Assembly (NCBI GenBank): GCA_944349635.1
Contig: CALVNH010000001.1
Span: 462,385-526,384, forward strand
Length of the DNA stretch: 64,000 nt
Direction: 5' to 3'
DNA from: an uncultured Clostridia bacterium
GTDB lineage: Bacteria > Bacillota > Clostridia > Christensenellales > CAG-917
The position numbers were made by a program, and so were the translations under genes. The notes beneath the pieces were generated by a model. It searched no databases. It worked only from the letters and a program-made list of their open reading frames with translations, and was not told where the DNA came from. Shown piece after piece: positions 1 through 64,000 of the stretch; positions within the stretch are counted from its first letter, which is position 1; each line of letters opens with the position of its first letter.

Positions 1-1
1 G

Positions 2-451
2 GGCGCGGTGGTGTTCTCCGCGCTGTGGAACAACAGAATCAAGGACATAGTGTTTTCTTTCGACAAGGTACTCAACTTCGACGGCGAAACCGCGCCTTAT
101 GTACAGTACACACACGCCCGTTGCGTCAGCGCGTTGCGCAAGGGGGGCGCATACAATATCGCGGAGGCGGACTGGTCCGCCGTGGCGTCGAACGAAGGTT
201 ACGAGGTGGCGAAATGCCTGTTGTCTTTCGAGGACGTCGTGAGAACGGCGGCGCGCCTGCGCGAACCCTGTCACGTAACCCGTTACACCGTGGAACTTGC
301 CGAGAAGTTCAACCGCTTTTACATCGGCCACCGCATAGTGGTCGAGGACAAGGGCGTGATGAACGCAAGACTTTTCCTCACGGATTGTGTGGAAAAGACG
401 CTTCGGGTTGCGTTGCGTCTGGTGGGGATAGACGCGCCCGACTGTATGTAA
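2..451 (+). CDS. argS: Arginyl-tRNA synthetase, C-terminal part (5' end outside window)
   Basis: Only the last 149 codons are present; the frame is open to the left edge, so the first in-frame GTG is not a real start. The segment matches the anticodon-binding DALR domain of class I ArgRS, which charges tRNA-Arg. Seen are an [15 protein letters not shown] helix near the start, a [15 protein letters not shown] helix in the middle, and an [11 protein letters not shown] ending just before TAA, typical of ArgRS termini. A GC-rich hairpin followed by a T-rich stretch at about 463-500 may terminate it. It lies where dnaA would be expected in many Firmicutes, directly upstream of rpmH. Confidence 0.9.
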
Positions 452-540
452 ACGGAAAAACCGGGGCGGCGGGAGCCGCTCCCGAAATTCTCTTTTGCCG
501 CCGCTGTCGTTTTCAAGTGAGCGCTGTGTGCTCAAAACAG

Positions 541-570
541 TTGACAGACAGGGCGGTTTTTACTTATAAT
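541..570 (+). promoter_or_regulatory. Sigma-A type promoter of the rpmH operon
   Basis: TTGACA at 541-546 and TATAAT at 565-570 are separated by 18 bases. The gap from 452 to 696 holds no gene. Transcription would start near 577, leaving a leader of about 120 bases before rpmH. Confidence 0.75.
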
Positions 571-696
571 TACACAGTATATTTTCGTTTCGCGCACGCG
601 TACGGATACGGGCGGTCAAATTTACTTTACCGCATTTTACGGCGTCGGGCGGAACGTACCGAGACTATAATGAGGGCGTTGCCCTTGGAGGCTGAA

Positions 697-831
697 ATGA
701 AGCAAACTTATCAACCCAAGAAAAGACAGAGAAGCAAAGTTCACGGATTCCGCGAGAGAATGAAGTCCACCAGCGGCAGAAAGGTTCTGAAAAGACGTCG
801 CGCCAGAGGCAGGAAGAATCTCACCGCGTAA
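697..831 (+). CDS. rpmH: 50S ribosomal protein L34
   Basis: Encodes 44 residues, the normal length for L34, a very basic protein of the large ribosomal subunit. The N-terminus [18 protein letters not shown] and the core [20 protein letters not shown] are diagnostic. GGAGG at 687-691 sits five bases before the ATG. The frame is open far upstream, but this ATG is fixed by the family and the ribosome-binding site. It is the first gene of the run rnpA-yidD-yidC-jag-mnmE-mnmG, and rnpA starts six bases after its stop. Confidence 0.97.
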
Positions 832-837
832 TTTTCC

Positions 838-1173
838 ATGAAGAGGGAGTACCGGCTTAAAAAGCGGGCGGCTTTCACTTACGTGTACAAACGCGGAGAG
901 AAGTCGGCATCCCGCCATCTGTTGTTGCTTTGCGCAAAGTCGGGCGAAGGTTTGAAAATCGGGCTTTCCGTTTCCAAAAAAGTCGGAAACGCCGTAACCA
1001 GAAACAGGGTAAAAAGACTGCTCCGCGAAGGGCTCCGCCCTTTGGAACAAAAAATCAATCCGTCGTTTATGTACGTGATAGTGGCTCACCCTTCCGTGGC
1101 GGAGCTTGATTATGCGGACGTCTGTGCCGAGGTGGAAAAGGTATTCCGCAGGGCAGGCAAGCTGTCGGAGTGA
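838..1173 (+). CDS. rnpA: Ribonuclease P protein component
   Basis: Encodes 111 residues, typical for the protein subunit of RNase P, which helps the RNA subunit remove 5' leaders from pre-tRNAs. The conserved RNR motif is at residues 55-57 within RNRVKRLLRE, with the upstream GLSVSKKVGNAVTRN segment that forms the RNA-binding face. It follows rpmH by six bases and is followed two bases later by yidD, the conserved Firmicute order. Confidence 0.96.
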   Translation: MKREYRLKKRAAFTYVYKRGEKSASRHLLLLCAKSGEGLKIGLSVSKKVGNAVTRNRVKRLLREGLRPLEQKINPSFMYVIVAHPSVAELDYADVCAEVEKVFRRAGKLSE

Positions 1174-1175
1174 AC

Positions 1176-1418
1176 ATGCGGTTCTTAGGGCATTTTCTTT
1201 TGAGGCTTTACAAGCGTACCTTATCGCCGTTTTTGGGCAATAATTGTCGGTATACTCCCACCTGTTCCATGTACGCATACGACGCGATAAGCCGTTACGG
1301 GCTTTTGGCGGGAAGCGCGATGGGGCTGTGGCGGGTGCTGAGGTGCAATCCTTTTTCCAAGGGAGGTTTCGACCCCGTGCCCGAGAATTATCGAGGAAAA
1401 ATCAAATGGCTGGTCTAG
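1176..1418 (+). CDS. yidD: Membrane protein insertion efficiency factor YidD
   Basis: Encodes 80 residues of the small YidD family, a membrane-associated helper of YidC-dependent insertion. Seen are the family core CRYTPTCSMYAYDAI, the LLRLYKRTLSPFLG start and the CNPFSKGGFDPVP end. ATG 1176 is chosen because GGAG at 1167-1170 lies five bases before it; an in-frame GTG at 1170 would overlap that site. Its 3' end overlaps yidC by 13 bases, suggesting coupled translation. Confidence 0.93.
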   Translation: MRFLGHFLLRLYKRTLSPFLGNNCRYTPTCSMYAYDAISRYGLLAGSAMGLWRVLRCNPFSKGGFDPVPENYRGKIKWLV

Positions 1419-2608
1419 ATTTCAGACGCAGAAGAATGTTCTCCGTTTATGCGGTGGTCATATTGCTTGTGATATGCTGCTGCGTGCTTTCCGCTTGCGA
1501 CGCCGACAGAGGCGTTTTCGACGTTTCGGGAGATACAGTCAGCGAACCCACGCATTTCATCGCGAAACTCATGTATCAGCTGAACGACAACATCAAAGTG
1601 TTCGGCTGGACGGTCATTGCATTTACCGTAATTCTCAAACTCGTGCTTTCTCCTCTCGACATCTGGCAGAAGGTCATTTCCCGTCGCAACGCAAAAGCAA
1701 TGGAGCGCATGCGTCCGCAACTCGAAGCGCTTGCCGAGAAGTGCGGCGACGACAAACAACGCTATCAGCAGGAGCAGATGGCTCTTTACAAAAAAGAGAA
1801 ATATTCGATGGTGGGCGCGTGTCTGCCGTCGCTTGTCACCATCATCGTGTTCATAGTGCTGTTTGCGGGATTCCGCGAGATGGTCGGCTATCAGTTCGCG
1901 CAGGACTACAAGTCGGCGCACAACGTGTTCCAGACGTCCGTCAACCGTCAGCTCGAAGAGGAATGGGGCGTCACCGACATTTCTCTCGTCGATAAAACGG
2001 CGGAAAATGCGGAAAAGTATCAGAATATGATTTCCGTCGCGCAGGACGAAGTGTACAAGTTCTACTTCGCTCCCGAACAGAAAGAGGCGCGCGGATTTTT
2101 GTGGATTCACAACGTTTTCGTTTCCGACAGCTGGGTGGAAGGAGTCCCCGATTATCTCGTGGTTTCGGGGCAGTCGGGATTTGCCATGTCCCGAATCACC
2201 GGCGTCATGAAGGACGAATACGAGCTTGTCATGCACAAGGTCATCGGCGCGGAAGAGGCAGGCTGGGGAAAAGGCGCAAAGTGGAACGGTTGGTTGCTTT
2301 TGCCCGTGTTCTCCGTCGCGCTCAGTTTCCTTTCGCAGAAACTGCTGACCAAGTCCCAGGGTGCACCTCCTCCCTCTCCCAACGGGAAGAGTGGCGACAG
2401 CATGCAGGCAAACATGAAAATGATGCAATATTTCATGCCGATAATGATTGGCGTGTTCGCACTGTTCTATTCCGCGGCATTTGCTCTTTATACGTTCACC
2501 AGCTCTCTGGTGGCAATCGTGTTCCAGCTCGTATTTACGTTGGTGGGCAAGATTCTCGACAAGCGAGAGGCGAGCGGCAAGGGGAAATTCGCGACGGGCA
2601 GAAGATAG
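1406..2608 (+). CDS. yidC: YidC/SpoIIIJ/Oxa1-family membrane insertase with an enlarged external loop
   Basis: Encodes 400 residues. Residues 11-31 form a lipoprotein signal ending in the lipobox LSAC with Cys31, as in Gram-positive YidC. The insertase core follows: a helix around residues 62-82, the charged cytoplasmic hairpin rich in Gln/Lys/Glu, a helix ending near residue 155, and two more at about 293-310 and 340-380. Between about residues 155 and 293 lies a long hydrophilic segment absent from typical family members of around 260 residues. ATG 1406 follows GAGG at 1393-1396. It inserts membrane proteins with or without Sec. Confidence 0.92.
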   Translation: MAGLDFRRRRMFSVYAVVILLVICCCVLSACDADRGVFDVSGDTVSEPTHFIAKLMYQLNDNIKVFGWTVIAFTVILKLVLSPLDIWQKVISRRNAKAMERMRPQLEALAEKCGDDKQRYQQEQMALYKKEKYSMVGACLPSLVTIIVFIVLFAGFREMVGYQFAQDYKSAHNVFQTSVNRQLEEEWGVTDISLVDKTAENAEKYQNMISVAQDEVYKFYFAPEQKEARGFLWIHNVFVSDSWVEGVPDYLVVSGQSGFAMSRITGVMKDEYELVMHKVIGAEEAGWGKGAKWNGWLLLPVFSVALSFLSQKLLTKSQGAPPPSPNGKSGDSMQANMKMMQYFMPIMIGVFALFYSAAFALYTFTSSLVAIVFQLVFTLVGKILDKREASGKGKFATGRR

Positions 2609-2615
2609 GAGTGAT

Positions 2616-3491
2616 ATGGAAAAATCGGTAACCGTCAAGGCGGGCGGCGTCGAACTTGCGACGGAAAAAGCCTTGCAGGAATTGGGAGTAAGCAAAGACA
2701 AAGTCAAAATCGAAGTTCTTTCCAAAGGAGGACTTTTCCAGAAAGCGGAAGTCAAAGTGACCGTGGTCGAAACGGTTGCGGACGCCGCGGAGGAATTCGT
2801 CAACGGTATTCTGGAAAAAATGGGGCTCTCTTCCCGCGGACACGCGGAAGAGGAGGGCGGCGTTATCACCGTCACGGTGAGCGGAGAGGACAGCGGTTCG
2901 GCAATCGGCTACCGCGGAGAGGCGCTGGACGCCATACAGTTTTTGACCAGAACCTACATCAATCAGGAAAAGCAGTCTTCCAAAAAAATCGTGGTCGATT
3001 GCGAGAATTACCGCGAAAAGAGGAAGGAAACGCTCACGGCACTTGCGCTCCGCCTCGCGGAAAAGGCGCACCGCACCTGCAGAAAGATTGCGTTGGAGCC
3101 CATGAATCCGTTTGAAAGGCGCATAATCCATAGCGCTCTGTTGAACAGCGAGATAGCCGAGACTCATTCCGAAGGCGAGGACGCCCAGCGTCACGTGGTC
3201 ATCGTCCCGAAGGGCGTCGAAATCCGCGAGGACCGTCCCGGAAACAGAAGAAGGGACGGAAAACGCGACGGCCGCAGAAACGGGCGCGACGGCAAAGGCG
3301 ACAGAAGAGGGACCCGTTCGAAAGGAAGTTCCGACGACCGCAGAAGGCAAAGAGCCTCCCGTTCCGAAGAGGAAGAGGTTCCGGACGGCAGAGAATACCG
3401 CGGCTATTACACCGACAGCTTCACCAAGGCGGAAGCACCCAAGAGCGGTCCGCCCAAGTTCAAGAGCTTCGGAGGAACAAAGAAGTTTTGA
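2616..3491 (+). CDS. jag: Jag/KhpB RNA-binding protein with a charged C-terminal tail
   Basis: Encodes 291 residues. Residues 1-50 match the Jag N-terminal domain (KGGLFQKAEVKV). A KH domain spans about 75-150 with GYRGEALDAIQFL as its GxxG region. An R3H domain lies at about 150-215 with NPFERRIIHSALL. From about residue 220 to the end the chain is low-complexity and rich in Arg, Asp and Gly, and is probably disordered. Jag/KhpB partners with KhpA and affects cell division and envelope synthesis in other Firmicutes. AGGAG at 2607-2611 precedes the ATG; it is directly downstream of yidC. Confidence 0.93.
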   Translation: MEKSVTVKAGGVELATEKALQELGVSKDKVKIEVLSKGGLFQKAEVKVTVVETVADAAEEFVNGILEKMGLSSRGHAEEEGGVITVTVSGEDSGSAIGYRGEALDAIQFLTRTYINQEKQSSKKIVVDCENYREKRKETLTALALRLAEKAHRTCRKIALEPMNPFERRIIHSALLNSEIAETHSEGEDAQRHVVIVPKGVEIREDRPGNRRRDGKRDGRRNGRDGKGDRRGTRSKGSSDDRRRQRASRSEEEEVPDGREYRGYYTDSFTKAEAPKSGPPKFKSFGGTKKF

Positions 3492-3492
3492 T

Positions 3493-4815
3493 ATGAGCAC
3501 GATAGCGGCCATTTCCACACCGGTAGGAGCAGGTGGTATCGGCATTTTGCGTGTGTCCGGAGAGGACGCGCTGAAAATAGCCGATGCCATTTTTGTTTGC
3601 AAGAAAAAGTCCGCGGCGGAAACGTTGAGGCAAAATCCTCTCAAACTCTGCTTCGGCGATTTCATCGCGGAGGACTTCCGCGACAGAGGTTACGCCGTCT
3701 ATTTCCCCGCCGACAAGGCTTACACGGGAGAGGAAACGACGGAGTTTTATCTTCACGGCGGCGTCCGCATAATGCAGGGCGCTCTGGCGGCGGCGGTTGC
3801 CGCGGGTGCGCGCATGGCGGAACGAGGTGAGTTTACCAAGCGCGCCTTTCTTGCCGGCAGAATGTCGCTTGCCGACGCCGAGGGCGTTGCCGATATGATA
3901 AACGCGGAGAGCGCGGCGGGTCTGCGTGCCGCTTACCGCCTTATGGACGGCAGCGTGGCGAAACGCATCAACGTCATCGCGGACAGATTGCTGGAAGTCA
4001 TGACGGGGCTGGAAGCCGTGTTGGATTATCCGGAAGAGACGGAAGACGAGGTTCTGCCGCCCCTCGGCGGAGAGCTTGAAGGTTTGCTGTCGGAAGTCGA
4101 CTCGCTCATTTCCACGGCGCGTCGCGGGCGCATAGCCAAACACGGCATAACCGCCGTGCTTGCAGGCAGACCGAATGCGGGCAAGTCCTCGTTGATGAAC
4201 GCTTTGCTGGGAGAGGACCGTGCGATAGTCACCGCCGTGGCCGGCACGACGAGAGATACCGTCGAAGGCAGTTTTGAGTGTGACGGCGTGCGCGTTAATC
4301 TGATTGATACCGCGGGACTCAGGCAGAGCAACGACGTTGTGGAGAGCATGGGAATTTCACGTGCGGTGCAGGCGGCGAGAAATGCAGACGTGGTGTTGCT
4401 TGTCACGGACACGACGCGGGAGGATGACGGAGAGTATGACTTCGGCGGCGTGCGCGTGTTCAGAATAAGGAACAAATGCGACCTCACGTCCTATGCATGT
4501 CCGCGCATGCGGGATTGCTTTGCGGTGAGCGCAAAAGAGGGCGTGAATGTGGAGCAGTTGCGTCATGCCATTGCCGCGCTGTACAAGGAAGGCGAAGTCG
4601 CAGGAGAAGAGCTCATAACGTCGGAAAGACACGTTTCGGCACTTTATCGCGCAAAAAGCGCGCTTAAAAGCGCGATTGAAGCAATAGACGGCACGGTGGA
4701 CTGTGTGCTCGTCGATTTGAGGGAAGCATACGAAGCGTTGGGTGAAATCACGGGGAGAACCGCGACGGAGTCAATCGTCGACAACATTTTCAGCAAGTTT
4801 TGCGTGGGCAAATAA
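3493..4815 (+). CDS. mnmE: tRNA uridine-34 modification GTPase MnmE
   Basis: Encodes 440 residues, close to the family norm. Residues 1-120 are the folate-binding domain (DTIAAISTP-like start, GEFTKRAF). The inserted G domain has the P-loop GRPNAGKSS near residue 223, GTTRD, DTAGL and the NKCD specificity motif. The last residues FCVGK are the variant of the C-terminal C[IVL]GK box with the catalytic Cys. With MnmG it installs the carboxymethylaminomethyl group on U34 of several tRNAs. It starts one base after the jag stop. Confidence 0.97.
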   Translation: MSTIAAISTPVGAGGIGILRVSGEDALKIADAIFVCKKKSAAETLRQNPLKLCFGDFIAEDFRDRGYAVYFPADKAYTGEETTEFYLHGGVRIMQGALAAAVAAGARMAERGEFTKRAFLAGRMSLADAEGVADMINAESAAGLRAAYRLMDGSVAKRINVIADRLLEVMTGLEAVLDYPEETEDEVLPPLGGELEGLLSEVDSLISTARRGRIAKHGITAVLAGRPNAGKSSLMNALLGEDRAIVTAVAGTTRDTVEGSFECDGVRVNLIDTAGLRQSNDVVESMGISRAVQAARNADVVLLVTDTTREDDGEYDFGGVRVFRIRNKCDLTSYACPRMRDCFAVSAKEGVNVEQLRHAIAALYKEGEVAGEELITSERHVSALYRAKSALKSAIEAIDGTVDCVLVDLREAYEALGEITGRTATESIVDNIFSKFCVGK

Positions 4816-4835
4816 CCTGCGCGCTCGGAGAAAGA

Positions 4836-6680
4836 ATGGAAAAATTCGAAGTCGTCGTCGTAGGCGGCGGACACGCCGGCGTCGAAGCCGCGCTCGCTTC
4901 CGCCCGCAAGGGACACAGGACTCTGCTTCTGTGCCTCGATTTCGGCACGGTTTCCATGATGGCTTGCAATCCCGCAATCGGCGGCACGGCGAAAGGACAT
5001 CTCGTGAGAGAAATAGACGCTCTGGGCGGCGAGATGGGTCTGGTTGCCGACCGTTCGTTGGTGCAGATAAAAATGTTGAACACGGCAAAGGGACCCGCCG
5101 TGTTTTCGCTTCGCGGACAGCAGGATAAAAAGCTGTACCAGAAAGAGATGATGGACGTGCTTCTCGCAACGGAGAACCTCACCGTAGCGGAAGGGGAATG
5201 TTCCGCAGTGCTGTCGAGCGGCGGAGTCGTGAACGGTGTGGCTCTGGCTTCGGGAGAAAGATTCGGCGCAGACGCGGTGGTGCTTGCCACGGGCGTCTAT
5301 CTCAACGGCAAGGTCATCATCGGCGAATATTCCAAAAGTTCGGGTCCGTCGGGACATGCCCCCGCCACAAAGCTCACGACAAGTCTTATGGATTCCGGAT
5401 TGCCCGTGCGCAGGTTCAAAACGGGCACGCCCGCAAGAATTTACCGCGATTCCATAGATTACGACGAAATGGAAATTCAGTGGGGAGAGTGCACGGACAG
5501 GTTTTCTTTCATGTCGCCGCGTTCCACGTTCGAGGAAGAGCCGTGTTATCTCACCTACACCAACGCACGCACGCACGAAATCATTTTGGAAAACATACAC
5601 CGCAGCCCTCTGTATAACGGCAGCATAAGCGGAATCGGTCCGAGGTATTGTCCTTCGATTGAGGACAAAATCATGCGGTTCAGAGACAAGGAACGTCATC
5701 AGATTTTCGTGGAGCCAGAGGGAAGAGGGAGCGCGGAAATGTACATTCAGGGAATGAGCAGTTCTCTGCCGCACGACGTGCAGGAGAAGATGTATCGCAC
5801 CTTGCCGGGGCTTCGCAGATGCAGATTCGCAAAGTACGCCTACGCCATAGAGTACGATTGCATAGACCCTCTCTCGCTGTTGCCCTCGCTGGAAAGCAAG
5901 GTGATAAAGAATCTCTATCTTGCCGGACAAATCAACGGAAGCAGCGGCTACGAAGAGGCGGCGGCACAGGGGCTTATCGCGGGGCTGAACGCGGCGTTGA
6001 GGCTTGAAGGACGCGCACCGCTGATTCTGGGGCGGGACGAGGCGTATATCGGTGTGCTGATAGACGATTTGGTGACGAAGGGCACCAACGAGCCGTACAG
6101 AATGATGACGGCAAGGGCGGAGCACAGAATCAAATTGCGGCAGGACAACGCGGATATGCGTCTGACGGCAAAAGGATACGAGGCGGGACTCGTCACGGAA
6201 GAGAGAATGGCGCGCACGGAAAAAAAGCGCGGGGAAATAGCCGCGGTGCTTGCCTCCGCCGACAAGCCGTTGCCCGCCGACGGAGCCGCAAGACTGCTTG
6301 CGAAACTGGGAGAGGACGCTCCGCAGAAGCCTCTGACTTTAGGCGACGCGGCGCGGCGTCCGAAAGTCACGGGTGCCGACCTCAAAGAATTCGTCGGCGC
6401 GGAATATTCGGACGAAGCGTTGGAAGCCGCCGTGGTGGAAATGAAATATGCAGGCTATCTCAAAAAGCAGGAGAGCGCAATCGCAGAGCAAAAGAGACTC
6501 GAAAGCAGAGAATTGCCCCTCGACACCGATTATCTTTCCATATCCGCACTGAGGCTGGAAGCCAGGCAGAAGCTGGACAGAATCCGTCCTCTCAACCTCG
6601 GACAGGCGTCCAGAATTTCGGGAGTTTCTCCCGCAGACATTGCCGTGCTCATAGTGTATCTTTCCAGACAGGGCAGATAG
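4836..6680 (+). CDS. mnmG: tRNA uridine-34 modification FAD enzyme MnmG (GidA)
   Basis: Encodes 614 residues. The N-terminus carries the FAD-binding VVGGGHAGVEA, followed by the family signature CNPAIGGTAKGHLVREIDALGG and the GPRYCPSIEDKI segment that contains a catalytic Cys. The C-terminal helical domain ends with SGVSPADIAVLIVYL. ATG 4836 is preceded by GGAG at 4827-4830; the frame stays open upstream, but those codons are not conserved. It forms a complex with MnmE, the gene 20 bases upstream, and is the last gene of this operon. Confidence 0.97.
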   Translation: MEKFEVVVVGGGHAGVEAALASARKGHRTLLLCLDFGTVSMMACNPAIGGTAKGHLVREIDALGGEMGLVADRSLVQIKMLNTAKGPAVFSLRGQQDKKLYQKEMMDVLLATENLTVAEGECSAVLSSGGVVNGVALASGERFGADAVVLATGVYLNGKVIIGEYSKSSGPSGHAPATKLTTSLMDSGLPVRRFKTGTPARIYRDSIDYDEMEIQWGECTDRFSFMSPRSTFEEEPCYLTYTNARTHEIILENIHRSPLYNGSISGIGPRYCPSIEDKIMRFRDKERHQIFVEPEGRGSAEMYIQGMSSSLPHDVQEKMYRTLPGLRRCRFAKYAYAIEYDCIDPLSLLPSLESKVIKNLYLAGQINGSSGYEEAAAQGLIAGLNAALRLEGRAPLILGRDEAYIGVLIDDLVTKGTNEPYRMMTARAEHRIKLRQDNADMRLTAKGYEAGLVTEERMARTEKKRGEIAAVLASADKPLPADGAARLLAKLGEDAPQKPLTLGDAARRPKVTGADLKEFVGAEYSDEALEAAVVEMKYAGYLKKQESAIAEQKRLESRELPLDTDYLSISALRLEARQKLDRIRPLNLGQASRISGVSPADIAVLIVYLSRQGR

Positions 6681-6700
6681 CGCGGTTCGGGTTTCCGGAA

Positions 6701-6839
6701 TCGCGAGGAGTGCAACGGAAACAAACCTGTCGGAAAACAAGACATACAAGCACCCCGCCGAAGCGGGGTGTTCTGATTCGTCGGGAGTGTACCGCAAAGC
6801 AATTCTCCGAAAAGAAACCGAAGTCGCGGGGAGTGCAAG
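6701..6839. repeat. Degenerate repeats in the mnmG-trxB gap
   Basis: The motif TCGCGAGGAGTGCAA at 6701-6715 recurs as TCGCGGGGAGTGCAA at 6824-6838 and, less well, as TCGGGAGTGTACCGC at 6781-6795. Each copy is followed within 15-60 bases by CGGAAAA or CGAAAAG. Spacing is irregular. They lie inside the candidate small RNA transcript, or in its downstream read-through. Confidence 0.4.
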
Positions 6840-6985
6840 TCTGCGGGGCGGCGGAGAGAACGTTGTGTCGGAAAAGTTCCGCAAAAGCAAAGAGCGCAGA
6901 GTCGAAACTCTGCGTCCTTTGCTATGATAAGGGGGAAAATTATGAGCGGGATTTGATGTAACGGGAACATTTTGTTCCTGATTAC
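6745..6985 (-). ncRNA. Candidate small RNA in the mnmG-trxB intergenic region
   Basis: A consensus promoter fires leftward into a 600-base gap without a supported gene. From about 6985 the transcript would pass a long, nearly perfect hairpin (arms 6887-6902 and 6907-6922, loop 6903-6906) followed by TTTT. It then reaches a second strong GC hairpin at 6751-6770 with loop 6759-6762. It could end at either, giving about 100 or 240 nucleotides. A weak reading frame starts with ATG at 6972 behind AGGA, so a small peptide cannot be excluded. I do not recognise it as 6S, tmRNA, SRP or RNase P RNA. Confidence 0.5.
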
Positions 6986-6991
6986 GGTTGC

Positions 6992-7020
6992 ATAATAGCA
7001 CCGCAAAATTTTGTTGTCAA
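6992..7020 (-). promoter_or_regulatory. Consensus promoter for the candidate small RNA
   Basis: Read on the minus strand, TTGACA (7020-7015) and TATTAT (6997-6992) are separated by 17 bases. Upstream of the -35 (7021-7125) the DNA is strongly A/T-rich with phased A and T tracts, which could act as an UP element. No coding gene follows in that direction. Apart from this A/T stretch I see nothing at 7021-7234. Confidence 0.75.
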
Positions 7021-7234
7021 GCGGTTTTTGTTAAAAAAATCAAAAATTTTTTGAAAACCTCCCAAAAAGCCCACAAAAGTGAAAAAAATTATTAAAATAA
7101 AATTAAAAATTTGTAAATTTGAAAGTGTAGCCGCGCTGCGAAACCGCCGAAAAGGTGAGGTAGAAATCCGAAAAACTTTCCGAAAAAGGCTTTTCCGTAG
7201 TGCAAAACGCTCGGACGCAAAATTTTTCGCAAAG

Positions 7235-7278
7235 AAAAAAGCCGTTTAGAATGCGGAAAACATTCCGAACGGCTTTTT
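7235..7278 (-). terminator. Bidirectional terminator at the end of trxB
   Basis: Two arms, AAAAAGCCGTTTAGAATG at 7236-7253 and the near-complement at 7261-7278, form a long stem. On the minus strand it ends in a run of T and lies 22 bases past the trxB stop. Confidence 0.85.
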
Positions 7279-7299
7279 GCATAGTTGTCAATGGAAGAG

Positions 7300-8196
7300 T
7301 CAGGAAAGATATTTGATAACGCTTTCCGCGGCAACGGCTCCGTCCGCCGCGGCCGTCACCACCTGGCGCAACGGTTTTTTTCTCACGTCGCCCGCGGCAA
7401 ACACGCCGTCGAGATTGGTTCTCATCTCGTCGTCGGTGAGGATATATCCCTTGTCGTCGGCGGCGATGCCGTCGAGAAATTCCACGGAAGGTTTTTGTCC
7501 CACGGCGACGAACAGTCCGTTGACATGCAGAGTGCTTTCCTCTCCCGTCTTGACGTTGCGGACGGTCACCGATTGAAGTCTGTCGTCGCCTTCTATGCGC
7601 GTAACGACGCTGTTCCAAAGGACGTTTATACCGCCGTCGCACACTTTGTCGGCGAGAACTGCGGAGGCGCGCAGAGCGTCGCGTCTGTGTATGAGCCAGA
7701 CTTCGGAGGCGAATTTTTTGAGATACAGAGCGTCTTCCGCCGCCGTATTTCCGCCTCCGACCACGGCAACGGGCTTGTTTTTGAAAAATGCCCCGTCGCA
7801 GGTCGCGCAGTAGGACACCCCTCTTCCCGTGAACTCGTCTTCGTTTGCGATTCCGAGTTTCCCGGGGCGCGCTCCCGTGGCGACAATCAGGGTCTTTGCT
7901 TCCAGAGTTCCGCTTGTCGTTTCCACGCGCTTGACGTCTCCTTCGGGAATGACCGCGGTAACCGTTTCGTAAACGATGCCGGCACCTGCGTTTTCGCACT
8001 GTGTGCGCATGAGTTCCGTCAGTTCGAAGCCGTTGACGGACGAGAATCCGGGATAGTTCTCTATTTCGGCGGTAAGCGCCGCTTGACCTCCTGCGGCGCG
8101 GTTTTCCACCACGACGGCGTTCAGTCCGCCGCGTGCGGCGTAAATTCCCGCCGTGAGCCCCGCGGGACCCGCTCCGAGTATGATTACATCGTACAT
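7300..8196 (-). CDS. trxB: Thioredoxin reductase
   Basis: Encodes 298 residues of the low-molecular-weight NADPH-dependent thioredoxin reductase family. The FAD motif GAGPAGLTAGIYAAR lies at residues 8-22, the redox-active CATC at 130-133, the NADPH motif VVGGGNTAAEDA near 155, and IHRRD, which fits NADPH preference. The C-terminal FAD signature is FAAGDVRKK. ATG 8196 is chosen over the longer frame because a GAGGTG site lies just upstream and the family starts here. It is transcribed alone, convergent with mnmG. Confidence 0.96.
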   Translation of the reverse strand: MYDVIILGAGPAGLTAGIYAARGGLNAVVVENRAAGGQAALTAEIENYPGFSSVNGFELTELMRTQCENAGAGIVYETVTAVIPEGDVKRVETTSGTLEAKTLIVATGARPGKLGIANEDEFTGRGVSYCATCDGAFFKNKPVAVVGGGNTAAEDALYLKKFASEVWLIHRRDALRASAVLADKVCDGGINVLWNSVVTRIEGDDRLQSVTVRNVKTGEESTLHVNGLFVAVGQKPSVEFLDGIAADDKGYILTDDEMRTNLDGVFAAGDVRKKPLRQVVTAAADGAVAAESVIKYLS

Positions 8197-8219
8197 GTTC
8201 ACCTCTTTCCGCTCCGCGG

Positions 8220-8245
8220 GGGAGAGGAAGTCACGAACCTCTCCC
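8220..8245 (-). promoter_or_regulatory. Perfect hairpin in the trxB 5' leader
   Basis: Arms 8220-8227 and 8238-8245 are perfectly complementary over eight G/C-rich pairs with a 10-base loop. The hairpin lies between the promoter and the ribosome-binding site of trxB. A role in stability or translation control is possible, but nothing identifies a ligand. Confidence 0.45.
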
Positions 8246-8260
8246 TGCGGGCGCATATTC

Positions 8261-8289
8261 AGTATATTTTGAAAGCGCCGTTTAGTCAA
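8261..8289 (-). promoter_or_regulatory. Promoter of trxB
   Basis: Minus-strand TTGACT (8289-8284), 17 bases, TATACT (8266-8261), placed about 65 bases upstream of the start codon. Confidence 0.75.
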
Positions 8290-8326
8290 TATTTTGTCCG
8301 CACCGCGGCGTGTTGAGAAAAAATCC

Positions 8327-8355
8327 TTTACAAACTGTCGATTAAAATCTATAAT
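8327..8355 (+). promoter_or_regulatory. Promoter of the asnS operon
   Basis: TTTACA at 8327-8332, 17 bases, TATAAT at 8350-8355. The leader to the asnS start is about 65 bases and contains a GC-rich inverted repeat at roughly 8380-8412. It is too short for a T-box and shows no T-box core. Confidence 0.8.
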
Positions 8356-8428
8356 ATCAATTTATAAAGGCTATATTACGGCGCGCACGAGCGCAACGAC
8401 GTGCGGCGCGCGGATTCAGGAAGGTTAT

Positions 8429-9823
8429 ATGGATTATGTGCAAGTGTCCGAAATTTTATCGGACGGCAAAAAATTTCTTGGCAGTCAGGTGAAGGTGGCG
8501 GGCTGGGTGAGAACGGCTCGCGACAGCAAGACGATGGCGTTTTTGGCACTCAACGACGGCAGCAGTCTGAAACATCTGCAAATTGTCGTCAACAAGGCGG
8601 AATTCGACCAGGCGGCGCTTGCGGCGTGTCTGAAAAACGGAGTTTCCGTTGAAGCGGAGGGCACCGTCGTTGTCGCGATGAACGACGAGAACGGCTTTGA
8701 ACTCAACGCGCTTTCTCTCGCATTGCTGGGCGACTGTCCGTCGGATTATCCTTTGCAGAAAAAGCACCACAGCCTGGAATTTTTGCGCACGGTGCCTCAT
8801 CTGCGCGTCAGGACCAACACTTTCAACGCTATGCTCCGCGTGAGGAGCAAACTGAGTTTTGCGTTGCACAGGTTTTTCCAGGAAAACGGTTACACCTACA
8901 TTCACACGCCCATAATCACGGGCAGCGACTGTGAAGGCGCGGGCGAGATTTTCCGCGTCACCACCAAAAACTACGCGGACGCAAAAACCGCGCAGGACGA
9001 AGCGGAGTATATAGCGACGGACTTTTTCAGAAGAAAAGCGGGTCTCACGGTTTCGGGGCAACTGGAAGGCGAAGTCGCCGCGATGGCGATGGGCAAGATT
9101 TACACTTTCGGGCCCACATTCCGCGCGGAGAACAGCAACACGCCCCGTCACGCGGCGGAGTTCTGGCAAATCGAACCCGAAGTCGCGTTTGCCAAGTTGC
9201 CCGACATCATCAAGATTGCCGAAAGCATGATAAAGTACGTCATCAAGGCGTTGCTTGACGAGTGCCCCGAGGAAATCGCATTTTTCGAAAAAGCGTTCGA
9301 AAATGGGTTGCGCGAGAAACTGGAAAAAGTCGTGTCCAGCGATTTTGCCGTGCTCGATTACACCGACGCGGTGGAAATTCTGAAAAAGGCGGGAGACAGA
9401 TTCTCTTATCCCGTGGAATGGGGACTCGATTTGCAGACGGAGCACGAGAGATACATCACGGAAGAAGTGATGGGCAAGCCCGTATTCGTCATCAATTATC
9501 CGAAGAAGATAAAGAGTTTTTACATGAAGCAGAACGATGACGGCAAGACCGTTGCCGCAACGGATTTGCTGGTGCCCGGCGTGGGTGAAATCATCGGTTG
9601 CAGCGAGAGAGAATCCGACCTCGACAAGCTCATGGCGGCGATGACGGAGAGGGGAATGAACCTCGACGATTACAAAGGGTATATGGAACTGCGCAAGTAC
9701 GGCACGGTGCCGCACAGCGGTTTCGGTCTGGGACTGGAAAGAATACTGATGTACGTCACGGGCATCGGAAACATTCGCGACGTACAGCTATACAGCCGCA
9801 CCTCGGGTGACCTTATGGCGTGA
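8429..9823 (+). CDS. asnS: Asparaginyl-tRNA synthetase
   Basis: Encodes 464 residues of the class IIb family. An N-terminal OB fold (residues 1-115, VKVAGWVRTARDSK) binds the anticodon. The catalytic domain has YTYIHTPIITGSDCEGAGE (motif 1 region), the FGPTFRAENSNTPRHAAEFW motif 2 loop, and motif 3 GFGLGLERILMYVTG. The ESN-type RAENSNT signature favours Asn over Asp. ATG 8429 follows AGGAAGG. It charges tRNA-Asn directly, consistent with an Asn-making enzyme encoded next. Confidence 0.95.
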   Translation: MDYVQVSEILSDGKKFLGSQVKVAGWVRTARDSKTMAFLALNDGSSLKHLQIVVNKAEFDQAALAACLKNGVSVEAEGTVVVAMNDENGFELNALSLALLGDCPSDYPLQKKHHSLEFLRTVPHLRVRTNTFNAMLRVRSKLSFALHRFFQENGYTYIHTPIITGSDCEGAGEIFRVTTKNYADAKTAQDEAEYIATDFFRRKAGLTVSGQLEGEVAAMAMGKIYTFGPTFRAENSNTPRHAAEFWQIEPEVAFAKLPDIIKIAESMIKYVIKALLDECPEEIAFFEKAFENGLREKLEKVVSSDFAVLDYTDAVEILKKAGDRFSYPVEWGLDLQTEHERYITEEVMGKPVFVINYPKKIKSFYMKQNDDGKTVAATDLLVPGVGEIIGCSERESDLDKLMAAMTERGMNLDDYKGYMELRKYGTVPHSGFGLGLERILMYVTGIGNIRDVQLYSRTSGDLMA

Positions 9824-9842
9824 GGACGGAAAAGGAGAAACT

Positions 9843-10853
9843 ATGCATCTTATAACGTTGCCTGCAAAATACGAGCAGAAGATGAGCATTCGCGAAACGG
9901 AGAAAGCCATCAAATTCGTCAAGGACGCGTTTCAAAGAAATTTTGTAAAGAATTTCGGATTCGAACGCGTGTCCGCACCTCTTTTCGTGTGGAGCAAAAG
10001 CGGAATCAACGACGATTTGAACGGAGTAGAGAGACCCGTCCGTTTCGATATTCTGGAACAGGGCGGCCGCGAGGCCGAAATCGTGCATTCTCTTGCGAAA
10101 TGGAAGAGAACGGCGCTCAAAAAATACGGATTCCGCAACGGTGAAGGTCTTTACACCGACATGAACGCCATTCGCCGCGACGACAAGTGCGACAACACTC
10201 ACTCCATTTACGTCGACCAGTGGGACTGGGAAATGGTGATAACCAAGGAACAGCGCACGCCCGAATTTCTCAAAATGGTGGTGCAACGCATAGTCGGCGC
10301 AATAGTCGACACTCTCGAGGAGACAAAAAAGGCGTTTCCCGCAGTCGACCTCACACTTGGCAGAGAAGTCAAGTTCGTCACCACGCAGGAACTGCTTGAC
10401 GAGTTCCCGAACCTGGACGCGCATTCCAGAGAGACGGAAATCGCAAAGCGTTACGGCACGGTGTTCCTTATGAACATCGGCGGCGCGCTGTCCGACGGCA
10501 AGCCGCACGACGGCAGAGCTCCCGATTACGACGATTGGAGCCTGAACGGCGACATACTCTTTTACGACGAAGTGCTGGGCGAGAGTCTGGAAATTTCTTC
10601 CATGGGCATTCGCGTCGACGCCGAAAGTCTCAAACGTCAGCTGGAAATCGCCGGTGCCACGGACAGGCTTTCCCACAGCTATCACCGTGACGTGATGTCG
10701 GGAGAACTGCCCCTCACGATTGGCGGGGGAATCGGGCAGTCCAGACTGTGCATGTTGTTGCTTCAAAAGGCGCACGTCGGAGAGGTGCAGGTCAGTCTCT
10801 GGCCCGACGAAATGCGCTCCGAATGCGAAAAGACGGGCATACGCCTGCTGTAA
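9843..10853 (+). CDS. asnA: Aspartate-ammonia ligase (asparagine synthetase A)
   Basis: Encodes 336 residues, the size of AsnA, which makes asparagine from aspartate, ammonia and ATP. The fold is related to class II synthetases. Seen are the family segments YVDQWDWEMVI, ERPVRFDI, SMGIRVD and the C-terminal GGGIGQSRLCMLLL, a motif 3 analogue. ATG 9843 is preceded by AAAGGAGAAA; the upstream in-frame codon at 9807 overlaps asnS and is not used. It lies between asnS and aspS, so all three act on Asp/Asn. Confidence 0.96.
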   Translation: MHLITLPAKYEQKMSIRETEKAIKFVKDAFQRNFVKNFGFERVSAPLFVWSKSGINDDLNGVERPVRFDILEQGGREAEIVHSLAKWKRTALKKYGFRNGEGLYTDMNAIRRDDKCDNTHSIYVDQWDWEMVITKEQRTPEFLKMVVQRIVGAIVDTLEETKKAFPAVDLTLGREVKFVTTQELLDEFPNLDAHSRETEIAKRYGTVFLMNIGGALSDGKPHDGRAPDYDDWSLNGDILFYDEVLGESLEISSMGIRVDAESLKRQLEIAGATDRLSHSYHRDVMSGELPLTIGGGIGQSRLCMLLLQKAHVGEVQVSLWPDEMRSECEKTGIRLL

Positions 10854-10895
10854 AGACAACCGCGCGGCGTTTGCGCCGCGAAACGAGAGGATAAA

Positions 10896-12638
10896 ATGGA
10901 ACTCAGAACACACACTTGCGGAGAACTCCGCGAAAGCAACGTCGGAGAAAAGGTCAGACTTGCGGGTTGGCTTTCCTCCTCGCGCGACCTCGGCGCGGTA
11001 ATATTCTTCGTGCTGAGAGATTTCTACGGCTATACGCAGGCCGTGGTGTCTTCCGAGGAGCAGAAGGAATTTGTCCGCTCCATTCCCAGGGAATCCACGG
11101 TTTCCGTGGAGGGCACGGTCATAAAGAGAAGCGCGCCCAATCCCGATATGCCCACGGGAATGATTGAGGTCGTTCCCGATAAAATCGAAATTCTCGGCAA
11201 ATGCTACGAACAGCTGCCTTTCGAAGTGGCGACTTCCACTCAGTCCAGAGAGGATACGAGACTGAAATACCGTTTCCTGGATTTGAGGAATCCGGAAGTC
11301 AAGGACAAAATAGTTTTCCGCGCAAAAGTCGTCAGCTGGTTGCGCCGCAAAATGACGGACATGGGATTTTTGGAAATCACCACCCCCATTCTCACCAGTT
11401 CGTCGCCCGAAGGAGCGAGGGACTTCATCGTGCCGTCCAGACTGCACCCCGGAAAGTTCTATGCCTTGCCGCAGGCTCCGCAGCAGTACAAGCAGCTGCT
11501 CATGGCATCCGGATTCGACAGATATTTCCAGATTGCCCCCTGCTTCCGCGACGAGGACGCGAGAGCGGACAGAAGCCCCGGCGAGTTCTATCAGCTGGAC
11601 ACGGAAATGTGCTTCGCAACGCAGGAGGACGTGTTCGCCGTTATGGAAGAAGTGCTGACGGGCGTGTTCTCCGCGTTCAGCGACTGGAAGGTGGACAAAG
11701 GCCCTTATCGCAGAATCAAATATACCGACGCAATGCGCGACTACGGCACGGATAAGCCCGATTTGCGCAATCCGCTCATCATAAAAGACGTCACGGACAT
11801 TCTGACGGGCAAGGCTCCCTTCTTCGAGGCCGGCAAGAAAATCAAAGCCGTCGGGGTGGAGAATTTCGGAGAAACGAGAAAGTTCATCGACGGACTTGCC
11901 GAGAAATGCAAATTGAACGGCGCGTCCGGAATGTACTGGTTCAAGATGGACGAAAAGGGTGAACTCGCGGGCGGAATCGCGAAATTCGCGGCGGAGTGCA
12001 AGGACGCTCTTGCGGAACGTCTCGGACTCAAACCCGGCTCCTTTGCGGCGATAATCGCAGAGGAAAAGGACGCCGAAAAACAGGCGGGGTATCTGCGTAC
12101 GGAACTCGGCGTCGGGTTGGATTTGCTGGAAAAGAATGCTTATCGCTTCTGTTGGATTGTGGATTTCCCGATGTACGAATACGACGAAGAGGGCAATCTC
12201 ACGTTCTGTCACAATCCGTTCAGTATGCCGCAGGGCGGACTGGACGCGCTGAACAACGAGAATCCTCTCGACATTCTCGCCTATCAGTACGACAGCGTGG
12301 TCAACGGCGTGGAACTCAGCTCCGGCGCGGTTAGAAACCACGAGCCCGCCATAATGGAAAAGGCGTTCGAAATCGCAGGTTACGGCAAAGAGGTCATCGA
12401 ACAGAAGTTTTCGGCGCTCTACAACGCATTCAAGTTCGGTGCGCCGCCTCACGCGGGCATCGCTCCCGGCGTTGACAGAATCGTCATGTTGCTGGCGCAG
12501 GAGACCAGCATCAGGGAAGTCATCGTATTCCCGATGGACAGAAACGCAAGAGACATTCTCATGGGTGCGCCTTCGGAAGTCACGGACAAACAACTTCGCG
12601 ACGTGCACATCAAGCTGGACCTCCCGAAAGAGGGTTGA
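10896..12638 (+). CDS. aspS: Aspartyl-tRNA synthetase, bacterial type
   Basis: Encodes 580 residues, full length for the bacterial form with the inserted GAD domain. The OB fold is at residues 1-105. The catalytic core has ITTPILTSSSPEGARDF (motif 1 region), FDRYFQIAPCFRDEDARADR (motif 2) and the C-terminal HAGIAPGVDRIVMLL motif 3. A GAD insert of about 120 residues lies near 290-410. GAGAGG precedes the ATG by a few bases. It is the third gene of the asnS-asnA-aspS run. Confidence 0.96.
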   Translation: MELRTHTCGELRESNVGEKVRLAGWLSSSRDLGAVIFFVLRDFYGYTQAVVSSEEQKEFVRSIPRESTVSVEGTVIKRSAPNPDMPTGMIEVVPDKIEILGKCYEQLPFEVATSTQSREDTRLKYRFLDLRNPEVKDKIVFRAKVVSWLRRKMTDMGFLEITTPILTSSSPEGARDFIVPSRLHPGKFYALPQAPQQYKQLLMASGFDRYFQIAPCFRDEDARADRSPGEFYQLDTEMCFATQEDVFAVMEEVLTGVFSAFSDWKVDKGPYRRIKYTDAMRDYGTDKPDLRNPLIIKDVTDILTGKAPFFEAGKKIKAVGVENFGETRKFIDGLAEKCKLNGASGMYWFKMDEKGELAGGIAKFAAECKDALAERLGLKPGSFAAIIAEEKDAEKQAGYLRTELGVGLDLLEKNAYRFCWIVDFPMYEYDEEGNLTFCHNPFSMPQGGLDALNNENPLDILAYQYDSVVNGVELSSGAVRNHEPAIMEKAFEIAGYGKEVIEQKFSALYNAFKFGAPPHAGIAPGVDRIVMLLAQETSIREVIVFPMDRNARDILMGAPSEVTDKQLRDVHIKLDLPKEG

Positions 12639-12671
12639 TTCGGTTAAAACGGCGGCAACCGACGACAGAGG

Positions 12672-12700
12672 TTGCAAAAAACTTTCAAATCTAATATAAT
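12672..12700 (+). promoter_or_regulatory. Promoter of the 497-residue lipoprotein gene
   Basis: TTGCAA at 12672-12677, 17 bases, TATAAT at 12695-12700, with GGAGAA shortly before the start at 12769. Confidence 0.75.
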
Positions 12701-12768
12701 TTCCGTGCCCGTAAAGAAGCGCAATCCGCGGCGGGTGCGAATGCAGTCCTCACGGACAGGAGAACGGT

Positions 12769-14262
12769 ATGAACAAAAAAAGAGTGTTATCAGTATTGGC
12801 GGCAATAACCGTGCTTGTGATTGCGGTGACGGCTCTTGTTGCCTGTGACCACTACAAGTGGAATTCCGTCGGTGCGGGAGATTCTTCGGCGGCGGTGGTT
12901 TCCAACGGCGGCTATTACGTCGAACAGGGCAAGTACGTCTACTTCATCAACGGCTACGTCGGCGACGGCGCCGCCAACGAATGGGGCACGCCCTACAAGC
13001 AGAGTATTATGCGCGCCGAGAAAAACGCGGACGGCTCCGTCAACAACGATACCGCGACGGTCGTGGTGCCGAAGAGCATTTACAATACAAGCGTCAACGG
13101 CGGGTTTGCGGTGTTCGGAGAATGGATTTATTATGCCACGCCCAACAGCGACAAGGACAAGTCCGGCACGGCAAGCACCACCAACACCGACTTCATGCGC
13201 ACCAGAACGGACGGTGCCATCACGCAGAAAATCGCCACCATCAACACCCGCACCAGCGAATATCTTTTCACTCCCACCCGCGTGTTGTACCGCACCGACA
13301 CCTCGACGGTGTATTACATCGATTTCTCCGGTATGCCCACCAACAGGAGCGTGAACAACGGCAAAGATGCGGTTCACGGCACGTTGATTTCCAACGCGAC
13401 GAGCATTGCGTGGGGATATGACGTTCAATGGAATCCCCAGGCCGGTGCCGTGGCAAGCGATTATATCTTCTTTACCGAAAGCCTGACGGGGGACGACAGC
13501 TACAAGTTCTACAACAATCTCTGCGCGATAAAATACGACGGCACGGACAAGCGCGTGCTTGCGACGTACAACTCCTATTTCGGAGAGGGCGACAGCGAAG
13601 AATCCACGCCCGACAAGGTGTACAACTTCACCGTTCAGAAAGTGGCGTTCAATGCCGACGATACCGCGACGTTGTATTACACGAAAAAGATAAACAGCAC
13701 CACAAACGCCGATAAAGGACTTTACAGCAACGTTTTCAGTCTTAAAGACGGGTTTTCGGCAACTGCCGAGAAACAGGTTTCCGCAACGGCGGTCACCACG
13801 TTTTATCCTCTCGGAGGTGACAAGGGTGTTTTCGCGACGCAGAACAGCGCGGTGTATTACGTAAACGGCAACACCAATTTCTCCGAGCAGAGCAAAGTGA
13901 TAGGCGCGGACAAGAAAGCCACCGTGCTCTATGTCGAAGAGGTGTCCGACGGCGTTTATGTCTATTACAAGGACAGCACGGGCACCGCATTGTACCGCAT
14001 TAAGGTTGCCCTTGCCGCCGACGGCAAGGTGACGGCGCTCAAAAACGAGGAAACCGTCGTTGCCACGGGCGTGAAGACGGATTGGCTCAATCCCGAATTC
14101 TGCGGCGGAGCCTTCTATTACTTCGATACGGAAGACTACAACTATGTCCACCGCGTGAATCTTTCCGCGTTTGACGGCAATTCCGACAAGGGTACGCTCA
14201 TAGGAAAGATGACGGAAGAGGACGCGAAAGCCAAAGAGGAAGCCGAAAAAAACAAGGCTTGA
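12769..14262 (+). CDS. Lipoprotein with repeated Tyr-rich strands (propeller-like)
   Basis: Encodes 497 residues. Residues 1-26 are a lipoprotein signal with lipobox LVAC and Cys26. The rest is a string of short strand-like segments such as GKYVYFINGY, GEWIYYATP, STVYYIDF, DYIFFTES, GVYVYYKD and GAFYYFDTED, spaced 40-60 residues apart. This resembles DUF5050-type beta-propeller lipoproteins of Clostridia. The C-terminus is a charged Lys/Glu helix. It is probably anchored on the outer face of the membrane, with unknown ligand. It has its own promoter and terminator, so it is a single-gene unit. Confidence 0.8.
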   Translation: MNKKRVLSVLAAITVLVIAVTALVACDHYKWNSVGAGDSSAAVVSNGGYYVEQGKYVYFINGYVGDGAANEWGTPYKQSIMRAEKNADGSVNNDTATVVVPKSIYNTSVNGGFAVFGEWIYYATPNSDKDKSGTASTTNTDFMRTRTDGAITQKIATINTRTSEYLFTPTRVLYRTDTSTVYYIDFSGMPTNRSVNNGKDAVHGTLISNATSIAWGYDVQWNPQAGAVASDYIFFTESLTGDDSYKFYNNLCAIKYDGTDKRVLATYNSYFGEGDSEESTPDKVYNFTVQKVAFNADDTATLYYTKKINSTTNADKGLYSNVFSLKDGFSATAEKQVSATAVTTFYPLGGDKGVFATQNSAVYYVNGNTNFSEQSKVIGADKKATVLYVEEVSDGVYVYYKDSTGTALYRIKVALAADGKVTALKNEETVVATGVKTDWLNPEFCGGAFYYFDTEDYNYVHRVNLSAFDGNSDKGTLIGKMTEEDAKAKEEAEKNKA

Positions 14263-14272
14263 CGAATCGTTG

Positions 14273-14299
14273 AAAAAGGCGGAACGCTCCGCCTTTTTT
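14273..14299 (+). terminator. Terminator after the 497-residue lipoprotein
   Basis: AAAAAGGCGGA and its complement enclose a small loop, followed by a run of six T. It ends 36 bases before the next start codon, so the reductase gene needs read-through or its own weak promoter. Confidence 0.85.
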
Positions 14300-14334
14300 A
14301 ATGCGGAGCGGTGTATGCGCAAAGCGAGGGAAAA

Positions 14335-15054
14335 ATGACTGTACTTGTTACGGGAGGAAGCAGGGGAATAGGCGCGGCAACGGTCAGGGCGTTTGCGGAC
14401 AGCGAAAACGTGGCTTTTACGTACAATGCTTCCGAAGAAAGCGCGACGTTGCTGGAAAAGCAGTTGCGTGCGTTCGGTAAAAACGCGTCGGCTTTCCGTT
14501 GCGACGTAACGTCTGCGGAGTCCGTGCAACGGCTTTGTTCCGACGTGAAGAAACGTTTCGGCGCCGTGGACGTAATCGTAAATTGTGCGGGCATTGCCGA
14601 CAGGAGACTTTTTCAGGATTACACCGACGACGCCTGGCGCAAGCTGTTCGACGTAAACTGCGACGGCGCGTTCAGAGTGACGAGAGCATTTTTGCCCGAC
14701 ATGATTGGAAGGAAGCGCGGAAGCGTAATCAACGTGTCGTCGGTTTGGGGAGTCGTGGGCGCAAGCACGGAAACGGCTTATTCCGCATCCAAAGCCGCAT
14801 TGATAGGCATGACACGCGCGCTTGCAAAAGAGGTTGCGCCGTCCGGGGTCAGAGTCAATGCCGTGGCTCCCGGTGTGGTCGACACGGATATGATGAGCGG
14901 TTACGGCAAAGAGGAGAGAAACGCTCTCTGCGAGAGCATTCCTTTGGGCAGATTTGCCGCACCCGAAGAAATAGCTTCCGCCATAGTGTTTCTTGCGAAG
15001 CATCCGTATATAACGGGACAGGTTCTCACGGTGGACGGCGGGTTTACTCTGTAA
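14335..15054 (+). CDS. Short-chain dehydrogenase/reductase, FabG-like
   Basis: Encodes 239 residues of the classical SDR family. TGGSRGIG at residues 6-13 binds the nucleotide; NCAG, the catalytic Ser in NVSSVWG, YSASK with Tyr and Lys, and the C-terminal ITGQVLTVDGGFTL are all present. This pattern is close to 3-oxoacyl-ACP reductase FabG. No other fatty acid genes are nearby, so the substrate is uncertain. ATG 14335 follows GCGAGGG; an upstream in-frame start overlaps the preceding terminator region and was rejected. Confidence 0.85.
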   Translation: MTVLVTGGSRGIGAATVRAFADSENVAFTYNASEESATLLEKQLRAFGKNASAFRCDVTSAESVQRLCSDVKKRFGAVDVIVNCAGIADRRLFQDYTDDAWRKLFDVNCDGAFRVTRAFLPDMIGRKRGSVINVSSVWGVVGASTETAYSASKAALIGMTRALAKEVAPSGVRVNAVAPGVVDTDMMSGYGKEERNALCESIPLGRFAAPEEIASAIVFLAKHPYITGQVLTVDGGFTL

Positions 15055-15072
15055 AGAGCAAGCGGCCGGCCG

Positions 15073-15099
15073 GCGCGCGCGGGATGCGCGCGCTTTTTA
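15073..15099 (+). terminator. Terminator after the FabG-like reductase
   Basis: A GCGCGC-rich hairpin at 15073-15092 is followed by TTTTTATTTT, 20 bases past the stop codon. Confidence 0.75.
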
Positions 15100-15197
15100 T
15101 TTTCTTGCTTTAATTTATGTGCGGTTTTAATTTCAAATAAACAATAAGAAAGACCATAATACGATATTAAATGGAGCCGTTCGCGAAGGGGAGCGTA

Positions 15198-15226
15198 TTG
15201 ACAGGCGGAAGTTAATGCAATATAAT
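15198..15226 (+). promoter_or_regulatory. Perfect consensus promoter of the 829-residue lipoprotein gene
   Basis: TTGACA at 15198-15203 and TATAAT at 15221-15226 with exactly 17 bases between. With an AGGAGG site before the start codon, this predicts strong expression. Confidence 0.85.
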
Positions 15227-15273
15227 TATGCTGTCGGAAAATATTCCGCAGAACAATTTTATCAGGAGGCAAT

Positions 15274-17763
15274 ATGAAAAATTTCGGCATAAAACACGTG
15301 CTGGTGTTGGTTCTGGCGTTGGTCCTCGTGCTTACTCTCGTCGCGTGCGACAAGAACAAGAACAAGCCCGTGGAACCGGAAGAACCGGCGAGTTCCGTCA
15401 CCAACATCAAGGCAACGGACTATTTCGATAAACTGTGGAAAGCCACGTCTTCCCTCAACGATACCGCGTTTGCGGAGGGCGATGACCTCGGACTCAATCT
15501 CGACCTCGGCTTGGAACTCAAAGGCGGAGATTCCACTCTTCTGAGTCTGGGAATCCGCGCCGACCTCGTTGTGGACAGACTGACCGCGGCGGAAGCGGCG
15601 GCTGAGGGCGCGCAGAGTCTTTCTGCGGCGAGAGTTTCCATCTACAATCAGGCGGACGGCTCCAATTATCTGACGCTGTACTACTTCCTCGACAACCCCG
15701 ATTTGGGCTATGTGGAATTCGGCGGACAGAAGTTCAAGGTGAATTTCGATTTCGGTGCCAACGACACGTGGGCGGCGACATTCCAGAAGTTCCTTTCCGA
15801 ACCCCGTCTTGACCTTGACAGCAACAAAGTCAATGAAACCAGCATTCTGCAAGTCGTCGAAAACATTCTTCTCCAAGGCGCAGGCAAGGATTGGAATCTC
15901 GACGTCATGCTCGGCAACGCACTCAACACCATTCCCGGATTCGATTTCCAGAAACTCATGGAAAGCGATATTATGAAAGCGTTGCTCGGCGACAAGGGCG
16001 GCGAAGCGGCAAACCTTTCCGACCTCATCAAGGTTGCTTCTCCCATTCTGTTCAAGTCCAACAGCGCATGCCAGGAAATCAAGGTGTCCGACACCGAGAA
16101 ATATTACAAGGCAACCGTTGAAGGTTCCATCGCCCAAATTCTCGGCGGATTCCTCAAAACGGGCGGCATCGACCTCGGCGGACTCATCACTTCCAGAACC
16201 CTGCTTTCTCTCGGCTACACGATGAAGGGCGAAGAGATTGACGGCTTCGACATCACCGCGGTTGTGCCCAGAGCATACGGCAGTCAGGATTTCACCGCGA
16301 AAATCTCCATCAACGACCTCACGATATCCAAACTGAACGTTCCCGCAGGCAAGACGCTCGGCGACATCCAGAGAGAGCATTTCGGATTCAAGGAAGCAAA
16401 CTACAGCGACACCTACGCGCTCAACCTGGGATTTGACCTCGTCGTTCCCGAAGGCGCAATCCTCATGACCATTCCCAACGGGGACCAGGTTGTCAAGCTC
16501 GACCTTGCGGGCACTTACAGACTCGACCTTAACGTCACGCTCGATTTGCTCAACAAGGGCACCGCAAACACTTCCAAGCTTTATGCGGAAGTTAAATACA
16601 ACAACACCAAGCAACTCGCGCTGGCTTATGCCGCCGCCAACGACGAAGCCGTGATGTACGTGGCGAACACGCCCCTCGGCATTGCCGAAGCCGCAGGTAA
16701 AGACCTCGGACTCAAAGACGTCTTCTCTCTGATTGTCAACGTGGCAATGAAGGACACCAATCCCGACAAAGCGTCGCTTCTCAATCTGCTTGCGCAGAAT
16801 ACCGACACTTATTACAGCTCCGGCGTCGACTTCATCTACGTCCTCAAGCAGGCTGTCGTGAATGCCTCCAAGAAGGCAAGCGGCTCTTCCGAAGAGATTG
16901 CGACCGCGCAGGCCGAAAACGTAGTTTACGCTCCCATTCCCGGAACGGAGGGACACTACTACAACGTCAACCAGACCGGTTATCCCTTCCTGCCTTCCGT
17001 CAAAGGAATCATTTCCGCCGTGGCGAATCTGCTCACCGTTCAGGAAAACGGATTGACCTTCAACGTCGGTAAAGGCGCACTCACGAAGGTTATCACCTCG
17101 GGTGTGTTCTCTCAGGCAACCGTCAACGACTACACCTATGACGGAAAGGAGTACAAGCAGAGCACAAGCAAGTACAGCATCAACAGCGCAACCGATTTCG
17201 AAGCCATCGTTTTCGCGACGTCCGGAAGCTGGCTCAGAAAGTTCACGGATGCGGGTTATCTTCCCACTTACGAACTCGACGGCAAGGCGTGCACGATGAA
17301 GGGCAATATGTTGACCAAAGAACAGGCGACGTTTATGTACAATGTTGCGATGGGCAAGGTGACCTATGCCGATTGGAAGGAGAAGGTCGGCGAAGCGAAC
17401 ACGCTGCTTACGGAAGAGAAATACAACGAATTCGTCGACAGCTTCATCTTTGCTCAGTGCAAAAAGATGTTTGCCGGCAGCTTCTTCCTCGACGGGGACG
17501 ACTCCAACGGCGGGTTCCTTGTGGATTTGCTTGACAGAGGCGACTATTCTCTCGGTGTTTCCTTCGCAAACGACACGCTGTCCGTTGACGTGAAAGCAAC
17601 GTGCGGCAACAAAGGCGAAGCGAAGCTCGGTCTCGACCTCGGCGCCAAAGCCGACGGTACCGTCAGCGGCACCGTCACGAAGGGCGACAACGCAGTCGAT
17701 GCGACCGAATTCCTCACCAAGATTCTGACCGATGCGAAGTTCGAAATCAACGAAAAGGAATAA
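15274..17763 (+). CDS. Large lipoprotein of unknown function
   Basis: Encodes 829 residues. Residues 1-25 form a lipoprotein signal (lipobox LVAC, Cys25), followed by a short Lys/Asn/Pro/Glu linker. The mature part is rich in Asp, Leu, Gly and Asn with recurring amphipathic strands such as LGLNLDLGLELKGGD, YALNLGFDLVVP, TYRLDLNVTLDL and LGLDLGAKADGT. This suggests a long beta structure with repeated units. No catalytic motif is seen and I do not recognise a family. A perfect promoter, AGGAGG site and strong terminator suggest an abundant monocistronic surface protein. Confidence 0.8.
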   Translation: MKNFGIKHVLVLVLALVLVLTLVACDKNKNKPVEPEEPASSVTNIKATDYFDKLWKATSSLNDTAFAEGDDLGLNLDLGLELKGGDSTLLSLGIRADLVVDRLTAAEAAAEGAQSLSAARVSIYNQADGSNYLTLYYFLDNPDLGYVEFGGQKFKVNFDFGANDTWAATFQKFLSEPRLDLDSNKVNETSILQVVENILLQGAGKDWNLDVMLGNALNTIPGFDFQKLMESDIMKALLGDKGGEAANLSDLIKVASPILFKSNSACQEIKVSDTEKYYKATVEGSIAQILGGFLKTGGIDLGGLITSRTLLSLGYTMKGEEIDGFDITAVVPRAYGSQDFTAKISINDLTISKLNVPAGKTLGDIQREHFGFKEANYSDTYALNLGFDLVVPEGAILMTIPNGDQVVKLDLAGTYRLDLNVTLDLLNKGTANTSKLYAEVKYNNTKQLALAYAAANDEAVMYVANTPLGIAEAAGKDLGLKDVFSLIVNVAMKDTNPDKASLLNLLAQNTDTYYSSGVDFIYVLKQAVVNASKKASGSSEEIATAQAENVVYAPIPGTEGHYYNVNQTGYPFLPSVKGIISAVANLLTVQENGLTFNVGKGALTKVITSGVFSQATVNDYTYDGKEYKQSTSKYSINSATDFEAIVFATSGSWLRKFTDAGYLPTYELDGKACTMKGNMLTKEQATFMYNVAMGKVTYADWKEKVGEANTLLTEEKYNEFVDSFIFAQCKKMFAGSFFLDGDDSNGGFLVDLLDRGDYSLGVSFANDTLSVDVKATCGNKGEAKLGLDLGAKADGTVSGTVTKGDNAVDATEFLTKILTDAKFEINEKE

Positions 17764-17810
17764 TCAATCTCTCCCGCACGCAGCATTGCGGGAAAGCGAA
17801 AACAACAGAA

Positions 17811-17837
17811 GGAGCGCACCATGCGCTCCTTTTTTTA
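17811..17837 (+). terminator. Terminator after the 829-residue lipoprotein
   Basis: GGAGCGCA at 17811-17818 pairs with TGCGCTCC at 17822-17829, followed by seven T. Confidence 0.9.
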
Positions 17838-17866
17838 TTGATTTTTGAATTCGGCTCAATTATAAT
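17838..17866 (+). promoter_or_regulatory. Promoter of the pseudopeptidase-permease pair
   Basis: TTGATT at 17838-17843, 17 bases, TATAAT at 17861-17866, starting immediately after the preceding terminator. Confidence 0.8.
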
Positions 17867-17893
17867 ATCTGCATAACCGCGGGAGGAAAAGAA

Positions 17894-19183
17894 ATGAGCG
17901 ACGAAACAGATTTCTTGCAAAGCGTTGCGGAAAGCGCACAGCTTCCGTCCGAGTCGGAGGAAACCGCGCGGCATGAAAGCGTGCCTCAGGCGGAGCGCGC
18001 AGGCATATTGCGCAACTGCGAGGAAGAGATAAGGCTGTTGGAACCCTTTTCGACCGCGCTTGCCGCAAGCGAGAAGGAGACCGCCTGCGCGAGGTTTTTG
18101 CGCGACGAGCTTTCCGTGATGTCCACCACGCGAATGGAGGCGTTCAGGGTTTCGCCCATGGCGGGACGCAACAGCTCTTTGTTAATGGCGGCGGCGTATT
18201 TCGTGTCCGTACTGTTCTACTTTTTTTCGTTTGCGGGCGACAGGACGGCGGGCATCGTACTGACGGCCGTTTCGCTTGTTATTCTGTTTGTGGGCGGATT
18301 CGTCACGGGCGCGATGTTTTTGGGCTCGCGCAGGTTTGTGGGCATATTGCCGGGGAAAGTTGCTTACAACGTATTCAGCGAGAATTTTCCCAGCCGCAAA
18401 CAACAGGGCTCCAAACTCCTTGTGATTGCCGCCAACCGCGACGCGGTGCCGGGGTCGTATTTTACCAATTTCGCACTGGTCAGAAAGACGGTATTTGCCG
18501 TCGTTCCGTCATCCGTGGTGCTGATGGTGTTGTTTTGCGTAATCAAAATGGCGGTTGGTTCCGATACGGTCGCCAAAATAACTCTGCTCACCGTCTTTCC
18601 GTTCATTACGTCGGTGGCGGGCATTGCCGCGCTCGCCTTGCATTTTTCGCCGTTTTCGCGGCACGCACGTGCGAACAACGGCATCTCCACATCCGTGGCA
18701 ATCAATCTTTACAGATACCTTTCCAGGCACCCCGAACTGCTTCCAGAGGATATGCGGGTCTGCTTCGTTTCTTTCGGAGCGGAGAACGCCGCACACGCGG
18801 GCAGCAGAGCCTTTGTCGCCGCACATCCCGAAATCAAAGGAGCGAAAGCCGTGGTATTCGGTGACATCGAGAGCGCGTCTTTCAGATTGGAAAGAAAGGA
18901 TTTACTGCGCAAGATAACTCTTTCGCGCTCTTCGCTGTCGGTGATGGGAAAGGCGGTTGAGAGGAGCGGAGTGGCCTGCGAGTTGCACCCGAAAGAGGGA
19001 CTCGCGGGCAAACTGAACGCAATGCACGGATACGCCGCGTCGGCACTTGCGGAAGCCGGTTGCGACTGCGTGTTCCTGACTGCCAAGGATTACACCGAAA
19101 AAAACGGGACGTCGGACAAAGAGCCCATGGGAGAACTTTTCGCGCTGGCACTCGCTGCCGCGGTTGCCGCAACGGAGGAATAA
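17894..19183 (+). CDS. Membrane protein with a degenerate M28-type peptidase domain
   Basis: Encodes 429 residues. Four membrane segments lie at about 95-115, 119-145, 197-220 and 228-250, interleaved with a domain that resembles family M28 aminopeptidases. KLLVIAANRDAVPGS aligns with the GHYDAVPGS motif but has Asn181 where His is expected. ANNGISTSVAINL aligns with the DNASG metal segment but has Asn in place of Asp. FGAENAAHAGSRAF aligns with GEE-GLLGSRAF but has Asn298 for the second Glu. The zinc site therefore appears lost. It directly abuts the PfoR-like permease gene, which starts at the next base. Confidence 0.7.
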   Translation: MSDETDFLQSVAESAQLPSESEETARHESVPQAERAGILRNCEEEIRLLEPFSTALAASEKETACARFLRDELSVMSTTRMEAFRVSPMAGRNSSLLMAAAYFVSVLFYFFSFAGDRTAGIVLTAVSLVILFVGGFVTGAMFLGSRRFVGILPGKVAYNVFSENFPSRKQQGSKLLVIAANRDAVPGSYFTNFALVRKTVFAVVPSSVVLMVLFCVIKMAVGSDTVAKITLLTVFPFITSVAGIAALALHFSPFSRHARANNGISTSVAINLYRYLSRHPELLPEDMRVCFVSFGAENAAHAGSRAFVAAHPEIKGAKAVVFGDIESASFRLERKDLLRKITLSRSSLSVMGKAVERSGVACELHPKEGLAGKLNAMHGYAASALAEAGCDCVFLTAKDYTEKNGTSDKEPMGELFALALAAAVAATEE

Positions 19184-20638
19184 ATGAAAAATCGCAAAAA
19201 CACGGAAGAGCAGTTTGAGCGGACGAAGAAGTCCGAAGAGAGCAACGGAAGGGATTTGATTTCTCCCGACGGAAAAGACGTCTCGCAAATCGCCGAAGAC
19301 GAAGGCGCTCTTCCGACGGGAACGGAGACATCTGAAATCGCGGAGCCCGTGACGGAAAACGAAGTCTCTTCCGTCGCAGCCGACGGAGAAGCCGTATCCG
19401 ACACAACAGACTGTTCAGACGACAAAAACGTTGAAGAAACTGCGGAATCTGGCAAAAATAAGTTTTTGAGTCTGTTGAAAAAAGGCTTCAACCGCTATTT
19501 CATTCTGGCTTTCACGGGTATGGCGCAGGGCTTGTTCTGCACGCTCATAGCGGGAACCATTCTGGGGCAAATAGGCTCCTGGATTCAGGCGGCGGGAACG
19601 CCAGCCGGACTTGCCGTGGGCGGCGGTGTCGTGGCGGTTGCAAACATTGCGAAAATGCTGATGGGCGCAGGAATAGGAATCGGAATCGCCCATTCGCTCA
19701 AAGCTTCCAAACTGGTCATGTTTACCGCGGCCGTTGCGGGACTTGTCGGGGCGTTCGGCGACGTAATCACCGCAGGTTTCACGGGCGGATTTGCCGCGGC
19801 GGGAGCCGACGGCGTGAACGCGGTGCTCGCCGGCATAAAGCCTGCCGCTCCCGGAAACCCGATAGGCGCCTACGTGGTTGCCGTGCTGTGCATAGAAATA
19901 GGCGGAATGATTGCAGGAAAGACGAAGGTCGATATTGTGCTCGTTCCTCTTGCCATGTTCGTTGTGGCGCTCTTTGCCGTTTGGGTGGCGTGGCCGTTCA
20001 TCAAGTTCGTCAACCTCATCGGCGAGGGTATAGCTCTTGCCACGGCTGCCACTCCCGCGGTTATGGGCATAGTGATATCCGCTGCCATGGGCATTCTGCT
20101 CACGCTTCCCACATCTTCCGCCGCAATATGGCTTGCCATCGCGTCGCCGGTTATCACGGGTTATGCAGCGGGTGAAATCGCCTTTGAAACGTATGACGCC
20201 ATTCTGCTGGCGGGCGGAGCCGCCATGGTCGGATGCTCCGCACACATGGTGGGGTTTGCCGTTCAGAGTTTCCGCGAAAACAAGTGGGGCGGGCTTGTGG
20301 CGCAAGGCGTCGGAACAAGTATGCTTCAGATTCCCAACCTCATGCGGCATCCGCAGATTCTAATTCCTCCCGTCTTCGCGAGCATAATCGTGGGACCTCT
20401 TTCCACCTGCGTGTTCGAATTGCGTTGCAATGCCGTCGGCGGCGGTATGGGCACGTCGGGGCTTGTCGGAATCTTCGGTGCGGTGGACGCTTCCGCAGGC
20501 GTTATTCCCGATTGGAAACTTGGTCTTGGCATAGTGCTGTGTTGCTTTGTTATACCTGCCGCGGTGTGCTTCGCCGTCTCGGAATTCATGCGCAAGAAGG
20601 GTTGGATAAAGTACGGCGACCAGACGCTGGCGCTTTGA
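19184..20638 (+). CDS. PfoR-like / PTS EIIC-family membrane protein
   Basis: Encodes 484 residues. Residues 1-100 are a soluble, acidic Glu/Ser/Asp-rich tail. From about 105 on there are roughly ten hydrophobic segments rich in Gly and Ala, with GIGIGIAHSLKASKLVMFTAA, a TLPTSSAAIWLAIASP segment and GGGMGTSGLVGIFG. This pattern matches the PTS_EIIC_2/PfoR group, permease-like proteins that lack EIIA and EIIB domains. The substrate is unknown. The start follows the previous stop with no gap, so translation is probably coupled. Confidence 0.75.
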   Translation: MKNRKNTEEQFERTKKSEESNGRDLISPDGKDVSQIAEDEGALPTGTETSEIAEPVTENEVSSVAADGEAVSDTTDCSDDKNVEETAESGKNKFLSLLKKGFNRYFILAFTGMAQGLFCTLIAGTILGQIGSWIQAAGTPAGLAVGGGVVAVANIAKMLMGAGIGIGIAHSLKASKLVMFTAAVAGLVGAFGDVITAGFTGGFAAAGADGVNAVLAGIKPAAPGNPIGAYVVAVLCIEIGGMIAGKTKVDIVLVPLAMFVVALFAVWVAWPFIKFVNLIGEGIALATAATPAVMGIVISAAMGILLTLPTSSAAIWLAIASPVITGYAAGEIAFETYDAILLAGGAAMVGCSAHMVGFAVQSFRENKWGGLVAQGVGTSMLQIPNLMRHPQILIPPVFASIIVGPLSTCVFELRCNAVGGGMGTSGLVGIFGAVDASAGVIPDWKLGLGIVLCCFVIPAAVCFAVSEFMRKKGWIKYGDQTLAL

Positions 20639-20720
20639 GGACGCGTAAGTTCGTCTGCGCACGAGCGCGAAACCACGCGAAATACGCGAAAGAAACGACG
20701 ATATAACGTTTGTACGTTGC

Positions 20721-20750
20721 GGCACGGAGTCAGATGACTGCCGTGCCGTT
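20721..20750 (+). terminator. Terminator between the convergent permease and peptidase genes
   Basis: GGCACGG-AGTC pairs with GACT-G-CCGTGCC (20721-20747), one base bulged, followed by a short T-rich tail. It overlaps the stop codon of the minus-strand peptidase gene. Confidence 0.6.
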
Positions 20751-22235
20751 TGTATATCCGCGGATTATTCCTCCGAGATTGAGGTTGCCCGTCGAAAAGA
20801 CGGCTTCCAGATTTTCCTGCGTGGCTATCCCGAAACGGTTGGCGGAATAGTAGGCTTGCATGCAGGAGAGAAATCTGTCTTTCCCCGCAAGAGTCATCAG
20901 CGTGTCGAAGAGCAACAGCCCTTTCATATACGTCACGGCAACGTATTCGCCCGCGGCGACATAGCCGTAAAGAGGACGGTTCATCGAAGGGTCGAAACCT
21001 ATTGCGGCGGGCAGACTCTGATAGCGCCGATAGTATTCGGCAGAAGAGGACACGATTTCGTCGTACGTCTTTTCGTCGCCGTTCAGCAGATAGAACAGTG
21101 CCGTGCTGAACTCCGTCAACCCCTCGTCCAGCCACGGTGAATTTATTTGGTCGGAACCCACAGCCCCGAACCACCATTGATGTGCCGTTTCGTGCACCAC
21201 GGTCTGCTCGTATGCGGCGCGCGACGAGGTGACGGGATTGACCGTGACGAAAGAACCGTATTCCATTCCTCCCGCGCACATCTCCGCTTGTGCAATGGTG
21301 AATGCGGGGTAGGGATAATCGCCGAAAGCGGAAGAGAAGGTCTCCACGGCGCGAACGGCGAGAGCCAGGGTTTCCTGTGCGTTTTGGTCGGAGAGAGAAA
21401 AGTAGTTGACTTTGACTGTTTTGCCGTTGAGCAGGAAATCGGCGCTTAACAGGGAATATTTGTCGGACAGGCACATTCCGAAGTCGCGGACGTTTTCGGC
21501 AACGATTTCCACGGAGGCGTCACTTGTCGCCGTCACCGTGCCGGACGCCGCCACTTTCATGGAAGTCGGCTTGTTCAGCGTGACGTAAAACGACGCGATT
21601 TCGGAGTAGAACGGGTCGCCCACGGCGCAGTAAACGTCCTCGCGCCACGCTCCGTTTTCATATATGCACAGCGCGGGATAGAAGCCGGTGAGATTGACGG
21701 AATCTGGCGCGATTCCGAATCTGGCGCGACATTCGGGCAATACGATTTCGCATTCCAGGCTCACCGTTACGGAGTCGCCGTCGTTCAGCTTGCAAGGCAC
21801 TTCGAGAATTTGTCCGCCGTCACCGTATACGCTGAATTCCGCTGTTGAACGGTCTGTTTTTGCGCTTAAAACATTGATTCTGCCGAAACTTTCACCGTTA
21901 TAGAAAAACGTTTCTTTTTCTTCGGGCAGGTACGGCTTGTTTTCGGCACTTTCCGAGAAAGCGTTCGGATACAGGTGAAACTTTATTTCGGACAGCGTTT
22001 CGCCCGTGGTGTTGAAGTAGAGCACATCCTGCCTGAGAGAGAGAGTTCTTCCGCCTTCGTAGGACAACGTCATTTCGTATATCGGCGTTGTGTCCGTAGC
22101 GGACGGAAGGTCGTCTTTTCGACAGGCGGAAAGCAACACCGCCGTCAGGACGACAATGAGCGTTATCGCGGCAATTACACCTGCGAGAAGGGGTTTTGAG
22201 ATTCGGAATCTTTTTGCGGAAATTTCTTTTTTCAT
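20730..22235 (-). CDS. M1-family metallopeptidase, lipoprotein
   Basis: Encodes 501 residues. A hydrophobic N-terminus ends in lipobox LSAC with Cys38, so the enzyme should be anchored outside the cell. The gluzincin site HETAHQWW (HExxH) is at about residue 343, the third zinc ligand lies in WLDEGLTEF about 18 residues later, and AGGMEYGSF near 318 is the exopeptidase GxMEN-like motif. Strand-rich N-terminal residues 50-250 match the M1 saddle domain. The M1 C-terminal helical domain is reduced. It is cotranscribed with the PRC-barrel gene 42 bases upstream. Confidence 0.88.
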   Translation of the reverse strand: MKKEISAKRFRISKPLLAGVIAAITLIVVLTAVLLSACRKDDLPSATDTTPIYEMTLSYEGGRTLSLRQDVLYFNTTGETLSEIKFHLYPNAFSESAENKPYLPEEKETFFYNGESFGRINVLSAKTDRSTAEFSVYGDGGQILEVPCKLNDGDSVTVSLECEIVLPECRARFGIAPDSVNLTGFYPALCIYENGAWREDVYCAVGDPFYSEIASFYVTLNKPTSMKVAASGTVTATSDASVEIVAENVRDFGMCLSDKYSLLSADFLLNGKTVKVNYFSLSDQNAQETLALAVRAVETFSSAFGDYPYPAFTIAQAEMCAGGMEYGSFVTVNPVTSSRAAYEQTVVHETAHQWWFGAVGSDQINSPWLDEGLTEFSTALFYLLNGDEKTYDEIVSSSAEYYRRYQSLPAAIGFDPSMNRPLYGYVAAGEYVAVTYMKGLLLFDTLMTLAGKDRFLSCMQAYYSANRFGIATQENLEAVFSTGNLNLGGIIRGYTNGTAVI

Positions 22236-22277
22236 CGTCGACGGGCGCGGGCGGCGCCTTTGTTGCGGGCAGACCGC

Positions 22278-23186
22278 TTATTTGGAGTTGAGAGTGAGTT
22301 CGATGAGCTTGCCGTGACGACGCGCCAGTTCCACCATATCCACGGTCACCGCGGAGTTCTTGCGTGCCAGGGTTTCGCCCGTATAGGACAAAAGGTCGTC
22401 CTGCAACGTTCTGCCCAGCAGGAAGTTGTAGTCCGCAATGATTCTGTGAGGGGTGAAATCTCCGTTGTCCGCGGAAACGTTCACTTCTGCCATTGCGTCG
22501 CGGATGAATACGGGCAAGGTGTCCTCGGGTTGTGCCGCAAAGACGTTGAGCGGTTGCGCCTCGCGTGCGTTGGTCGCAGGGGAGACGTTGACGGGATTTG
22601 TCGACACGGCGACGACGGAGGGGGTTTCCCGAATTTCCGCAATGGCGGGCGCGTCCGTCTTTCCGGAAGATGAGATTGCGGCGGTTTCGGTGTCGTCGGC
22701 AAGCACCTGAACCTGTTTGTTCTCGAAGGTGTCGGGCAGGGGAAGTTTTCTGCGCTTGCGTGCGGGAGTGTCTCCCGCGAGCAGAATCACGTCGCCGAAA
22801 CTTTCGAAGCGCCCCGGCGAACAGACGGTGTCGTCCACCAGCAGAGAGTTTACTTTTCCTTTTGCGGAAAAGACGACGTCGCGAACATAACCTTTCAGTT
22901 TGCCGCCGCGCGTGAACACTTCCTTTCCCACGGGCTGTTTCATATAAGCGGTTCTGTCGATGTCGTAGGGAGAAATGAGCGCAAGATTGTCCGCAATCAT
23001 GAGAGCGTCGGAAAACGAAACGACTTCCCCTATCGGCAACAGCCTTTCGGCGCCGTCGGAATCCAGGATAAAATATGCAATATTTTTACATTTTTCGTCA
23101 AAATATGCATCGCGTACTATTCCGCACACGGAGCAGTCCGCTTTGGAAATGACTTTTGCGTCAAGCACGTCGGAGAAATTCGCCAT
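22278..23186 (-). CDS. PRC-barrel domain protein
   Basis: Encodes 302 residues. Two PRC-barrel-like repeats occupy residues 1-150 (VISKADCSVCGIVRDAYFD and KEVFTRGGKLKGYVRDVVF), each beginning with a G-x-V-x-D-type turn. A low-complexity Ala/Thr/Pro linker follows, and a conserved-looking end contains HRIIADYNFLLGRTLQDDLLS. PRC barrels bind RNA or protein partners in several contexts; here the role is unknown. ATG 23186 follows GAGGTG; a longer TTG-started frame was rejected. It shares its upstream region with a DnaA-box cluster. Confidence 0.75.
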   Translation of the reverse strand: MANFSDVLDAKVISKADCSVCGIVRDAYFDEKCKNIAYFILDSDGAERLLPIGEVVSFSDALMIADNLALISPYDIDRTAYMKQPVGKEVFTRGGKLKGYVRDVVFSAKGKVNSLLVDDTVCSPGRFESFGDVILLAGDTPARKRRKLPLPDTFENKQVQVLADDTETAAISSSGKTDAPAIAEIRETPSVVAVSTNPVNVSPATNAREAQPLNVFAAQPEDTLPVFIRDAMAEVNVSADNGDFTPHRIIADYNFLLGRTLQDDLLSYTGETLARKNSAVTVDMVELARRHGKLIELTLNSK

Positions 23187-23329
23187 GGTACACCTCTGCA
23201 AAAATTTATGAGGGTTTTTGCCGCGATATTCGCAGTCTCAAACAAAAGGCGGGATTACGGGCAAAAACGTTGTATTTTAAGTCATATTTGACGCGATTCG
23301 GAAATATTTATGTCAAGAAAAAACGGGAG

Positions 23330-23385
23330 CAATCCACAGAGTTATCCACATTTTCGGGGCAAATTGTGAATAACTCGGTGGATAA
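23330..23385. promoter_or_regulatory. Cluster of DnaA boxes (possible origin or DnaA-controlled region)
   Basis: A perfect TTATCCACA lies at 23342-23350. TTATTCACA is on the minus strand at 23373-23365, and TTATCCACC on the minus strand at 23385-23377. A weaker CAATCCACA is at 23330-23338. Flanks are A/T-rich (23291-23320 and 23390-23425). The cluster sits in the 245-base divergent gap between the PRC-barrel gene and the amidase gene. Confidence 0.6.
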
Positions 23386-23431
23386 AAGCGTATTTTTATA
23401 CTTCGCTGAATAAAATAAATATTGGAACGGT

Positions 23432-24148
23432 ATGCATAATCTCTGGGGAATTTTCAAAGTGGATTTCAGGGTGATAACCGCCGTTTTGCTGGCGGTGGCT
23501 GTGGTCGCGTTGTGCTTTTCCGCGCCTTACATTTCGTCGGCTTACAGGCGTTCCGCGGGCCGTACCGTGGTCATTGACGCAGGTCACGGCGGTGCGGACG
23601 GAGGCGTGAGCGGTGTCCGCACGGGGGTCAAGGAGAGCGATTTGAACCTTGCTATGTCGAAAATTGTCGGAGAGTATCTCGAAAGCGCGGGTTTCAACGT
23701 GGTCTATACGCGCAAGAACGAAAAGGGGTTGTATTCGGCGCTTGCCGCAAACAAAAAGCGCGACGACATGGAAAAGCGTGCCGCAATCATCAAGCGCGCC
23801 GAACCCGCGGCGGTCGTAAGTTTTCACATGAACACGTATTCTTCTCCCGCCAGAAGAGGAGCGCAAGTATTTTTCGACGGGTCCTCCTTGCAGGGGAAAT
23901 TGCTTGCCGAGACCGTGCAGGACACGTTGAATCGGGAATTCAATCTCCCCGACACGGGAAGAGAATATTCAGCGCTGAAAGCGGAAAAATACATTTTGCA
24001 GTGCAGTCCTTATCCCACGGTGATAATAGAGTGCGGCTTTCTGTCAAACGCCATTGACGAAAAAAATCTCACGGATTCGGAGTATCGGGCGCAGTTCGGA
24101 TATGCCGTATTCGGTGCGCTCGCGGCATTTCTTTACGTTCAGGCGTGA
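23432..24148 (+). CDS. N-acetylmuramoyl-L-alanine amidase, CwlD-like
   Basis: Encodes 238 residues. A signal anchor lies at about 12-33, followed by an Amidase_3 domain. Its zinc ligands are His in VIDAGHGGADGG, Glu in VKESDLNLAM and His in VSFHMNTY; the catalytic Glu is in IIECGFLSN. It would cleave the amide between muramic acid and the peptide stem. The size and N-terminal anchor fit CwlD, which makes muramic lactam in spore cortex, but a vegetative amidase is possible. It has no cell-wall binding domain. Confidence 0.9.
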   Translation: MHNLWGIFKVDFRVITAVLLAVAVVALCFSAPYISSAYRRSAGRTVVIDAGHGGADGGVSGVRTGVKESDLNLAMSKIVGEYLESAGFNVVYTRKNEKGLYSALAANKKRDDMEKRAAIIKRAEPAAVVSFHMNTYSSPARRGAQVFFDGSSLQGKLLAETVQDTLNREFNLPDTGREYSALKAEKYILQCSPYPTVIIECGFLSNAIDEKNLTDSEYRAQFGYAVFGALAAFLYVQA

Positions 24149-24197
24149 TTTGAGCGTCGTCACGCGGCGTTAAAGCCCGAAATCTCCTCGCGATATG

Positions 24198-24226
24198 TTG
24201 ATTTTGCGCGCCCGATAAGTTATAAT
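24198..24226 (+). promoter_or_regulatory. Promoter upstream of radC
   Basis: TTGATT at 24198-24203, 17 bases, TATAAT at 24221-24226; the start codon is 50 bases downstream. Confidence 0.8.
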
Positions 24227-24275
24227 TTACAAGCGTAATGTTGCGCGCACGCACACGGGGAACAGGGGATAAGTT

Positions 24276-24968
24276 ATGGGAGCTCACGACGGTCATCGCA
24301 ACCGCATGAGAGAAAAAATCGCGCAGGGCGGGCTGGACACTTTGCAGGACCACGAGGTTCTGGAATACATTTTGTTCCATTTCGTTCCGATGCGCAACAC
24401 CAACGAGATGGCTCACGAATTGATTGACGCCTTCGGCAGCTTCTCCGACGTGCTCAATGCCGACGTGGAACATTTGCAACAGATTTCGGGCATGACATAC
24501 AACGCGGCACTGTTTCTCAGCACGTTGCCGGACGTTTTCCGTCGTTACGCCGCAGACACCGAAAAGAGAAGAAACAAGCTCTGCGGCCGCGGTGCGGCGC
24601 GAGCGTATATGCAGAAGAAAATGTACGGCTATGCCGTGGAAGAGTTGTGCGTGGTCGCACTCGACGCACAGGACGGGCTCATAAAGTTTGAGTGCCTGGC
24701 AAGGGGCACGGGAGCGGCGGTTTCCGTACCCATAAGAAGCGTGGTGGATTTCGCCATGAGAACGCGTGCGGCGTCCGTAATTATCGCGCACAATCATCCC
24801 AGCGGCAACAGATTCCCGTCCGAAGAGGACGTTGCCATGACGAAAGAGCTCTGTTACGTGCTGGGCAGAATCAACGTCACGCTGCAAGACCATTTCGTAT
24901 TCTGCGACAACGAGTATTATTCTTTCGAGCGGGAAGGACTGCTCGACGCCATAAAAAGAGAAATATGA
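24276..24968 (+). CDS. radC: RadC-family JAB-domain protein
   Basis: Encodes 230 residues. Residues 1-90 contain helix-hairpin-helix-like segments (LLDAFGSFSDVLNA-type). The JAMM metal site IIAHNHPSGNRFPSEEDV lies near residue 170, followed by LQDHFVFCDNEYYSF. RadC was named for a repair phenotype that was later questioned, so its role is unsettled; in many bacteria it is linked to mobile DNA or competence. The start follows AGGGGA. gltX starts 20 bases after its stop, so they are probably cotranscribed. Confidence 0.92.
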   Translation: MGAHDGHRNRMREKIAQGGLDTLQDHEVLEYILFHFVPMRNTNEMAHELIDAFGSFSDVLNADVEHLQQISGMTYNAALFLSTLPDVFRRYAADTEKRRNKLCGRGAARAYMQKKMYGYAVEELCVVALDAQDGLIKFECLARGTGAAVSVPIRSVVDFAMRTRAASVIIAHNHPSGNRFPSEEDVAMTKELCYVLGRINVTLQDHFVFCDNEYYSFEREGLLDAIKREI

Positions 24969-24988
24969 TTTCGGCAACGGAGAGAACA

Positions 24989-26434
24989 ATGGACAAGACG
25001 GTCAGAACCAGATTTGCACCTTCACCCACGGGATTCATGCATATAGGTAATCTCAGGACGGGGCTTTACGCCTACCTTTTCGCGAGAAAAAACGGAGGAA
25101 AATTCATACTCCGCATCGAGGACACCGACAGAGAAAGAATGGTGGACGGCGCCATAGAAATGGTGTACAGAACGCTTGCGACCGCAGGGATAGACTATGA
25201 CGAAGGTCCCGACCGCGACGGTGGAGTAGGTCCTTATATTCAGAGCGACAGAATGAGCCTTTACCGCGAATATGCCGAAAAGCTGGTAGAGCTGGGTGGG
25301 GCGTACTATTGTTTCTGCACGAAGGAGAGGCTGGAAGGACTGCAAGACGAGAACGGCACTCACACCTACGACAAGCATTGCCGCAATCTGTCAAAGGAAG
25401 AAGTGGCGGCGCGCCTTGCCGCAGGGGAGCCTTACGTCATAAGGCAGAAAGTGCCCGAACACGTTGTTTCCTCTTACGAGGATATGGTGTTCGGCGAGAT
25501 TTCCGTTTCATCCGACGACATCGAGGACGGCATACTTCTGAAATCCGACGGAATGCCGACGTACAATTTTGCAAACGTTGTGGACGACCACCTTATGGGC
25601 ATCACCCATGTTATACGCGGCACGGAGTATCTGAGTTCCACACCGAAATACAACCTCATTTACGATGCGTTCGGGTGGGAGCGTCCCCGCTATATGCATC
25701 TTCCTCCGATAATGAAGGACGCGACGCGGAAATTGTCCAAACGCTTCGGCGACGCCAACTTCGAGGATTTCGTTGCGAAAGGCTATCTGCCGCAGGCAAT
25801 CGTCAACTATATCGCGCTTCTGGGCTGGTGTCCCAAGGACAACCGCGAAAAGATGACGATGGAAGAGATGACGGAAGAGTTCGACGTGTCGGGCATTTCC
25901 ACCAGCAGTTCCATTTTCGACGAGGCAAAGATGCGCTGGCTGAACGGCGAGTACCTCAAAGCCATGACGGAAGAGGAGTTTTACAAGGTGAGCGCACCCT
26001 ATATCGCGGCAAGCAAAGTCGGCGGAAAATACGACGAGGCGGAGATTGCAAGACTTATGCAGACCCGTGTCGACATACTGTCCGAAATTCCCGACAAAAT
26101 CGCTTTTTTGGACGATTTCGGCGAATACGACCTCGGAATGTATGTGCATCAAAAGATGAAAGTCGACCTTAATGTGGCAAAACAAGCCGTTAAAGTGTCG
26201 ATTGATGCGATAAAGGACCTTGACGTGTGGAACGAAGAGAGCATCAAGGACGCAGTGAAAGCGGCGGCGGAAGCCGCGGGAATGAAGAGCGGACAGGTGA
26301 TGTTCAGTATGCGCGTCGCGCTTACCGGACAACCGTCCACACCCGGCGGTGCAATCGAAATGGCGGTTGTGCTCGGCAAGGAAGAGAGCCTGCGGCGTCT
26401 TGAGTTCTCGCAGGAAATGCTGGCGCGGGCGTAA
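24989..26434 (+). CDS. gltX: Glutamyl-tRNA synthetase
   Basis: Encodes 481 residues of the class I family. The HIGH motif is HIGN at 18-21 inside FAPSPTGFMHIGN, and KMSKS appears as KLSKR near residue 248. The C-terminal helical anticodon-binding domain is complete. ATG 24989 is chosen from the family start MDKTVRTRFAPSPTG; the frame continues upstream inside radC but is not conserved. Whether it also charges tRNA-Gln cannot be told from this window, because no gatCAB or glnS is visible. Confidence 0.95.
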   Translation: MDKTVRTRFAPSPTGFMHIGNLRTGLYAYLFARKNGGKFILRIEDTDRERMVDGAIEMVYRTLATAGIDYDEGPDRDGGVGPYIQSDRMSLYREYAEKLVELGGAYYCFCTKERLEGLQDENGTHTYDKHCRNLSKEEVAARLAAGEPYVIRQKVPEHVVSSYEDMVFGEISVSSDDIEDGILLKSDGMPTYNFANVVDDHLMGITHVIRGTEYLSSTPKYNLIYDAFGWERPRYMHLPPIMKDATRKLSKRFGDANFEDFVAKGYLPQAIVNYIALLGWCPKDNREKMTMEEMTEEFDVSGISTSSSIFDEAKMRWLNGEYLKAMTEEEFYKVSAPYIAASKVGGKYDEAEIARLMQTRVDILSEIPDKIAFLDDFGEYDLGMYVHQKMKVDLNVAKQAVKVSIDAIKDLDVWNEESIKDAVKAAAEAAGMKSGQVMFSMRVALTGQPSTPGGAIEMAVVLGKEESLRRLEFSQEMLARA

Positions 26435-26498
26435 ACGCGTCGCGACGTTTTCGCCTTGACGGGCGGAATGCGTTACGAATGAGAGTTCACGGAGTGAT

Positions 26499-28577
26499 AT
26501 GCAAACGAAACGGGATTCATCGAAAATAGCGATATTTGTTCTTGCGGCGGTCTTTGTCGCGACGGCATTTTTTGCCGCTTTCGCGGGCGTTCCCGTCACG
26601 GGTACGGCCTACGCGGAGAATGCCGAGTACGACTGGGGCGGGGTTTCCGCATCGGATTTGTGGTACTTCGGCGCGAACGAACTCAATCTCGCATCATTGA
26701 AGAGCTTTACCGCAAGCTGGTTGCCCACGCTTGCAAGCGCGGGGACGGAACCCGTGATAATCGCCGTCATCGATACGGGGCTCAACGTCAATCACCCGCT
26801 GTTCCAAATTGCGCGCGACGTGCTGGTCACCAACTCCGCGGGCAACCCCGTCGGTTACAATTCGTACATGGCGTCGCAGGGTTCGTCTGACCCCGCCATG
26901 CTCGGCAATTTTTCGGACATCGACGCAAAATATCACGGCACTTCCGTCGCGGGTATAATGGCGATGTTCATAAAAGAACTCGGGTTGGAGAATTACATCA
27001 AAATCTATCCCATAAACGCATCGTACAACAAGAATAACGAAAACCGTTTCCCCGTCGACGCGGTGACTCGCGGAATCACTTACGCTGCCGACACCGTGAA
27101 AGCCGACGTCATCAATCTTTCACTCGGAATTCTCGAAAGCAAGGATACGGACAGCGAATGGAAGTACGGCACGTTTTTGATAAATGCCATAGACAACGCC
27201 ACGCAGAATGCGGTGGTGGTTGCCGCGGCGGGCAACGACAACAAGAACAGTGCTTCCGACGCATATTATCCCGCGGCGCATTCGGGGGTGCTTTCCGTTA
27301 TGTCATCTGGCAAAAACGGGGGCAAATACACCAGCAGCAACTACGGCACGGCATACGATTTGTTTGCTCCCGGCGAGAGTATTTACGCACCGACGAGTGC
27401 CACGGGTTACGGAGAAATCAGCGGGACGAGTATGGCGGCGGCATTCGTTTCCGTGGGCGCGGCTGTCACGCGCCTGCGCGCCGAAGCGGAAAGTGCGCTT
27501 GCGGGGAAAGAAGCTCCCACGGCAAACGCAGTCGCCCGTTATATGAAAACGGCGGGCAACAACGATACTTTCGTGACGGTGGGGGGCACGGATTACAAAA
27601 AGCTGTCGGTATTCAATCTTTTGACTGACGATATGTCGTCAATCAACAAGGAATACTCCGACGTCACGGGCATCAGAATCGTGACGAAAGACGGCACGGG
27701 TGCGCTTGTCGAAACGTCCAAGGAAACGGGTGTCGTCATCAAGAAAAACCTCTCGCTTTATACGTTTACCGCGAACCTGCTTCCTCTCGGCGACACCGAC
27801 CCCGCGCTCGACGCCGGCATCGAATGGATTGTCACGGAGTACAAAAAGGTGGGCGAGGACGACGGAACCGTCAGCGACGTCGCCATATCCACGTCCGTCG
27901 CGGGACACGGCAAGACGTTGGAATACAGGTTTTCCAAAGCGGGATTCTTCGGCATCAAGGCAAAAGTCACGCTGAGCGGCGACACTCCCGCGGTGTTCGA
28001 GACTGAAATAAGGTTTTCCGCCGCATATTCGCCTTACATTCCCTCGGAGGCATTCATTGTGCCCGAATGGTATCTGCAGTCCGAAAATTATCTCAGCGGA
28101 AAGGGCGGAGACATTCCCTTCTCCGCAACCGTCTACGGCAAGGAGAGCATAAAACTCGGAATCACGACCATTTCGGACGTCGAGCCAAAGACGATTACCT
28201 GGTATGTCAACGGATTGAGTGCGCAAATCTGTACGGTGGGTGAAAACGGGCTTTACAACGCCGAACCCGTGTTCGTGTTCGACCCGTCGAAGTTCGGCGG
28301 TTTCGGAAGATACGAAATCACCGCATATTACGGCACAAGCAAAATCGGGACTTTCGTCGTGGAATACAAGTCCTTGGCGCAACACCCCGATTTCGTGCCC
28401 GTGTGGTGCGCATTGGCAATCTGGATTGTTCAGTTCGCGGTGATAGGCGGGTGTCTGATTGCAAAGAAGAAAGAGGCCAGAAGACGTAAAGACAAAGAGC
28501 GCGGAAACGGCGCGGACGCGGACGGCACCGGTGCTGAAGAAGCAGTTGAAAAGAAATCTCCCATCAGAAAATACTGA
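26499..28577 (+). CDS. Subtilisin-like serine protease with C-terminal membrane anchor
   Basis: Encodes 692 residues. A signal peptide of about 41 residues ends near TAYAENA. The S8 domain has Asp92 in AVIDTGLN, His146 in YHGTSVAG and Ser311 in SGTSMAAAF, plus the oxyanion segment AAAGNDN. After about residue 370 there are Ig-like or strand-rich segments. A membrane helix at about 632-655 is followed by a Lys/Arg/Glu-rich cytoplasmic tail. The protease domain should therefore face outward, tethered to the cell. A separate terminator follows. Its substrate is unknown. Confidence 0.92.
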   Translation: MQTKRDSSKIAIFVLAAVFVATAFFAAFAGVPVTGTAYAENAEYDWGGVSASDLWYFGANELNLASLKSFTASWLPTLASAGTEPVIIAVIDTGLNVNHPLFQIARDVLVTNSAGNPVGYNSYMASQGSSDPAMLGNFSDIDAKYHGTSVAGIMAMFIKELGLENYIKIYPINASYNKNNENRFPVDAVTRGITYAADTVKADVINLSLGILESKDTDSEWKYGTFLINAIDNATQNAVVVAAAGNDNKNSASDAYYPAAHSGVLSVMSSGKNGGKYTSSNYGTAYDLFAPGESIYAPTSATGYGEISGTSMAAAFVSVGAAVTRLRAEAESALAGKEAPTANAVARYMKTAGNNDTFVTVGGTDYKKLSVFNLLTDDMSSINKEYSDVTGIRIVTKDGTGALVETSKETGVVIKKNLSLYTFTANLLPLGDTDPALDAGIEWIVTEYKKVGEDDGTVSDVAISTSVAGHGKTLEYRFSKAGFFGIKAKVTLSGDTPAVFETEIRFSAAYSPYIPSEAFIVPEWYLQSENYLSGKGGDIPFSATVYGKESIKLGITTISDVEPKTITWYVNGLSAQICTVGENGLYNAEPVFVFDPSKFGGFGRYEITAYYGTSKIGTFVVEYKSLAQHPDFVPVWCALAIWIVQFAVIGGCLIAKKKEARRRKDKERGNGADADGTGAEEAVEKKSPIRKY

Positions 28578-28623
28578 TTGAGCAACGAGGCAACCGCTTT
28601 TGCGGCAACGAATTAAGCAAATG

Positions 28624-28650
28624 CAAAACGCCGCCGGATTACGACGGCGT
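28624..28650 (+). terminator. Terminator after the anchored subtilase
   Basis: AACGCCG and CGGCGTT enclose a short loop, followed by eight T. The rest of the gap to 28831 is GC-rich with inverted repeats but no gene. Confidence 0.85.
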
Positions 28651-28831
28651 TTTTTTTGCGCATTTGTCGCGAGAGGAGACCGAAAACGAAATCCGTACGG
28701 AATTTGTTCCGTGCAAAGGGGGTACGGACGCCGCAAACAAACGGACGGAGAAGAATCCCGCCGTCAATCAAGCCGGGGCGCCGTTGCCCGACGGCGGGCG
28801 TCGGAAAAGTCCGCAGAACGGCAACAGGCCG

Positions 28832-29140
28832 TCAGTCCTCTTTCAGAAACATTATTCCGCGGGTGTGAACGTCGGCATAGGAGAACGTCTTCAACTCGCC
28901 GCTTTCCAACCGTACGCTGAAAACGGCGGGGAACACCGCCACGATTCTTCCGCGGTATATGAAGGTTTTCCCCCTGCCTTCGTTTACTTTGAGGAGCAGC
29001 GGGGTATCCACCAGTTCTTCCACGCGTCGTTTTGTTTCGCCGATGTCTTTTCCTATTTCTCTCATAGAATGAGTTTTGCCGTCCGCGGCAGAAGTTAAAC
29101 CTCTTCGCAAAAGCTTCAAAGCATATTTCGTCTCCGTCAT
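28832..29140 (-). CDS. veg: Veg-family protein
   Basis: Encodes up to 102 residues. From about residue 27 it matches the small Veg family of Firmicutes: IGETKRRVEELVDTPLLLKV, then GRGKTFIYRGRIVAVFPAVF and FSYADVHTRGI. Veg is reported to stimulate biofilm formation in Bacillus subtilis; its biochemical function is not settled. The first 25 residues are not part of the family, and ATG 29065 is an equally likely start, giving 77 residues. No clear ribosome-binding site precedes either. A small perfect hairpin lies just upstream of the longer start. Confidence 0.8.
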   Translation of the reverse strand: MTETKYALKLLRRGLTSAADGKTHSMREIGKDIGETKRRVEELVDTPLLLKVNEGRGKTFIYRGRIVAVFPAVFSVRLESGELKTFSYADVHTRGIMFLKED

Positions 29141-29250
29141 ACATAGTTTAGTGTGGCAGTCCCACAGGAGTACGCTGTCGTATTCCGTCGCGGCGAATCG
29201 TCATATTGCGTAAAATCGCGGCATAAGATTTGGGTGTATTGGAGGCGAAT

Positions 29251-30726
29251 ATGTTCAGTTACGAAAAATTCAACGCAAGCAACATTATCGACGCTCCCGC
29301 AGTCGAGCGCGTGGTGGAGTTCTCTCCCTCGGGAGTGGACGCGGCAAACATAGCGAGAGTGCTGTCCCTTGCCGTGGACGGCAAGGTTATTTCCGCCGAC
29401 GCCGCGGACGGTTATGCCGACGTGGCGGGCAGAGTCAATTTCCGTCTCGTATACGCGGACCGCGACGGGGTAGTGCGAGGCGTGGACTACAATGCGGATT
29501 TCACGATAAAAGTGGACGGCGATTTCGTCGCGGAAGACGCCGTTTCGGCGGCGGTGTACGTCGTGGAAACGGACGTTACGGCAGGCGATTCCATCAAGCT
29601 CTCCGCAGTGGTTTCCGTGAGCGCGTCGGCGCTCAGAAGAACGGAAATAGAAGCCCTCACCGACGCGGAGCGTTGTTATAAGACGGTGGAAACCGTTTCC
29701 GTTCCGTCCGCCGTTGCCGTCAAAAGTGTTTCCGTGCCCGTGAGTGACGAGTGCGAGGCAGGGGAAGTGGAGAGCGTATTGCTGGTGGACGCGCAAGCCA
29801 TTGTTCTGGGTGCCGTTGCCGAAGAAGGAAAAATCGACGTCAACGCTTCCGTGTTTGCAAAAGTCACCTATGTCGAGGGCGGCGAAATCAAGACGGCGGA
29901 GTTTGAAATTCCTTTTGCGGAAGAGGTGCAGGCCGAGGACGTGGCGGAAGGCGACGCCGTCTTTGCGACTGTTGCCGTCAGGTCCTCGAAAATCGTTCTG
30001 TCGGGAGTGACCGGTGCAAACATAATCCGTTTCGACGGCGACGTCGCGCTGAAAGTTTACGTTCTGCGCGACAAAGAGGCGGAAGTGGTTGCGGATATGT
30101 TTATGCTCGCCAACGAAGTGGAGATGGAGCGTACGCAGGCGCAGTTCAGATGTTTCGGCAAAACAGCGTACACTTCCGAGAAAATTCACGGAACGGCGTC
30201 CTTGGGGGACCGTCCCGAAGCCGACGCCGTGGTTGCCGTGCCGTACGCCAGATGCTTCGTCGCAAAAGCGGAGACGGCGGAGAGCGGAGCCACGGTGGAA
30301 GGAGTGCTCAACGCCGACGTGGTTTACACGGACGAGAGCGGACTCAATTCCGTGAGAGCGGAAGTGCCGTTCTCTTTGGACATCGACGGTGAGTTCGGAG
30401 ACGGAGTCAAGGCTTTCTGCGTGGTGGAAAAGGTTGCGGCAAAGGTGCGTCGCGGCGGTGAAATAGAAATCGACGCCACGGTGGGAATACTTCTCACAAG
30501 CTACCGCACGGCGACGGTCGAATACATTTCCTCCGTCACTCTCGGGGAAGAGAAAGAGCAGAACACGTCCGCTTTATCGCTGTATATTGCCTCCGACGGC
30601 GACGAGATGTGGGACGTTTGCAAAGCGCTTACGGCAACGCCCGAGGAGATAATGCAGCAGAATCCCTCTCTGTCGACTCCTCTTGCGGAAGGTGAAAGAG
30701 TAATCTTTTTCAGAAGTCTGAGCTGA
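29251..30726 (+). CDS. SipL-like protein: SPOCS (DUF3794) repeats plus LysM
   Basis: Encodes 491 residues. Three repeats of about 120-150 residues, rich in Val and Asp/Glu, match the SPOCS/DUF3794 domain (for example GRVNFRLVYADRDGVVRGVDYNADF and its later counterparts). A C-terminal LysM motif lies at about 444-488 with YIASDGDEMWDVCKALTATP. In Clostridioides difficile, SipL with this architecture binds SpoIVA and is needed for spore coat assembly. GGAGGCGAAT directly precedes ATG 29251. Its presence suggests, but does not prove, that the organism can sporulate. Confidence 0.85.
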   Translation: MFSYEKFNASNIIDAPAVERVVEFSPSGVDAANIARVLSLAVDGKVISADAADGYADVAGRVNFRLVYADRDGVVRGVDYNADFTIKVDGDFVAEDAVSAAVYVVETDVTAGDSIKLSAVVSVSASALRRTEIEALTDAERCYKTVETVSVPSAVAVKSVSVPVSDECEAGEVESVLLVDAQAIVLGAVAEEGKIDVNASVFAKVTYVEGGEIKTAEFEIPFAEEVQAEDVAEGDAVFATVAVRSSKIVLSGVTGANIIRFDGDVALKVYVLRDKEAEVVADMFMLANEVEMERTQAQFRCFGKTAYTSEKIHGTASLGDRPEADAVVAVPYARCFVAKAETAESGATVEGVLNADVVYTDESGLNSVRAEVPFSLDIDGEFGDGVKAFCVVEKVAAKVRRGGEIEIDATVGILLTSYRTATVEYISSVTLGEEKEQNTSALSLYIASDGDEMWDVCKALTATPEEIMQQNPSLSTPLAEGERVIFFRSLS

Positions 30727-30758
30727 CGTCGTCGAGCAGGCATTACCGTTTGCAGAAA

Positions 30759-30788
30759 GAAAGGACGCCCCATAACGGGCGTCCTTTC
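30759..30788. terminator. Bidirectional terminator between the SipL-like gene and the Cys-motif protein
   Basis: GAAAGGACGCCC at 30759-30770 pairs with GGGCGTCCTTTC at 30777-30788. Confidence 0.75.
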
Positions 30789-30852
30789 GGTTTCATTTTC
30801 AATCTGCGTTCGGCGCAGAGGGCGGATTGCGGAATCCGTCCGCGCGTCTGCG

Positions 30853-31515
30853 TCACTTCACCAGTGCGATGAGAGTGAGCGCGCGTTTGAGCGCGAGTTT
30901 GCTGTTGACCTTGAACTGGAAGGGAACTTCGGCATACACCTTTTTGTGTCCGGTATCCGTGTGAGGCATTTTGCCGGTGTTGAATTCGGGAGCGTCGCAG
31001 TCAAGCGGCAGATTTATGCGCAGCGAAGTGCCGATAATCGTGATTTTGGCAACGATGTCGCCGTTTCTGCGGTAGGTGTCGCACTGCTTGCTGATTCTGC
31101 TTTTGATTTTGGGCGTTCCCTTGGGGGTATCCGTGAGCGCGGCTTTCAGAACGGCGTATCTCTCCTTTACGATTTCGTCGGAGAGAGCGTACTTTTCGGC
31201 AAAGCTCAGGCTCTTACGGGCGGCCTTTTTTTTCATTACGGTTTCAATGTCCACCACCTTGCCGAGAGAAATGATTTCATCCGCCTCATCGTCGTCGTTT
31301 GCGGCGGCGTCCGCGGCCGCTTCGGCTTCGAGAGCTGCAAGCCTCTCGGCTTCGCGCTGTGCCGTCATACGCTCAAACGCGTTTGCACAGGGGGTATATT
31401 CTTCCTTGTTGCAGAAAGCGCAGTAGTCGTAACTGCCGCACATGTCGAAATGTTTGGTTTCGGATTCCAGCCATTTTTCGACGTCGATTTTGTTTTGAAG
31501 TTCGATGTTTGACAT
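30853..31515 (-). CDS. Protein of unknown function with N-terminal Cys cluster; paralogue A
   Basis: Encodes 220 residues. Near the N-terminus Cys26, Cys32, Cys35 and Cys43 could bind a metal. An Ala/Glu-rich, probably coiled region spans 47-80. The C-terminal 130 residues (SFAEKYALSDEIVKERYAVL, then KIKSRISKQCDTYRRNG, AKITIIGTSLRINL and YAEVPFQFKV) align with the C-terminal half of the protein at 35036-36052. ATG 31515 is used because the promoter's predicted start site lies downstream of the in-frame GTG at 31569. Function is unknown. Confidence 0.75.
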   Translation of the reverse strand: MSNIELQNKIDVEKWLESETKHFDMCGSYDYCAFCNKEEYTPCANAFERMTAQREAERLAALEAEAAADAAANDDDEADEIISLGKVVDIETVMKKKAARKSLSFAEKYALSDEIVKERYAVLKAALTDTPKGTPKIKSRISKQCDTYRRNGDIVAKITIIGTSLRINLPLDCDAPEFNTGKMPHTDTGHKKVYAEVPFQFKVNSKLALKRALTLIALVK

Positions 31516-31571
31516 AATATATTTACCCACAATTTTATGATTTCGATATTCTATCCTATCGGATTTCACAC

Positions 31572-31600
31572 ATAATATATCAAACGGAAACGGAAGTCAA
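31572..31600 (-). promoter_or_regulatory. Promoter of paralogue A
   Basis: Minus-strand TTGACT (31600-31595), 17 bases, TATTAT (31577-31572). It rules out the longer GTG-started form of the protein. Confidence 0.75.
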
Positions 31601-31719
31601 TCAAAAAACGGGCAAAAAACATTTTAATTTATAAAACTTTTGCCGCCGTAGCGCAAGCGAAACGCCCTTGTCGTGCTGCAAAAAGACGGGTTGCAATGCG
31701 GTTTCCGGCAAAGAGCACG

Positions 31720-31738
31720 AAAAAACCGCGTCGGTTTT
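31720..31738 (-). terminator. Terminator after the histidine kinase gene
   Basis: On the minus strand AAAACCG and CGGTTTT enclose three bases, followed by more T. It lies about 40 bases past the kinase stop. Confidence 0.65.
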
Positions 31739-31779
31739 GTGGCGCGGCATTCGTAAACGGTAGGATTCGGTGGTGGGTG

Positions 31780-33150
31780 TCAATCCTTTTCACTATCGGT
31801 GTTATCGACGTTTTCGGCGGCGGAAGGCAGCGAAGGCAGGGAGGTTGCGGAATCCGTCGCGTCCGTCGAGGCTCCGACCGTCGGTGCCGGTTTGACGGCA
31901 GACGGTGCGGTGCGGAGTTTTTTGGCAGTTCCGCGTGCCAGAGGCAGCGTGACGACGAACACCGTGCCTTTGTCCTTTATACCGTGGCATCTGATGGTGC
32001 CGCCGTGTGCGAACACGGTGGCCTGCGCGATGGCAAGTCCCAGTCCGAAACTGTTGTTGTCGGGATTTTGTCTCGCACCGTCCGAACGGTAGAAGCGGTC
32101 GAAAACGTGTTTGGCGTCTTCGGGGGAGAGTGCTTCGCCGGAATTCATGACCACGAGTTTCGCCTTCTTGCCGTCGGCGGAGAGACGCAGACCCACTTTG
32201 CCGTTTGTGCCGGCATACTTCGTGGCGTTGTCCAACAGACACGTCACCAGTCTTTCAAGCGAGTCTCTTTCGCCCGTCACCGTGATGCCCGGGTCGATTT
32301 GAGTGTGGAGTTCAAGATTTTTCTCGAAGCAGACCACATCGAAGCAAAGACATGCGCCTTCGGTAATTTCGCTGAAATTCAGTTCCGACATTTTCGGGGG
32401 CGAGTTTTCCATTTTGGAAAGCCTAAGCATATTGACGATGAGACCGTTCATTCTGGTGACCTGGTCGTCGATTGCCGCAATCCATTTTTCGTTGTCGGCG
32501 ATGGTGGACGCAGGCTCCGATTTCATGACGGACAGGTTGGTGGAGATGACGGTGAGAGGAGTTTTCAGTTCGTGGGAGGCGTTTGCAATCAAATCGCGTT
32601 GTTTCTTGAATGATTCCTCGACGGGCGCGAGCGTGCGGGCGGACAACAGATATGCCATCAAGGCGACAATCACCAGCGCGACGACGTAAACCATCAGCAC
32701 CAGCATTGCCGTAGTTGCGAAATTTTGTCTGTCCGAAGTTCTGTCCAGAACGGCGTAGAGGGAGAATCCGTTGTCGAGAGTGCGCGAAAACACGGTGAAA
32801 TAAAGTCCGTCAACGGAAAAATTGCCTTCACCCGTCTGTACCGCTTTGGTGACAATGACGTTGATGTTGGAGCGGTAAGCGTCCATTTCGTCGCCGTAGG
32901 ACGCTGCGGGCATGTAGACGAAATCGCCTTGCTGATAATAAAAAGCGAAGCATCTTCTGCCCATTACGTCGTCCTCTTGCGGCGCTTCCGGGGAGAGCAG
33001 AATCCGTTCCAGCGTACGTGACCCCGTCATTTCGGCCGCGCCGTAGAGCAGAGCGCAGAAACTGCCGAAAAGCAAAAGCAGAATCGCGCCCGCTACCAGA
33101 GTGGACGTTATGGTGTATTTGATTCGCAGTTTCTTTATTATAGCTTTCAT
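31780..33150 (-). CDS. Two-component sensor histidine kinase
   Basis: Encodes 456 residues. Membrane helices lie at about 15-38 and 146-169, enclosing an external sensor domain of about 105 residues. The dimerisation helix has the phospho-acceptor His193 in ANASHELKTPLTVIS. The ATPase domain has the N box LLDNATKYA and the G boxes ending FGLGLAIAQATVFAHGG. The last 50 residues are a low-complexity Pro/Ala/Ser/Thr tail. It lies 61 bases downstream of the response regulator gene. The signal is unknown, and no efflux or transporter genes are adjacent to hint at it. Confidence 0.93.
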   Translation of the reverse strand: MKAIIKKLRIKYTITSTLVAGAILLLLFGSFCALLYGAAEMTGSRTLERILLSPEAPQEDDVMGRRCFAFYYQQGDFVYMPAASYGDEMDAYRSNINVIVTKAVQTGEGNFSVDGLYFTVFSRTLDNGFSLYAVLDRTSDRQNFATTAMLVLMVYVVALVIVALMAYLLSARTLAPVEESFKKQRDLIANASHELKTPLTVISTNLSVMKSEPASTIADNEKWIAAIDDQVTRMNGLIVNMLRLSKMENSPPKMSELNFSEITEGACLCFDVVCFEKNLELHTQIDPGITVTGERDSLERLVTCLLDNATKYAGTNGKVGLRLSADGKKAKLVVMNSGEALSPEDAKHVFDRFYRSDGARQNPDNNSFGLGLAIAQATVFAHGGTIRCHGIKDKGTVFVVTLPLARGTAKKLRTAPSAVKPAPTVGASTDATDSATSLPSLPSAAENVDNTDSEKD

Positions 33151-33211
33151 ACAACGCTATCCGATGTTAATCTGTCTTATGCGACGCGTAAACGTCGGAT
33201 TCCGTCACAAA

Positions 33212-33895
33212 TCATACCTTGTTGCGTGCGGCGAGTTTGTAGCCGACTCCGCGTACCGCTTCGATGGTAAACGAGGCGTCGAGATGATTTAGCTTTCTGC
33301 GGATAAACGACATATACACTTCGAGGTTGTTGGACTCGAAGTCGCTGTCCAGACCCCAGGCTTTCAGAATCAAATCTTCTTTCGCCGCCACGAAATTGGG
33401 GTATTCGAACAGATAACGCAACAGTTCGAATTCCTTTGCGGTAAGTCCGATTTCGCCTTTCGGCGTGGCGAGGGTGAAAGTGGTGAGGTCCAGAGTGGCT
33501 TCCGCATACTCCAGTTTGTTGTCCGTGACCAGCTTGCCGCGTCTGCGGAGCAGAGCACGGATTCGCGCCGACAGTTCGTCGACGGAAAAAGGCTTCGAAA
33601 CGTAATCGTCGGCACCGCGGTCAAGCCCTGCTATTTTGTCGTGCTCGTCACTCAGCGCCGTCAGCATCAGAATGGGAGTTTCCACCTTTTTGCGACGGAG
33701 TTCCGCCAGCACTTCGAAGCCGTTCATCTTCGGCATGATTACGTCCAGAATGATAAGGTCGTACAATCCGGACAGCGAAAAACTGAGTCCGTCCACGCCG
33801 TCGTATACGCAATCGACGTCGTAACCGTCCTTCATCAGAATTTTCGCAAGTGCTCGGGACAGCTCTTTTTCGTCTTCTACGAGAAGTATTCTCAT
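33212..33895 (-). CDS. OmpR/PhoB-family response regulator
   Basis: Encodes 227 residues. The receiver domain has acidic residues in VEDEKE, phospho-acceptor Asp51 in LIILDVIMPKMNG, the switch Thr in MLTALS and the conserved Lys in DYVSKPFS. The C-terminal winged helix is of the OmpR type (LTAKEFELLRYLFE, VYMSFIRRKLN, RGVGYKLA). ATG 33895 is preceded by AGGAGA; an ATG five codons upstream overlaps that site and is less likely. It pairs with the kinase encoded just downstream. Confidence 0.95.
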   Translation of the reverse strand: MRILLVEDEKELSRALAKILMKDGYDVDCVYDGVDGLSFSLSGLYDLIILDVIMPKMNGFEVLAELRRKKVETPILMLTALSDEHDKIAGLDRGADDYVSKPFSVDELSARIRALLRRRGKLVTDNKLEYAEATLDLTTFTLATPKGEIGLTAKEFELLRYLFEYPNFVAAKEDLILKAWGLDSDFESNNLEVYMSFIRRKLNHLDASFTIEAVRGVGYKLAARNKV

Positions 33896-33995
33896 AACCG
33901 TTCTCCTCATTCAGTGTGTGTAATAACGGTAAAACAATTTGCTTAAAAGAGCATTAAACGTCCGCCGTTCGACGGCGACACGCTCCGAACGCGCT

Positions 33996-34793
33996 TCAGC
34001 CGTAAATTGCCCCCAGCAACGCCGAAACGGCGCGCGCCGGCAGAAACTTCGCAATGGCGACCAACACCGCATATTTTTTGCCGCCTATTACCGACACGGG
34101 AGGATTCTTGCGCGAGGCAAGACGCACGATGCATTTAGCGATGACGGAGGGCGGCATTCCGTTTTTCTCGTCTTTTTCCATCGTTGCGACGGAGCGGCGG
34201 ATTCTGTCGCCGTATGCGGGATTGTCGGTTGCGTTCTTTTCTCTTGCTGAGGTGAAGTCCGTCTTTACGTCGCCGGGCAGAACCGACGTCACTTTGACGT
34301 TGAACGGTGCCGCCTCAATGCGCATCGCCGCGGACAGAGACGACACGGCTGCTTTTGTCGCGGAGTAGAAAGCCTGGAACGGTATGGAGAGTACGGCGGC
34401 AACGGAACTGACGTTTACGATTGTGCCGCCGCCCTGTTCTCTCATGACGGGCAGGACTGCTTGCGCGACGTTGAGCACGCCGAAAAAGTTCAGCTCGAAA
34501 ATCTTGTGTGCGGCAACGGGGTCGGTGTCCTCAATTGAGCCGGAAATCCCCATTCCCGCGTTGTTGACCAGAACGTCGATTCTGCCGTATTTTTCGCGTA
34601 TGGCGCAAACGGCGGCGAACACGGATTCCCTGTCCGTCACGTCGGTGGGAATGCAGTCGAATTCCTCGGTGGTGCGCCGCGCAAGGCACACGACCTTCGC
34701 GCCCTTTTCCTTGAAGAGCAGTCCCGTGGCTTTGCCGATACCGGCGGTGGCTCCCGTGATGACAACTATTTTATCTTTAAGTTTGCCGGTCAT
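33996..34793 (-). CDS. Short-chain dehydrogenase, DltE/YqjQ-like
   Basis: Encodes 265 residues. TGATAGIGK at the N-terminus is the nucleotide-binding motif, followed by NNAGMG, the catalytic Ser in NVSSVAAV and YSATK with Tyr and Lys. Residues beyond 190 (GDVKTDFT, then a Met/Pro-containing linker and KYAVLVAIAKFLPARAVSALL) match membrane-associated SDRs that often act on lipids. GGAGGT precedes ATG 34793, and it has its own promoter. It is about 100 bases upstream of the two-component system and may be expressed separately. Confidence 0.85.
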   Translation of the reverse strand: MTGKLKDKIVVITGATAGIGKATGLLFKEKGAKVVCLARRTTEEFDCIPTDVTDRESVFAAVCAIREKYGRIDVLVNNAGMGISGSIEDTDPVAAHKIFELNFFGVLNVAQAVLPVMREQGGGTIVNVSSVAAVLSIPFQAFYSATKAAVSSLSAAMRIEAAPFNVKVTSVLPGDVKTDFTSAREKNATDNPAYGDRIRRSVATMEKDEKNGMPPSVIAKCIVRLASRKNPPVSVIGGKKYAVLVAIAKFLPARAVSALLGAIYG

Positions 34794-34815
34794 ACGCACC
34801 TCCGTTACGCTTAAA

Positions 34816-34844
34816 ATTATACATCGTCCGCGCGACGATTGCAA
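34816..34844 (-). promoter_or_regulatory. Promoter of the SDR gene at 33996-34793
   Basis: Minus-strand TTGCAA (34844-34839), 17 bases, TATAAT (34821-34816), 23 bases upstream of the start codon. Confidence 0.75.
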
Positions 34845-34933
34845 CCGAGAGCGTCGCCGTTCGCAGTTGGCAAATTCGCGGAAAAAACAAAGCTGAAAAG
34901 AAGGGTGTTTTTATAAAATGTGAGCAATACGGA

Positions 34934-34962
34934 TTGACGCACACGGAGAATTATTATATTAT
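34934..34962 (+). promoter_or_regulatory. Promoter of the paralogue B-rocD-bioY run
   Basis: TTGACG at 34934-34939, 17 bases, TATTAT at 34957-34962, in an A/T-rich stretch. Confidence 0.7.
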
Positions 34963-35035
34963 TATAAACAGACAAATGTACGATTTTGTCGACAGGCATT
35001 CGTGCCTGTGAATTACCGAACGGGCGAGAGGAAAC

Positions 35036-36052
35036 ATGACGGGTTTCGTTGTATCCGCATTTACGGCGACGGCAAAGGCGTTGACCGCGGCGGGCGGTTT
35101 GTTTGTCGTTTTTTGTCTGGCGGCGCTGGTCGTGTTGCTTCTGGCGGACGCAAGGCGGAGAAAATCTGTCCGTGAGGAAAAGAAGCCTGTTCTTCCTTTT
35201 GACGAAACGTCGGAAGTCCCGGGCGCGGAGAAACGCGAAGAGTCGTGGTCGACTCGCGAAGATGGCGGTGATGACAACAACGTCGGCACCGACGCAGAAA
35301 GTTGCGCCGACGTGAAAATCACGGCGCAAACGGAATTGCCGCGGACAGTCGCACCCGAAACGGACAAGGAAGCAGACGGGGGCGGGTCGTGTTCCGAAGG
35401 GCCTCGCGACGAGTCGGAATTTGCAAATCCGTGCGAGGAAGGGTACGGGGAAGATTTAAGTGACGGAACGTATGTCACTCCCTCTCTCGAAGAGCTTTTT
35501 CCGTATGACGACGAAGAAGATTACGACGTCGAAGCCTTCGCCGAGGAAGAGCTTGCCGAGGACGGTATAGCGGAAAAAAGAGCGTGGGGAGCAAAGCTGA
35601 CTTTCGTGCAGAAGATGAAGGCGACCACTCCCGAAAACAAGGCTATATACAATGCCGTCAAGAACGATTTGCTGTCCTATCGGGGAGTGAAATCCAGAAT
35701 CGTCGGCGGAGGGGATTACTTCAGGAAGAGGGGCAAGCAACTCGCAAAAATAGTGCTTATAGGCAGTACGTTGCGTCTTGCGCTGGCGCTTGACCCCGCG
35801 GCATACGATTACAACATCTATCACCAGCGCGACAGAAGCGGAATGAAGAAATACGCCGACACGCCGATGTTCGTCAAAATCCGTTCCAGGGTGGGAGTAT
35901 ACCGTGCTTGCGGACTCATAGCGGATATGATGGCGGCGGAGGGTAAGCGCAGGAACGGAAGATACATCGCACTCGATTATGCGCGAGAAATTATGATGAC
36001 GACGGAGGAGAGCGTCGTCGCGGTAAGGACGACACCGCACGACGCACGGTAA
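35036..36052 (+). CDS. Membrane-anchored protein of unknown function; paralogue B
   Basis: Encodes 338 residues. A single membrane helix at about 18-38 is followed by a Lys/Arg patch and a long acidic, low-complexity linker to about residue 180. The C-terminal 130 residues (LTFVQKMKATTPENKAIYNAV, VKSRIVGGGDYFRKRGKQLAKIVLIGSTLRLALAL, then MFVKIRSRVGVYRAC) align with paralogue A. In A the domain is cytosolic with a Cys cluster; here it is tethered. rocD follows six bases after the stop. I do not recognise the family. Confidence 0.75.
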   Translation: MTGFVVSAFTATAKALTAAGGLFVVFCLAALVVLLLADARRRKSVREEKKPVLPFDETSEVPGAEKREESWSTREDGGDDNNVGTDAESCADVKITAQTELPRTVAPETDKEADGGGSCSEGPRDESEFANPCEEGYGEDLSDGTYVTPSLEELFPYDDEEDYDVEAFAEEELAEDGIAEKRAWGAKLTFVQKMKATTPENKAIYNAVKNDLLSYRGVKSRIVGGGDYFRKRGKQLAKIVLIGSTLRLALALDPAAYDYNIYHQRDRSGMKKYADTPMFVKIRSRVGVYRACGLIADMMAAEGKRRNGRYIALDYAREIMMTTEESVVAVRTTPHDAR

Positions 36053-36058
36053 GCGCAA

Positions 36059-37264
36059 ATGACGGAAGAGAAACGCACGACCGGTTCAATAATTGCCGAA
36101 ACCGAACTGTACGGGGCGCACAACTATCATCCAAAGCGGGTTGTGATTTCCTCTGCCGAAGGCGCCGTGGTGACGGACCCTGAAGGCAGACGTTACTACG
36201 ATATGCTGTCGGCGTACAGCGCGTTGAACTTCGGGCACAGACACCCCGAGATAGTGGCAGCGGCAAAAGAGCAACTTGACCGAGTGACGCTGACGTCCAG
36301 GGCTTTTCACAACGAGCTTCTGGGCAAGTTCTGCAAAAAGCTGTGCGAGCTCACGGGGAAAGAGTGTGTCCTGCCCATGAATACGGGTGCGGAAGCGGTG
36401 GAAACCGCGCTGAAAGCCGCCCGTCGTTGGGGCGTTATGGAAAAGGGTATCGCAGACGGCGAACAGGAAATAATATGTTGCGACGGCAACTTCCACGGAA
36501 GAACCGTCACCGTGATTTCCATGAGTACGGACGAAACGGCGAGAAAGGCATTCGGACCGTTCACTCCGGGGTTCAGGGTGGTGGAATACGGCAAGGCGGC
36601 GGCAATAGCCGATGCCGTCACCGCAAACACGGCGGCGGTCATACTCGAACCCGTGCAGGGGGAGGCCGGCATCATAGTTCCGCCCGAAGGCTATCTGAAA
36701 GAGGTGCGTGAAATCTGCACCCGCAACAACGTGCTCATGATAGCCGACGAAGTTCAGACGGGATTCGCGAGAACGGGTGACATGTTCGCCTGCATGCACG
36801 AGGGCGTGACCCCCGACATATACGTGCTCGGAAAAGCGTTGGGCGGCGGGATTATGCCTGTCAGTGCGGTTGTGGCGGACCGCGACGTTCTCGGACTGTT
36901 CGAACCCGGCTCTCACGGTTCCACGTTCGGCGGCAACCCGCTGGCTTGCGCGGTTGCGCTGAAAGCCATGGAGATTCTCGTGCGTGACGATTATCCCGCA
37001 ACGGCGCGTCGCAAGGGCGAAAAGTTCGTTGCCGCATTGAGGGAAATCCGGAACCCCGAAATCGTCGATATAAGAGGCAGAGGACTGCTGGTGGGAGTCG
37101 AGTTTTCCGTGCCTGCCGCACCTTATGTCGAAAGACTGATAGAAAACGGCATTCTTGCAAAAGAAACACACGAAAGGACGGTGCGCTTTGCGCCTCCCGT
37201 CAACATAAGTGACGCCGAACTGGACGACGCGCTGCAACGCATCAAGAGGGCTCTGACCAGATGA
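36059..37264 (+). CDS. rocD: Ornithine aminotransferase
   Basis: Encodes 401 residues of class III PLP aminotransferases. Features specific to ornithine aminotransferase are the start YGAHNYHP, the Tyr/Ser-rich DMLSAYSALNFGHRHP, NTGAEAVETALKAARRW, the PLP-binding IADEVQTGFARTGDMFA and the Schiff-base Lys in YVLGKALGGG near residue 258. It interconverts ornithine and glutamate semialdehyde, linking arginine and proline metabolism. No other arginine or proline genes are near. Its stop overlaps the bioY start by four bases. Confidence 0.94.
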   Translation: MTEEKRTTGSIIAETELYGAHNYHPKRVVISSAEGAVVTDPEGRRYYDMLSAYSALNFGHRHPEIVAAAKEQLDRVTLTSRAFHNELLGKFCKKLCELTGKECVLPMNTGAEAVETALKAARRWGVMEKGIADGEQEIICCDGNFHGRTVTVISMSTDETARKAFGPFTPGFRVVEYGKAAAIADAVTANTAAVILEPVQGEAGIIVPPEGYLKEVREICTRNNVLMIADEVQTGFARTGDMFACMHEGVTPDIYVLGKALGGGIMPVSAVVADRDVLGLFEPGSHGSTFGGNPLACAVALKAMEILVRDDYPATARRKGEKFVAALREIRNPEIVDIRGRGLLVGVEFSVPAAPYVERLIENGILAKETHERTVRFAPPVNISDAELDDALQRIKRALTR

Positions 37265-37884
37265 AAGAAAAAACGGAAGAAATACCGAACGTCGCAACCG
37301 AAGGCGATATCGCCGAAAATTTCGGGCAGACTTCACGCGGGACAAGGCGCGGGAAAAGCGTCGAGAGAACAAAAAAGCTGGTTTATATCGCTCTTTCGAC
37401 GGCTTTAATTGCCGCTATGTCGCAAATATCCATTCCTTTGCCGTCGGGAGTGCCTCTCACATTGCAGACGTTCGCGATTGCGTTCGCGGGGTTTTTCCTG
37501 GGTTGGAAATTCGCTTTTCCGGCAATGCTCATTTACGTCGCGCTGGGCGCGGCGGGTGTGCCGGTGTTTGCGAATTTCACGGGCGGTGCGGCAAAACTGG
37601 TCGGACTGACGGGCGGATTCATCTGGGGCTTTGTCGTGCTTGCCGTGCTGTCGGGAACGGGTCTGAACAAAAAGGGCGCAGTGCCCGCCGTGGCAATGTC
37701 AACGGTCGGGCTCATTGTGTGTCACCTTTTGGGAATAACGCAGTATTCCCTTGTGTCGGGGACGGCGTGGGGTGCTTCCGCGCTTGCCGTTTCCCTGCCG
37801 TTTATCGCCAAGGACTTCTTTTCTCTGTTGCTCGCCTACTGGATTTCCGTTGCCGTGGGGCGCAGGGTTAAAATCAAATTCTGA
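37261..37884 (+). CDS. bioY: Biotin transporter substrate-binding protein BioY
   Basis: Encodes 207 residues: a charged N-terminal extension of about 38 residues and then six hydrophobic helices. Signatures are AAMSQISIPLPSGVPLTLQTFAIAFAG, GAAGVPVFANFTGG and TGGFIWGF. BioY is the S component of an ECF biotin uptake system; the energising ATPase components are not in this window. The ATG overlaps the rocD stop (ATGA), implying coupled translation, an unusual pairing. Confidence 0.93.
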   Translation: MKEKTEEIPNVATEGDIAENFGQTSRGTRRGKSVERTKKLVYIALSTALIAAMSQISIPLPSGVPLTLQTFAIAFAGFFLGWKFAFPAMLIYVALGAAGVPVFANFTGGAAKLVGLTGGFIWGFVVLAVLSGTGLNKKGAVPAVAMSTVGLIVCHLLGITQYSLVSGTAWGASALAVSLPFIAKDFFSLLLAYWISVAVGRRVKIKF

Positions 37885-37942
37885 ATTGCGTCCGCGCCGG
37901 GCGCGGCGTGTGATAACATCCGATAAGGGGGGTATACCGAAA

Positions 37943-38536
37943 ATGACCAAAAGCACCAACAAAACCGATTTGAGAATCCAACGCACACAGAAGGCCATAG
38001 TCGACGCGTTTTACGAACTCCTCGACGAAAAGGCGTTCAGCGCCATTACCGTCATCGACATCTGCGACCGCGCACTTATAAACCGAGGCACTTTCTACAC
38101 TCATTTCGAGGACAAATATCAGTTGCTCGACAAGTGCATAAGCGACATTATGTACGGATTGCACGAACAGGTGAAAAAAGCCCACGGGGAAAACGACCTC
38201 ATAACTTATTACAACGAGGTGATGAGCCTTGGTATCAACTTCCTTGCGGGGCACAGGCGCAGGATAAAGACCATTATCGTAAAAGCGGACAGCGCACTGG
38301 TATTTGACAAGGTGCACGAAATCCTCACGCACAACATCATCAACCGTTTGAGCAAGGCGAGACCGAAGGAAGGGAAGGGAAAGCTGCCCGCAGACATTCT
38401 TGCGGAATTCTTTGCCGGCGGAATCATTTCGCTCATCAAGTGGTGGTTGTTGGAAGAGCCCAATTACACGCTTGACGACATTCAGAAACAGCTGAGCATT
38501 CTTGCGGAAACCACTCTGAGCGAGTATTGCGCGTGA
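37943..38536 (+). CDS. TetR-family transcriptional regulator
   Basis: Encodes 197 residues. The N-terminal helix-turn-helix occupies about 12-58 with TVIDICDRALINRGTFYTHFEDKYQLL. The C-terminal part has the pattern of TetR proteins related to dihydroxyacetone kinase regulators and QacR-like sets, with no identifiable ligand site. ATG 37943 is the family start; the frame is open upstream into bioY. A G-rich run at 37927-37932 may be a poor ribosome-binding site. Targets could include the adjacent rocD-bioY genes, but this is only inference. Confidence 0.88.
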   Translation: MTKSTNKTDLRIQRTQKAIVDAFYELLDEKAFSAITVIDICDRALINRGTFYTHFEDKYQLLDKCISDIMYGLHEQVKKAHGENDLITYYNEVMSLGINFLAGHRRRIKTIIVKADSALVFDKVHEILTHNIINRLSKARPKEGKGKLPADILAEFFAGGIISLIKWWLLEEPNYTLDDIQKQLSILAETTLSEYCA

Positions 38537-38630
38537 GAAGAGGCAATTGAGGCGCAGGGATATCCCCTTGGGCACAGGCTTTCCGGTCTGCACACTCTGT
38601 ACACCGTGAGGAAAGGAAAACACGAAAACA

Positions 38631-38659
38631 AAAAGGACTCCGTTACGCGGAGTCCTTTT
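38631..38659. terminator. Bidirectional terminator between the TetR gene and the aro operon
   Basis: AAAAGGACTCCG at 38631-38642 pairs with CGGAGTCCTTTT at 38648-38659 around five bases. T runs on both strands let it serve both convergent units. Confidence 0.88.
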
Positions 38660-38729
38660 GCTCTTTGAATGTCCGAACGTTGACGCAAACGCTTCACGGG
38701 GGAGTTTCGCGGTTTCGGCAACGTGGGGA

Positions 38730-39170
38730 TTATTGACGTGCGGCGGCGTTTTCCGCAAGCCAGGTCAAGGCCTCGGCATATCCGTCGAACCCTTTTCCGC
38801 ATATCACTTTCTGCGCGTAAAGCGACACGAAACTGAACTTTCGGAAGTCTTCGCGGGCGTTGATGTCCGAAAGATGAACTTCCGCCGTGGGCAGTCCCAC
38901 GGCTTTCAGTGCGTCCAGCACGGCAACGGACGTGTGGGTGTAGGCGGCGGCGTTTATCACGATTCCGTCGTATCTGCCGTATGCCTGCTGTATGGCGGTC
39001 ACGATTTCGCCCTCGCCGTTGAACTGTACGCAATCGACTTCAACGGACAGCGCGGCGGCGGATTCTTTCACGAAGTTCACCAAATCCGCATAAGTTTTTC
39101 TTCCGTAAATTGCGGGCTCTCTTATGCCCAGCATATTTAGGTTGGGACCGTTGATTACAAGTATTTTCAT
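38730..39170 (-). CDS. aroQ: 3-dehydroquinate dehydratase, type II
   Basis: Encodes 146 residues. The start INGPNLNMLGIREPAIYG with its catalytic Tyr and Arg, the Asn in INAAAYTHTSVA, the catalytic His in VHLSDINARE and the Arg/Phe residues that follow are all diagnostic. It removes water from dehydroquinate to give dehydroshikimate. ATG 39170 overlaps the aroE-aroK stop by four bases. It is the last gene of the eight-gene operon. Confidence 0.96.
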   Translation of the reverse strand: MKILVINGPNLNMLGIREPAIYGRKTYADLVNFVKESAAALSVEVDCVQFNGEGEIVTAIQQAYGRYDGIVINAAAYTHTSVAVLDALKAVGLPTAEVHLSDINAREDFRKFSFVSLYAQKVICGKGFDGYAEALTWLAENAAARQ

Positions 39171-40420
39171 ATCGTTTCTCCGTAGATGCGGACAATTTCT
39201 TCCGCGGTTTTTTCGGGGGCACCGTTGTTGTCCGCCGTGATGTCGGCAAACGTTTCGTAAACGGGTCTGCGTTCTTCGTACATTGTTTTCAGTCTTTCGG
39301 CGTCCGTCGAGAGGGGTCTGCCTTCGCACGAGAGAGACCGTGTGTCGCGTTTCAGCCAGACAATAACGCCGTTCGCCTTGAGGTTGAGACGGTTTCTTTC
39401 GGACAACACGGCTCCGCCGCCGGTTGCGATGACGCAGCCCTGTTTGAGCGAACACTCCGCAACGGTTTCGCTTTCGATTGCGCGGAATCCTTTTTCTCCC
39501 CGTTCGGCGAAAATTTGCGGTATGCTTTTGCCCGTTTTCGTTTCGATGACGGCATCGGTGTCGACAAACGCCTTGCCCGTCTTTTCTGCAACCAGCCGTC
39601 CGACGGTGCTTTTGCCCGACGAAGGCATTCCTTCCAGCACGATGTTGCAGAGGGCGCGTTTCAGTTCGCGCGTGGCGCGAACGACGGTTTCTCCTTCTTC
39701 GGGAGTGAGCGCCGATACGGTGCGGCATTCGCCCAGAAAAATCTTTTTTGCCGCCATGGCCTGCGCGGCGAGCATGAGCAGTCCGTCGCCGCAGGGAATG
39801 CCGAGGCTCTTTGCCTGCGCAGCGAATCTCGTGCACAACGGATTGAACACGGCGTCGAACACCCCTTCGAGCGCAGGAAAACGCGAGAGGTCCAAAGGAC
39901 TTTTTTCTGTGTCGGGATACATTCCCACGGGAGTGGTGTTGACGACGATTTGCACGTCGTTCAGGGAATAGACGTTGCCGTAGTCGATTTCGCCGCTTCT
40001 GCTTGCCACCCGAATGCAACGAGCCCCTTCGCGACGAGCCAACGCCTGCGCGGTGTGAGAGGTTCCGCCGCTTCCGAGCACAAGCACGGACTTCCCGTTG
40101 AGCGAAATGCCCGCCCGCGAAATCGCGAAACCCATTCCTTCGATGTCGGTGTTGAAACCCAGCAGTTTTCCGTTGTCGTTGATTACCGTGTTGACGGCGC
40201 CGCAGGCAAGGGCTCCCTCGTCCGCGTAATCGAGATATTTAATGACCGCCTGCTTGTAAGGAATGGTTACGTTTATGCCCGCGAAATCGCGTCGGCGGAA
40301 AAAACCGTCCAGGTCTTCGGGCAAAACCTCGCAAAGACGATAGCCCTCAATCCCGAATGCGGCGTGCAGTTCGGGGGAGTGGCTGTGTTTCAACGGATTG
40401 CCTATCAACCCGAACTTCAT
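39167..40420 (-). CDS. aroE-aroK: Fused shikimate dehydrogenase-shikimate kinase
   Basis: Encodes 417 residues in one frame. Residues 1-250 are AroE: GLIGNPLKHSHSP, catalytic Lys56 in NVTIPYKQ, Asp92 in GFNTDIEG and the NADP motif VLGSGGTS. Residues 257-417 are AroK: Walker A GMPSSGKST at 264-272, the shikimate-binding Asp in VDTDAVIE, GEKGFRAIE and ATGGGAVL. Together they convert dehydroshikimate to shikimate 3-phosphate. The reading frame is continuous through the linker, with no stop or slip. It overlaps pheA upstream and aroQ downstream by four bases each. Confidence 0.93.
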   Translation of the reverse strand: MKFGLIGNPLKHSHSPELHAAFGIEGYRLCEVLPEDLDGFFRRRDFAGINVTIPYKQAVIKYLDYADEGALACGAVNTVINDNGKLLGFNTDIEGMGFAISRAGISLNGKSVLVLGSGGTSHTAQALARREGARCIRVASRSGEIDYGNVYSLNDVQIVVNTTPVGMYPDTEKSPLDLSRFPALEGVFDAVFNPLCTRFAAQAKSLGIPCGDGLLMLAAQAMAAKKIFLGECRTVSALTPEEGETVVRATRELKRALCNIVLEGMPSSGKSTVGRLVAEKTGKAFVDTDAVIETKTGKSIPQIFAERGEKGFRAIESETVAECSLKQGCVIATGGGAVLSERNRLNLKANGVIVWLKRDTRSLSCEGRPLSTDAERLKTMYEERRPVYETFADITADNNGAPEKTAEEIVRIYGETI

Positions 40421-41562
40421 TGCGACACCTCATAATAACTTCCCAGGAACACGAAGAGGTCGCTGCCCTGGTCGAGTTCGGCGACGAGAGCCAGAGTGTC
40501 GGAATTTTCTATCTGTCCTTCGAAGTCGAAGTAGAACATAAATTCGAAGTCCGTGCCCGGAACGGGGCGGGATTCCAGTTTTGTGAGGTTGAGTCCGAGA
40601 GTGGAGAACTTGTTGAGAACGCGATTCAGCGCACCCGATTCGTGAGGCAGCGACATCATAATGCTGATGCGGTTTGCGGGGGCGAATATTTTCAGCGTCT
40701 TGCTTATACATATGAACCGCGTGTAGTTGGAGTCGTTGTCCTGAATATTGGAGTCCAGCACGGCGAGGTCGTAGATATCGGCACAGCTTCTGGAAGATAT
40801 GCAGGCAATGTCGGTTCTGTCGGAAGAAGCGACGGCCTCCGCCGCCACCGCCGTGTTGGCGCAGGAAATCACTTTTGCGTTTTTGGCGAACTTTTGCAGG
40901 TATTCCGAGCATTGACCGATTGCCTGTTCATGGGAATAGATTTCCTTGATGCCGGCAAGAGTCGCGCCTTTTTTTGCAAGCAGATGATGGCAGATTTTCA
41001 GTTTTATGCTGCGCACGATATAGAAGTGATGTTTTTTCATCAAATCGTATACGGCGTTGACGCTGCCGACCGCGCTGTTCTCTATCGGCAGAACGCCGTA
41101 ATCGCACAATCCCTTTTCGACCGCCTGGAACACGCCTTCGAAGTTGCGGAAATACGTAATGTCGGCGATTTCGAAAAGCTTGTCCGCCGCGATGGAAGAG
41201 TAGCTTCCTTCCACACCCTGGCAGGCAACGGAGGAGCTGACGGGGAAGTATTGCTTGCCTTCCATAAGAGCCTTGCGAAGTTCGTCCGAAAGAGGAGTGA
41301 CGGGCGAAACCAATCTGCGCTGATAGGCGCGAGAAGTTTCAATAATAGTCTCAAACACACGTTTAAGATATATTTTTTGCTCTTCATCTACCGATTTTGT
41401 CACTCTCGCTATGATTTTCTTTTCGCGTGAGGGGTCGGCAACGGCACTGCGGTTGCGTGCTTTTTCCTCTCCGATTTCTTTGACGACGGATTGTCTTTCA
41501 AGGTAAAGGTCGGCAATTCGGTCGTCGATTGCGTCGATTTTTTTTCTCAGTTCTTCAATCAT
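40417..41562 (-). CDS. pheA: Bifunctional chorismate mutase / prephenate dehydratase
   Basis: Encodes 381 residues. An AroQ-class chorismate mutase spans 1-90 (LRKKIDAIDDRIADLYLERQ). Prephenate dehydratase spans about 108-285, with GVLPIENSAVGSV and the catalytic NYTRF. A C-terminal ACT domain at about 297-372 has the SLPHESGALNRVL and LNLTKLESRP signatures that bind Phe in feedback inhibition. It makes phenylpyruvate from chorismate. Its start lies 15 bases after the aroC stop and its stop overlaps the next start. Confidence 0.95.
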   Translation of the reverse strand: MIEELRKKIDAIDDRIADLYLERQSVVKEIGEEKARNRSAVADPSREKKIIARVTKSVDEEQKIYLKRVFETIIETSRAYQRRLVSPVTPLSDELRKALMEGKQYFPVSSSVACQGVEGSYSSIAADKLFEIADITYFRNFEGVFQAVEKGLCDYGVLPIENSAVGSVNAVYDLMKKHHFYIVRSIKLKICHHLLAKKGATLAGIKEIYSHEQAIGQCSEYLQKFAKNAKVISCANTAVAAEAVASSDRTDIACISSRSCADIYDLAVLDSNIQDNDSNYTRFICISKTLKIFAPANRISIMMSLPHESGALNRVLNKFSTLGLNLTKLESRPVPGTDFEFMFYFDFEGQIENSDTLALVAELDQGSDLFVFLGSYYEVSQ

Positions 41563-41577
41563 GTTTCCACTCCGTTT

Positions 41578-42687
41578 TTATGTTAGGTGCGCCACGGCGC
41601 CGTTATTTTCCGTTTTCAGCATTTCGTCCAGTATGACCAGCGCAACCGCGCTTTCCACCGCCGCCACGGCTCTCGGCACAAAGCATACGTCGTGTCTGCC
41701 GTGTACGGTGATTTCCGTCTCCGTCATCGTGTCGAGGTCAACCGTGCGTTGAGGAAGCGACACGGAAGGGGTGGGACGAAACGCCACCCTCATCGTGACG
41801 GGCATTCCGTTGGTGATGCCGCCGTTGATTCCGCCCGCGTTGTTGGTGGAAGTCGCCACCTTGCCGTTCCGTATGACAAACGGGTCGTTGGCGCGGCTTC
41901 CCGTCATCGACGATATGGAAAAACCCGCGCCGAATTCCACGCCTTTGGCACCGGGAATGCCGAAGAGCATGGCGGACAGTTTGCTTTCCAGTCCTTCCGT
42001 CATGGCGTCGCCGAGTCCTACGGGAAGTCCCGTCACCACGCACTCCACGATTCCGCCCGCGCTGTCGCCCCGGCGGGCTGTTTCCGAAAGAACTTTTTCC
42101 GCCTCTTCCGCTCCCGAGAGCATAGGCAAAGCAGCGTCGTGCGCAAGGGCGATTTCGTCGGCGGAGGGCACGTTCCCGTCGAGATAGCTTTTGCCTTTAA
42201 CGCCCGCGAGTTCGCCGATGTAGGCACCCACGTTCACGCCTTTTTGCGCAAGCAACTGAACGGCGATTCCTCCCGCGACGACAAGCGGCGCCGTCATTCT
42301 GCCCGAGAATCTGCCTCCGCCCGAGGCGGCGGCGTTGTCGCCGTCCTTCACCGCGGAAACGTAGTCCGCGTGAGAAGGGCGGGGGGTACGGGCGTAGCCG
42401 TAGTCGGCTTTCCTTACGTTGGTATTGTTTATATGCGCTTTTACGGAACTGTCGAGGAGAAGTTTTCCGTTGTCCGATTCCGTCACGCCGAAATCCCACA
42501 CGGCGGCGTCGTCCTCGCGACGCGGAGTCGAAAACAGATATTTTCCGCTTTTCCTGCGCTCCGTAAAACGGCGCAACTCTTCCGCGTCCACGGTTGCGCC
42601 GTGCGGCAGTCCGCTCAGCACCATTCCGATTTCTTCGGAGTGCGATTGTCCGTAAACGGAAAGATTCAGCACGTCAAATATTTTCAT
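41578..42687 (-). CDS. aroC: Chorismate synthase
   Basis: Encodes 369 residues. The family segments are GQSHSEEIGMVLSGLPHG, RPSHADY, AASGGGRFSGRMTA, the flavin-binding GGINGGITNGMPV, and near the end TVHGRHDVCFVPRAVAAVESAVALVILD. It forms chorismate from EPSP using reduced FMN. Its start overlaps the aroA stop by four bases. Confidence 0.96.
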   Translation of the reverse strand: MKIFDVLNLSVYGQSHSEEIGMVLSGLPHGATVDAEELRRFTERRKSGKYLFSTPRREDDAAVWDFGVTESDNGKLLLDSSVKAHINNTNVRKADYGYARTPRPSHADYVSAVKDGDNAAASGGGRFSGRMTAPLVVAGGIAVQLLAQKGVNVGAYIGELAGVKGKSYLDGNVPSADEIALAHDAALPMLSGAEEAEKVLSETARRGDSAGGIVECVVTGLPVGLGDAMTEGLESKLSAMLFGIPGAKGVEFGAGFSISSMTGSRANDPFVIRNGKVATSTNNAGGINGGITNGMPVTMRVAFRPTPSVSLPQRTVDLDTMTETEITVHGRHDVCFVPRAVAAVESAVALVILDEMLKTENNGAVAHLT

Positions 42688-43925
42688 ACGGTTTCACCTC
42701 CGAGGGCTTTCAAATCTTCGAAGAAGCGGGGATAGGATTTGGCGACGGGGGCTCCGTCGTCGATTTCTCCTCCGCATACCAGAGCGGCGACGCTTGCAGA
42801 CATCACCATTCTGTGGTCGTTGTATCCTTTTGCGGAAAACGGTTTTAAGGTGCCGCCGTGGATTGTCAGCGTATCGCCGTCCGTCTCGGAGCGAATTCCC
42901 ATTGCGGCAAGGTTTTCCGTCACGGCGGACAGTCTGTCGCTTTCCTTCTGGCGCAGTCTGCTCACCCCGGTCATGACCGATGTGCCTTTTGCCGCTGCCA
43001 TTGCAACCGACAGTACGGGAGCGAGGTCGGGCGTGTCGGTGACGTCCGTAACGACGGCGTACAGCGCGCTTTTGCGAGCCCGCACCGAATTGCCGACGAT
43101 TTCAATGTCGCCTCCCATGGCTTTGAGTATGTCCGCGACGAGGCGGTCTTTTTGCGACGATTCGGGATTCAGTCCCGTCACCGTCACGTCACCCGCCAAC
43201 ACTCCCGCCACAAGCATGAATGCGGCGTTGGACCAGTCGCCCTCCACCTCCGTTTTCTCGGAAGGAGGAGTCAGAACGCAGGGCTCCGAAACATAGCCGT
43301 CCGGGAGGGCGGAGATTTTCGCTCCGAAAGAGGACAGCACGTCGAGAGTCATATCGATGTATCCGCGCGACACGGCATCGCCTTTTACGACAAGACGGGT
43401 GCGGCGAGGCAGCGCGCTCATGGCGAACAGCATTCCGCTTATGTATTGCGAACTCACGTTGCCCGCTGTTTCAAAGACATCCCCCGTCAGTTTTCCCGTT
43501 GCCGAGAAGGGCAGTCCGTCTGCGGAAAAGGATATTCCCGCGGATTTCAGACAATCGGTCAGTTCGCCGAGAGGGCGTTGCGGCAATCGTCCTTTACCTT
43601 CGAAACGTGCGTTGGCACCCAGCGCGCAGGCGACGGGCAACATAAAACGCAGGGTTGAGCCGCTTTCGCCGCAGTCCAGCACGGGAGAGTCGGAAACTTT
43701 TTTTATCGGACGGACGGCAAATCCCGTTGCGGTGCGCGAGATGTCCGCGCCCAACGCGTTCAGGCATCTGACCGTGGCGTCTATGTCGTCGGAGGAAGCC
43801 CTGCAAAGGACGTTGCACCCCGCGTCCGACAACGCGGCGGCAATGAGTATGCGGTGCGCATACGATTTCGACGGTACGGCGGGTATCGTGCCGTTTATTT
43901 TGCAAGGACGGATTATTACACTCAT
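42684..43925 (-). CDS. aroA: 3-phosphoshikimate 1-carboxyvinyltransferase (EPSP synthase)
   Basis: Encodes 413 residues. Seen are the N-terminal VPSKSYAHRILIAAALSD, the CGESGSTLRFMLPVA motif with LGANARFEGKGRLPQRPLGEL, the central QYISGMLFA, and RQKESDRLSAVTENLAAMG with YNDHRMVMSASVAAL. The TLRFMLP segment, rather than the usual TARLM-type loop, is the one relevant to glyphosate sensitivity; I cannot assign a class with confidence. ATG 43925 overlaps the aroB stop; the frame upstream of it is not conserved. Confidence 0.96.
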   Translation of the reverse strand: MSVIIRPCKINGTIPAVPSKSYAHRILIAAALSDAGCNVLCRASSDDIDATVRCLNALGADISRTATGFAVRPIKKVSDSPVLDCGESGSTLRFMLPVACALGANARFEGKGRLPQRPLGELTDCLKSAGISFSADGLPFSATGKLTGDVFETAGNVSSQYISGMLFAMSALPRRTRLVVKGDAVSRGYIDMTLDVLSSFGAKISALPDGYVSEPCVLTPPSEKTEVEGDWSNAAFMLVAGVLAGDVTVTGLNPESSQKDRLVADILKAMGGDIEIVGNSVRARKSALYAVVTDVTDTPDLAPVLSVAMAAAKGTSVMTGVSRLRQKESDRLSAVTENLAAMGIRSETDGDTLTIHGGTLKPFSAKGYNDHRMVMSASVAALVCGGEIDDGAPVAKSYPRFFEDLKALGGETV

Positions 43926-44950
43926 AGCACGAAGTTCTCCAACTCGTCCAGCGTCATTTCCTTGATGAAGCAGTCGCCTATACCCCTTACTAGAACGGTT
44001 TTCAGCGTGCCTTCCGTCAATTTTTTGTCGTGTGCAAGTCTGGGCAGCACGGAGCGTACGGAATATGGGCATTCGGGGAAGCCGTATTTTTGCAACACGG
44101 CTGTGATTCGTTTGTAGTCTGCGGCGGGGAGAATGCCGTGCGTCACGCACGCGCGTGCGATGACGTAAATTCCCATCGCCACGCATACACCGTGTGGAAA
44201 GCCCAACGCGCTCTCCGTTTCGATTGCGTGTCCGACGGTATGTCCGAGATTGAGCAGACGCCTGTCGCCTTTTTCGTTTTCGTCGCGTTCCACCACTGCA
44301 CGCTTGTAATCCACACACGAGAAAATCAGCCTTTCCAGGTTTTCTTCTGCCACCCCTTTTTCAAGGATGTCGAAGATTTCGCCGCCCGCCAACACACCGT
44401 ATTTGACGGCCTCGCCCAGTCCGCACTTCCATTCGGTTTTCGGAAGAGTGCTCAGTGTGTCGGTGTCGAAAACCACGGCGCGCGGCGCATATATTCTGCC
44501 CGCCATATTCTTTCCCGCGGGCAGGTCGACGGCGGTTTTTCCGCCGACGGAGGAATCTATCGCGGCAAGGAGCGTGGTGGGTACCTGAACGTAGTCTATA
44601 CCGCGCATATAGACGGAGGCGACAAATCCGGCAAGGTCGCCCACTACGCCGCCGCCCAACGCCACAACGACATCGCTGCGGCTCATTTTTTCGTCTGCCA
44701 GCCATTCCAGCAGTTCACCCGCAAGCGCCCAGTTCTTGCTGGCCTCGCCGTGCGGAACCGTTTTTGAACAGGCGTTGTCGGGCAGTCCGGACAACACCTT
44801 TTCAAGGTATAACGGGGCGACGTTGTCGTCGGTAATCACGGCGACTTTGCACCCTGTGGGACAATCGAAGAATTCGGGCAATCTTCCCAACAGATTCTTG
44901 CCCGTAACAACGGGATATTCGTGAGAAGCTGCTTTGACTGTGATTTGCAT
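43922..44950 (-). CDS. aroB: 3-dehydroquinate synthase
   Basis: Encodes 342 residues. Signatures are PHGEASKNW, ALGGGVVGDLAGFVASVYMRGIDY-type NAD site, VPTTLLAAIDSSVGGKTAVDLPAGKN with substrate-binding residues, a zinc His in NLGHTVGHAIE and GFPHGVCVAMG. It cyclises DAHP to dehydroquinate. ATG 44950 has GGAGG directly upstream; a longer frame was rejected. It begins 51 bases after the tyrA stop, the largest gap in the operon. Confidence 0.96.
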   Translation of the reverse strand: MQITVKAASHEYPVVTGKNLLGRLPEFFDCPTGCKVAVITDDNVAPLYLEKVLSGLPDNACSKTVPHGEASKNWALAGELLEWLADEKMSRSDVVVALGGGVVGDLAGFVASVYMRGIDYVQVPTTLLAAIDSSVGGKTAVDLPAGKNMAGRIYAPRAVVFDTDTLSTLPKTEWKCGLGEAVKYGVLAGGEIFDILEKGVAEENLERLIFSCVDYKRAVVERDENEKGDRRLLNLGHTVGHAIETESALGFPHGVCVAMGIYVIARACVTHGILPAADYKRITAVLQKYGFPECPYSVRSVLPRLAHDKKLTEGTLKTVLVRGIGDCFIKEMTLDELENFVL

Positions 44951-45001
44951 ATTTCCTCCGAAAACGGTGTTTATATTGCTCAATCGGTTGTTAAACTGCC
45001 G

Positions 45002-45877
45002 TTAAAGCGTTTCCGTCAACGCTTCTGCCAGTTTCTTTCCTCTGTTTTTCTCGACGGCGAGTTTTGTTTCGTTGCCGCGTTCCAGCATGTCGTGCAGGGC
45101 GGCCGCATCGCCTTTTTCCAGACAAGCGGCAAACGCGTCGAGTCTGTCGGCAATGTCCCTGACTTCTTCCGCGAGATAGTCGGCATTGTCCGTCATCAGC
45201 TCCGTCCACATGTCGGCATTCATACGGGCGACTCTGGTCATATCGCGGAAGCTGCCTGCGGAATAGCCGTAATGGCGGTGTGCGGAAGGGGATTGTACGT
45301 ATGCCGAGGATACGACGTGTGCCAGCTGCGAAGTGTAGGATATCATTTTGTCGTGGTCCTCGGCGGAAGTGATTACCACGCCTTCCGCTCCTACCGACGT
45401 GTAGAGATTTTTGAGTGCGGCGAGAGTTTCCAAAGGGCTGTCCACAGGGACGAGCAGCACGGTGGAGCCTTCGAACAGGTTGACGGCGGAATGCGCCACG
45501 CCGCTGAATTCTCTGCCCGCCATCGGGTGTCCGCCCGCGAAAGACAGGGAAGGAAATTTTGCCGATAGCTCTTTCATCAGCGCGACCACGGGGCGTTTGA
45601 CGCCCGCTATGTCCGTGACGACGGCGCCGTCTTTGAGCAGCGGCAGATATTCCTCGGCGACGGAAGGCATGGCAGAGGGCAGAAGCGCCATGACTAACAC
45701 GTCGATTTCGGCGGCGTTTTCGTGCGTCAGCCTTTCGTGATAGGCTTTGAGCAGCGCGCCTTTCATCATTGCTTCTTCGTCCTTGTCCGTGGCAAAGACC
45801 TTGTTTTCGGTCAGTTTGCAAAGAGCGCGACCGAGAGACCCGCCCATGAGACCCAGCCCGACTATGCCGATGTTCAT
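45002..45877 (-). CDS. tyrA: Prephenate dehydrogenase
   Basis: Encodes 291 residues. An N-terminal Rossmann fold has GLGLMGGSLGRAL and VTDIAGVK. The catalytic region contains GGHPMAGREFSG, with the His and Ser used for hydride transfer, followed by a helical dimer domain with AHVVSSAYV and the Gly-rich AGSFRDMTRVA. No ACT domain is attached. It turns prephenate into hydroxyphenylpyruvate for Tyr. Its start overlaps the aroF stop by four bases. Confidence 0.94.
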   Translation of the reverse strand: MNIGIVGLGLMGGSLGRALCKLTENKVFATDKDEEAMMKGALLKAYHERLTHENAAEIDVLVMALLPSAMPSVAEEYLPLLKDGAVVTDIAGVKRPVVALMKELSAKFPSLSFAGGHPMAGREFSGVAHSAVNLFEGSTVLLVPVDSPLETLAALKNLYTSVGAEGVVITSAEDHDKMISYTSQLAHVVSSAYVQSPSAHRHYGYSAGSFRDMTRVARMNADMWTELMTDNADYLAEEVRDIADRLDAFAACLEKGDAAALHDMLERGNETKLAVEKNRGKKLAEALTETL

Positions 45878-46890
45878 AAATCCCTCTCTTTACCCACTAC
45901 GGGCAACATCACGTCAATGCGTTTGACCAAATCGTCGAACTGTTCGGGACGCAGAGATTGCGCACCGTCGCACAGGGCGTGAACGGGGTCGTTGTGCACC
46001 TCGATTTCCAGTCCGTCGGCACCTGCTCCGACAGACGCGAGAGAGAGCGGCAGAACCAGCCTTGAAAGTCCCGAAGCGTGACTCGGGTCCACGATGATGG
46101 GAAGGTGCGTGAGCTCTTTGAGCACGGGAATGGCGGAGAGGTCGAGCGTGTTGCGCGTGTAGGGTTCGAAGGTTCTTATTCCGCGTTCGCAGAGAATGAC
46201 ATCGGTGTTTCCTTCGGACATAATGTATTCCGCGCTCATCAGCCATTCCTCTATGGTTGCCGCCATACCGCGTTTGAGCAGAACGGGTTTGTGAGTTTTT
46301 CCCAATTCTTTCAGCAACTCGAAGTTCTGCATATTACGCGCGCCGACCTGGATAATGTCAATCTCCTCGAAGAGCGGGAGATGTTTGATATCCATGATTT
46401 CCGTGATGACGGGCATACCGGTTTCGTGTTTGGCGGTGATGAGGATTTTCAGACCCTCTTCCCGCAATCCCTGGAAAGCGTAAGGCGACGTTCTCGGCTT
46501 GAAAGCGCCGCCGCGCAGGACGGTTGCACCCGCTTTTTTGACGGCGCGGGCAACCGCCACCACCTGGTCTTCGCTTTCGACGGAGCACGGCCCCGCAATG
46601 AGCTGAAAGTGTTTGCCGCCGAAGAGGTGTCCGTTCACGTCGACGATTGTGTCCTCGGGGTGGAACTTGCGGTTTGCGTTTTTGTACGGCTCCTGAATGC
46701 GTTTGACCGATTCGACTATGTCGAGCGAGCGGATGAGGTCCTCGTCCACGACGGACGTGTCGCCGATGAGCCCCATGATGGTGGTGTTGTCGCCCTTGCT
46801 CATGTGGATGTCGAGCCCCAGCCCCTTTATCCATTTGACAAGGTTGTCCATTTGTTTTTTGTCGGGATTGTTCTTTACTACTATTATCAT
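45874..46890 (-). CDS. aroF: DAHP synthase with N-terminal ferredoxin-like domain (type I-beta)
   Basis: Encodes 338 residues. Residues 1-70 are the ferredoxin-like regulatory domain (MIIVVKNNPDKKQ). The barrel has AGPCSVESEDQV, RGGAFKPRTSPYAFQG, the metal Cys in GPCS, KRGMAATIEEWL, CERGIRTFEPYTRNTLD and the His in DPSHASG. It condenses PEP and erythrose 4-phosphate, the first step of the pathway. It is the first structural gene, about 65 bases past the leader terminator, so its expression depends on read-through. Confidence 0.96.
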   Translation of the reverse strand: MIIVVKNNPDKKQMDNLVKWIKGLGLDIHMSKGDNTTIMGLIGDTSVVDEDLIRSLDIVESVKRIQEPYKNANRKFHPEDTIVDVNGHLFGGKHFQLIAGPCSVESEDQVVAVARAVKKAGATVLRGGAFKPRTSPYAFQGLREEGLKILITAKHETGMPVITEIMDIKHLPLFEEIDIIQVGARNMQNFELLKELGKTHKPVLLKRGMAATIEEWLMSAEYIMSEGNTDVILCERGIRTFEPYTRNTLDLSAIPVLKELTHLPIIVDPSHASGLSRLVLPLSLASVGAGADGLEIEVHNDPVHALCDGAQSLRPEQFDDLVKRIDVMLPVVGKERDL

Positions 46891-46954
46891 AACTTACCTT
46901 TATGCGCTTTCGCGCGGCTTCCGTCCGGTAAAGGAAGCGGAAGAGTATCGACAT

Positions 46955-47052
46955 AAAAAAGACCGCCATATTCGGTATGGCGGTCTTTAATCACATATTG
47001 AAGAGAAGTTTATCCGCGCATACCGAAACAGGGGCTTTCAAAGTAAAAGCCC
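46955..47052 (-). promoter_or_regulatory. Transcription attenuator of the aro operon
   Basis: Three mutually exclusive hairpins fit, read on the minus strand. A pause hairpin (47052-47046 with 47038-47032) lies inside the leader peptide codons. The segment 47027-47014, which covers the last codons, is complementary to 46983-46971, allowing an antiterminator. The terminator uses 46988-46976 and 46970-46958 around a five-base loop, then a T run. Stalling on Phe/Tyr codons would free the antiterminator segment; finishing the peptide would cover it and let the terminator form. Confidence 0.85.
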
Positions 47053-47093
47053 TTAAAATAGAAGTATGCATAAGATGCGTTGAAGTTTTTCAT
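47010..47093 (-). CDS. Phe/Tyr-rich leader peptide of the aro operon
   Basis: A 27-codon frame from ATG 47093 to TAA 47010. Phe is at positions 4, 11, 13, 16, 18 and 23 and Tyr at 8, 10, 12 and 17; there is no Trp. The run from Tyr8 to Phe18 contains eight aromatic codons out of eleven. A GAGGT ribosome-binding site is at 47102-47098. The frame is followed within 22 bases by a terminator hairpin and then by aroF. It is comparable in logic to the enterobacterial pheA leader but reads both Phe and Tyr, matching the operon's two products. Confidence 0.85.
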   Translation of the reverse strand: MKNFNASYAYFYFKGFYFESPCFGMRG

Positions 47094-47110
47094 AACTACC
47101 TCTCGTCAAC

Positions 47111-47139
47111 AATATAAAACCACTTTCGCCGTATGTCAA
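47111..47139 (-). promoter_or_regulatory. Promoter of the aro operon
   Basis: Minus-strand TTGACA (47139-47134), 17 bases, TATATT (47116-47111). Transcription would begin near 47104, only a few bases before the leader ribosome-binding site. The T-rich stretch at 47140-47159 on the same side may also end the hydrogenase gene transcript. Confidence 0.8.
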
Positions 47140-47197
47140 CTTTTTTTTGTTTTTTAAGGAAAAAAGGGCAGACGACGTAGGAATGCCGCCTTGTGCG

Positions 47198-48661
47198 TCA
47201 GGCTTTGTCGGAGGAGGGGAGATTGAGCACGCTGATTGCGTCGCCGATGCTCTTTTCGAGTGCCTCTCTTCCGTAGGCGTCCACTTCCGTCTTGTTCTTT
47301 TCTCCGTGCGTCAGGCAACCTGCTCCGCCGATGCAGCCGTTGACGCACGCCATTCCTTCTATGAAATTGTTGGGCAGAACGCCCTTCGCCGCTTTCGCCA
47401 GAGCGATGCGGCACGCTTCTATGCCGTCGCAGGCGACGGGGTTGAACTCGAAGCCCTGTGTGTTCTGTTCTTTCAGAGCCTGCGCCACGGCGTCGGTGAG
47501 ACCTCCGCTCCTCGCAAAAATTCTGCCGTAATAAGAGGCGTTGTCAAGCACTCCCTCGCGCAGATGTTCGATGTCGACTCCCTTTGCGTCGAACAGCGCC
47601 TGCAACTCCTCGAAAGTGATGACAGAGTCTATGTAGGGACGGACTTCGGGACGCTGAAACTCCATTTTTTTTGCGGTGCACGGTCCGATGAAAACCACTT
47701 TGCAGGGCGCGGACGTGCTCTTGATGTATTTTGCTATCGTGGCCGCGGGTGAAAGGTTCGTGGAGATATGCTGTTCCAGCTCCGGGTATTGCTTCCTGAT
47801 GTAGTCGACGAAGGCAGGACAACAGGAACTTGTGAGGAACCCTTTTTCAACCAGCTCTTCCGCCTCCTTGTACGCCACCATATCCGCACCCAGCGCCGCT
47901 TCGACCACGTTGAAGAATCCCAACTCTTTGATTGCGGTGACGACCTGTCCCAGTTTTGCGTAGGTGAACTGGCTGGCGATGGAGGGAGCAACGACGGCGT
48001 ACATCTTGTACGCGCGGTTGCCGTCGCTCTTCTTTATCATGTCTATTACATCGAGAATGAAAGATTTGTCTATCATTGCGCCGAATGGACACTGATACAC
48101 GCAGGCGCCGCAGGCGATGCACTTTTCGTTGTTGATGCTTGCCGCTTTGTTTTCGTTGACGGAAATAGCCTTGACCTTGCAGGAATTTTCGCAGGGACGG
48201 CGGCGGGAAACTATTGCGCTGTAGGGGCAAACCTTTGCGCATTGACCGCATTCCACGCACAACGATTTGTCGATGTGCGCCTTTTGCTGATGGTCGAAAG
48301 TGATGGCGTTGCGTTTGCAGACGTCCTCGCACCTGTGAGCAAGACATCCGCGGCAGGCGTTGGTCACTTCGTAGCCTCCGGCAGGGCAGTCGTCGCACGC
48401 AATCTCGATTACTTCTATGACGTTGGGATTGGAGCGGTTTCCGCCCATGGCGAGTTTGACTCTCTCCGCTATGATGGCGCGCTCCTTGTAGACGCAGCAA
48501 CGCATGGTCGGAGTGTTGCCGGGTATGATGGTCTTGGGAATGTCCGTGACCTTTTCCAGCAAAGTGTCGTTGAAAGCGTTCCTTGCCACTTCGCGCAGAA
48601 CCTTGTATTGGAGATACTGAACCTTGGTGTCGAATTTTCGCAGTGTCTTTTTGTCGTTCAT
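47198..48661 (-). CDS. [FeFe]-hydrogenase catalytic subunit, group B-like
   Basis: Encodes 487 residues. A Cys-rich N-terminal block (Cys89 to Cys115) precedes two 4Fe-4S motifs: Cys135, 138, 141, 145 and Cys181, 184, 187, 191. The H-cluster domain has TSSCCPAF (Cys280/281), IGPCTAKKMEF (Cys328) and MACVNGCIGGAGC (Cys439, Cys443), so all cluster ligands are kept. This fits the monomeric group B enzymes of anaerobic Clostridia, which make H2 from reduced ferredoxin. Maturation genes hydEFG are not in the window. It lies downstream of the sensor hydrogenase and phosphatase. Confidence 0.9.
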   Translation of the reverse strand: MNDKKTLRKFDTKVQYLQYKVLREVARNAFNDTLLEKVTDIPKTIIPGNTPTMRCCVYKERAIIAERVKLAMGGNRSNPNVIEVIEIACDDCPAGGYEVTNACRGCLAHRCEDVCKRNAITFDHQQKAHIDKSLCVECGQCAKVCPYSAIVSRRRPCENSCKVKAISVNENKAASINNEKCIACGACVYQCPFGAMIDKSFILDVIDMIKKSDGNRAYKMYAVVAPSIASQFTYAKLGQVVTAIKELGFFNVVEAALGADMVAYKEAEELVEKGFLTSSCCPAFVDYIRKQYPELEQHISTNLSPAATIAKYIKSTSAPCKVVFIGPCTAKKMEFQRPEVRPYIDSVITFEELQALFDAKGVDIEHLREGVLDNASYYGRIFARSGGLTDAVAQALKEQNTQGFEFNPVACDGIEACRIALAKAAKGVLPNNFIEGMACVNGCIGGAGCLTHGEKNKTEVDAYGREALEKSIGDAISVLNLPSSDKA

Positions 48662-48740
48662 TTCAATATCCGATGTTGATAATTATATTTTGTCGCGTTA
48701 ACCGTATGTTTTGCGTTTTGCTCTCGCAAAGATGTTTTGG

Positions 48741-49901
48741 TCAGTCGTAGTTGAGTTCCACGACCTTTCCCATGAGTTTGAGGTTGTTGGAGATGCTTTC
48801 CACCAGTTTCAGTTTCATGGTGATGTCAATGGGCAAGCCCTGGTGAGCGGCGTTTATGCTCTGTCCCACGAAGAAAGTGACGTGTGTCGCGTCCTCGAAC
48901 AGCATATTTGCAAGCAGTGAAGCCCCGTCCTTTTTGTTGGAGCGTTTGGGAGTCAAATCGGAGTTGGACAGATAGATTTCGCTGAGTTCCAGCAACTTGC
49001 GCAAAGTCAGCACGCCCTCCGTCGTCAAGTCTATGCCGTTTATGTAACCTATCGGAGGAACGTCCTTGTCCGGAAATTCGAACGACGCGTTCACCTTTTC
49101 TCCGAGGTATCTCGCCACCACTTGCGAACTGGTGCCGCCGCAGACAATCTTTTTTCCTTCTCCCGAAAGAAAGCGTTCGACGTAGAAATCGTCCTTGTCC
49201 TTCTCGACCGGCGGACCCACCATAATGCGCACGGGATATTTTTCACGCACACGCAAGACGGCCACCGTGGTGTCGTCACCCGGTTTTCCGAGATACAAGT
49301 CGTTGCAGGCGCCCGCCAGCATGCACGCAACGCCCCTTGCGGACATACCCGGTTTAAGGTTGCGGTCCAGATGTTCCATGACGTCCTTGCGCAGCCAGCC
49401 GAAGTTGAGCAGCATTCCTATGCCCGCGTGTATGACGCCGTCGCTCATCAGCACGATGTAGTCCTCCGCACGCAGTCGCAGCCTGGTCCCGTAAACCTTT
49501 TTGCCGAGAATGTTGTATTCCTTTCTGTCGAAATCGGTGCATTTGCCGTTGCGAATGAGTATGGCTTCCGGATTGTCGAATTCGAACAGATAACCTTCGC
49601 CCTGTTCGTTGATGTGTATGACGGAGAACGTGGCGTATGCGACCTGGCGCACTTTGCACACGGGCAAAGTCTGCACAACGGTTGACACGCATTCCTCCAT
49701 GTCGATGTTGTTGGACACCATCGTACAAAGGATTTTGGACGTGAGCGTGGCGAGAATGTTGGCTTTGACGCCGCTGCCCAAGCCGTCCGCGAGAACGAGG
49801 GTGGTGTAGCCGTTGCAGTTTATTTGTTCGACCTTGTCACCGCAGAGTTCTTCGCCCTTTTTGTTCAACGAGGTATATCCGCTTTCCAGAAAAAGTTCCA
49901 T
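48741..49901 (-). CDS. SpoIIE-type PP2C serine phosphatase linked to the hydrogenases
   Basis: Encodes 386 residues. The N-terminal 220 residues are a PPM/SpoIIE phosphatase: metal Asp in VLADGLGSGVKAN, Asp in LMSDGVIHAG and GDDTTVAVL. The remaining 165 residues form a second domain of unknown role (SGEGKKIVCGGTSSQVVARYLG). There is no membrane region, unlike true SpoIIE. Its ATG overlaps the sensor hydrogenase stop by one base. Known group C3 sensory hydrogenases are paired with such phosphatases, so it is probably the output of that sensor rather than a sporulation protein. Confidence 0.88.
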   Translation of the reverse strand: MELFLESGYTSLNKKGEELCGDKVEQINCNGYTTLVLADGLGSGVKANILATLTSKILCTMVSNNIDMEECVSTVVQTLPVCKVRQVAYATFSVIHINEQGEGYLFEFDNPEAILIRNGKCTDFDRKEYNILGKKVYGTRLRLRAEDYIVLMSDGVIHAGIGMLLNFGWLRKDVMEHLDRNLKPGMSARGVACMLAGACNDLYLGKPGDDTTVAVLRVREKYPVRIMVGPPVEKDKDDFYVERFLSGEGKKIVCGGTSSQVVARYLGEKVNASFEFPDKDVPPIGYINGIDLTTEGVLTLRKLLELSEIYLSNSDLTPKRSNKKDGASLLANMLFEDATHVTFFVGQSINAAHQGLPIDITMKLKLVESISNNLKLMGKVVELNYD

Positions 49902-51619
49902 CAGTCGTCCTCTTCCGAAGAACGGGGTTGCAAGGTCTCTTTGAGTTTGAGCAAGGCGACCTTTGTTTCCGCCGTCGTTTCGCCGAGCAGGGAAGCGATT
50001 TCCTGCGCGACGCGCATTTGCTTTTTGATGACTTCGTCCGTCGTTGCCAGCGTTTCCATCTTGACCGCGTTCAGCTTTTCGTCGTATTCGACGTTGTCGG
50101 TGATGTCCTTCATCACGCCGAACATCACGTTATGTTCCTGCAATATGACGATGGAAAGTTCTATGTATTTTTTTGTGCGGTTGACGAAAACGCGCTTTTT
50201 GCTGACATTGGCACCTTTTCCCGCCGCCGCGATGAACTCGTCGCAGTCGAAGCAGTCAAAAGCGTTCATGCCGTGTACGTCGTGTTCCGTGACCCCGAGC
50301 AGACGCATTGCCTTCGCGTTGATGTCGATGATGCGGAAGTCGTTGTCCAGCAACACGATTCCGTTGGGCGTGTTCTGAATGATTTCGTAACTCATCGATT
50401 CCGCGCGGCTTCTCATATACGGCAGGCACATTTCGATGTCGGCGTAACCGTTGAGAACGGCAATCGCCTTGTCGCGGCAGGTGGAGTAGCCGCAAGCGCC
50501 ACAGTTGAGCTCGTCCGCGGGCGAGGTCTTGCCGGTTTTGGCAAGTACGGCACGAATGTCCTTTTCGCTGGGAATGAAATCGTCCAGTTTTATTCTGGGG
50601 TGGAGTTCTGTGAGGTCCACTTCCACGGGTTCCGCCGCTTGACCGTCGGCCGGAGTGTCGGCGTCCTTTGCGGCGTATTTGCGTACGTCCTCGTTGGATT
50701 TAAGCGCGCCGCCCTGTTTTTTGAGCGTGCAGGGTCCGCCCACGCAGGCGTGGTCGCAACAGTTGAGTTCGAGGAAAAGCCCGTTCAGAGAGTCGATGTC
50801 TTCCAGCACTTCGAAACAGCGGTTGACGCCGTCTATGGCAACGTATTCGTATCCCTCGGGACGCGTCTCGAAAGATTTGATTATGCCGTGACTTATGGGA
50901 TAATAACGGGCGCGGTTGGCGTCGCCCTGTGCGGTTTTGAAGGAGTTGATTTGCTCCAAATCGATGTTTTCCTGAACAAAAAGACGGTTCAACTCCTCGA
51001 AAGTGAGCACTCCGTCGATTATTCCGCTTTCTTTCGCCTCGCGCTTCTTGGCGATGCAAGGACCTATGAAAACAATCTTCGCGTCGGGATAACGCTTTTT
51101 GAGCATGCGCGCGTGAGCAATCATCGGGGACGCCACGGGAGCCAGATATTTCAGAGCTTTGGGGTAGTATATCTGAATCATGCGGTTCACCGCGGGGCAG
51201 GCGGAAGTGATGAAGTTTTTATACTCGCCCGTACGCAACAGCTTTTCGTATTCTTCAGTTACCGCCTTTGCGCCTACAGCGGTTTCTTCCACCATGTCGA
51301 AACCTAGTTTTCCCAGTGCAATCTGCATTACTCCGAAATCCTGCACGGAAAAGCAGGATACGAACGACGGGGCAAGACTTGCGATGACTTTGTCGTTGCC
51401 GGCAAGCAACGCCAGAATGTCGTCGGTTTCGCTGTGCACCTGCTTTGCGTTCTGCGGACAGACGTGAGTGCATTTGCCGCAGAGAATGCACCTCTGTTCG
51501 ATGATTTTTGCCTGGTGGTTTTCGTAGCGTATTGCCTTGACGGGGCATTCGCGCAGGCACTTGAAGCAGTCTTTGCATTGCGCGTTCTTGAAATCCAGAT
51601 ATGGCGCCGAATTATGCAT
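49901..51619 (-). CDS. Sensory [FeFe]-hydrogenase-like protein with PAS domain (HydS type)
   Basis: Encodes 572 residues. Two 4Fe-4S motifs (Cys15, 18, 21, 25 and Cys44, 47, 50, 54) precede a shortened H-cluster domain with TSACP (Cys141), IGPCIAKKRE (Cys188) and a divergent third motif ELNCCDHACVGGPC (Cys287-297). A further Fe-S motif follows (Cys373, 376, 381, 398), then a PAS domain at about 410-510 and a helical tail. This layout matches group C sensory hydrogenases, which are proposed to sense H2 or redox state. ATG 51619 follows GGAGA; the longer frame is unsupported. Confidence 0.88.
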   Translation of the reverse strand: MHNSAPYLDFKNAQCKDCFKCLRECPVKAIRYENHQAKIIEQRCILCGKCTHVCPQNAKQVHSETDDILALLAGNDKVIASLAPSFVSCFSVQDFGVMQIALGKLGFDMVEETAVGAKAVTEEYEKLLRTGEYKNFITSACPAVNRMIQIYYPKALKYLAPVASPMIAHARMLKKRYPDAKIVFIGPCIAKKREAKESGIIDGVLTFEELNRLFVQENIDLEQINSFKTAQGDANRARYYPISHGIIKSFETRPEGYEYVAIDGVNRCFEVLEDIDSLNGLFLELNCCDHACVGGPCTLKKQGGALKSNEDVRKYAAKDADTPADGQAAEPVEVDLTELHPRIKLDDFIPSEKDIRAVLAKTGKTSPADELNCGACGYSTCRDKAIAVLNGYADIEMCLPYMRSRAESMSYEIIQNTPNGIVLLDNDFRIIDINAKAMRLLGVTEHDVHGMNAFDCFDCDEFIAAAGKGANVSKKRVFVNRTKKYIELSIVILQEHNVMFGVMKDITDNVEYDEKLNAVKMETLATTDEVIKKQMRVAQEIASLLGETTAETKVALLKLKETLQPRSSEEDD

Positions 51620-51729
51620 ATCGTTTCTCCGTTTTCTCTCCGACCGTTCCGCCCGTTGCGGAACGTACAGCGGGCAGAAATCCGCCCGCAAACAGTATTA
51701 AGCCGCCGCGTTACCGCGGCGGCAAAGGT

Positions 51730-51981
51730 TCATTGAGGAATTTTCTTGACGATGACGTCGCTGAAAAAGTCCATGACGTTTTCCGGTTTGAGCGCATAGT
51801 AGTCGCCGTCCACCGTGACGCTGACGCCGTCCGAGCCGCATTTGCCCATACAGAAAGTGCCGCCCAGGTCGACGTAGTCGCCGAGATTGTTCTTGTTGAT
51901 TAGGTATTGCAGTTCTTCGACAATTTGTCTGGAACCTTTGAGGTGGCAGGAGCTGCCGATGCAAACCGTGACTTTTACCAT
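51730..51981 (-). CDS. Thioredoxin-like [2Fe-2S] ferredoxin (NuoE/HydC-like)
   Basis: Encodes 83 residues. Ligands fit CIGSSCHLKGS (Cys7, Cys12) and GTFCMGKCG (Cys44, Cys48), the CX4C...CX3C pattern of NuoE-type [2Fe-2S] domains. Such subunits pass electrons between NAD(P)H modules and hydrogenases. No NuoF partner is encoded here, so its redox partner may be encoded elsewhere or it may feed the sensor. It lies 110 bases upstream of the sensor hydrogenase gene. Confidence 0.88.
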   Translation of the reverse strand: MVKVTVCIGSSCHLKGSRQIVEELQYLINKNNLGDYVDLGGTFCMGKCGSDGVSVTVDGDYYALKPENVMDFFSDVIVKKIPQ

Positions 51982-51999
51982 ATCGAGTTCCCCCCTTTG

Positions 52000-52749
52000 T
52001 TATTCGTAGTCCACGACGTCGACCCAGTGCATGAGGAATTCTCTTTCCTCCTTCTTGCCTTTGACCAACTGGGATGCGGCGACGATGGGAATCCATTTCT
52101 GGACATACTGTTTTGCGGTGTCGCTCTTCAGACAGAAGAGGTTGAGATATTTCTCCGCGAGATTGATTTCGCCAGCCAGCCAGAAGAGCAGATAGGTGCG
52201 TGCGACGTCGGCGGAGGCATTGCCCTGCGTTGCGTGCGACCAGTCGATGATGTAGGGCGTGCCGTCTTCGGCAATGATGACGTTGCTGGGGTTGAAATCG
52301 CCGTGGCAGACCTTGTTGTGCTTGGGCATAGCTTCCAGTCTGGTGTGCAGGTCGTAACGGATTGTGGCAGACAAATCCGCAGCGGAAATCTTGCGGTTCA
52401 TCTTGTCTTTCAGTTTGTTGAGCAGAGGAGCCTTTTTGGAGTGAATCTCCATTTGCAAGTCAACGAAAAGATTGAGATATTCGTCGATTTTGTCGGGATT
52501 CTGCTCCATAAGCTGCGCTAGAGTCTTACCCTTGATATAGTCCATCACGATTGCCCACTTGCCGTTGACTTTCGTGACCTCTTCGAGCTTGGGAATGTTC
52601 AGACCGGTTTCTTCCACTCTGGCTTGATTGAGTGCCTCGTTGAGTATGTCGGCCTTGGAGTAGTGTTCGTCGAAAACTTTTACCACTTTGTCGCCGTCAC
52701 GGTAGACGGTCTTCGTGTTGCGTACAGCAATAACTTTATCGGTTTTCAT
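52000..52749 (-). CDS. Aminoglycoside phosphotransferase/choline kinase-like protein
   Basis: Encodes 249 residues. The kinase-like fold is shown by VVKVFDEHYSKADILNEALNQ (Lys and Glu), the catalytic loop CHGDFNPSNVI and the metal motif YIIDWSHATQGN. The family phosphorylates small molecules including aminoglycosides, choline and sugars; many members are not resistance enzymes. Its position between adhE and the ferredoxin gene suggests a metabolic or regulatory role tied to this redox cluster. ATG 52749 lies 14 bases after the adhE stop; the longer frame overlaps adhE. Confidence 0.8.
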   Translation of the reverse strand: MKTDKVIAVRNTKTVYRDGDKVVKVFDEHYSKADILNEALNQARVEETGLNIPKLEEVTKVNGKWAIVMDYIKGKTLAQLMEQNPDKIDEYLNLFVDLQMEIHSKKAPLLNKLKDKMNRKISAADLSATIRYDLHTRLEAMPKHNKVCHGDFNPSNVIIAEDGTPYIIDWSHATQGNASADVARTYLLFWLAGEINLAEKYLNLFCLKSDTAKQYVQKWIPIVAASQLVKGKKEEREFLMHWVDVVDYE

Positions 52750-52763
52750 AACTGCTTTCCTCC

Positions 52764-55373
52764 TTATTTGCCGTAATATGCGTTGAGATACATCTGCTTG
52801 ATTTCGCTCATCAGCGGGTAGCGGGGATTTGCGCCGGTGCACTGGTCGTCAAACGCCTGTTCCACCATTTCGTCGAGTCTTTCGAGGAAGTATTTTTCGT
52901 CGATGCCGTACTCCTTGATGGTCTTCTTGATGCCGACTTTGGCTTTGAGTTCGTCGATGAGCTTGATGAGACCTTCCAGCTTGTCCTCGTCGGTCTTGCC
53001 CTTCACGCCGAGAGCCTCGGCGACTTCGGCATACCTTGCGAGGGTGTGCGGGTGGTCGTACTGCGGGAAGGTACCCATTTTGGCGGGAACTTCTGCCGCG
53101 TTGAAGCGCAACACTTCGTCAATCATCAGAGCGTTTGCCACGCCGTGGGGCAGGTGGTGGAAGGCACCCAGTTTGTGCGCCATGGAGTGGCAAACACCGA
53201 GGAATGCGTTTGCAAACGCCATACCTGCCATGGTGGCCGCGTTTGCCATCTTTTCGCGCGCTTCGGGGTCGTTGGCACCGTTGTCGTAGGCGCGGGGCAG
53301 ATATTTGAATATGTTTTGCAGGCTGCGGATTGCGAGTCCGTCGGTGTAGTCCGTCGCCATCATCGAAGCGTAGGCTTCGAGGTTGTGCGTGACGGCGTCG
53401 ATGCCGCTCGCCGCGGTCAGACCCTTGGGTGCGTTCATCATCATATCCGCGTCGACGATTGCCATATTGGGCATAAGCTCGTAATCGGCAAGAGGATATT
53501 TGACGCCCGTCGTTTCATCGGTTATGACGGCGAAAGGAGTGACTTCGCTGCCCGTTCCGGCAGAGGTGGGGACTGCGATGAAGTATGCCTTTTCGCCCAT
53601 CTTCGGGAAGGTGTACACGCGCTTTCTGATGTCCATAAAGCGCATTGCAAGGTCCATGAAGTCCACTTCGGGGTGTTCGTACATCACCCACATGATTTTG
53701 CCCGCGTCCATTGCGGAGCCGCCGCCGACGGCGATGATGCAGTCGGGTTCGAAAGCGCGCATTGCTTTCGTGCCCTCTTTCGCGCAGGCGAGAGTGGGGT
53801 CGGGCGCGACGTCGAAGAACGTGGTGTGCGCGATGCCCATTTCGTCGAGTTTGTCGGTGATGGTCTTCGTATATCCATTATGATACAAAAAACTGTCCGT
53901 GACAATAAAGGCTTTGCGTTTTCCCATAACATTTTTCAATTCGTCGAGGGCAACGGGCAGACAACCTTTCTTGATGTACACCTTTTCGGGTGCTCTGAAC
54001 CAAAGCATATTTTCTCTCCTTTCGGCTACCGTTTTGATGTTGACGAGGTGTTTGACACCCACGTTTTCGCTGACGCTGTTTCCGCCCCAGCTTCCACAGC
54101 CGAGTGTGAGCGAGGGGGTGAGTTTGAAGTTGTAGAGGTCACCGATACCGCCCTGGGAAGAGGGAGTGTTGACCAGTATGCGACAGGTCTTCATGCGGTG
54201 AGAGTATTCTTCGATTTTGGCTTTCTGCGTCACGGCGTCGACATAAAGCGACGCGGTGTGACCGTATCCGCCGTCCGCGATGAGGTGTTCCGCTTTGTCG
54301 AGAGCGTCGCCGAAATCCTTGGCTCTGTACATTGCGAGCACGGGGGAGAGTTTTTCGTGCGCGAACTCTTCGGAGATGTCAACCGATTCCACTTCGCCAA
54401 TCAGGACTTTTGCCGTTTCGGGAACGGTCACGCCTGCGAGTTCGGCGATTCTGAACGCGCTCTGTCCGACGATTTTGGCATTGAGGGCGCCGTTTATGAG
54501 AATGGTTTTGCGGACCTTTTCGAGTTCGTCCTCTTTGAGGAAGTAGCAGCCCCTTGCGGCAAATTCCTTTTTAACTTTCGCATACACTTTGTCCAGCACG
54601 ATGACGGACTGTTCGGACGCGCAAATCATGCCGTTGTCGAAAGTTTTGCTGTGAATTATGCTGTTCACGGCGAGCAGGATGTCCGCGGTGTCGTCGATGA
54701 TGGCGGGAGTGTTGCCCGCGCCGACGCCGAGAGCGGGTTTGCCGCTGCTGTAAGCCGCTTTGACCATGCCGGGACCGCCCGTTGCGAGAATGATGTCGGC
54801 TTCTTTCATAAGAAGATTGGTCATTTCGAGGGAAGGAATGTCAATCCAGTCGATGATACCTTCGGGCGCGCCTGCCTTTACGGCGGCTTCGAGCACGATT
54901 TTCGCCGCGGCAATGGTGCAGCCTTTTGCTCTGGGGTGAGGGCTGATGATTATGCCGTTGCGGGTTTTCAGAGCGATGAGGGTCTTGAAAATGGCGGTGG
55001 AAGTGGGGTTGGTCGTGGGAATGACCGCTCCGATGACGCCGATAGGTTCGGCAACTTTCTTGATGCCGAATGCTGCGTTTTCCTCAATCACACCGCAAGT
55101 GCGGGTGTTTTTGTAGGCGTTGTAAATGTATTCGGACGCGTAATGGTTTTTGATAACCTTGTCTTCGACGACGCCCATACCGGTTTCCGCAACAGCCATC
55201 TTGGCAAGAGGAATGCGCTGTTGGTTGGCGGCAACCGCCGCTGCAAAGAAAATCTTGTCGACTTGTTCCTGCGTGAATTCGGCGAATTTTTTCTGCGCTT
55301 CGCGGACTCTCGCAATGGTGTCTTCAAGTTTTTCGACGCTGTCAACAACTTGATATTTTTTCATTTCTTCCAT
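52764..55373 (-). CDS. adhE: Bifunctional acetaldehyde-CoA / alcohol dehydrogenase
   Basis: Encodes 869 residues, full length for AdhE. Residues 1-440 are the CoA-acylating aldehyde dehydrogenase, with the catalytic Cys in DNGMICASEQSVIV. A linker leads to the iron-type alcohol dehydrogenase at about 455-869, with GGGSAMDAGK, the metal-binding residues in AVTHNLEAYAS, GVCHSMAHKLGAFHHLPHGVANA and YDHPH. It reduces acetyl-CoA to ethanol and reoxidises two NADH. GGAGA precedes ATG 55373. rex lies 12 bases upstream, consistent with NADH-sensitive control. Confidence 0.97.
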   Translation of the reverse strand: MEEMKKYQVVDSVEKLEDTIARVREAQKKFAEFTQEQVDKIFFAAAVAANQQRIPLAKMAVAETGMGVVEDKVIKNHYASEYIYNAYKNTRTCGVIEENAAFGIKKVAEPIGVIGAVIPTTNPTSTAIFKTLIALKTRNGIIISPHPRAKGCTIAAAKIVLEAAVKAGAPEGIIDWIDIPSLEMTNLLMKEADIILATGGPGMVKAAYSSGKPALGVGAGNTPAIIDDTADILLAVNSIIHSKTFDNGMICASEQSVIVLDKVYAKVKKEFAARGCYFLKEDELEKVRKTILINGALNAKIVGQSAFRIAELAGVTVPETAKVLIGEVESVDISEEFAHEKLSPVLAMYRAKDFGDALDKAEHLIADGGYGHTASLYVDAVTQKAKIEEYSHRMKTCRILVNTPSSQGGIGDLYNFKLTPSLTLGCGSWGGNSVSENVGVKHLVNIKTVAERRENMLWFRAPEKVYIKKGCLPVALDELKNVMGKRKAFIVTDSFLYHNGYTKTITDKLDEMGIAHTTFFDVAPDPTLACAKEGTKAMRAFEPDCIIAVGGGSAMDAGKIMWVMYEHPEVDFMDLAMRFMDIRKRVYTFPKMGEKAYFIAVPTSAGTGSEVTPFAVITDETTGVKYPLADYELMPNMAIVDADMMMNAPKGLTAASGIDAVTHNLEAYASMMATDYTDGLAIRSLQNIFKYLPRAYDNGANDPEAREKMANAATMAGMAFANAFLGVCHSMAHKLGAFHHLPHGVANALMIDEVLRFNAAEVPAKMGTFPQYDHPHTLARYAEVAEALGVKGKTDEDKLEGLIKLIDELKAKVGIKKTIKEYGIDEKYFLERLDEMVEQAFDDQCTGANPRYPLMSEIKQMYLNAYYGK

Positions 55374-55385
55374 ATCGGTCTCCTG

Positions 55386-56042
55386 TTAATTGTTTTCTTC
55401 TTTGCTTAATATGTCTTTAAGTTTTGCAGACAGCACCGCGAGCGACGCCGCCATGTTTTCGTTTTTTACCGCCACGGAATCGGGCAGAGACAGCGACACG
55501 GGCGAAAAGTTCCATATCGCGCGCACCCCCGCTTCCACCGCCGCGTCCGCCGACGCCTGTGCCTGGGAGGCGGGCAGAGTGAGAATGGCAATTTTTATGC
55601 CGAGTTTTTTGACCGTGGCACCGAGTTTGGAAACGTGCAGAATCTTCTTCCCGTTTACGTCCGTGCCCACAAGAGCTTCGTTCACGTCGAATCCCGCAAT
55701 GATGTGCAGACCGTATTTCTCGAATCCGCTGTAACCCATAAGCGCCTGTCCCAGCTTGCCGACGCCTATGATGACGGCGTCTTTCGCGTGGTCGTAGCCC
55801 ATAAAGCACTCTATGTCGTGAATGAGGTCGGGGATGTAATACCCGACGCGGGGTTTACCTTCGTTGACCACCGCCATGGACAAATCCTTCTTTACGACGG
55901 CGGGGTTTTCCTGCATCGCCTCGGCAAGCGCCACGGAAGAGATGAACTCCGCACCGTCCGCCTCGATTTTTTTCAGATAACGCAGATAGCCAGGCATGCG
56001 TTGCAGGGTTGCCAATGATAGACTTTTGTCGGATTCTGCCAT
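55386..56042 (-). CDS. rex: Redox-sensing transcriptional repressor Rex
   Basis: Encodes 218 residues. The N-terminal winged helix spans about 1-80 (SLATLQRMPGYLRYLKKI, VALAEAMQENPAVVKKDLS). The Rossmann domain has VIIGVGKLGQALMGYSGF and the domain-swapped C-terminal helix. The second DNA-facing motif VGYYIPDLI is the usual GY-x2-x-L region. Rex leaves DNA when NADH is high and typically represses adhE and fermentation genes. It heads the seven-gene minus-strand cluster. ATG 56042 follows AGGAGG. Confidence 0.95.
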   Translation of the reverse strand: MAESDKSLSLATLQRMPGYLRYLKKIEADGAEFISSVALAEAMQENPAVVKKDLSMAVVNEGKPRVGYYIPDLIHDIECFMGYDHAKDAVIIGVGKLGQALMGYSGFEKYGLHIIAGFDVNEALVGTDVNGKKILHVSKLGATVKKLGIKIAILTLPASQAQASADAAVEAGVRAIWNFSPVSLSLPDSVAVKNENMAASLAVLSAKLKDILSKEENN

Positions 56043-56064
56043 GATACCTCCTGAATCGCAAAAT

Positions 56065-56081
56065 CGATACTTTTTATATCG
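56065..56081. promoter_or_regulatory. Inverted repeat, candidate Rex operator
   Basis: CGATA and TATCG (56065-56069, 56077-56081) enclose seven A/T-rich bases, about 15-30 bases downstream of the predicted rex transcription start. It is not the canonical TTGTTAA-N4-TTAACAA site, so the assignment rests on position and symmetry only. Confidence 0.4.
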
Positions 56082-56101
56082 TTATTTCGCGTGTCGATTG
56101 G

Positions 56102-56130
56102 ATTATAGTCTTGTGCGCACGCAATGTCAA
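56102..56130 (-). promoter_or_regulatory. Perfect consensus promoter of rex-adhE
   Basis: Minus-strand TTGACA (56130-56125), 17 bases, TATAAT (56107-56102). Strong promoter strength would suit an operon controlled mainly by repression. Confidence 0.85.
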
Positions 56131-56242
56131 CCGAAAATCGGCACAATTAAAGAAATTTTTTCCCGATATTCGGCAAACGGGAAATTTCTTGCCGCTTGCG
56201 GTAAAAGTCGGAGCAGAGGAGACGACAAAATTTTCAAAACAG

Positions 56243-56271
56243 TTGACAAAGGTACCCCTCTGAAATATAAT
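56243..56271 (+). promoter_or_regulatory. Perfect consensus promoter of the interrupted tRNA-Arg gene
   Basis: TTGACA at 56243-56248, 17 bases, TATAAT at 56266-56271. Transcription would begin near 56278, nine bases before the tRNA 5' half, and would also reach the intact tRNA-Arg at 56417. Confidence 0.85.
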
Positions 56272-56286
56272 TGACAATGCTTTTAT

Positions 56287-56363
56287 GTAGCATTAGCCCA
56301 GCTGGATAGAGCGTCTGGCTACGGAACCAAAGGTCAGGGGTTCGAATCCCTTGCGGCGCACCA
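56287..56363 (+). pseudogene. Chimeric tRNA-Arg remnant at the left end of an integrated element
   Basis: The 77-base tRNA outline is complete but cannot fold. The acceptor 5' strand GTAGCAT does not pair with the 3' strand GCGGCGC, and the anticodon stem TCTGG does not pair with ACCAA. D-stem pair 12-23 is also broken. The 5' part up to CTACGGA pairs perfectly with the remnant at 58846-58890 (GTAGCAT with ATGCTAC, TCTGG with CCAGA). The part after CTACGGA therefore comes from a different tRNA-Arg, delivered by the element. Confidence 0.85.
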
Positions 56364-56416
56364 TAAGGGATTCGTATCGGTGAACGTAGGGCTAATGTGC
56401 ACACATAAAATAATGT

Positions 56417-56493
56417 GTACCCTTAGCTCAGCTGGATAGAGCGTTTGGCTACGGACCAAAAGGTCAGGGGTTCGAATCCCTTAGGGTACGCCA
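56417..56493 (+). tRNA. tRNA-Arg(ACG), intact, carried by the element
   Basis: 77 bases with encoded CCA. The acceptor GTACCCT pairs with AGGGTAC, the D stem GCTC with GAGC, the anticodon stem TTTGG with CCAAA, and the T arm has GGTTCGAATCC. The loop CTACGGA gives anticodon ACG, which reads CGU and, after inosine editing, CGC and CGA. It lies about 90 bases inside the left junction and could replace the function of the split host gene. Confidence 0.95.
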
Positions 56494-56499
56494 AAACAT

Positions 56500-56532
56500 A
56501 AGAAAAACAGCCATATTGTGGCTGTTTTTCTT
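56500..56532. terminator. Terminator after tRNA-Arg
   Basis: AAGAAAAACAGCCA at 56500-56513 pairs with TGGCTGTTTTTCTT at 56519-56532 around five bases, with T-rich ends on both strands. The sequence from here to 56730 has no gene apart from repeats. Confidence 0.85.
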
Positions 56533-56596
56533 GTTAACTTTGATGCAAATGAAATACCGATATAAATCCCTTATTTGTAAATTGTCAAGGACACAA

Positions 56597-56620
56597 ACTG
56601 CTAATCAAATTGCTAATCAA
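56597..56620 (+). repeat. Direct repeats near the left end of the element
   Basis: ACTGCTAATCAA at 56597-56608 is followed directly by ATTGCTAATCAA at 56609-56620. A looser copy, ATTTGCTAATAA, lies at about 56692-56703. The same 12-base unit occurs three times at 58660-58695 near the other end. Confidence 0.8.
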
Positions 56621-56729
56621 GAAGAATTTTGATACACATTTGTCACATCTCATTAATCGCAAAAACAAGTCGTACTTTTTACTTTATGCCAATTTGCTAA
56701 TAAAACGTGCAAAAAATCTGCAAAAATGT

Positions 56730-56758
56730 AAAAAAAAACTTGGGGCAAACCCCAAGTT
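56730..56758 (-). terminator. Terminator of the element's lipoprotein gene
   Basis: On the minus strand AACTTGGGG and CCCCAAGTT enclose CAAA-type loop bases (56737-56758), followed by about eight T. It begins at the stop codon. Confidence 0.85.
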
Positions 56759-58365
56759 TATAATGAAATATTTAATTCTTCAACTTTCTTTTCATTTAAC
56801 AACAACGGATTGTCGATTGTTATTGTGTTTCCCCCAACTAGCAAAAAGTCATCATTCCCATTTAACAAATTGCTGTATAAACTTTCATTTGTGGAGTTGT
56901 TATACCATGCATTATAAACAGTTTTAGAACTAATAATAATTTGATTATTTTTTTCATAAACAACTGTGATATTATATTCTGTGTAATAACCAGTATCAAA
57001 TCTGTGTGCAGAATCAAGTATTTCTCCACTCATATCACCAACATAAGTTGCAATTATCGTTCCTTCTGCGCCCATATTTCCCAAAAGTGCTTCACCAAAC
57101 GCATTAGATGATGCTGGCAAAGATGCGTTTGTCGCTGATCCGTAACCTTTATTTTGCAAATCACTAATTGTTAAATCTTCAATTATTGTATTAACATCAA
57201 AAGAATTGATTTCTTTTCTGAATTGCTCAATATATATTTCCTTATCCTCTACCAAAACTTCTTCCGTTTTAGATAAACCCAACTGTGCCAAAATGGTTTC
57301 TTTTAAATTTTCCCCATTTGGCAGTCCATTAGGTGTAGGAAATATCATTCCGCAAAAATAAGTACGTCCGCCCCTTTGCATTTCGTAATAAACTGTTGTT
57401 TTGGCATCACCTTCTACATAGAAAATTGGATTTACATTTTGAGCATCAGAAAAACCAATTTTAACAACATTTACAAACATATCGTTTAGTTGTGCACTAA
57501 AATCAATATTTGAAAAGTTTTGATCAAAAATTTCACCAATAGTTATTTTTTCTTCCACTTCTCCGCCTGGATCACTTGGGTCGATTGGCGTTGGCGCAGT
57601 ATATGGTGAACTTAAATCTATCTGATTTGAAATGCCCGTTCTATAATTGCCCTTTCGGTATTCCTCATAAATTTCTTCTGCCGTTTTATCACTGGCGCCT
57701 GCAATTATTATAGGCGTTTCTAATAAGTCTCCATCTGTTTGCACATCATATCGAATGAAAGAGCCATCTTGAAGTATTGGCCCTAAAACTGAAAACACTG
57801 TTTCTGAGTTAACATTTTCTTGTGTTTCGCCAGAAACATAATAGTTTACATTGCTCACTGGCAAATCAGAAATTGCACCAATTTTGCTTTCTATGTAATC
57901 AACGGCGTTTGATATTTTTTCAACAATCTGGCTTTTTTCACTTTCTTTAACTTCTTGCTGTGGAGTTAAGCCTGCCTTTGAAAGAACGCTGTCTTTAACT
58001 TCGCCTTTTAAATAGTCAATGGTTTCTTGTGGTAAAGATACAACAACTGATGAAAGTTCGTCGCCAACCATTGAAATAACTTGAAGGTTGTCGTCCTTTA
58101 AGCCATAAGCCTTAACATCTGCATCGCCATAAACATTTTCAGCGATTTGATTAACTTCGTTTTGAAGCATGGCTTTTGTATCCATTGAAACACCAATGCC
58201 ATCATATATCAAAGAAACACTTATTGTTTGCTCACTTGGGGTTGGGGCAGGAATGTTTGGCTGTTGAGTTGAATTATTGTTACATGCAGCAAGTGCAGTT
58301 ACTGTGCCAGCCATTGTGAGAATTCCTGCTGTAAGTTTAAGCCAAAGTTTTTTTGATTTTTTCAT
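56758..58365 (-). CDS. AT-rich lipoprotein gene carried by the element
   Basis: Encodes 535 residues. A lipoprotein signal ends in lipobox LAAC with Cys28, followed by an Asn/Gln/Thr/Pro-rich linker. Two halves appear related: TISVSLIYDGIGVSMDTKAML with a YYVSGETQENVNSETVF segment, and later DFSAQLNDMFVNVVKIGFSDA with IFYVEGDAKTTVYYEM. A Pro/Asp linker separates them near residue 265. Codon use is far more A/T-rich than all neighbours. ATG 58365 fits the signal; ATG 58389, eight codons earlier, is possible. No family is recognised. Confidence 0.8.
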   Translation of the reverse strand: MKKSKKLWLKLTAGILTMAGTVTALAACNNNSTQQPNIPAPTPSEQTISVSLIYDGIGVSMDTKAMLQNEVNQIAENVYGDADVKAYGLKDDNLQVISMVGDELSSVVVSLPQETIDYLKGEVKDSVLSKAGLTPQQEVKESEKSQIVEKISNAVDYIESKIGAISDLPVSNVNYYVSGETQENVNSETVFSVLGPILQDGSFIRYDVQTDGDLLETPIIIAGASDKTAEEIYEEYRKGNYRTGISNQIDLSSPYTAPTPIDPSDPGGEVEEKITIGEIFDQNFSNIDFSAQLNDMFVNVVKIGFSDAQNVNPIFYVEGDAKTTVYYEMQRGGRTYFCGMIFPTPNGLPNGENLKETILAQLGLSKTEEVLVEDKEIYIEQFRKEINSFDVNTIIEDLTISDLQNKGYGSATNASLPASSNAFGEALLGNMGAEGTIIATYVGDMSGEILDSAHRFDTGYYTEYNITVVYEKNNQIIISSKTVYNAWYNNSTNESLYSNLLNGNDDFLLVGGNTITIDNPLLLNEKKVEELNISL

Positions 58366-58410
58366 ATTATTTGTATTTCTCGTAAACATGAGTTTTTATT
58401 GATTATTATC

Positions 58411-58439
58411 ATTGTATCATTCTGAAATAAATTTTGCAA
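58411..58439 (-). promoter_or_regulatory. Promoter of the element's lipoprotein gene
   Basis: Minus-strand TTGCAA (58439-58434), 17 bases, TACAAT (58416-58411). Confidence 0.7.
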
Positions 58440-58525
58440 TAAGTGTGCGATATGAACTGTCAAACAGGGTATTACTCATAAGCGTAAATTTATGATAATG
58501 AACTGATCAATACTCATGCGTGTAT

Positions 58526-58618
58526 GCGCCTGATGAAAATTGTAAAAATGCTATGGGAAAGTCAAAATTGAAAAAAACTTTTTATTCAAATACGACGAGT
58601 ACAATTTTCATCAGGCGC
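58526..58618. repeat. Perfect 19-base inverted repeat inside the element
   Basis: The arm at 58526-58544 (starts GCGCCTGATG) is perfectly complementary to 58600-58618 (ends CATCAGGCGC), with 55 A/T-rich bases between. The spacer has a smaller symmetric TTGAA...TTCAA motif. No gene is seen here. Confidence 0.85.
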
Positions 58619-58659
58619 GATTTTTTTAGCATAAGCATCGTTATTGCTTTATCTCTAAA

Positions 58660-58695
58660 ACTGCTAATCAAACTGCTAATCAAACTGCTAATAAT
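58660..58695 (+). repeat. Three tandem 12-base repeats near the right end of the element
   Basis: ACTGCTAATCAA at 58660-58671 and 58672-58683, then ACTGCTAATAAT at 58684-58695. They match the pair near the left end in unit and spacing. The remaining 58696-58845 is A/T-rich without a gene. Confidence 0.85.
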
Positions 58696-58845
58696 TTGCG
58701 TAAAATATTAATAAAAACAGTTGGTTATCGTTAGTGTTTGTTAATTATAAAAAAACGATATGTGGTATTATGTAGAGAAAAACATACGATATATAGTGGT
58801 TGTTAATGATTTTTATCAGTTGCTAAAAATAGCGTTTAGGACCCG

Positions 58846-58890
58846 CTACGGACCAGAAGGTCGGGGGTTCGAATCCCTCATGCTACGCCA
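58846..58890 (+). pseudogene. Displaced 3' half of the host tRNA-Arg gene
   Basis: From the loop CTACGGA the sequence runs through CCAGA, a variable region, the T arm GGTTCGAATCC, the acceptor strand ATGCTAC and CCA. Every pairing partner is found in the 5' half at 56287-56325. Bases immediately upstream (GACCCG) do not form the matching anticodon stem, so this is the right-hand junction. Confidence 0.88.
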
Positions 58891-58892
58891 GG

Positions 58893-58920
58893 AAAGCCCG
58901 CAGAGAACTGCGGGCTTTTT
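58893..58920 (+). terminator. Original terminator of the split tRNA-Arg gene
   Basis: AAAGCCCGCAG at 58893-58903 pairs with CTGCGGGCTTT, followed by T. From 58921 to 59033 I see nothing else. Confidence 0.8.
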
Positions 58921-59033
58921 CTTTGCCGCGGAAAAACGGCGGAAGATACGATGTGTTGTTGAGGTTTAACGCATTTTCGGGTTTTGCAGGGAAATCGTTC
59001 GCGGGAACGGTGATTCAATCAAATCAAATGAAA

Positions 59034-59064
59034 ACAAAAACTCGGGGGAATGCCCCAAGTTTTC
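59034..59064 (-). terminator. Terminator of the Pr6Pr-type gene
   Basis: On the minus strand AAAACTTGGGG pairs with CCCC-GAGTTTT with one mismatch, followed by T-rich sequence, 60 bases past the stop. Confidence 0.6.
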
Positions 59065-59124
59065 GAAATCGCATTTGGCTTGTCGCCGACAATGCCGACG
59101 AATGCGGCTTTGCGCGGGAGAGAG

Positions 59125-59832
59125 TCAATCGGACGCTTTTTTTCTTTCGTAGGCGGGGACGGAACGGAATCGGCGGAAGGCTATTTGCGCGTCTGCAAAA
59201 ACGAAAAGACGTCCCAAACCGTAAAACGCCGCCGCCATAACGGGTACCACCGCCGCCACCCATGCGCCGATTATATCGACGTCGATGAAGGGGTACGGGT
59301 AACGCGTCGTGCCGTAAAGAGGCGCGCCGACTTCTGCTCTCACGAAGATGAACACGGCGTAAATTGCGGGATACAACAGCCACGCGAACGCCGCGGAACG
59401 GGCAGTTCTGCCGTGCGGCAAAAAGACAATCCAGTCTATGATGGCGAAAATCGGCACTACGCCGTGCACGATATAGTTTGCGGCGTTCAACGCCGCACCG
59501 GAACTTGAACCGCTCATCTGGAAATTCTGCCACGAAAGCATTGTCCAGTATACGACGAAGGTTATGGTTATGTAGAAAGTCAGCGCGAGTTGAAAAGAGC
59601 AGTTGAGATGTGCGGCTTCGCCTTTGGTTCCGTCACGCGCTATTTGAACGGCTGTCATGACGGTAAGCACGCAGAACATCGCGACGATGAAAAGGTTGGT
59701 CTGCATCGTAAAGTAAATTATCATCGATTTGCCCATCGAAGTGGTGAACATAATCGCGCTGCCCGTCACGCCTACGATAAGCCCTGCAATACGCCAGACA
59801 AGCGCAAAAATTCTGTTGTTTGAAATAATCAT
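59125..59832 (-). CDS. Pr6Pr-type integral membrane protein
   Basis: Encodes 235 residues with six hydrophobic helices. The pattern FTTSMGKSMIIYFTMQTNLFIVAMF, the invariant-looking His in NYIVHGVVPIFAIIDWIVFLPHG and YPFIDVDIIGAWVA match the Pr6Pr family (related to the FAR-17a/AIG1 clan). Its function in bacteria is unknown. ATG 59832 follows AAGGAGAAAG; a longer in-frame stretch upstream is unlikely. It has no operon partner. Confidence 0.75.
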   Translation of the reverse strand: MIISNNRIFALVWRIAGLIVGVTGSAIMFTTSMGKSMIIYFTMQTNLFIVAMFCVLTVMTAVQIARDGTKGEAAHLNCSFQLALTFYITITFVVYWTMLSWQNFQMSGSSSGAALNAANYIVHGVVPIFAIIDWIVFLPHGRTARSAAFAWLLYPAIYAVFIFVRAEVGAPLYGTTRYPYPFIDVDIIGAWVAAVVPVMAAAFYGLGRLFVFADAQIAFRRFRSVPAYERKKASD

Positions 59833-59935
59833 GGCTTTCTCCTTAACCTTTAAAATTATACCACACTCGCGCGCACATTTCAACAACGGTGTTTCCGACG
59901 CAGAAAATAGCATTTCGGCGCAAGGCGGTTTTAAT

Positions 59936-59964
59936 AAAAAGCCCGCAAAAGATTTGCGGACTTT
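59936..59964 (-). terminator. Terminator of the 270-residue lipoprotein gene
   Basis: On the minus strand AAAGTCCGCAA pairs with TTGCGGGCTTT (one G-T pair), followed by TTT, about 35 bases past the stop. Confidence 0.75.
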
Positions 59965-59997
59965 GGTTTGACGGGTTGTCATGCTTTTTTGAAACCG

Positions 59998-60810
59998 TCA
60001 ATCGACGGCAAACACGCGGTCGAGAATGCTGTCTGCCTGCGGGATTACTCCGCAGCCGACGAAGACGTCGTTCTTGCGACAGTCCCTGCCGTGGAAAGCG
60101 GCGAAAACGTCCTTTGCTTTCTGTACCGTGACATAGAAAACCTTGTAGTATTCTCCGCTGTTTTGTTTCCTTGCCTCAAATCCGTATCTTGCATTGAGGA
60201 AAATAAATTCTTCCTCTCCGTCGATTCCCGTGAGGTCGTTTCCCGACAAATCCGTAACGGCAAAGCCTTCGGTGATGAATTGGGCTTTTATTCTTTCGTA
60301 TTTCTGCAAGCGCTCCGTGTCGATGATGTTTTGCAACAATTCGTGGACGGCTGCGGCGTCCTGCTCGGCGGACTCCGCTATGACGCGCGAACCCGTGAGG
60401 GAAGAAAAATTGGTCCACTCTTGTTTGTGATATCCTTTGTGTTGTTCGCCCAGTGAGTCGGTGCGTGTTTTTGTGGTGCCCAACGCGTACGAAACGGTTT
60501 TCTCTTCCTTCCTGAAAAGGAACTTCTTTTCAATCACTTTGAAAACAAACTTGTAGTCGTATTCGAATTCCCAACCCACGATGGAAGTCTTGATGTCTTT
60601 TTCGAATTCTCCCGCGCGGAGAATTGTGTCCGCTACGAACTTTGTTTGCTCGGCGTTCAGCTCGAACTTGTAGCCGTCGGCGGCAGTAACGGAGACGGAC
60701 ACTATTTCGGAGTCCGCGTTGATTTTGTCGGACTCGCGGTTGCATGCCGTGAGAAAAACGGCACACACCGTAAATACCGCAAGCAGAGCGGTCATAAGGA
60801 TTTTTTTCAT
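59998..60810 (-). CDS. Small lipoprotein of unknown function
   Basis: Encodes 270 residues. Lipoprotein signal with lipobox LTAC and Cys23. The mature part alternates charged and aromatic residues (VGWEFEYDYKFVFKVIEKKFLFRKEEK, then KVFYVTVQKAKDVFAAFHG) and ends with a Cys pair in GRDCRKNDVFVGCG. No domain is recognised. It has its own promoter and terminator. Confidence 0.75.
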   Translation of the reverse strand: MKKILMTALLAVFTVCAVFLTACNRESDKINADSEIVSVSVTAADGYKFELNAEQTKFVADTILRAGEFEKDIKTSIVGWEFEYDYKFVFKVIEKKFLFRKEEKTVSYALGTTKTRTDSLGEQHKGYHKQEWTNFSSLTGSRVIAESAEQDAAAVHELLQNIIDTERLQKYERIKAQFITEGFAVTDLSGNDLTGIDGEEEFIFLNARYGFEARKQNSGEYYKVFYVTVQKAKDVFAAFHGRDCRKNDVFVGCGVIPQADSILDRVFAVD

Positions 60811-60864
60811 GGTGACCTCGCTTTCCTTGCGCGGGTTTCGTCGCGCCGCGCAAAGATCGATATT

Positions 60865-60893
60865 ATTGTATCATACGTTTCGGCAAAATGCAA
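60865..60893 (-). promoter_or_regulatory. Promoter of the 270-residue lipoprotein gene
   Basis: Minus-strand TTGCAT (60893-60888), 17 bases, TACAAT (60870-60865). Confidence 0.75.
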
Positions 60894-61000
60894 AGAAACA
60901 CTTTGCGTCTTTCCGCACGTCGGGAATGCGGTTGTCGCCGGGCGGGACGGAACTTGCTTTTGTCGGTGTCTTACCGTGTGGCGGAAAGCAGTTCGACAAA

Positions 61001-61030
61001 AAAAGAAAAACCCGCTTGCAGGCGGGTTTT
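61001..61030 (-). terminator. Terminator in the 320-base gap before the 551-residue membrane protein gene
   Basis: On the minus strand AAAACCCGC pairs with GCGGGTTTT around six bases, then T-rich sequence. It lies 100 bases past the stop at 61131. Between are further GCGCGC-rich repeats; the gap 60811-61130 otherwise holds only the promoter above. Confidence 0.8.
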
Positions 61031-61130
61031 GTGCGGATTGCGCAAAGTAAAGTAAATTTGTACGGGCGCGTTTGCGGGCGCGCGTGTGAGAAAAGCGCGC
61101 GGTAAAAGCGCCTTTGCGATTGCGCGGGGG

Positions 61131-62786
61131 CTATTTGCGCTTTTTCTTTACTGTGGAACGTCTGACGACGCGGTTTGCGGCTGCTGCGCCTTCTTCCTGT
61201 GTCGCGGGAGCGGCATTCTGCGTGCAGAGCGAGAGCATTTCGTTGCAGAAAGAGTTGGTCAGGGTTTCGCTTGCCGTCTTTTTGGCAAGTATGCTGAAAG
61301 ACAGATTCTCGGTGTAGGGCACCAACATGGTGAACTCTTTTGTGAAATCGTCCACATTGACGCCGTTGAAGCCCGTTTCGAGCACGCAGGCGTACTTGTT
61401 GGTTTCGTCGGCGGTCTGGGTGATGACGGTGAACTTGTCGAAAGCGGTCACGGGAGTGCCGGACAAAATCGCCGTGCGGATTGCCAGAGCGTCATAGCCG
61501 AGGCTCTCCAAAGAGGGCGTATCGCGCAGAATATCGGCGCGGATTTGCTGCCATTGCGAGATTTTGTAAGATTCCGCAATGAGCCATTTAATGACGTTTC
61601 CGGGCAGATTGCGGAGGTTGTTGAACATATACCAGAACGGACCGATGGGGAAGGTGGAGTCTTCCAGTGCCTTGTAGATGATGTTGATTTTTTCCGCCGC
61701 GTCGGGGTAAACCTTGACGGAAACCTTATACCCGTTGTGGTCGTCGTTTTCCTTGACGATGAGAATTGTTTTCGACTTATATTTGTAGACCCAGTTCAGG
61801 GTGCCGCGCTTTTTGATGCAATACACGCCTTCCAGACTTGCGACGTAATCTATGACTTCCTGCATGGTCAGCGTTTTTTCCTTATGCGGCATAAGAATGA
61901 GGTTGTCGAACTCGGCGTTGCCGATCATGTTCATCTTGATGATGTCCATATCTGACGCGCCGTACTCCTCCATTGCGCGCGCGGCGGCAGGATATTTCTT
62001 GACGACGGTGTACACCTCGCCGTCGTGCAGCCTGACGGAGTTGTAATAATTCGTGTTGGTGATTGCGGCGACTTCGTCCTCGTCTTCGGAAGGCTTTATG
62101 TTGTCGTCCGTGGAGAGGTAGGTCATGAGAAGAGAGGCGTTGTCGTTGGAAAACGCGACGACGGGAGGCGTCTCGCCGCTCTCTTCCTTTTTCTTTTGCT
62201 CGTACTTCTTGGCACCTTTGGGAGATACCAGGAAGTAGACCAGCCCCAGAATGATGGCCAGGACGACGAATATCATGTCGAACAGAAGAAACATCATGGG
62301 GTCGTCGACGACGGAGAGAACGAAAGCGGAGTCGATGTCGGAAACGTATGTTCCGAGGACGGGAGTATCGGTTCTCTGCGTTCTGAAGCCGGGTTTGTCG
62401 GTGAAGGAAATCTGTTTGGCGTCGACATATTCCACCGTGCGGAGAGATACCGTTACGGAGCCGTTTTTGTCGAAGCTCACAACGCCGACTTTGTCGCCCG
62501 CGAACAGATAGGAAGTTTCTTTGAAAACGGCGCCGTTTTTGAGGTCAAGTCCCGTTTGAGGGTCGGACAGCGCAACGCTGTATTTGCCGCCGACGTATAT
62601 GAGTCCGTTGTGCGCGGAGGCGGAGGAGAGGAAAACCACCGAAATTATGCAGACGGCGAAAGCCAGCAGAATGCATATCACGAAAGCCACCATGACTATC
62701 TTGGCGATGGCGGGGTCTTTCAGTCCGTAAGTCACTGCCAGTTTGTTGGAATTTTTCTTGTCGGATTTGTTTTTATTCTCTCCCAT
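61131..62786 (-). CDS. Membrane protein of unknown function
   Basis: Encodes 551 residues. A basic N-terminus precedes a membrane helix at about 29-54. An external domain of about 110 residues follows (GLIYVGGKYSVALSD, KVGVVSFDKNGSVTVSL), then a second helix at about 164-186. The remaining 360 residues should be cytoplasmic: a Lys/Glu linker, a segment with MPHKEKTLTMQEVIDYVASLEGVYCIKKRG, and a long C-terminal domain ending in an Ala/Arg/Lys tail. I recognise no family. ATG 62786 is the first of the frame. Confidence 0.7.
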   Translation of the reverse strand: MGENKNKSDKKNSNKLAVTYGLKDPAIAKIVMVAFVICILLAFAVCIISVVFLSSASAHNGLIYVGGKYSVALSDPQTGLDLKNGAVFKETSYLFAGDKVGVVSFDKNGSVTVSLRTVEYVDAKQISFTDKPGFRTQRTDTPVLGTYVSDIDSAFVLSVVDDPMMFLLFDMIFVVLAIILGLVYFLVSPKGAKKYEQKKKEESGETPPVVAFSNDNASLLMTYLSTDDNIKPSEDEDEVAAITNTNYYNSVRLHDGEVYTVVKKYPAAARAMEEYGASDMDIIKMNMIGNAEFDNLILMPHKEKTLTMQEVIDYVASLEGVYCIKKRGTLNWVYKYKSKTILIVKENDDHNGYKVSVKVYPDAAEKINIIYKALEDSTFPIGPFWYMFNNLRNLPGNVIKWLIAESYKISQWQQIRADILRDTPSLESLGYDALAIRTAILSGTPVTAFDKFTVITQTADETNKYACVLETGFNGVNVDDFTKEFTMLVPYTENLSFSILAKKTASETLTNSFCNEMLSLCTQNAAPATQEEGAAAANRVVRRSTVKKKRK

Positions 62787-62833
62787 AAGCCCACCGTTTC
62801 GGTATAAGTATACATATAAAATGCGTTAATTTA

Positions 62834-62862
62834 ACGATATATGAAAAAGCGGTTTTTGTCAA
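62834..62862 (-). promoter_or_regulatory. Possible promoter of the 551-residue membrane protein gene
   Basis: Minus-strand TTGACA (62862-62857), 17 bases, then a weak TATCGT (62839-62834). Confidence 0.45.
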
Positions 62863-62993
62863 TGATTGCCGTAAAATATTAAAAGAGGCGGCAAATAACC
62901 GAACGCCTGTATATTTATGTGAGAGCAAGTATCGCCAAAGCGGTTGTTTTATTAAAAAACGTTTCGGCGAAGCGTGCGGAAAAAAGTGGCGTA

Positions 62994-63022
62994 TTGCATT
63001 GTTTCGGCCGGTATGGTACAAT
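62994..63022 (+). promoter_or_regulatory. Promoter of the GspF/PilC-family gene
   Basis: TTGCAT at 62994-62999, 17 bases, TACAAT at 63017-63022, 28 bases before the start codon. Confidence 0.7.
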
Positions 63023-63050
63023 ATTCGTACTATTTCGGGAGAGTTAGAGT

Positions 63051-64000
63051 TTGCAAAAGTACACTTACAAGGCTGTTGACGCAAACGGAAAATTCGTCAA
63101 AGGGACGGTTGTTGTCGCGGACGACAAATCTTTCAGGGATTTGTTGCACGAGCAGAGCCTGAAATGCTATGACTACCGCATAGTCAACAAAGCCAAACAA
63201 GCCAAATACAAGCCGCTCAAAGTGGGGGAACTGATTGCTTTCAGCAGGCAGTTGTCGTCCATGTTGTCGTCCGGTCTCGATTTGAGCATGAGCCTGAAAA
63301 TGCTTTACGAGAGGACGGAAAAGAACAAAAAACACCTCAAAACCGTGCTTGCCGCATTGTATGAGGGTATTCAGAAGGGCGAATCCCTTGCCGCGGCGAT
63401 GGCGACGATGGAAAACACTTTCCCTTCTCTTTACATAAGCATGATGAAATCCGGCGAGATGAACGGCAAAATCGACGAATCGCTGGTGACGCTTGCGGAT
63501 TATTTCGAGAAGGAGCACAAACAGCGCAACCAGATAAAGAGCGCGATGAGCTATCCGATTATTCTCCTCGTGATATGTCTTCTCGTCGTCGTACTGATGT
63601 CGGTGGTGGTGTTGCCGCGTATGGTGGATATGCTGCCCGAGGGCACCGAAATGCCCGTGCCGACGGCGATACTCATGGGCTTGAAAGATTTTGTGGTGAA
63701 CAACTGGTTCGTAGTGCTGATTGTCGTTGCAATTCTGATAGTCGTTCTTCCGATAATTTTCAAAATTCCCGCGGTTGCGAAATTCACCGGTATGATGAAA
63801 ACCCGCTTGCCCGTCATAGGGAAGTTGCGCAAGATGCTTTACACCGCAACTTTCGCACGTTCCCTGTCCACGCTTTACGCAACGGGGATTCCGCTGCTCG
63901 ACGCCATTTCCATGGGCGCCGAGATTCTCGACAACAAACACATCGAAATGCAAATAAGAGAGGCTGTGGTTTCGATTAGGAAGGGCAGCTCCATTGCGGA
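63051..64000 (+). CDS. Type II secretion / type IV pilus inner-membrane protein, GspF/PilC family (3' end outside window)
   Basis: At least 316 residues are present. The first GspF domain spans about 60-190 with LIAFSRQLSSMLSSGLDLSM, GIQKGESLAAAM and MMKSGEMNGKIDESL. Membrane helices follow at about 165-187 and 218-240, and the second GspF domain starts with FARSLSTLYATGIPLLDAI. The start must be TTG 63051: an in-frame TAG lies at 63045-63047 and no ATG or GTG occurs early in frame. GGGAGA is 8 bases upstream. It would anchor a pilus or competence pseudopilus assembly platform. Confidence 0.88.
   Translation, partial: MQKYTYKAVDANGKFVKGTVVVADDKSFRDLLHEQSLKCYDYRIVNKAKQAKYKPLKVGELIAFSRQLSSMLSSGLDLSMSLKMLYERTEKNKKHLKTVLAALYEGIQKGESLAAAMATMENTFPSLYISMMKSGEMNGKIDESLVTLADYFEKEHKQRNQIKSAMSYPIILLVICLLVVVLMSVVVLPRMVDMLPEGTEMPVPTAILMGLKDFVVNNWFVVLIVVAILIVVLPIIFKIPAVAKFTGMMKTRLPVIGKLRKMLYTATFARSLSTLYATGIPLLDAISMGAEILDNKHIEMQIREAVVSIRKGSSIA

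Follow-up and report, generated by a model that had tools for sequence, protein, structure and literature searches.

How does a bacterium of the class Clostridia adjust an operon that leads from DAHP synthase to both phenylalanine and tyrosine? In Firmicutes, the control of aromatic genes is usually assigned to T-boxes and proteins. Here, we analyzed a stretch of 64,000 nucleotides (hereafter the window) from an uncultured Clostridia bacterium, whose genome (G000) comprises 1.35 Mb and is 89% complete. The window carries a same-strand gene run down to position 38730 with the operon order aroF-tyrA-aroB-aroA-aroC-pheA-aroEK-aroQ:

46890–45874, minus strand: aroF, DAHP synthase, first gene of the operon (Pfam DAHP_synth_1, DAHP_snth_FXD)
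45877–45002, minus strand: tyrA-type prephenate dehydrogenase (PDH_N, PDH_C)
44983–43922, minus strand: aroB, 3-dehydroquinate synthase (DHQ_synthase)
43928–42684, minus strand, start approximate: aroA, EPSP synthase (EPSP_synthase, searched as 42684–44000)
42687–41578, minus strand: aroC, chorismate synthase (Chorismate_synt)
41562–40417, minus strand: pheA, chorismate mutase / prephenate dehydratase (CM_2, PDT)
40420–39167, minus strand: aroE-aroK fusion, shikimate dehydrogenase and shikimate kinase in one protein (Shikimate_dh_N, SKI)
39170–38730, minus strand: aroQ, type II dehydroquinase (DHquinase_II)

The Pfam matches cover all enzymes from DAHP synthase to prephenate dehydratase and prephenate dehydrogenase, which confirms the full aromatic operon named in a preliminary description of this DNA. 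Based on sequence analysis and folding models, this aro-phe-tyr operon is very probably controlled by a ribosome-mediated transcription attenuator sensing charged tRNA-Phe and tRNA-Tyr.

The gene preceding the operon, which is hydrogenase-like and lies on the same strand, ends at 47198. It belongs to a region (47198–51616, minus strand) in which two Fe_hyd_lg_C (iron-only hydrogenase-like) proteins, one of them with a PAS domain, flank a SpoIIE-type phosphatase; in sequence, this region looks like a sensing hydrogenase module. Between this gene and aroF, the following elements were located:

47191–47170: terminator-like hairpin of its own, preceding the promoter
47139–47111, minus strand: promoter (TTGACA at 47139–47134, 17-nt spacer, TATATT at 47116–47111; 11/12 consensus matches)
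Upstream of the leader ORF, minus strand: GAGAGG, possible ribosome binding site
47093–47010, minus strand: leader peptide ORF, 27 codons plus TAA (translation MKNFNASYAYFYFKGFYFESPCFGMRG, then stop)
47070–47064, minus strand: strand 1, UGCAUAC within the Tyr8-Ala9-Tyr10 codons, with its partner GUAUGCG at 47023–47017
47052–47032, minus strand: pause-type hairpin (GGGCUUU at 47052–47046 with AAAGCCC at 47038–47032), enclosed by the 1:2 pairing
47027–47014, minus strand: strand 2, the 5' strand of the antiterminator, formed by the last peptide codons, with C47018 bulged
47012–47010, minus strand: leader stop codon
46988–46955, minus strand: intrinsic terminator, 13-bp stem (46988–46976/46970–46958) and a U run to 46955
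46983–46971, minus strand: strand 3, the 3' strand of the antiterminator, doubling as terminator 5' arm and loop

Read directly from the sequence, the 27-codon frame contains six Phe and four Tyr codons (10/27) and no Trp codon, as had been described, and both the consensus promoter before it and the terminator separating it from aroF were likewise borne out. Transcription probably starts near 47104, as placed from the promoter, at a distance of about 150 nt from the U run. The region 46950–47110 folds with −55.3 kcal/mol (z −6.9), a stability reached by 0/200 dinucleotide shuffles. Strands 2 and 3 form an antiterminator of 9+4 bp with a duplex energy of −21.6 kcal/mol, better than 200/200 dinucleotide shuffles of the leader. 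The pause hairpin, antiterminator and terminator proposed earlier as three alternative pairings are all present; this list, however, omitted the pairing of strand 1 (47070–47064) with strand 2 (47023–47017). Strand 1 overlaps the control codons, and its pairing with strand 2 is by energy alone only moderately better than in shuffled leaders (23/200 as good). The 1:2 pairing, which makes the predicted switch three-way, is part of the minimum-energy fold and holds strand 2 when strand 1 is free of ribosomes.

The attenuators of the E. coli pheA and trp operons combine a leader peptide rich in the end product with four RNA strands, which pair as 1:2, 2:3 or 3:4, and a stalled ribosome results in read-through. 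The window leader shares the end-product-rich peptide and the scheme of pairings with these systems, but here one leader precedes the whole operon from DAHP to Phe and Tyr, and Phe and Tyr codons are mixed. In a comparison with the Rfam family Phe_leader (RF01859), the window leader scored 21.3 bits (E 0.28), which is below the gathering cut-off of 55. In the proposed mechanism, a ribosome would translate the 27-codon peptide as RNA polymerase moves along the leader. With plentiful Phe-tRNA and Tyr-tRNA, the ribosome would reach the stop codon at 47012–47010 and cover strand 2, allowing the terminator (3:4) to form and to end transcription near 46955. If Phe- or Tyr-tRNA is scarce, the ribosome would stall on the Phe/Tyr run, leaving strand 1 unpaired, and the 2:3 pairing would allow read-through into the operon. 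Finally, in the least certain step, an untranslated leader may keep strand 2 in the 1:2 pairing, which would favour termination. Our computations cover the frame and how it is conserved, the alternative stems, the compensatory changes that two of these stems show in a sister genus, and the switch in the folding model; translation, stalling, actual termination and a response of the leader to Phe and Tyr are what we infer.

Is the short frame a coding sequence? Compared with the window over the first 20 codons, the leaders of its own genus differ at 32, 21 and 57 of 166 sites each at codon positions 1, 2 and 3, respectively, and 32/42 changed Phe/Tyr codons still specify Phe or Tyr. This third-position bias together with the retention of Phe and Tyr indicates a coding frame. 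In addition, the alignment of own-genus leaders (A2) shows in-frame gaps of three bases, and the Phe/Tyr run persists in peptides from outside the genus, although these have little sequence in common. Trp codons are absent from all 32 family leaders analyzed and occur 2 times in 53 leaders of other relatives and 9 times in 41 leaders at class level. In the own genus, trpD was detected in 0/10 genomes (two of them below 90% completeness), and TrpB gave no match above cut-off, with a weaker TrpB-like match in 8/10 genomes. The absence of Trp codons therefore fits a pathway ending at Phe and Tyr.

The leader recurs far beyond the window. Within the family, a Phe/Tyr-rich leader was found before aroF in 33/39 regions, compared with 49/4000 random stretches, which makes chance untenable. 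Lack of conservation of the frame among relatives had been named beforehand as an argument against the attenuator, and the third-position bias, the codon retention and this recurrence all show the opposite. The 39 regions derive from 38/43 genomes (G020 contributes two) and include six without a scored leader, namely L013 (contig end), L115 (containing N, with a frame that still looks leader-like), L019, L111, L116 and L117. In four family genomes with aroF (G006, G007, G008 and G024), no leader was detected. Among the nearest relatives in named records, 65/80 regions carry the leader; five of these 80 loci (L032, L033, L035, L039 and L040) duplicate family contigs, judged from their length and position. 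At class level, aroF was found in 148/196 genomes, and 43/87 regions (better matches only) have a Phe/Tyr-rich leader. These 87 include two intergenic regions read on both strands (4/87), and some genomes contribute two regions; L177, L179, L181 and L200 were dropped since the aroF start was not located. Some of the 43 frames look like chance, for example L195, L219 and L230, which are without a terminator. Within the same order, genome G225 has the leader (L173), and the divergent aroF pairs of G105 and G173 show it in neither copy.

A terminator follows the leader in 33/33 cases in the family, 58/65 in the other relatives and 36/41 distinct cases at class level. The seven relatives' leaders without a terminator by the rule of our script were excluded from the pairing tests, and after removal of six duplicates 32 family leaders and 53 others remained. 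Carriers include the isolates Angelakisella massiliensis and Oscillibacter valericigenes. A search of a plasmid collection with the leader DNA gave no match, and a scan of the whole G000 genome for runs of five Phe/Tyr codons gave 22 matches, fewer than the 32 of the reversed control. In one family genome, two diverging copies of aroF each have a Phe/Tyr leader of their own (G020:C5:1–3583; L012 and L119). Phe/Tyr leaders before aroF were also seen on contigs labelled Lentisphaerae, Oligosphaeraceae and Thermoguttaceae (L072, L076, L078 and L097), which may be explained by transfer or by binning error. Among these, L072 and L097 have an antiterminator within the best 5% of shuffles; that of L076 ranks lower, and L078 is without a terminator by the script.

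Beyond the window leader, we looked at the alternative stems in the relatives by energy and by covariation. The antiterminator ranked within the best 5% of shuffles in 29/32 family, 37/53 other and 24/36 class-level leaders. In the isolates, 4/200 shuffles were as good for A. massiliensis and 66/200 for O. valericigenes, whose antiterminator is thus no better than shuffles. This test uses the terminator arm plus loop, because strand 3 extends into the loop; with the arm alone, which clips strand 3, the antiterminator is in the best 5% in only 6/32 family leaders and 8/53 others. The 1:2 pairing reaches the best 5% by energy in only 12/32 family leaders and 18/52 others (L090 was left out of this test).

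Among own-genus leaders, strands 2 and 3 of the RNA are highly conserved and most stem pairs are invariant; this alignment therefore says little about compensation. We turned to an alignment (A4, excluding three divergent short forms of alignment A3) of 15 leaders of the short form from one sister genus, which have the topology of the window leader in other sequences. Here, the 1:2 stems are paired in 94% of cells with changes on both sides in 5/12 pairs (reached by 0/500 shuffles; slid versions up to 4), and the terminator in 93% with such changes in 4/8 pairs (13/500 shuffles; slid up to 1). The equivalent of the pause hairpin is paired in 100% of cells, and 3/6 pairs changed on both sides. 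The antiterminator, which is mutually exclusive with the terminator, is paired in 90.3% of cells (0/500 shuffles) with a covariation score reached by 4/500, but its changes on both sides (2/14 pairs) do not exceed those of the controls (143/500 shuffles; slid up to 4). Sliding the partners by 1–3 columns lowered pairing to at most 64%. The compensatory changes anticipated for the stems were thus recovered for the 1:2 stems and the terminator of this sister genus, but not for the antiterminator. Beyond the genus, leader sequences diverge too far for covariance models.

Does the predicted RNA switch in the expected direction? In an occlusion model, the folded RNA began 13 nt downstream of the A-site codon's first base and ended with the terminator. 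For the window leader, the modelled probability of the terminator is 1.00 both for the free RNA and for a ribosome at the stop codon, and 0.19 averaged over the densest Phe/Tyr stretch. By codon, it is near zero at codons 12–16, with stalling at codons 11–16 fully effective, intermediate at codons 6–10 and 17, and again 1 at codon 18 and beyond. This switch was matched by 0/200 shuffled leaders. In the folding model, stalling and completion thus have opposite outcomes for the window leader, with the last peptide codons forming the antiterminator strand, just as the preliminary description had predicted. In the family, 13/32 leaders show a difference between stop and stall above 0.3, compared with 2/384 shuffles (full-length model), and the other 19/32 stay below this mark. 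The family means are 0.53 stalled, 0.85 at the stop and 0.78 free, and the effect is reversed in none relative to the stop and in one relative to the free RNA. Outside the family, the effect is weak (means of 0.85 stalled, 0.96 at the stop and 0.96 free), with 8/53 leaders passing the 0.3 mark.

When the transcript was cut before strand 4, the family mean for the antiterminator was 0.74 stalled versus 0.45 at the stop, and 14/32 leaders differed by more than 0.3. The untranslated RNA reached 0.68 in this setting, hardly below the stalled value, so that termination by default in the absence of translation is not supported by the cut-transcript model. For the untranslated state, the cut-transcript and full-length models thus disagree.

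As a further feature, many family leaders have a start codon at or close to the predicted transcription start. The pattern TTGACA-17/18-TATA[TG]T occurs in all 10 own-genus leaders, and all 32 family leaders have a −35 element that departs from TTGACA by at most one base, together with a −10 element of at least four matches; a promoter as good (five and four matches) was found in 52/640 shuffles. In 17/32 family leaders (15 from one sister genus and 2 from another: L012, L014–L018, L020–L024, L028, L029, L113, L114, L118 and L119), the start codon lies 6–8 nt after the −10 element. Because the start codon is located where transcription should begin, no Shine-Dalgarno sequence is possible upstream and the prediction for these leaders is a leaderless mRNA. 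If the −10 element were read two bases earlier, this prediction would alter little. In the genus of the window, the gap between −10 element and start codon is 13–17 nt, predicting a very short 5' untranslated region, and the other relatives have a median gap of 31 with a fair promoter in 48/53. A comparable 5' end is described for the attenuator RNA rnTrpL of Sinorhizobium meliloti, which begins at the AUG of the leader peptide peTrpL, as predicted here for the sister genera; this system differs in belonging to the Alphaproteobacteria and in concerning Trp (PMC7298713).

Several other explanations for the leader were weighed. One assigns the terminator to the hydrogenase-like gene before the operon and regards the Phe/Tyr frame as a chance product. 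The position of this gene directly upstream on the same strand would agree with this, but it has the separate hairpin at 47191–47170 behind it, followed by the 11/12 promoter, and the frame recurs in the family far above the random stretches; we give this explanation practically no credence. Control by a T-box, in which uncharged tRNA-Phe or tRNA-Tyr would bind the leader RNA directly, might be expected since such genes are commonly T-box controlled in Firmicutes, and a T-box is indeed present elsewhere in most own-genus genomes. For the Bacillus cereus group, T-box control of tyrosine genes is reported (PMC2494555). However, the T-box family RF00230 was unmatched in the window, in 46850–47200 up to an E of 5 and, with stricter filters, in G000. 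The leader is also short compared with the 219-position T-box model, and the own-genus T-box adjoins a TrpB-like gene in 8/8 genomes with one. A T-box at this leader is therefore extremely improbable.

More credit, though still little, is due to a riboswitch-like or protein-bound leader that senses an aromatic metabolite, either as RNA alone or with a repressor, the frame being incidental or a translation booster. The high conservation of strands 2 and 3 in the own genus is what an aptamer might show, and a motif before the aroFBC-tyrA operon of Enterococcus faecium has been termed a riboswitch (PMC4448216). Nevertheless, the RNA sequence differs strongly between groups while the Phe/Tyr codons persist, the codon-position bias and Phe/Tyr retention point to a coding frame, and the leaders of the window and of 17 related loci gave no Rfam match above cut-off. 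Metabolite sensing of this kind is thus improbable, and ribosome-mediated attenuation remains the reading that we favour.

How does the predicted attenuator relate to other controls in the lineage? T-box matches were obtained in 21/43 family genomes (5 above cut-off, none in G000), and their presence elsewhere in own-genus genomes indicates that T-box and leader-peptide control coexist. The T-box adjoins the TrpB-like gene at G027:C8:65538–67385 and at matching places in seven other own-genus genomes; considering also the 0/10 result for trpD, the own genus perhaps makes tryptophan from indole only. At 17 hisG loci, a search of about 1.5 kb for a His leader was negative, as all short ORFs had at most 3 His in 8 codons. 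In G000, the first gene of the his operon encodes a 93-residue protein of the Trp_repressor family (L151:131–412, plus strand), similar to HisR, for which a Trp_repressor-family gene heading the his operon is described (PMC9413887). Separately, an FMN riboswitch was observed near aroF in a sister-genus genome (L017, 3813–3942, minus strand).

Attenuators of this type are already in print for Firmicutes. Experimental support is reported for ribosome-mediated transcription attenuation by Listeria Rli60 (PMC5864092) and at the Staphylococcus aureus ilv-leu operon (PMC5794164), which are of the same type but concern branched-chain amino acids in Bacilli. His leader peptides were described for hisS/hisZ paralogues in bacilli by Naville and Gautheret in 2010, who stated that, apart from ermC, they knew of no demonstrated case beyond the Proteobacteria and Actinobacteria (PMC2965389). 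Candidate His attenuators were also proposed for his operons of the B. cereus group, Eubacteriales and Erysipelotrichales (PMC9413887). Both sets of Firmicutes His leaders resemble the window leader in combining a peptide with a terminator and antiterminator, but differ in the His codons and the genes concerned. The closest published counterpart in the literature searched is the uORFC-13-1 motif, represented by 24 sequences, in which a uORF with one or more Phe codons is predicted before Acholeplasma aroF (PMC8632094). As in the window, a terminator stem directly follows the uORF before aroF, and attenuation with a further base-paired substructure was proposed; unlike here, the motif comes only from Acholeplasma and environmental sequences of unknown organism, and the section describing it names neither Tyr codons nor Clostridia (PMC8632094). 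The novelty for the lineage asserted in the preliminary description was thus too strong in view of these leader-peptide attenuators and the Acholeplasma uORF. What stands is that a Phe/Tyr attenuator at aroF in Clostridia is unreported in the literature searched, which covered few subscription journals; Lopatovskaya 2010 and Panina 2003 may hold related predictions.

New in our analysis are the breadth of the leader in Clostridia and the 17/32 family leaders predicted to be leaderless. Taken together, we consider it rather likely that Phe/Tyr leader attenuation commonly controls DAHP synthase, the enzyme at the entry to aromatic biosynthesis, in the class Clostridia (with copies on the contigs labelled Lentisphaerae, Oligosphaeraceae and Thermoguttaceae) and is probably old, that it coexists with T-boxes in the same genomes, and that sister-genus leader peptides are made from leaderless mRNA beginning with the A of the start codon or a nucleotide adjacent to it. 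The collection comprises 126 distinct natural leaders (85 with a terminator and 41 more, none identical between the sets), some of them predicted leaderless, and could be used to study the influence of strand layout and start context on attenuation. Since isolates carrying the leader exist, attenuation is testable. If our reading is true, many gut bacteria would couple DAHP synthase to the translation of its end products.
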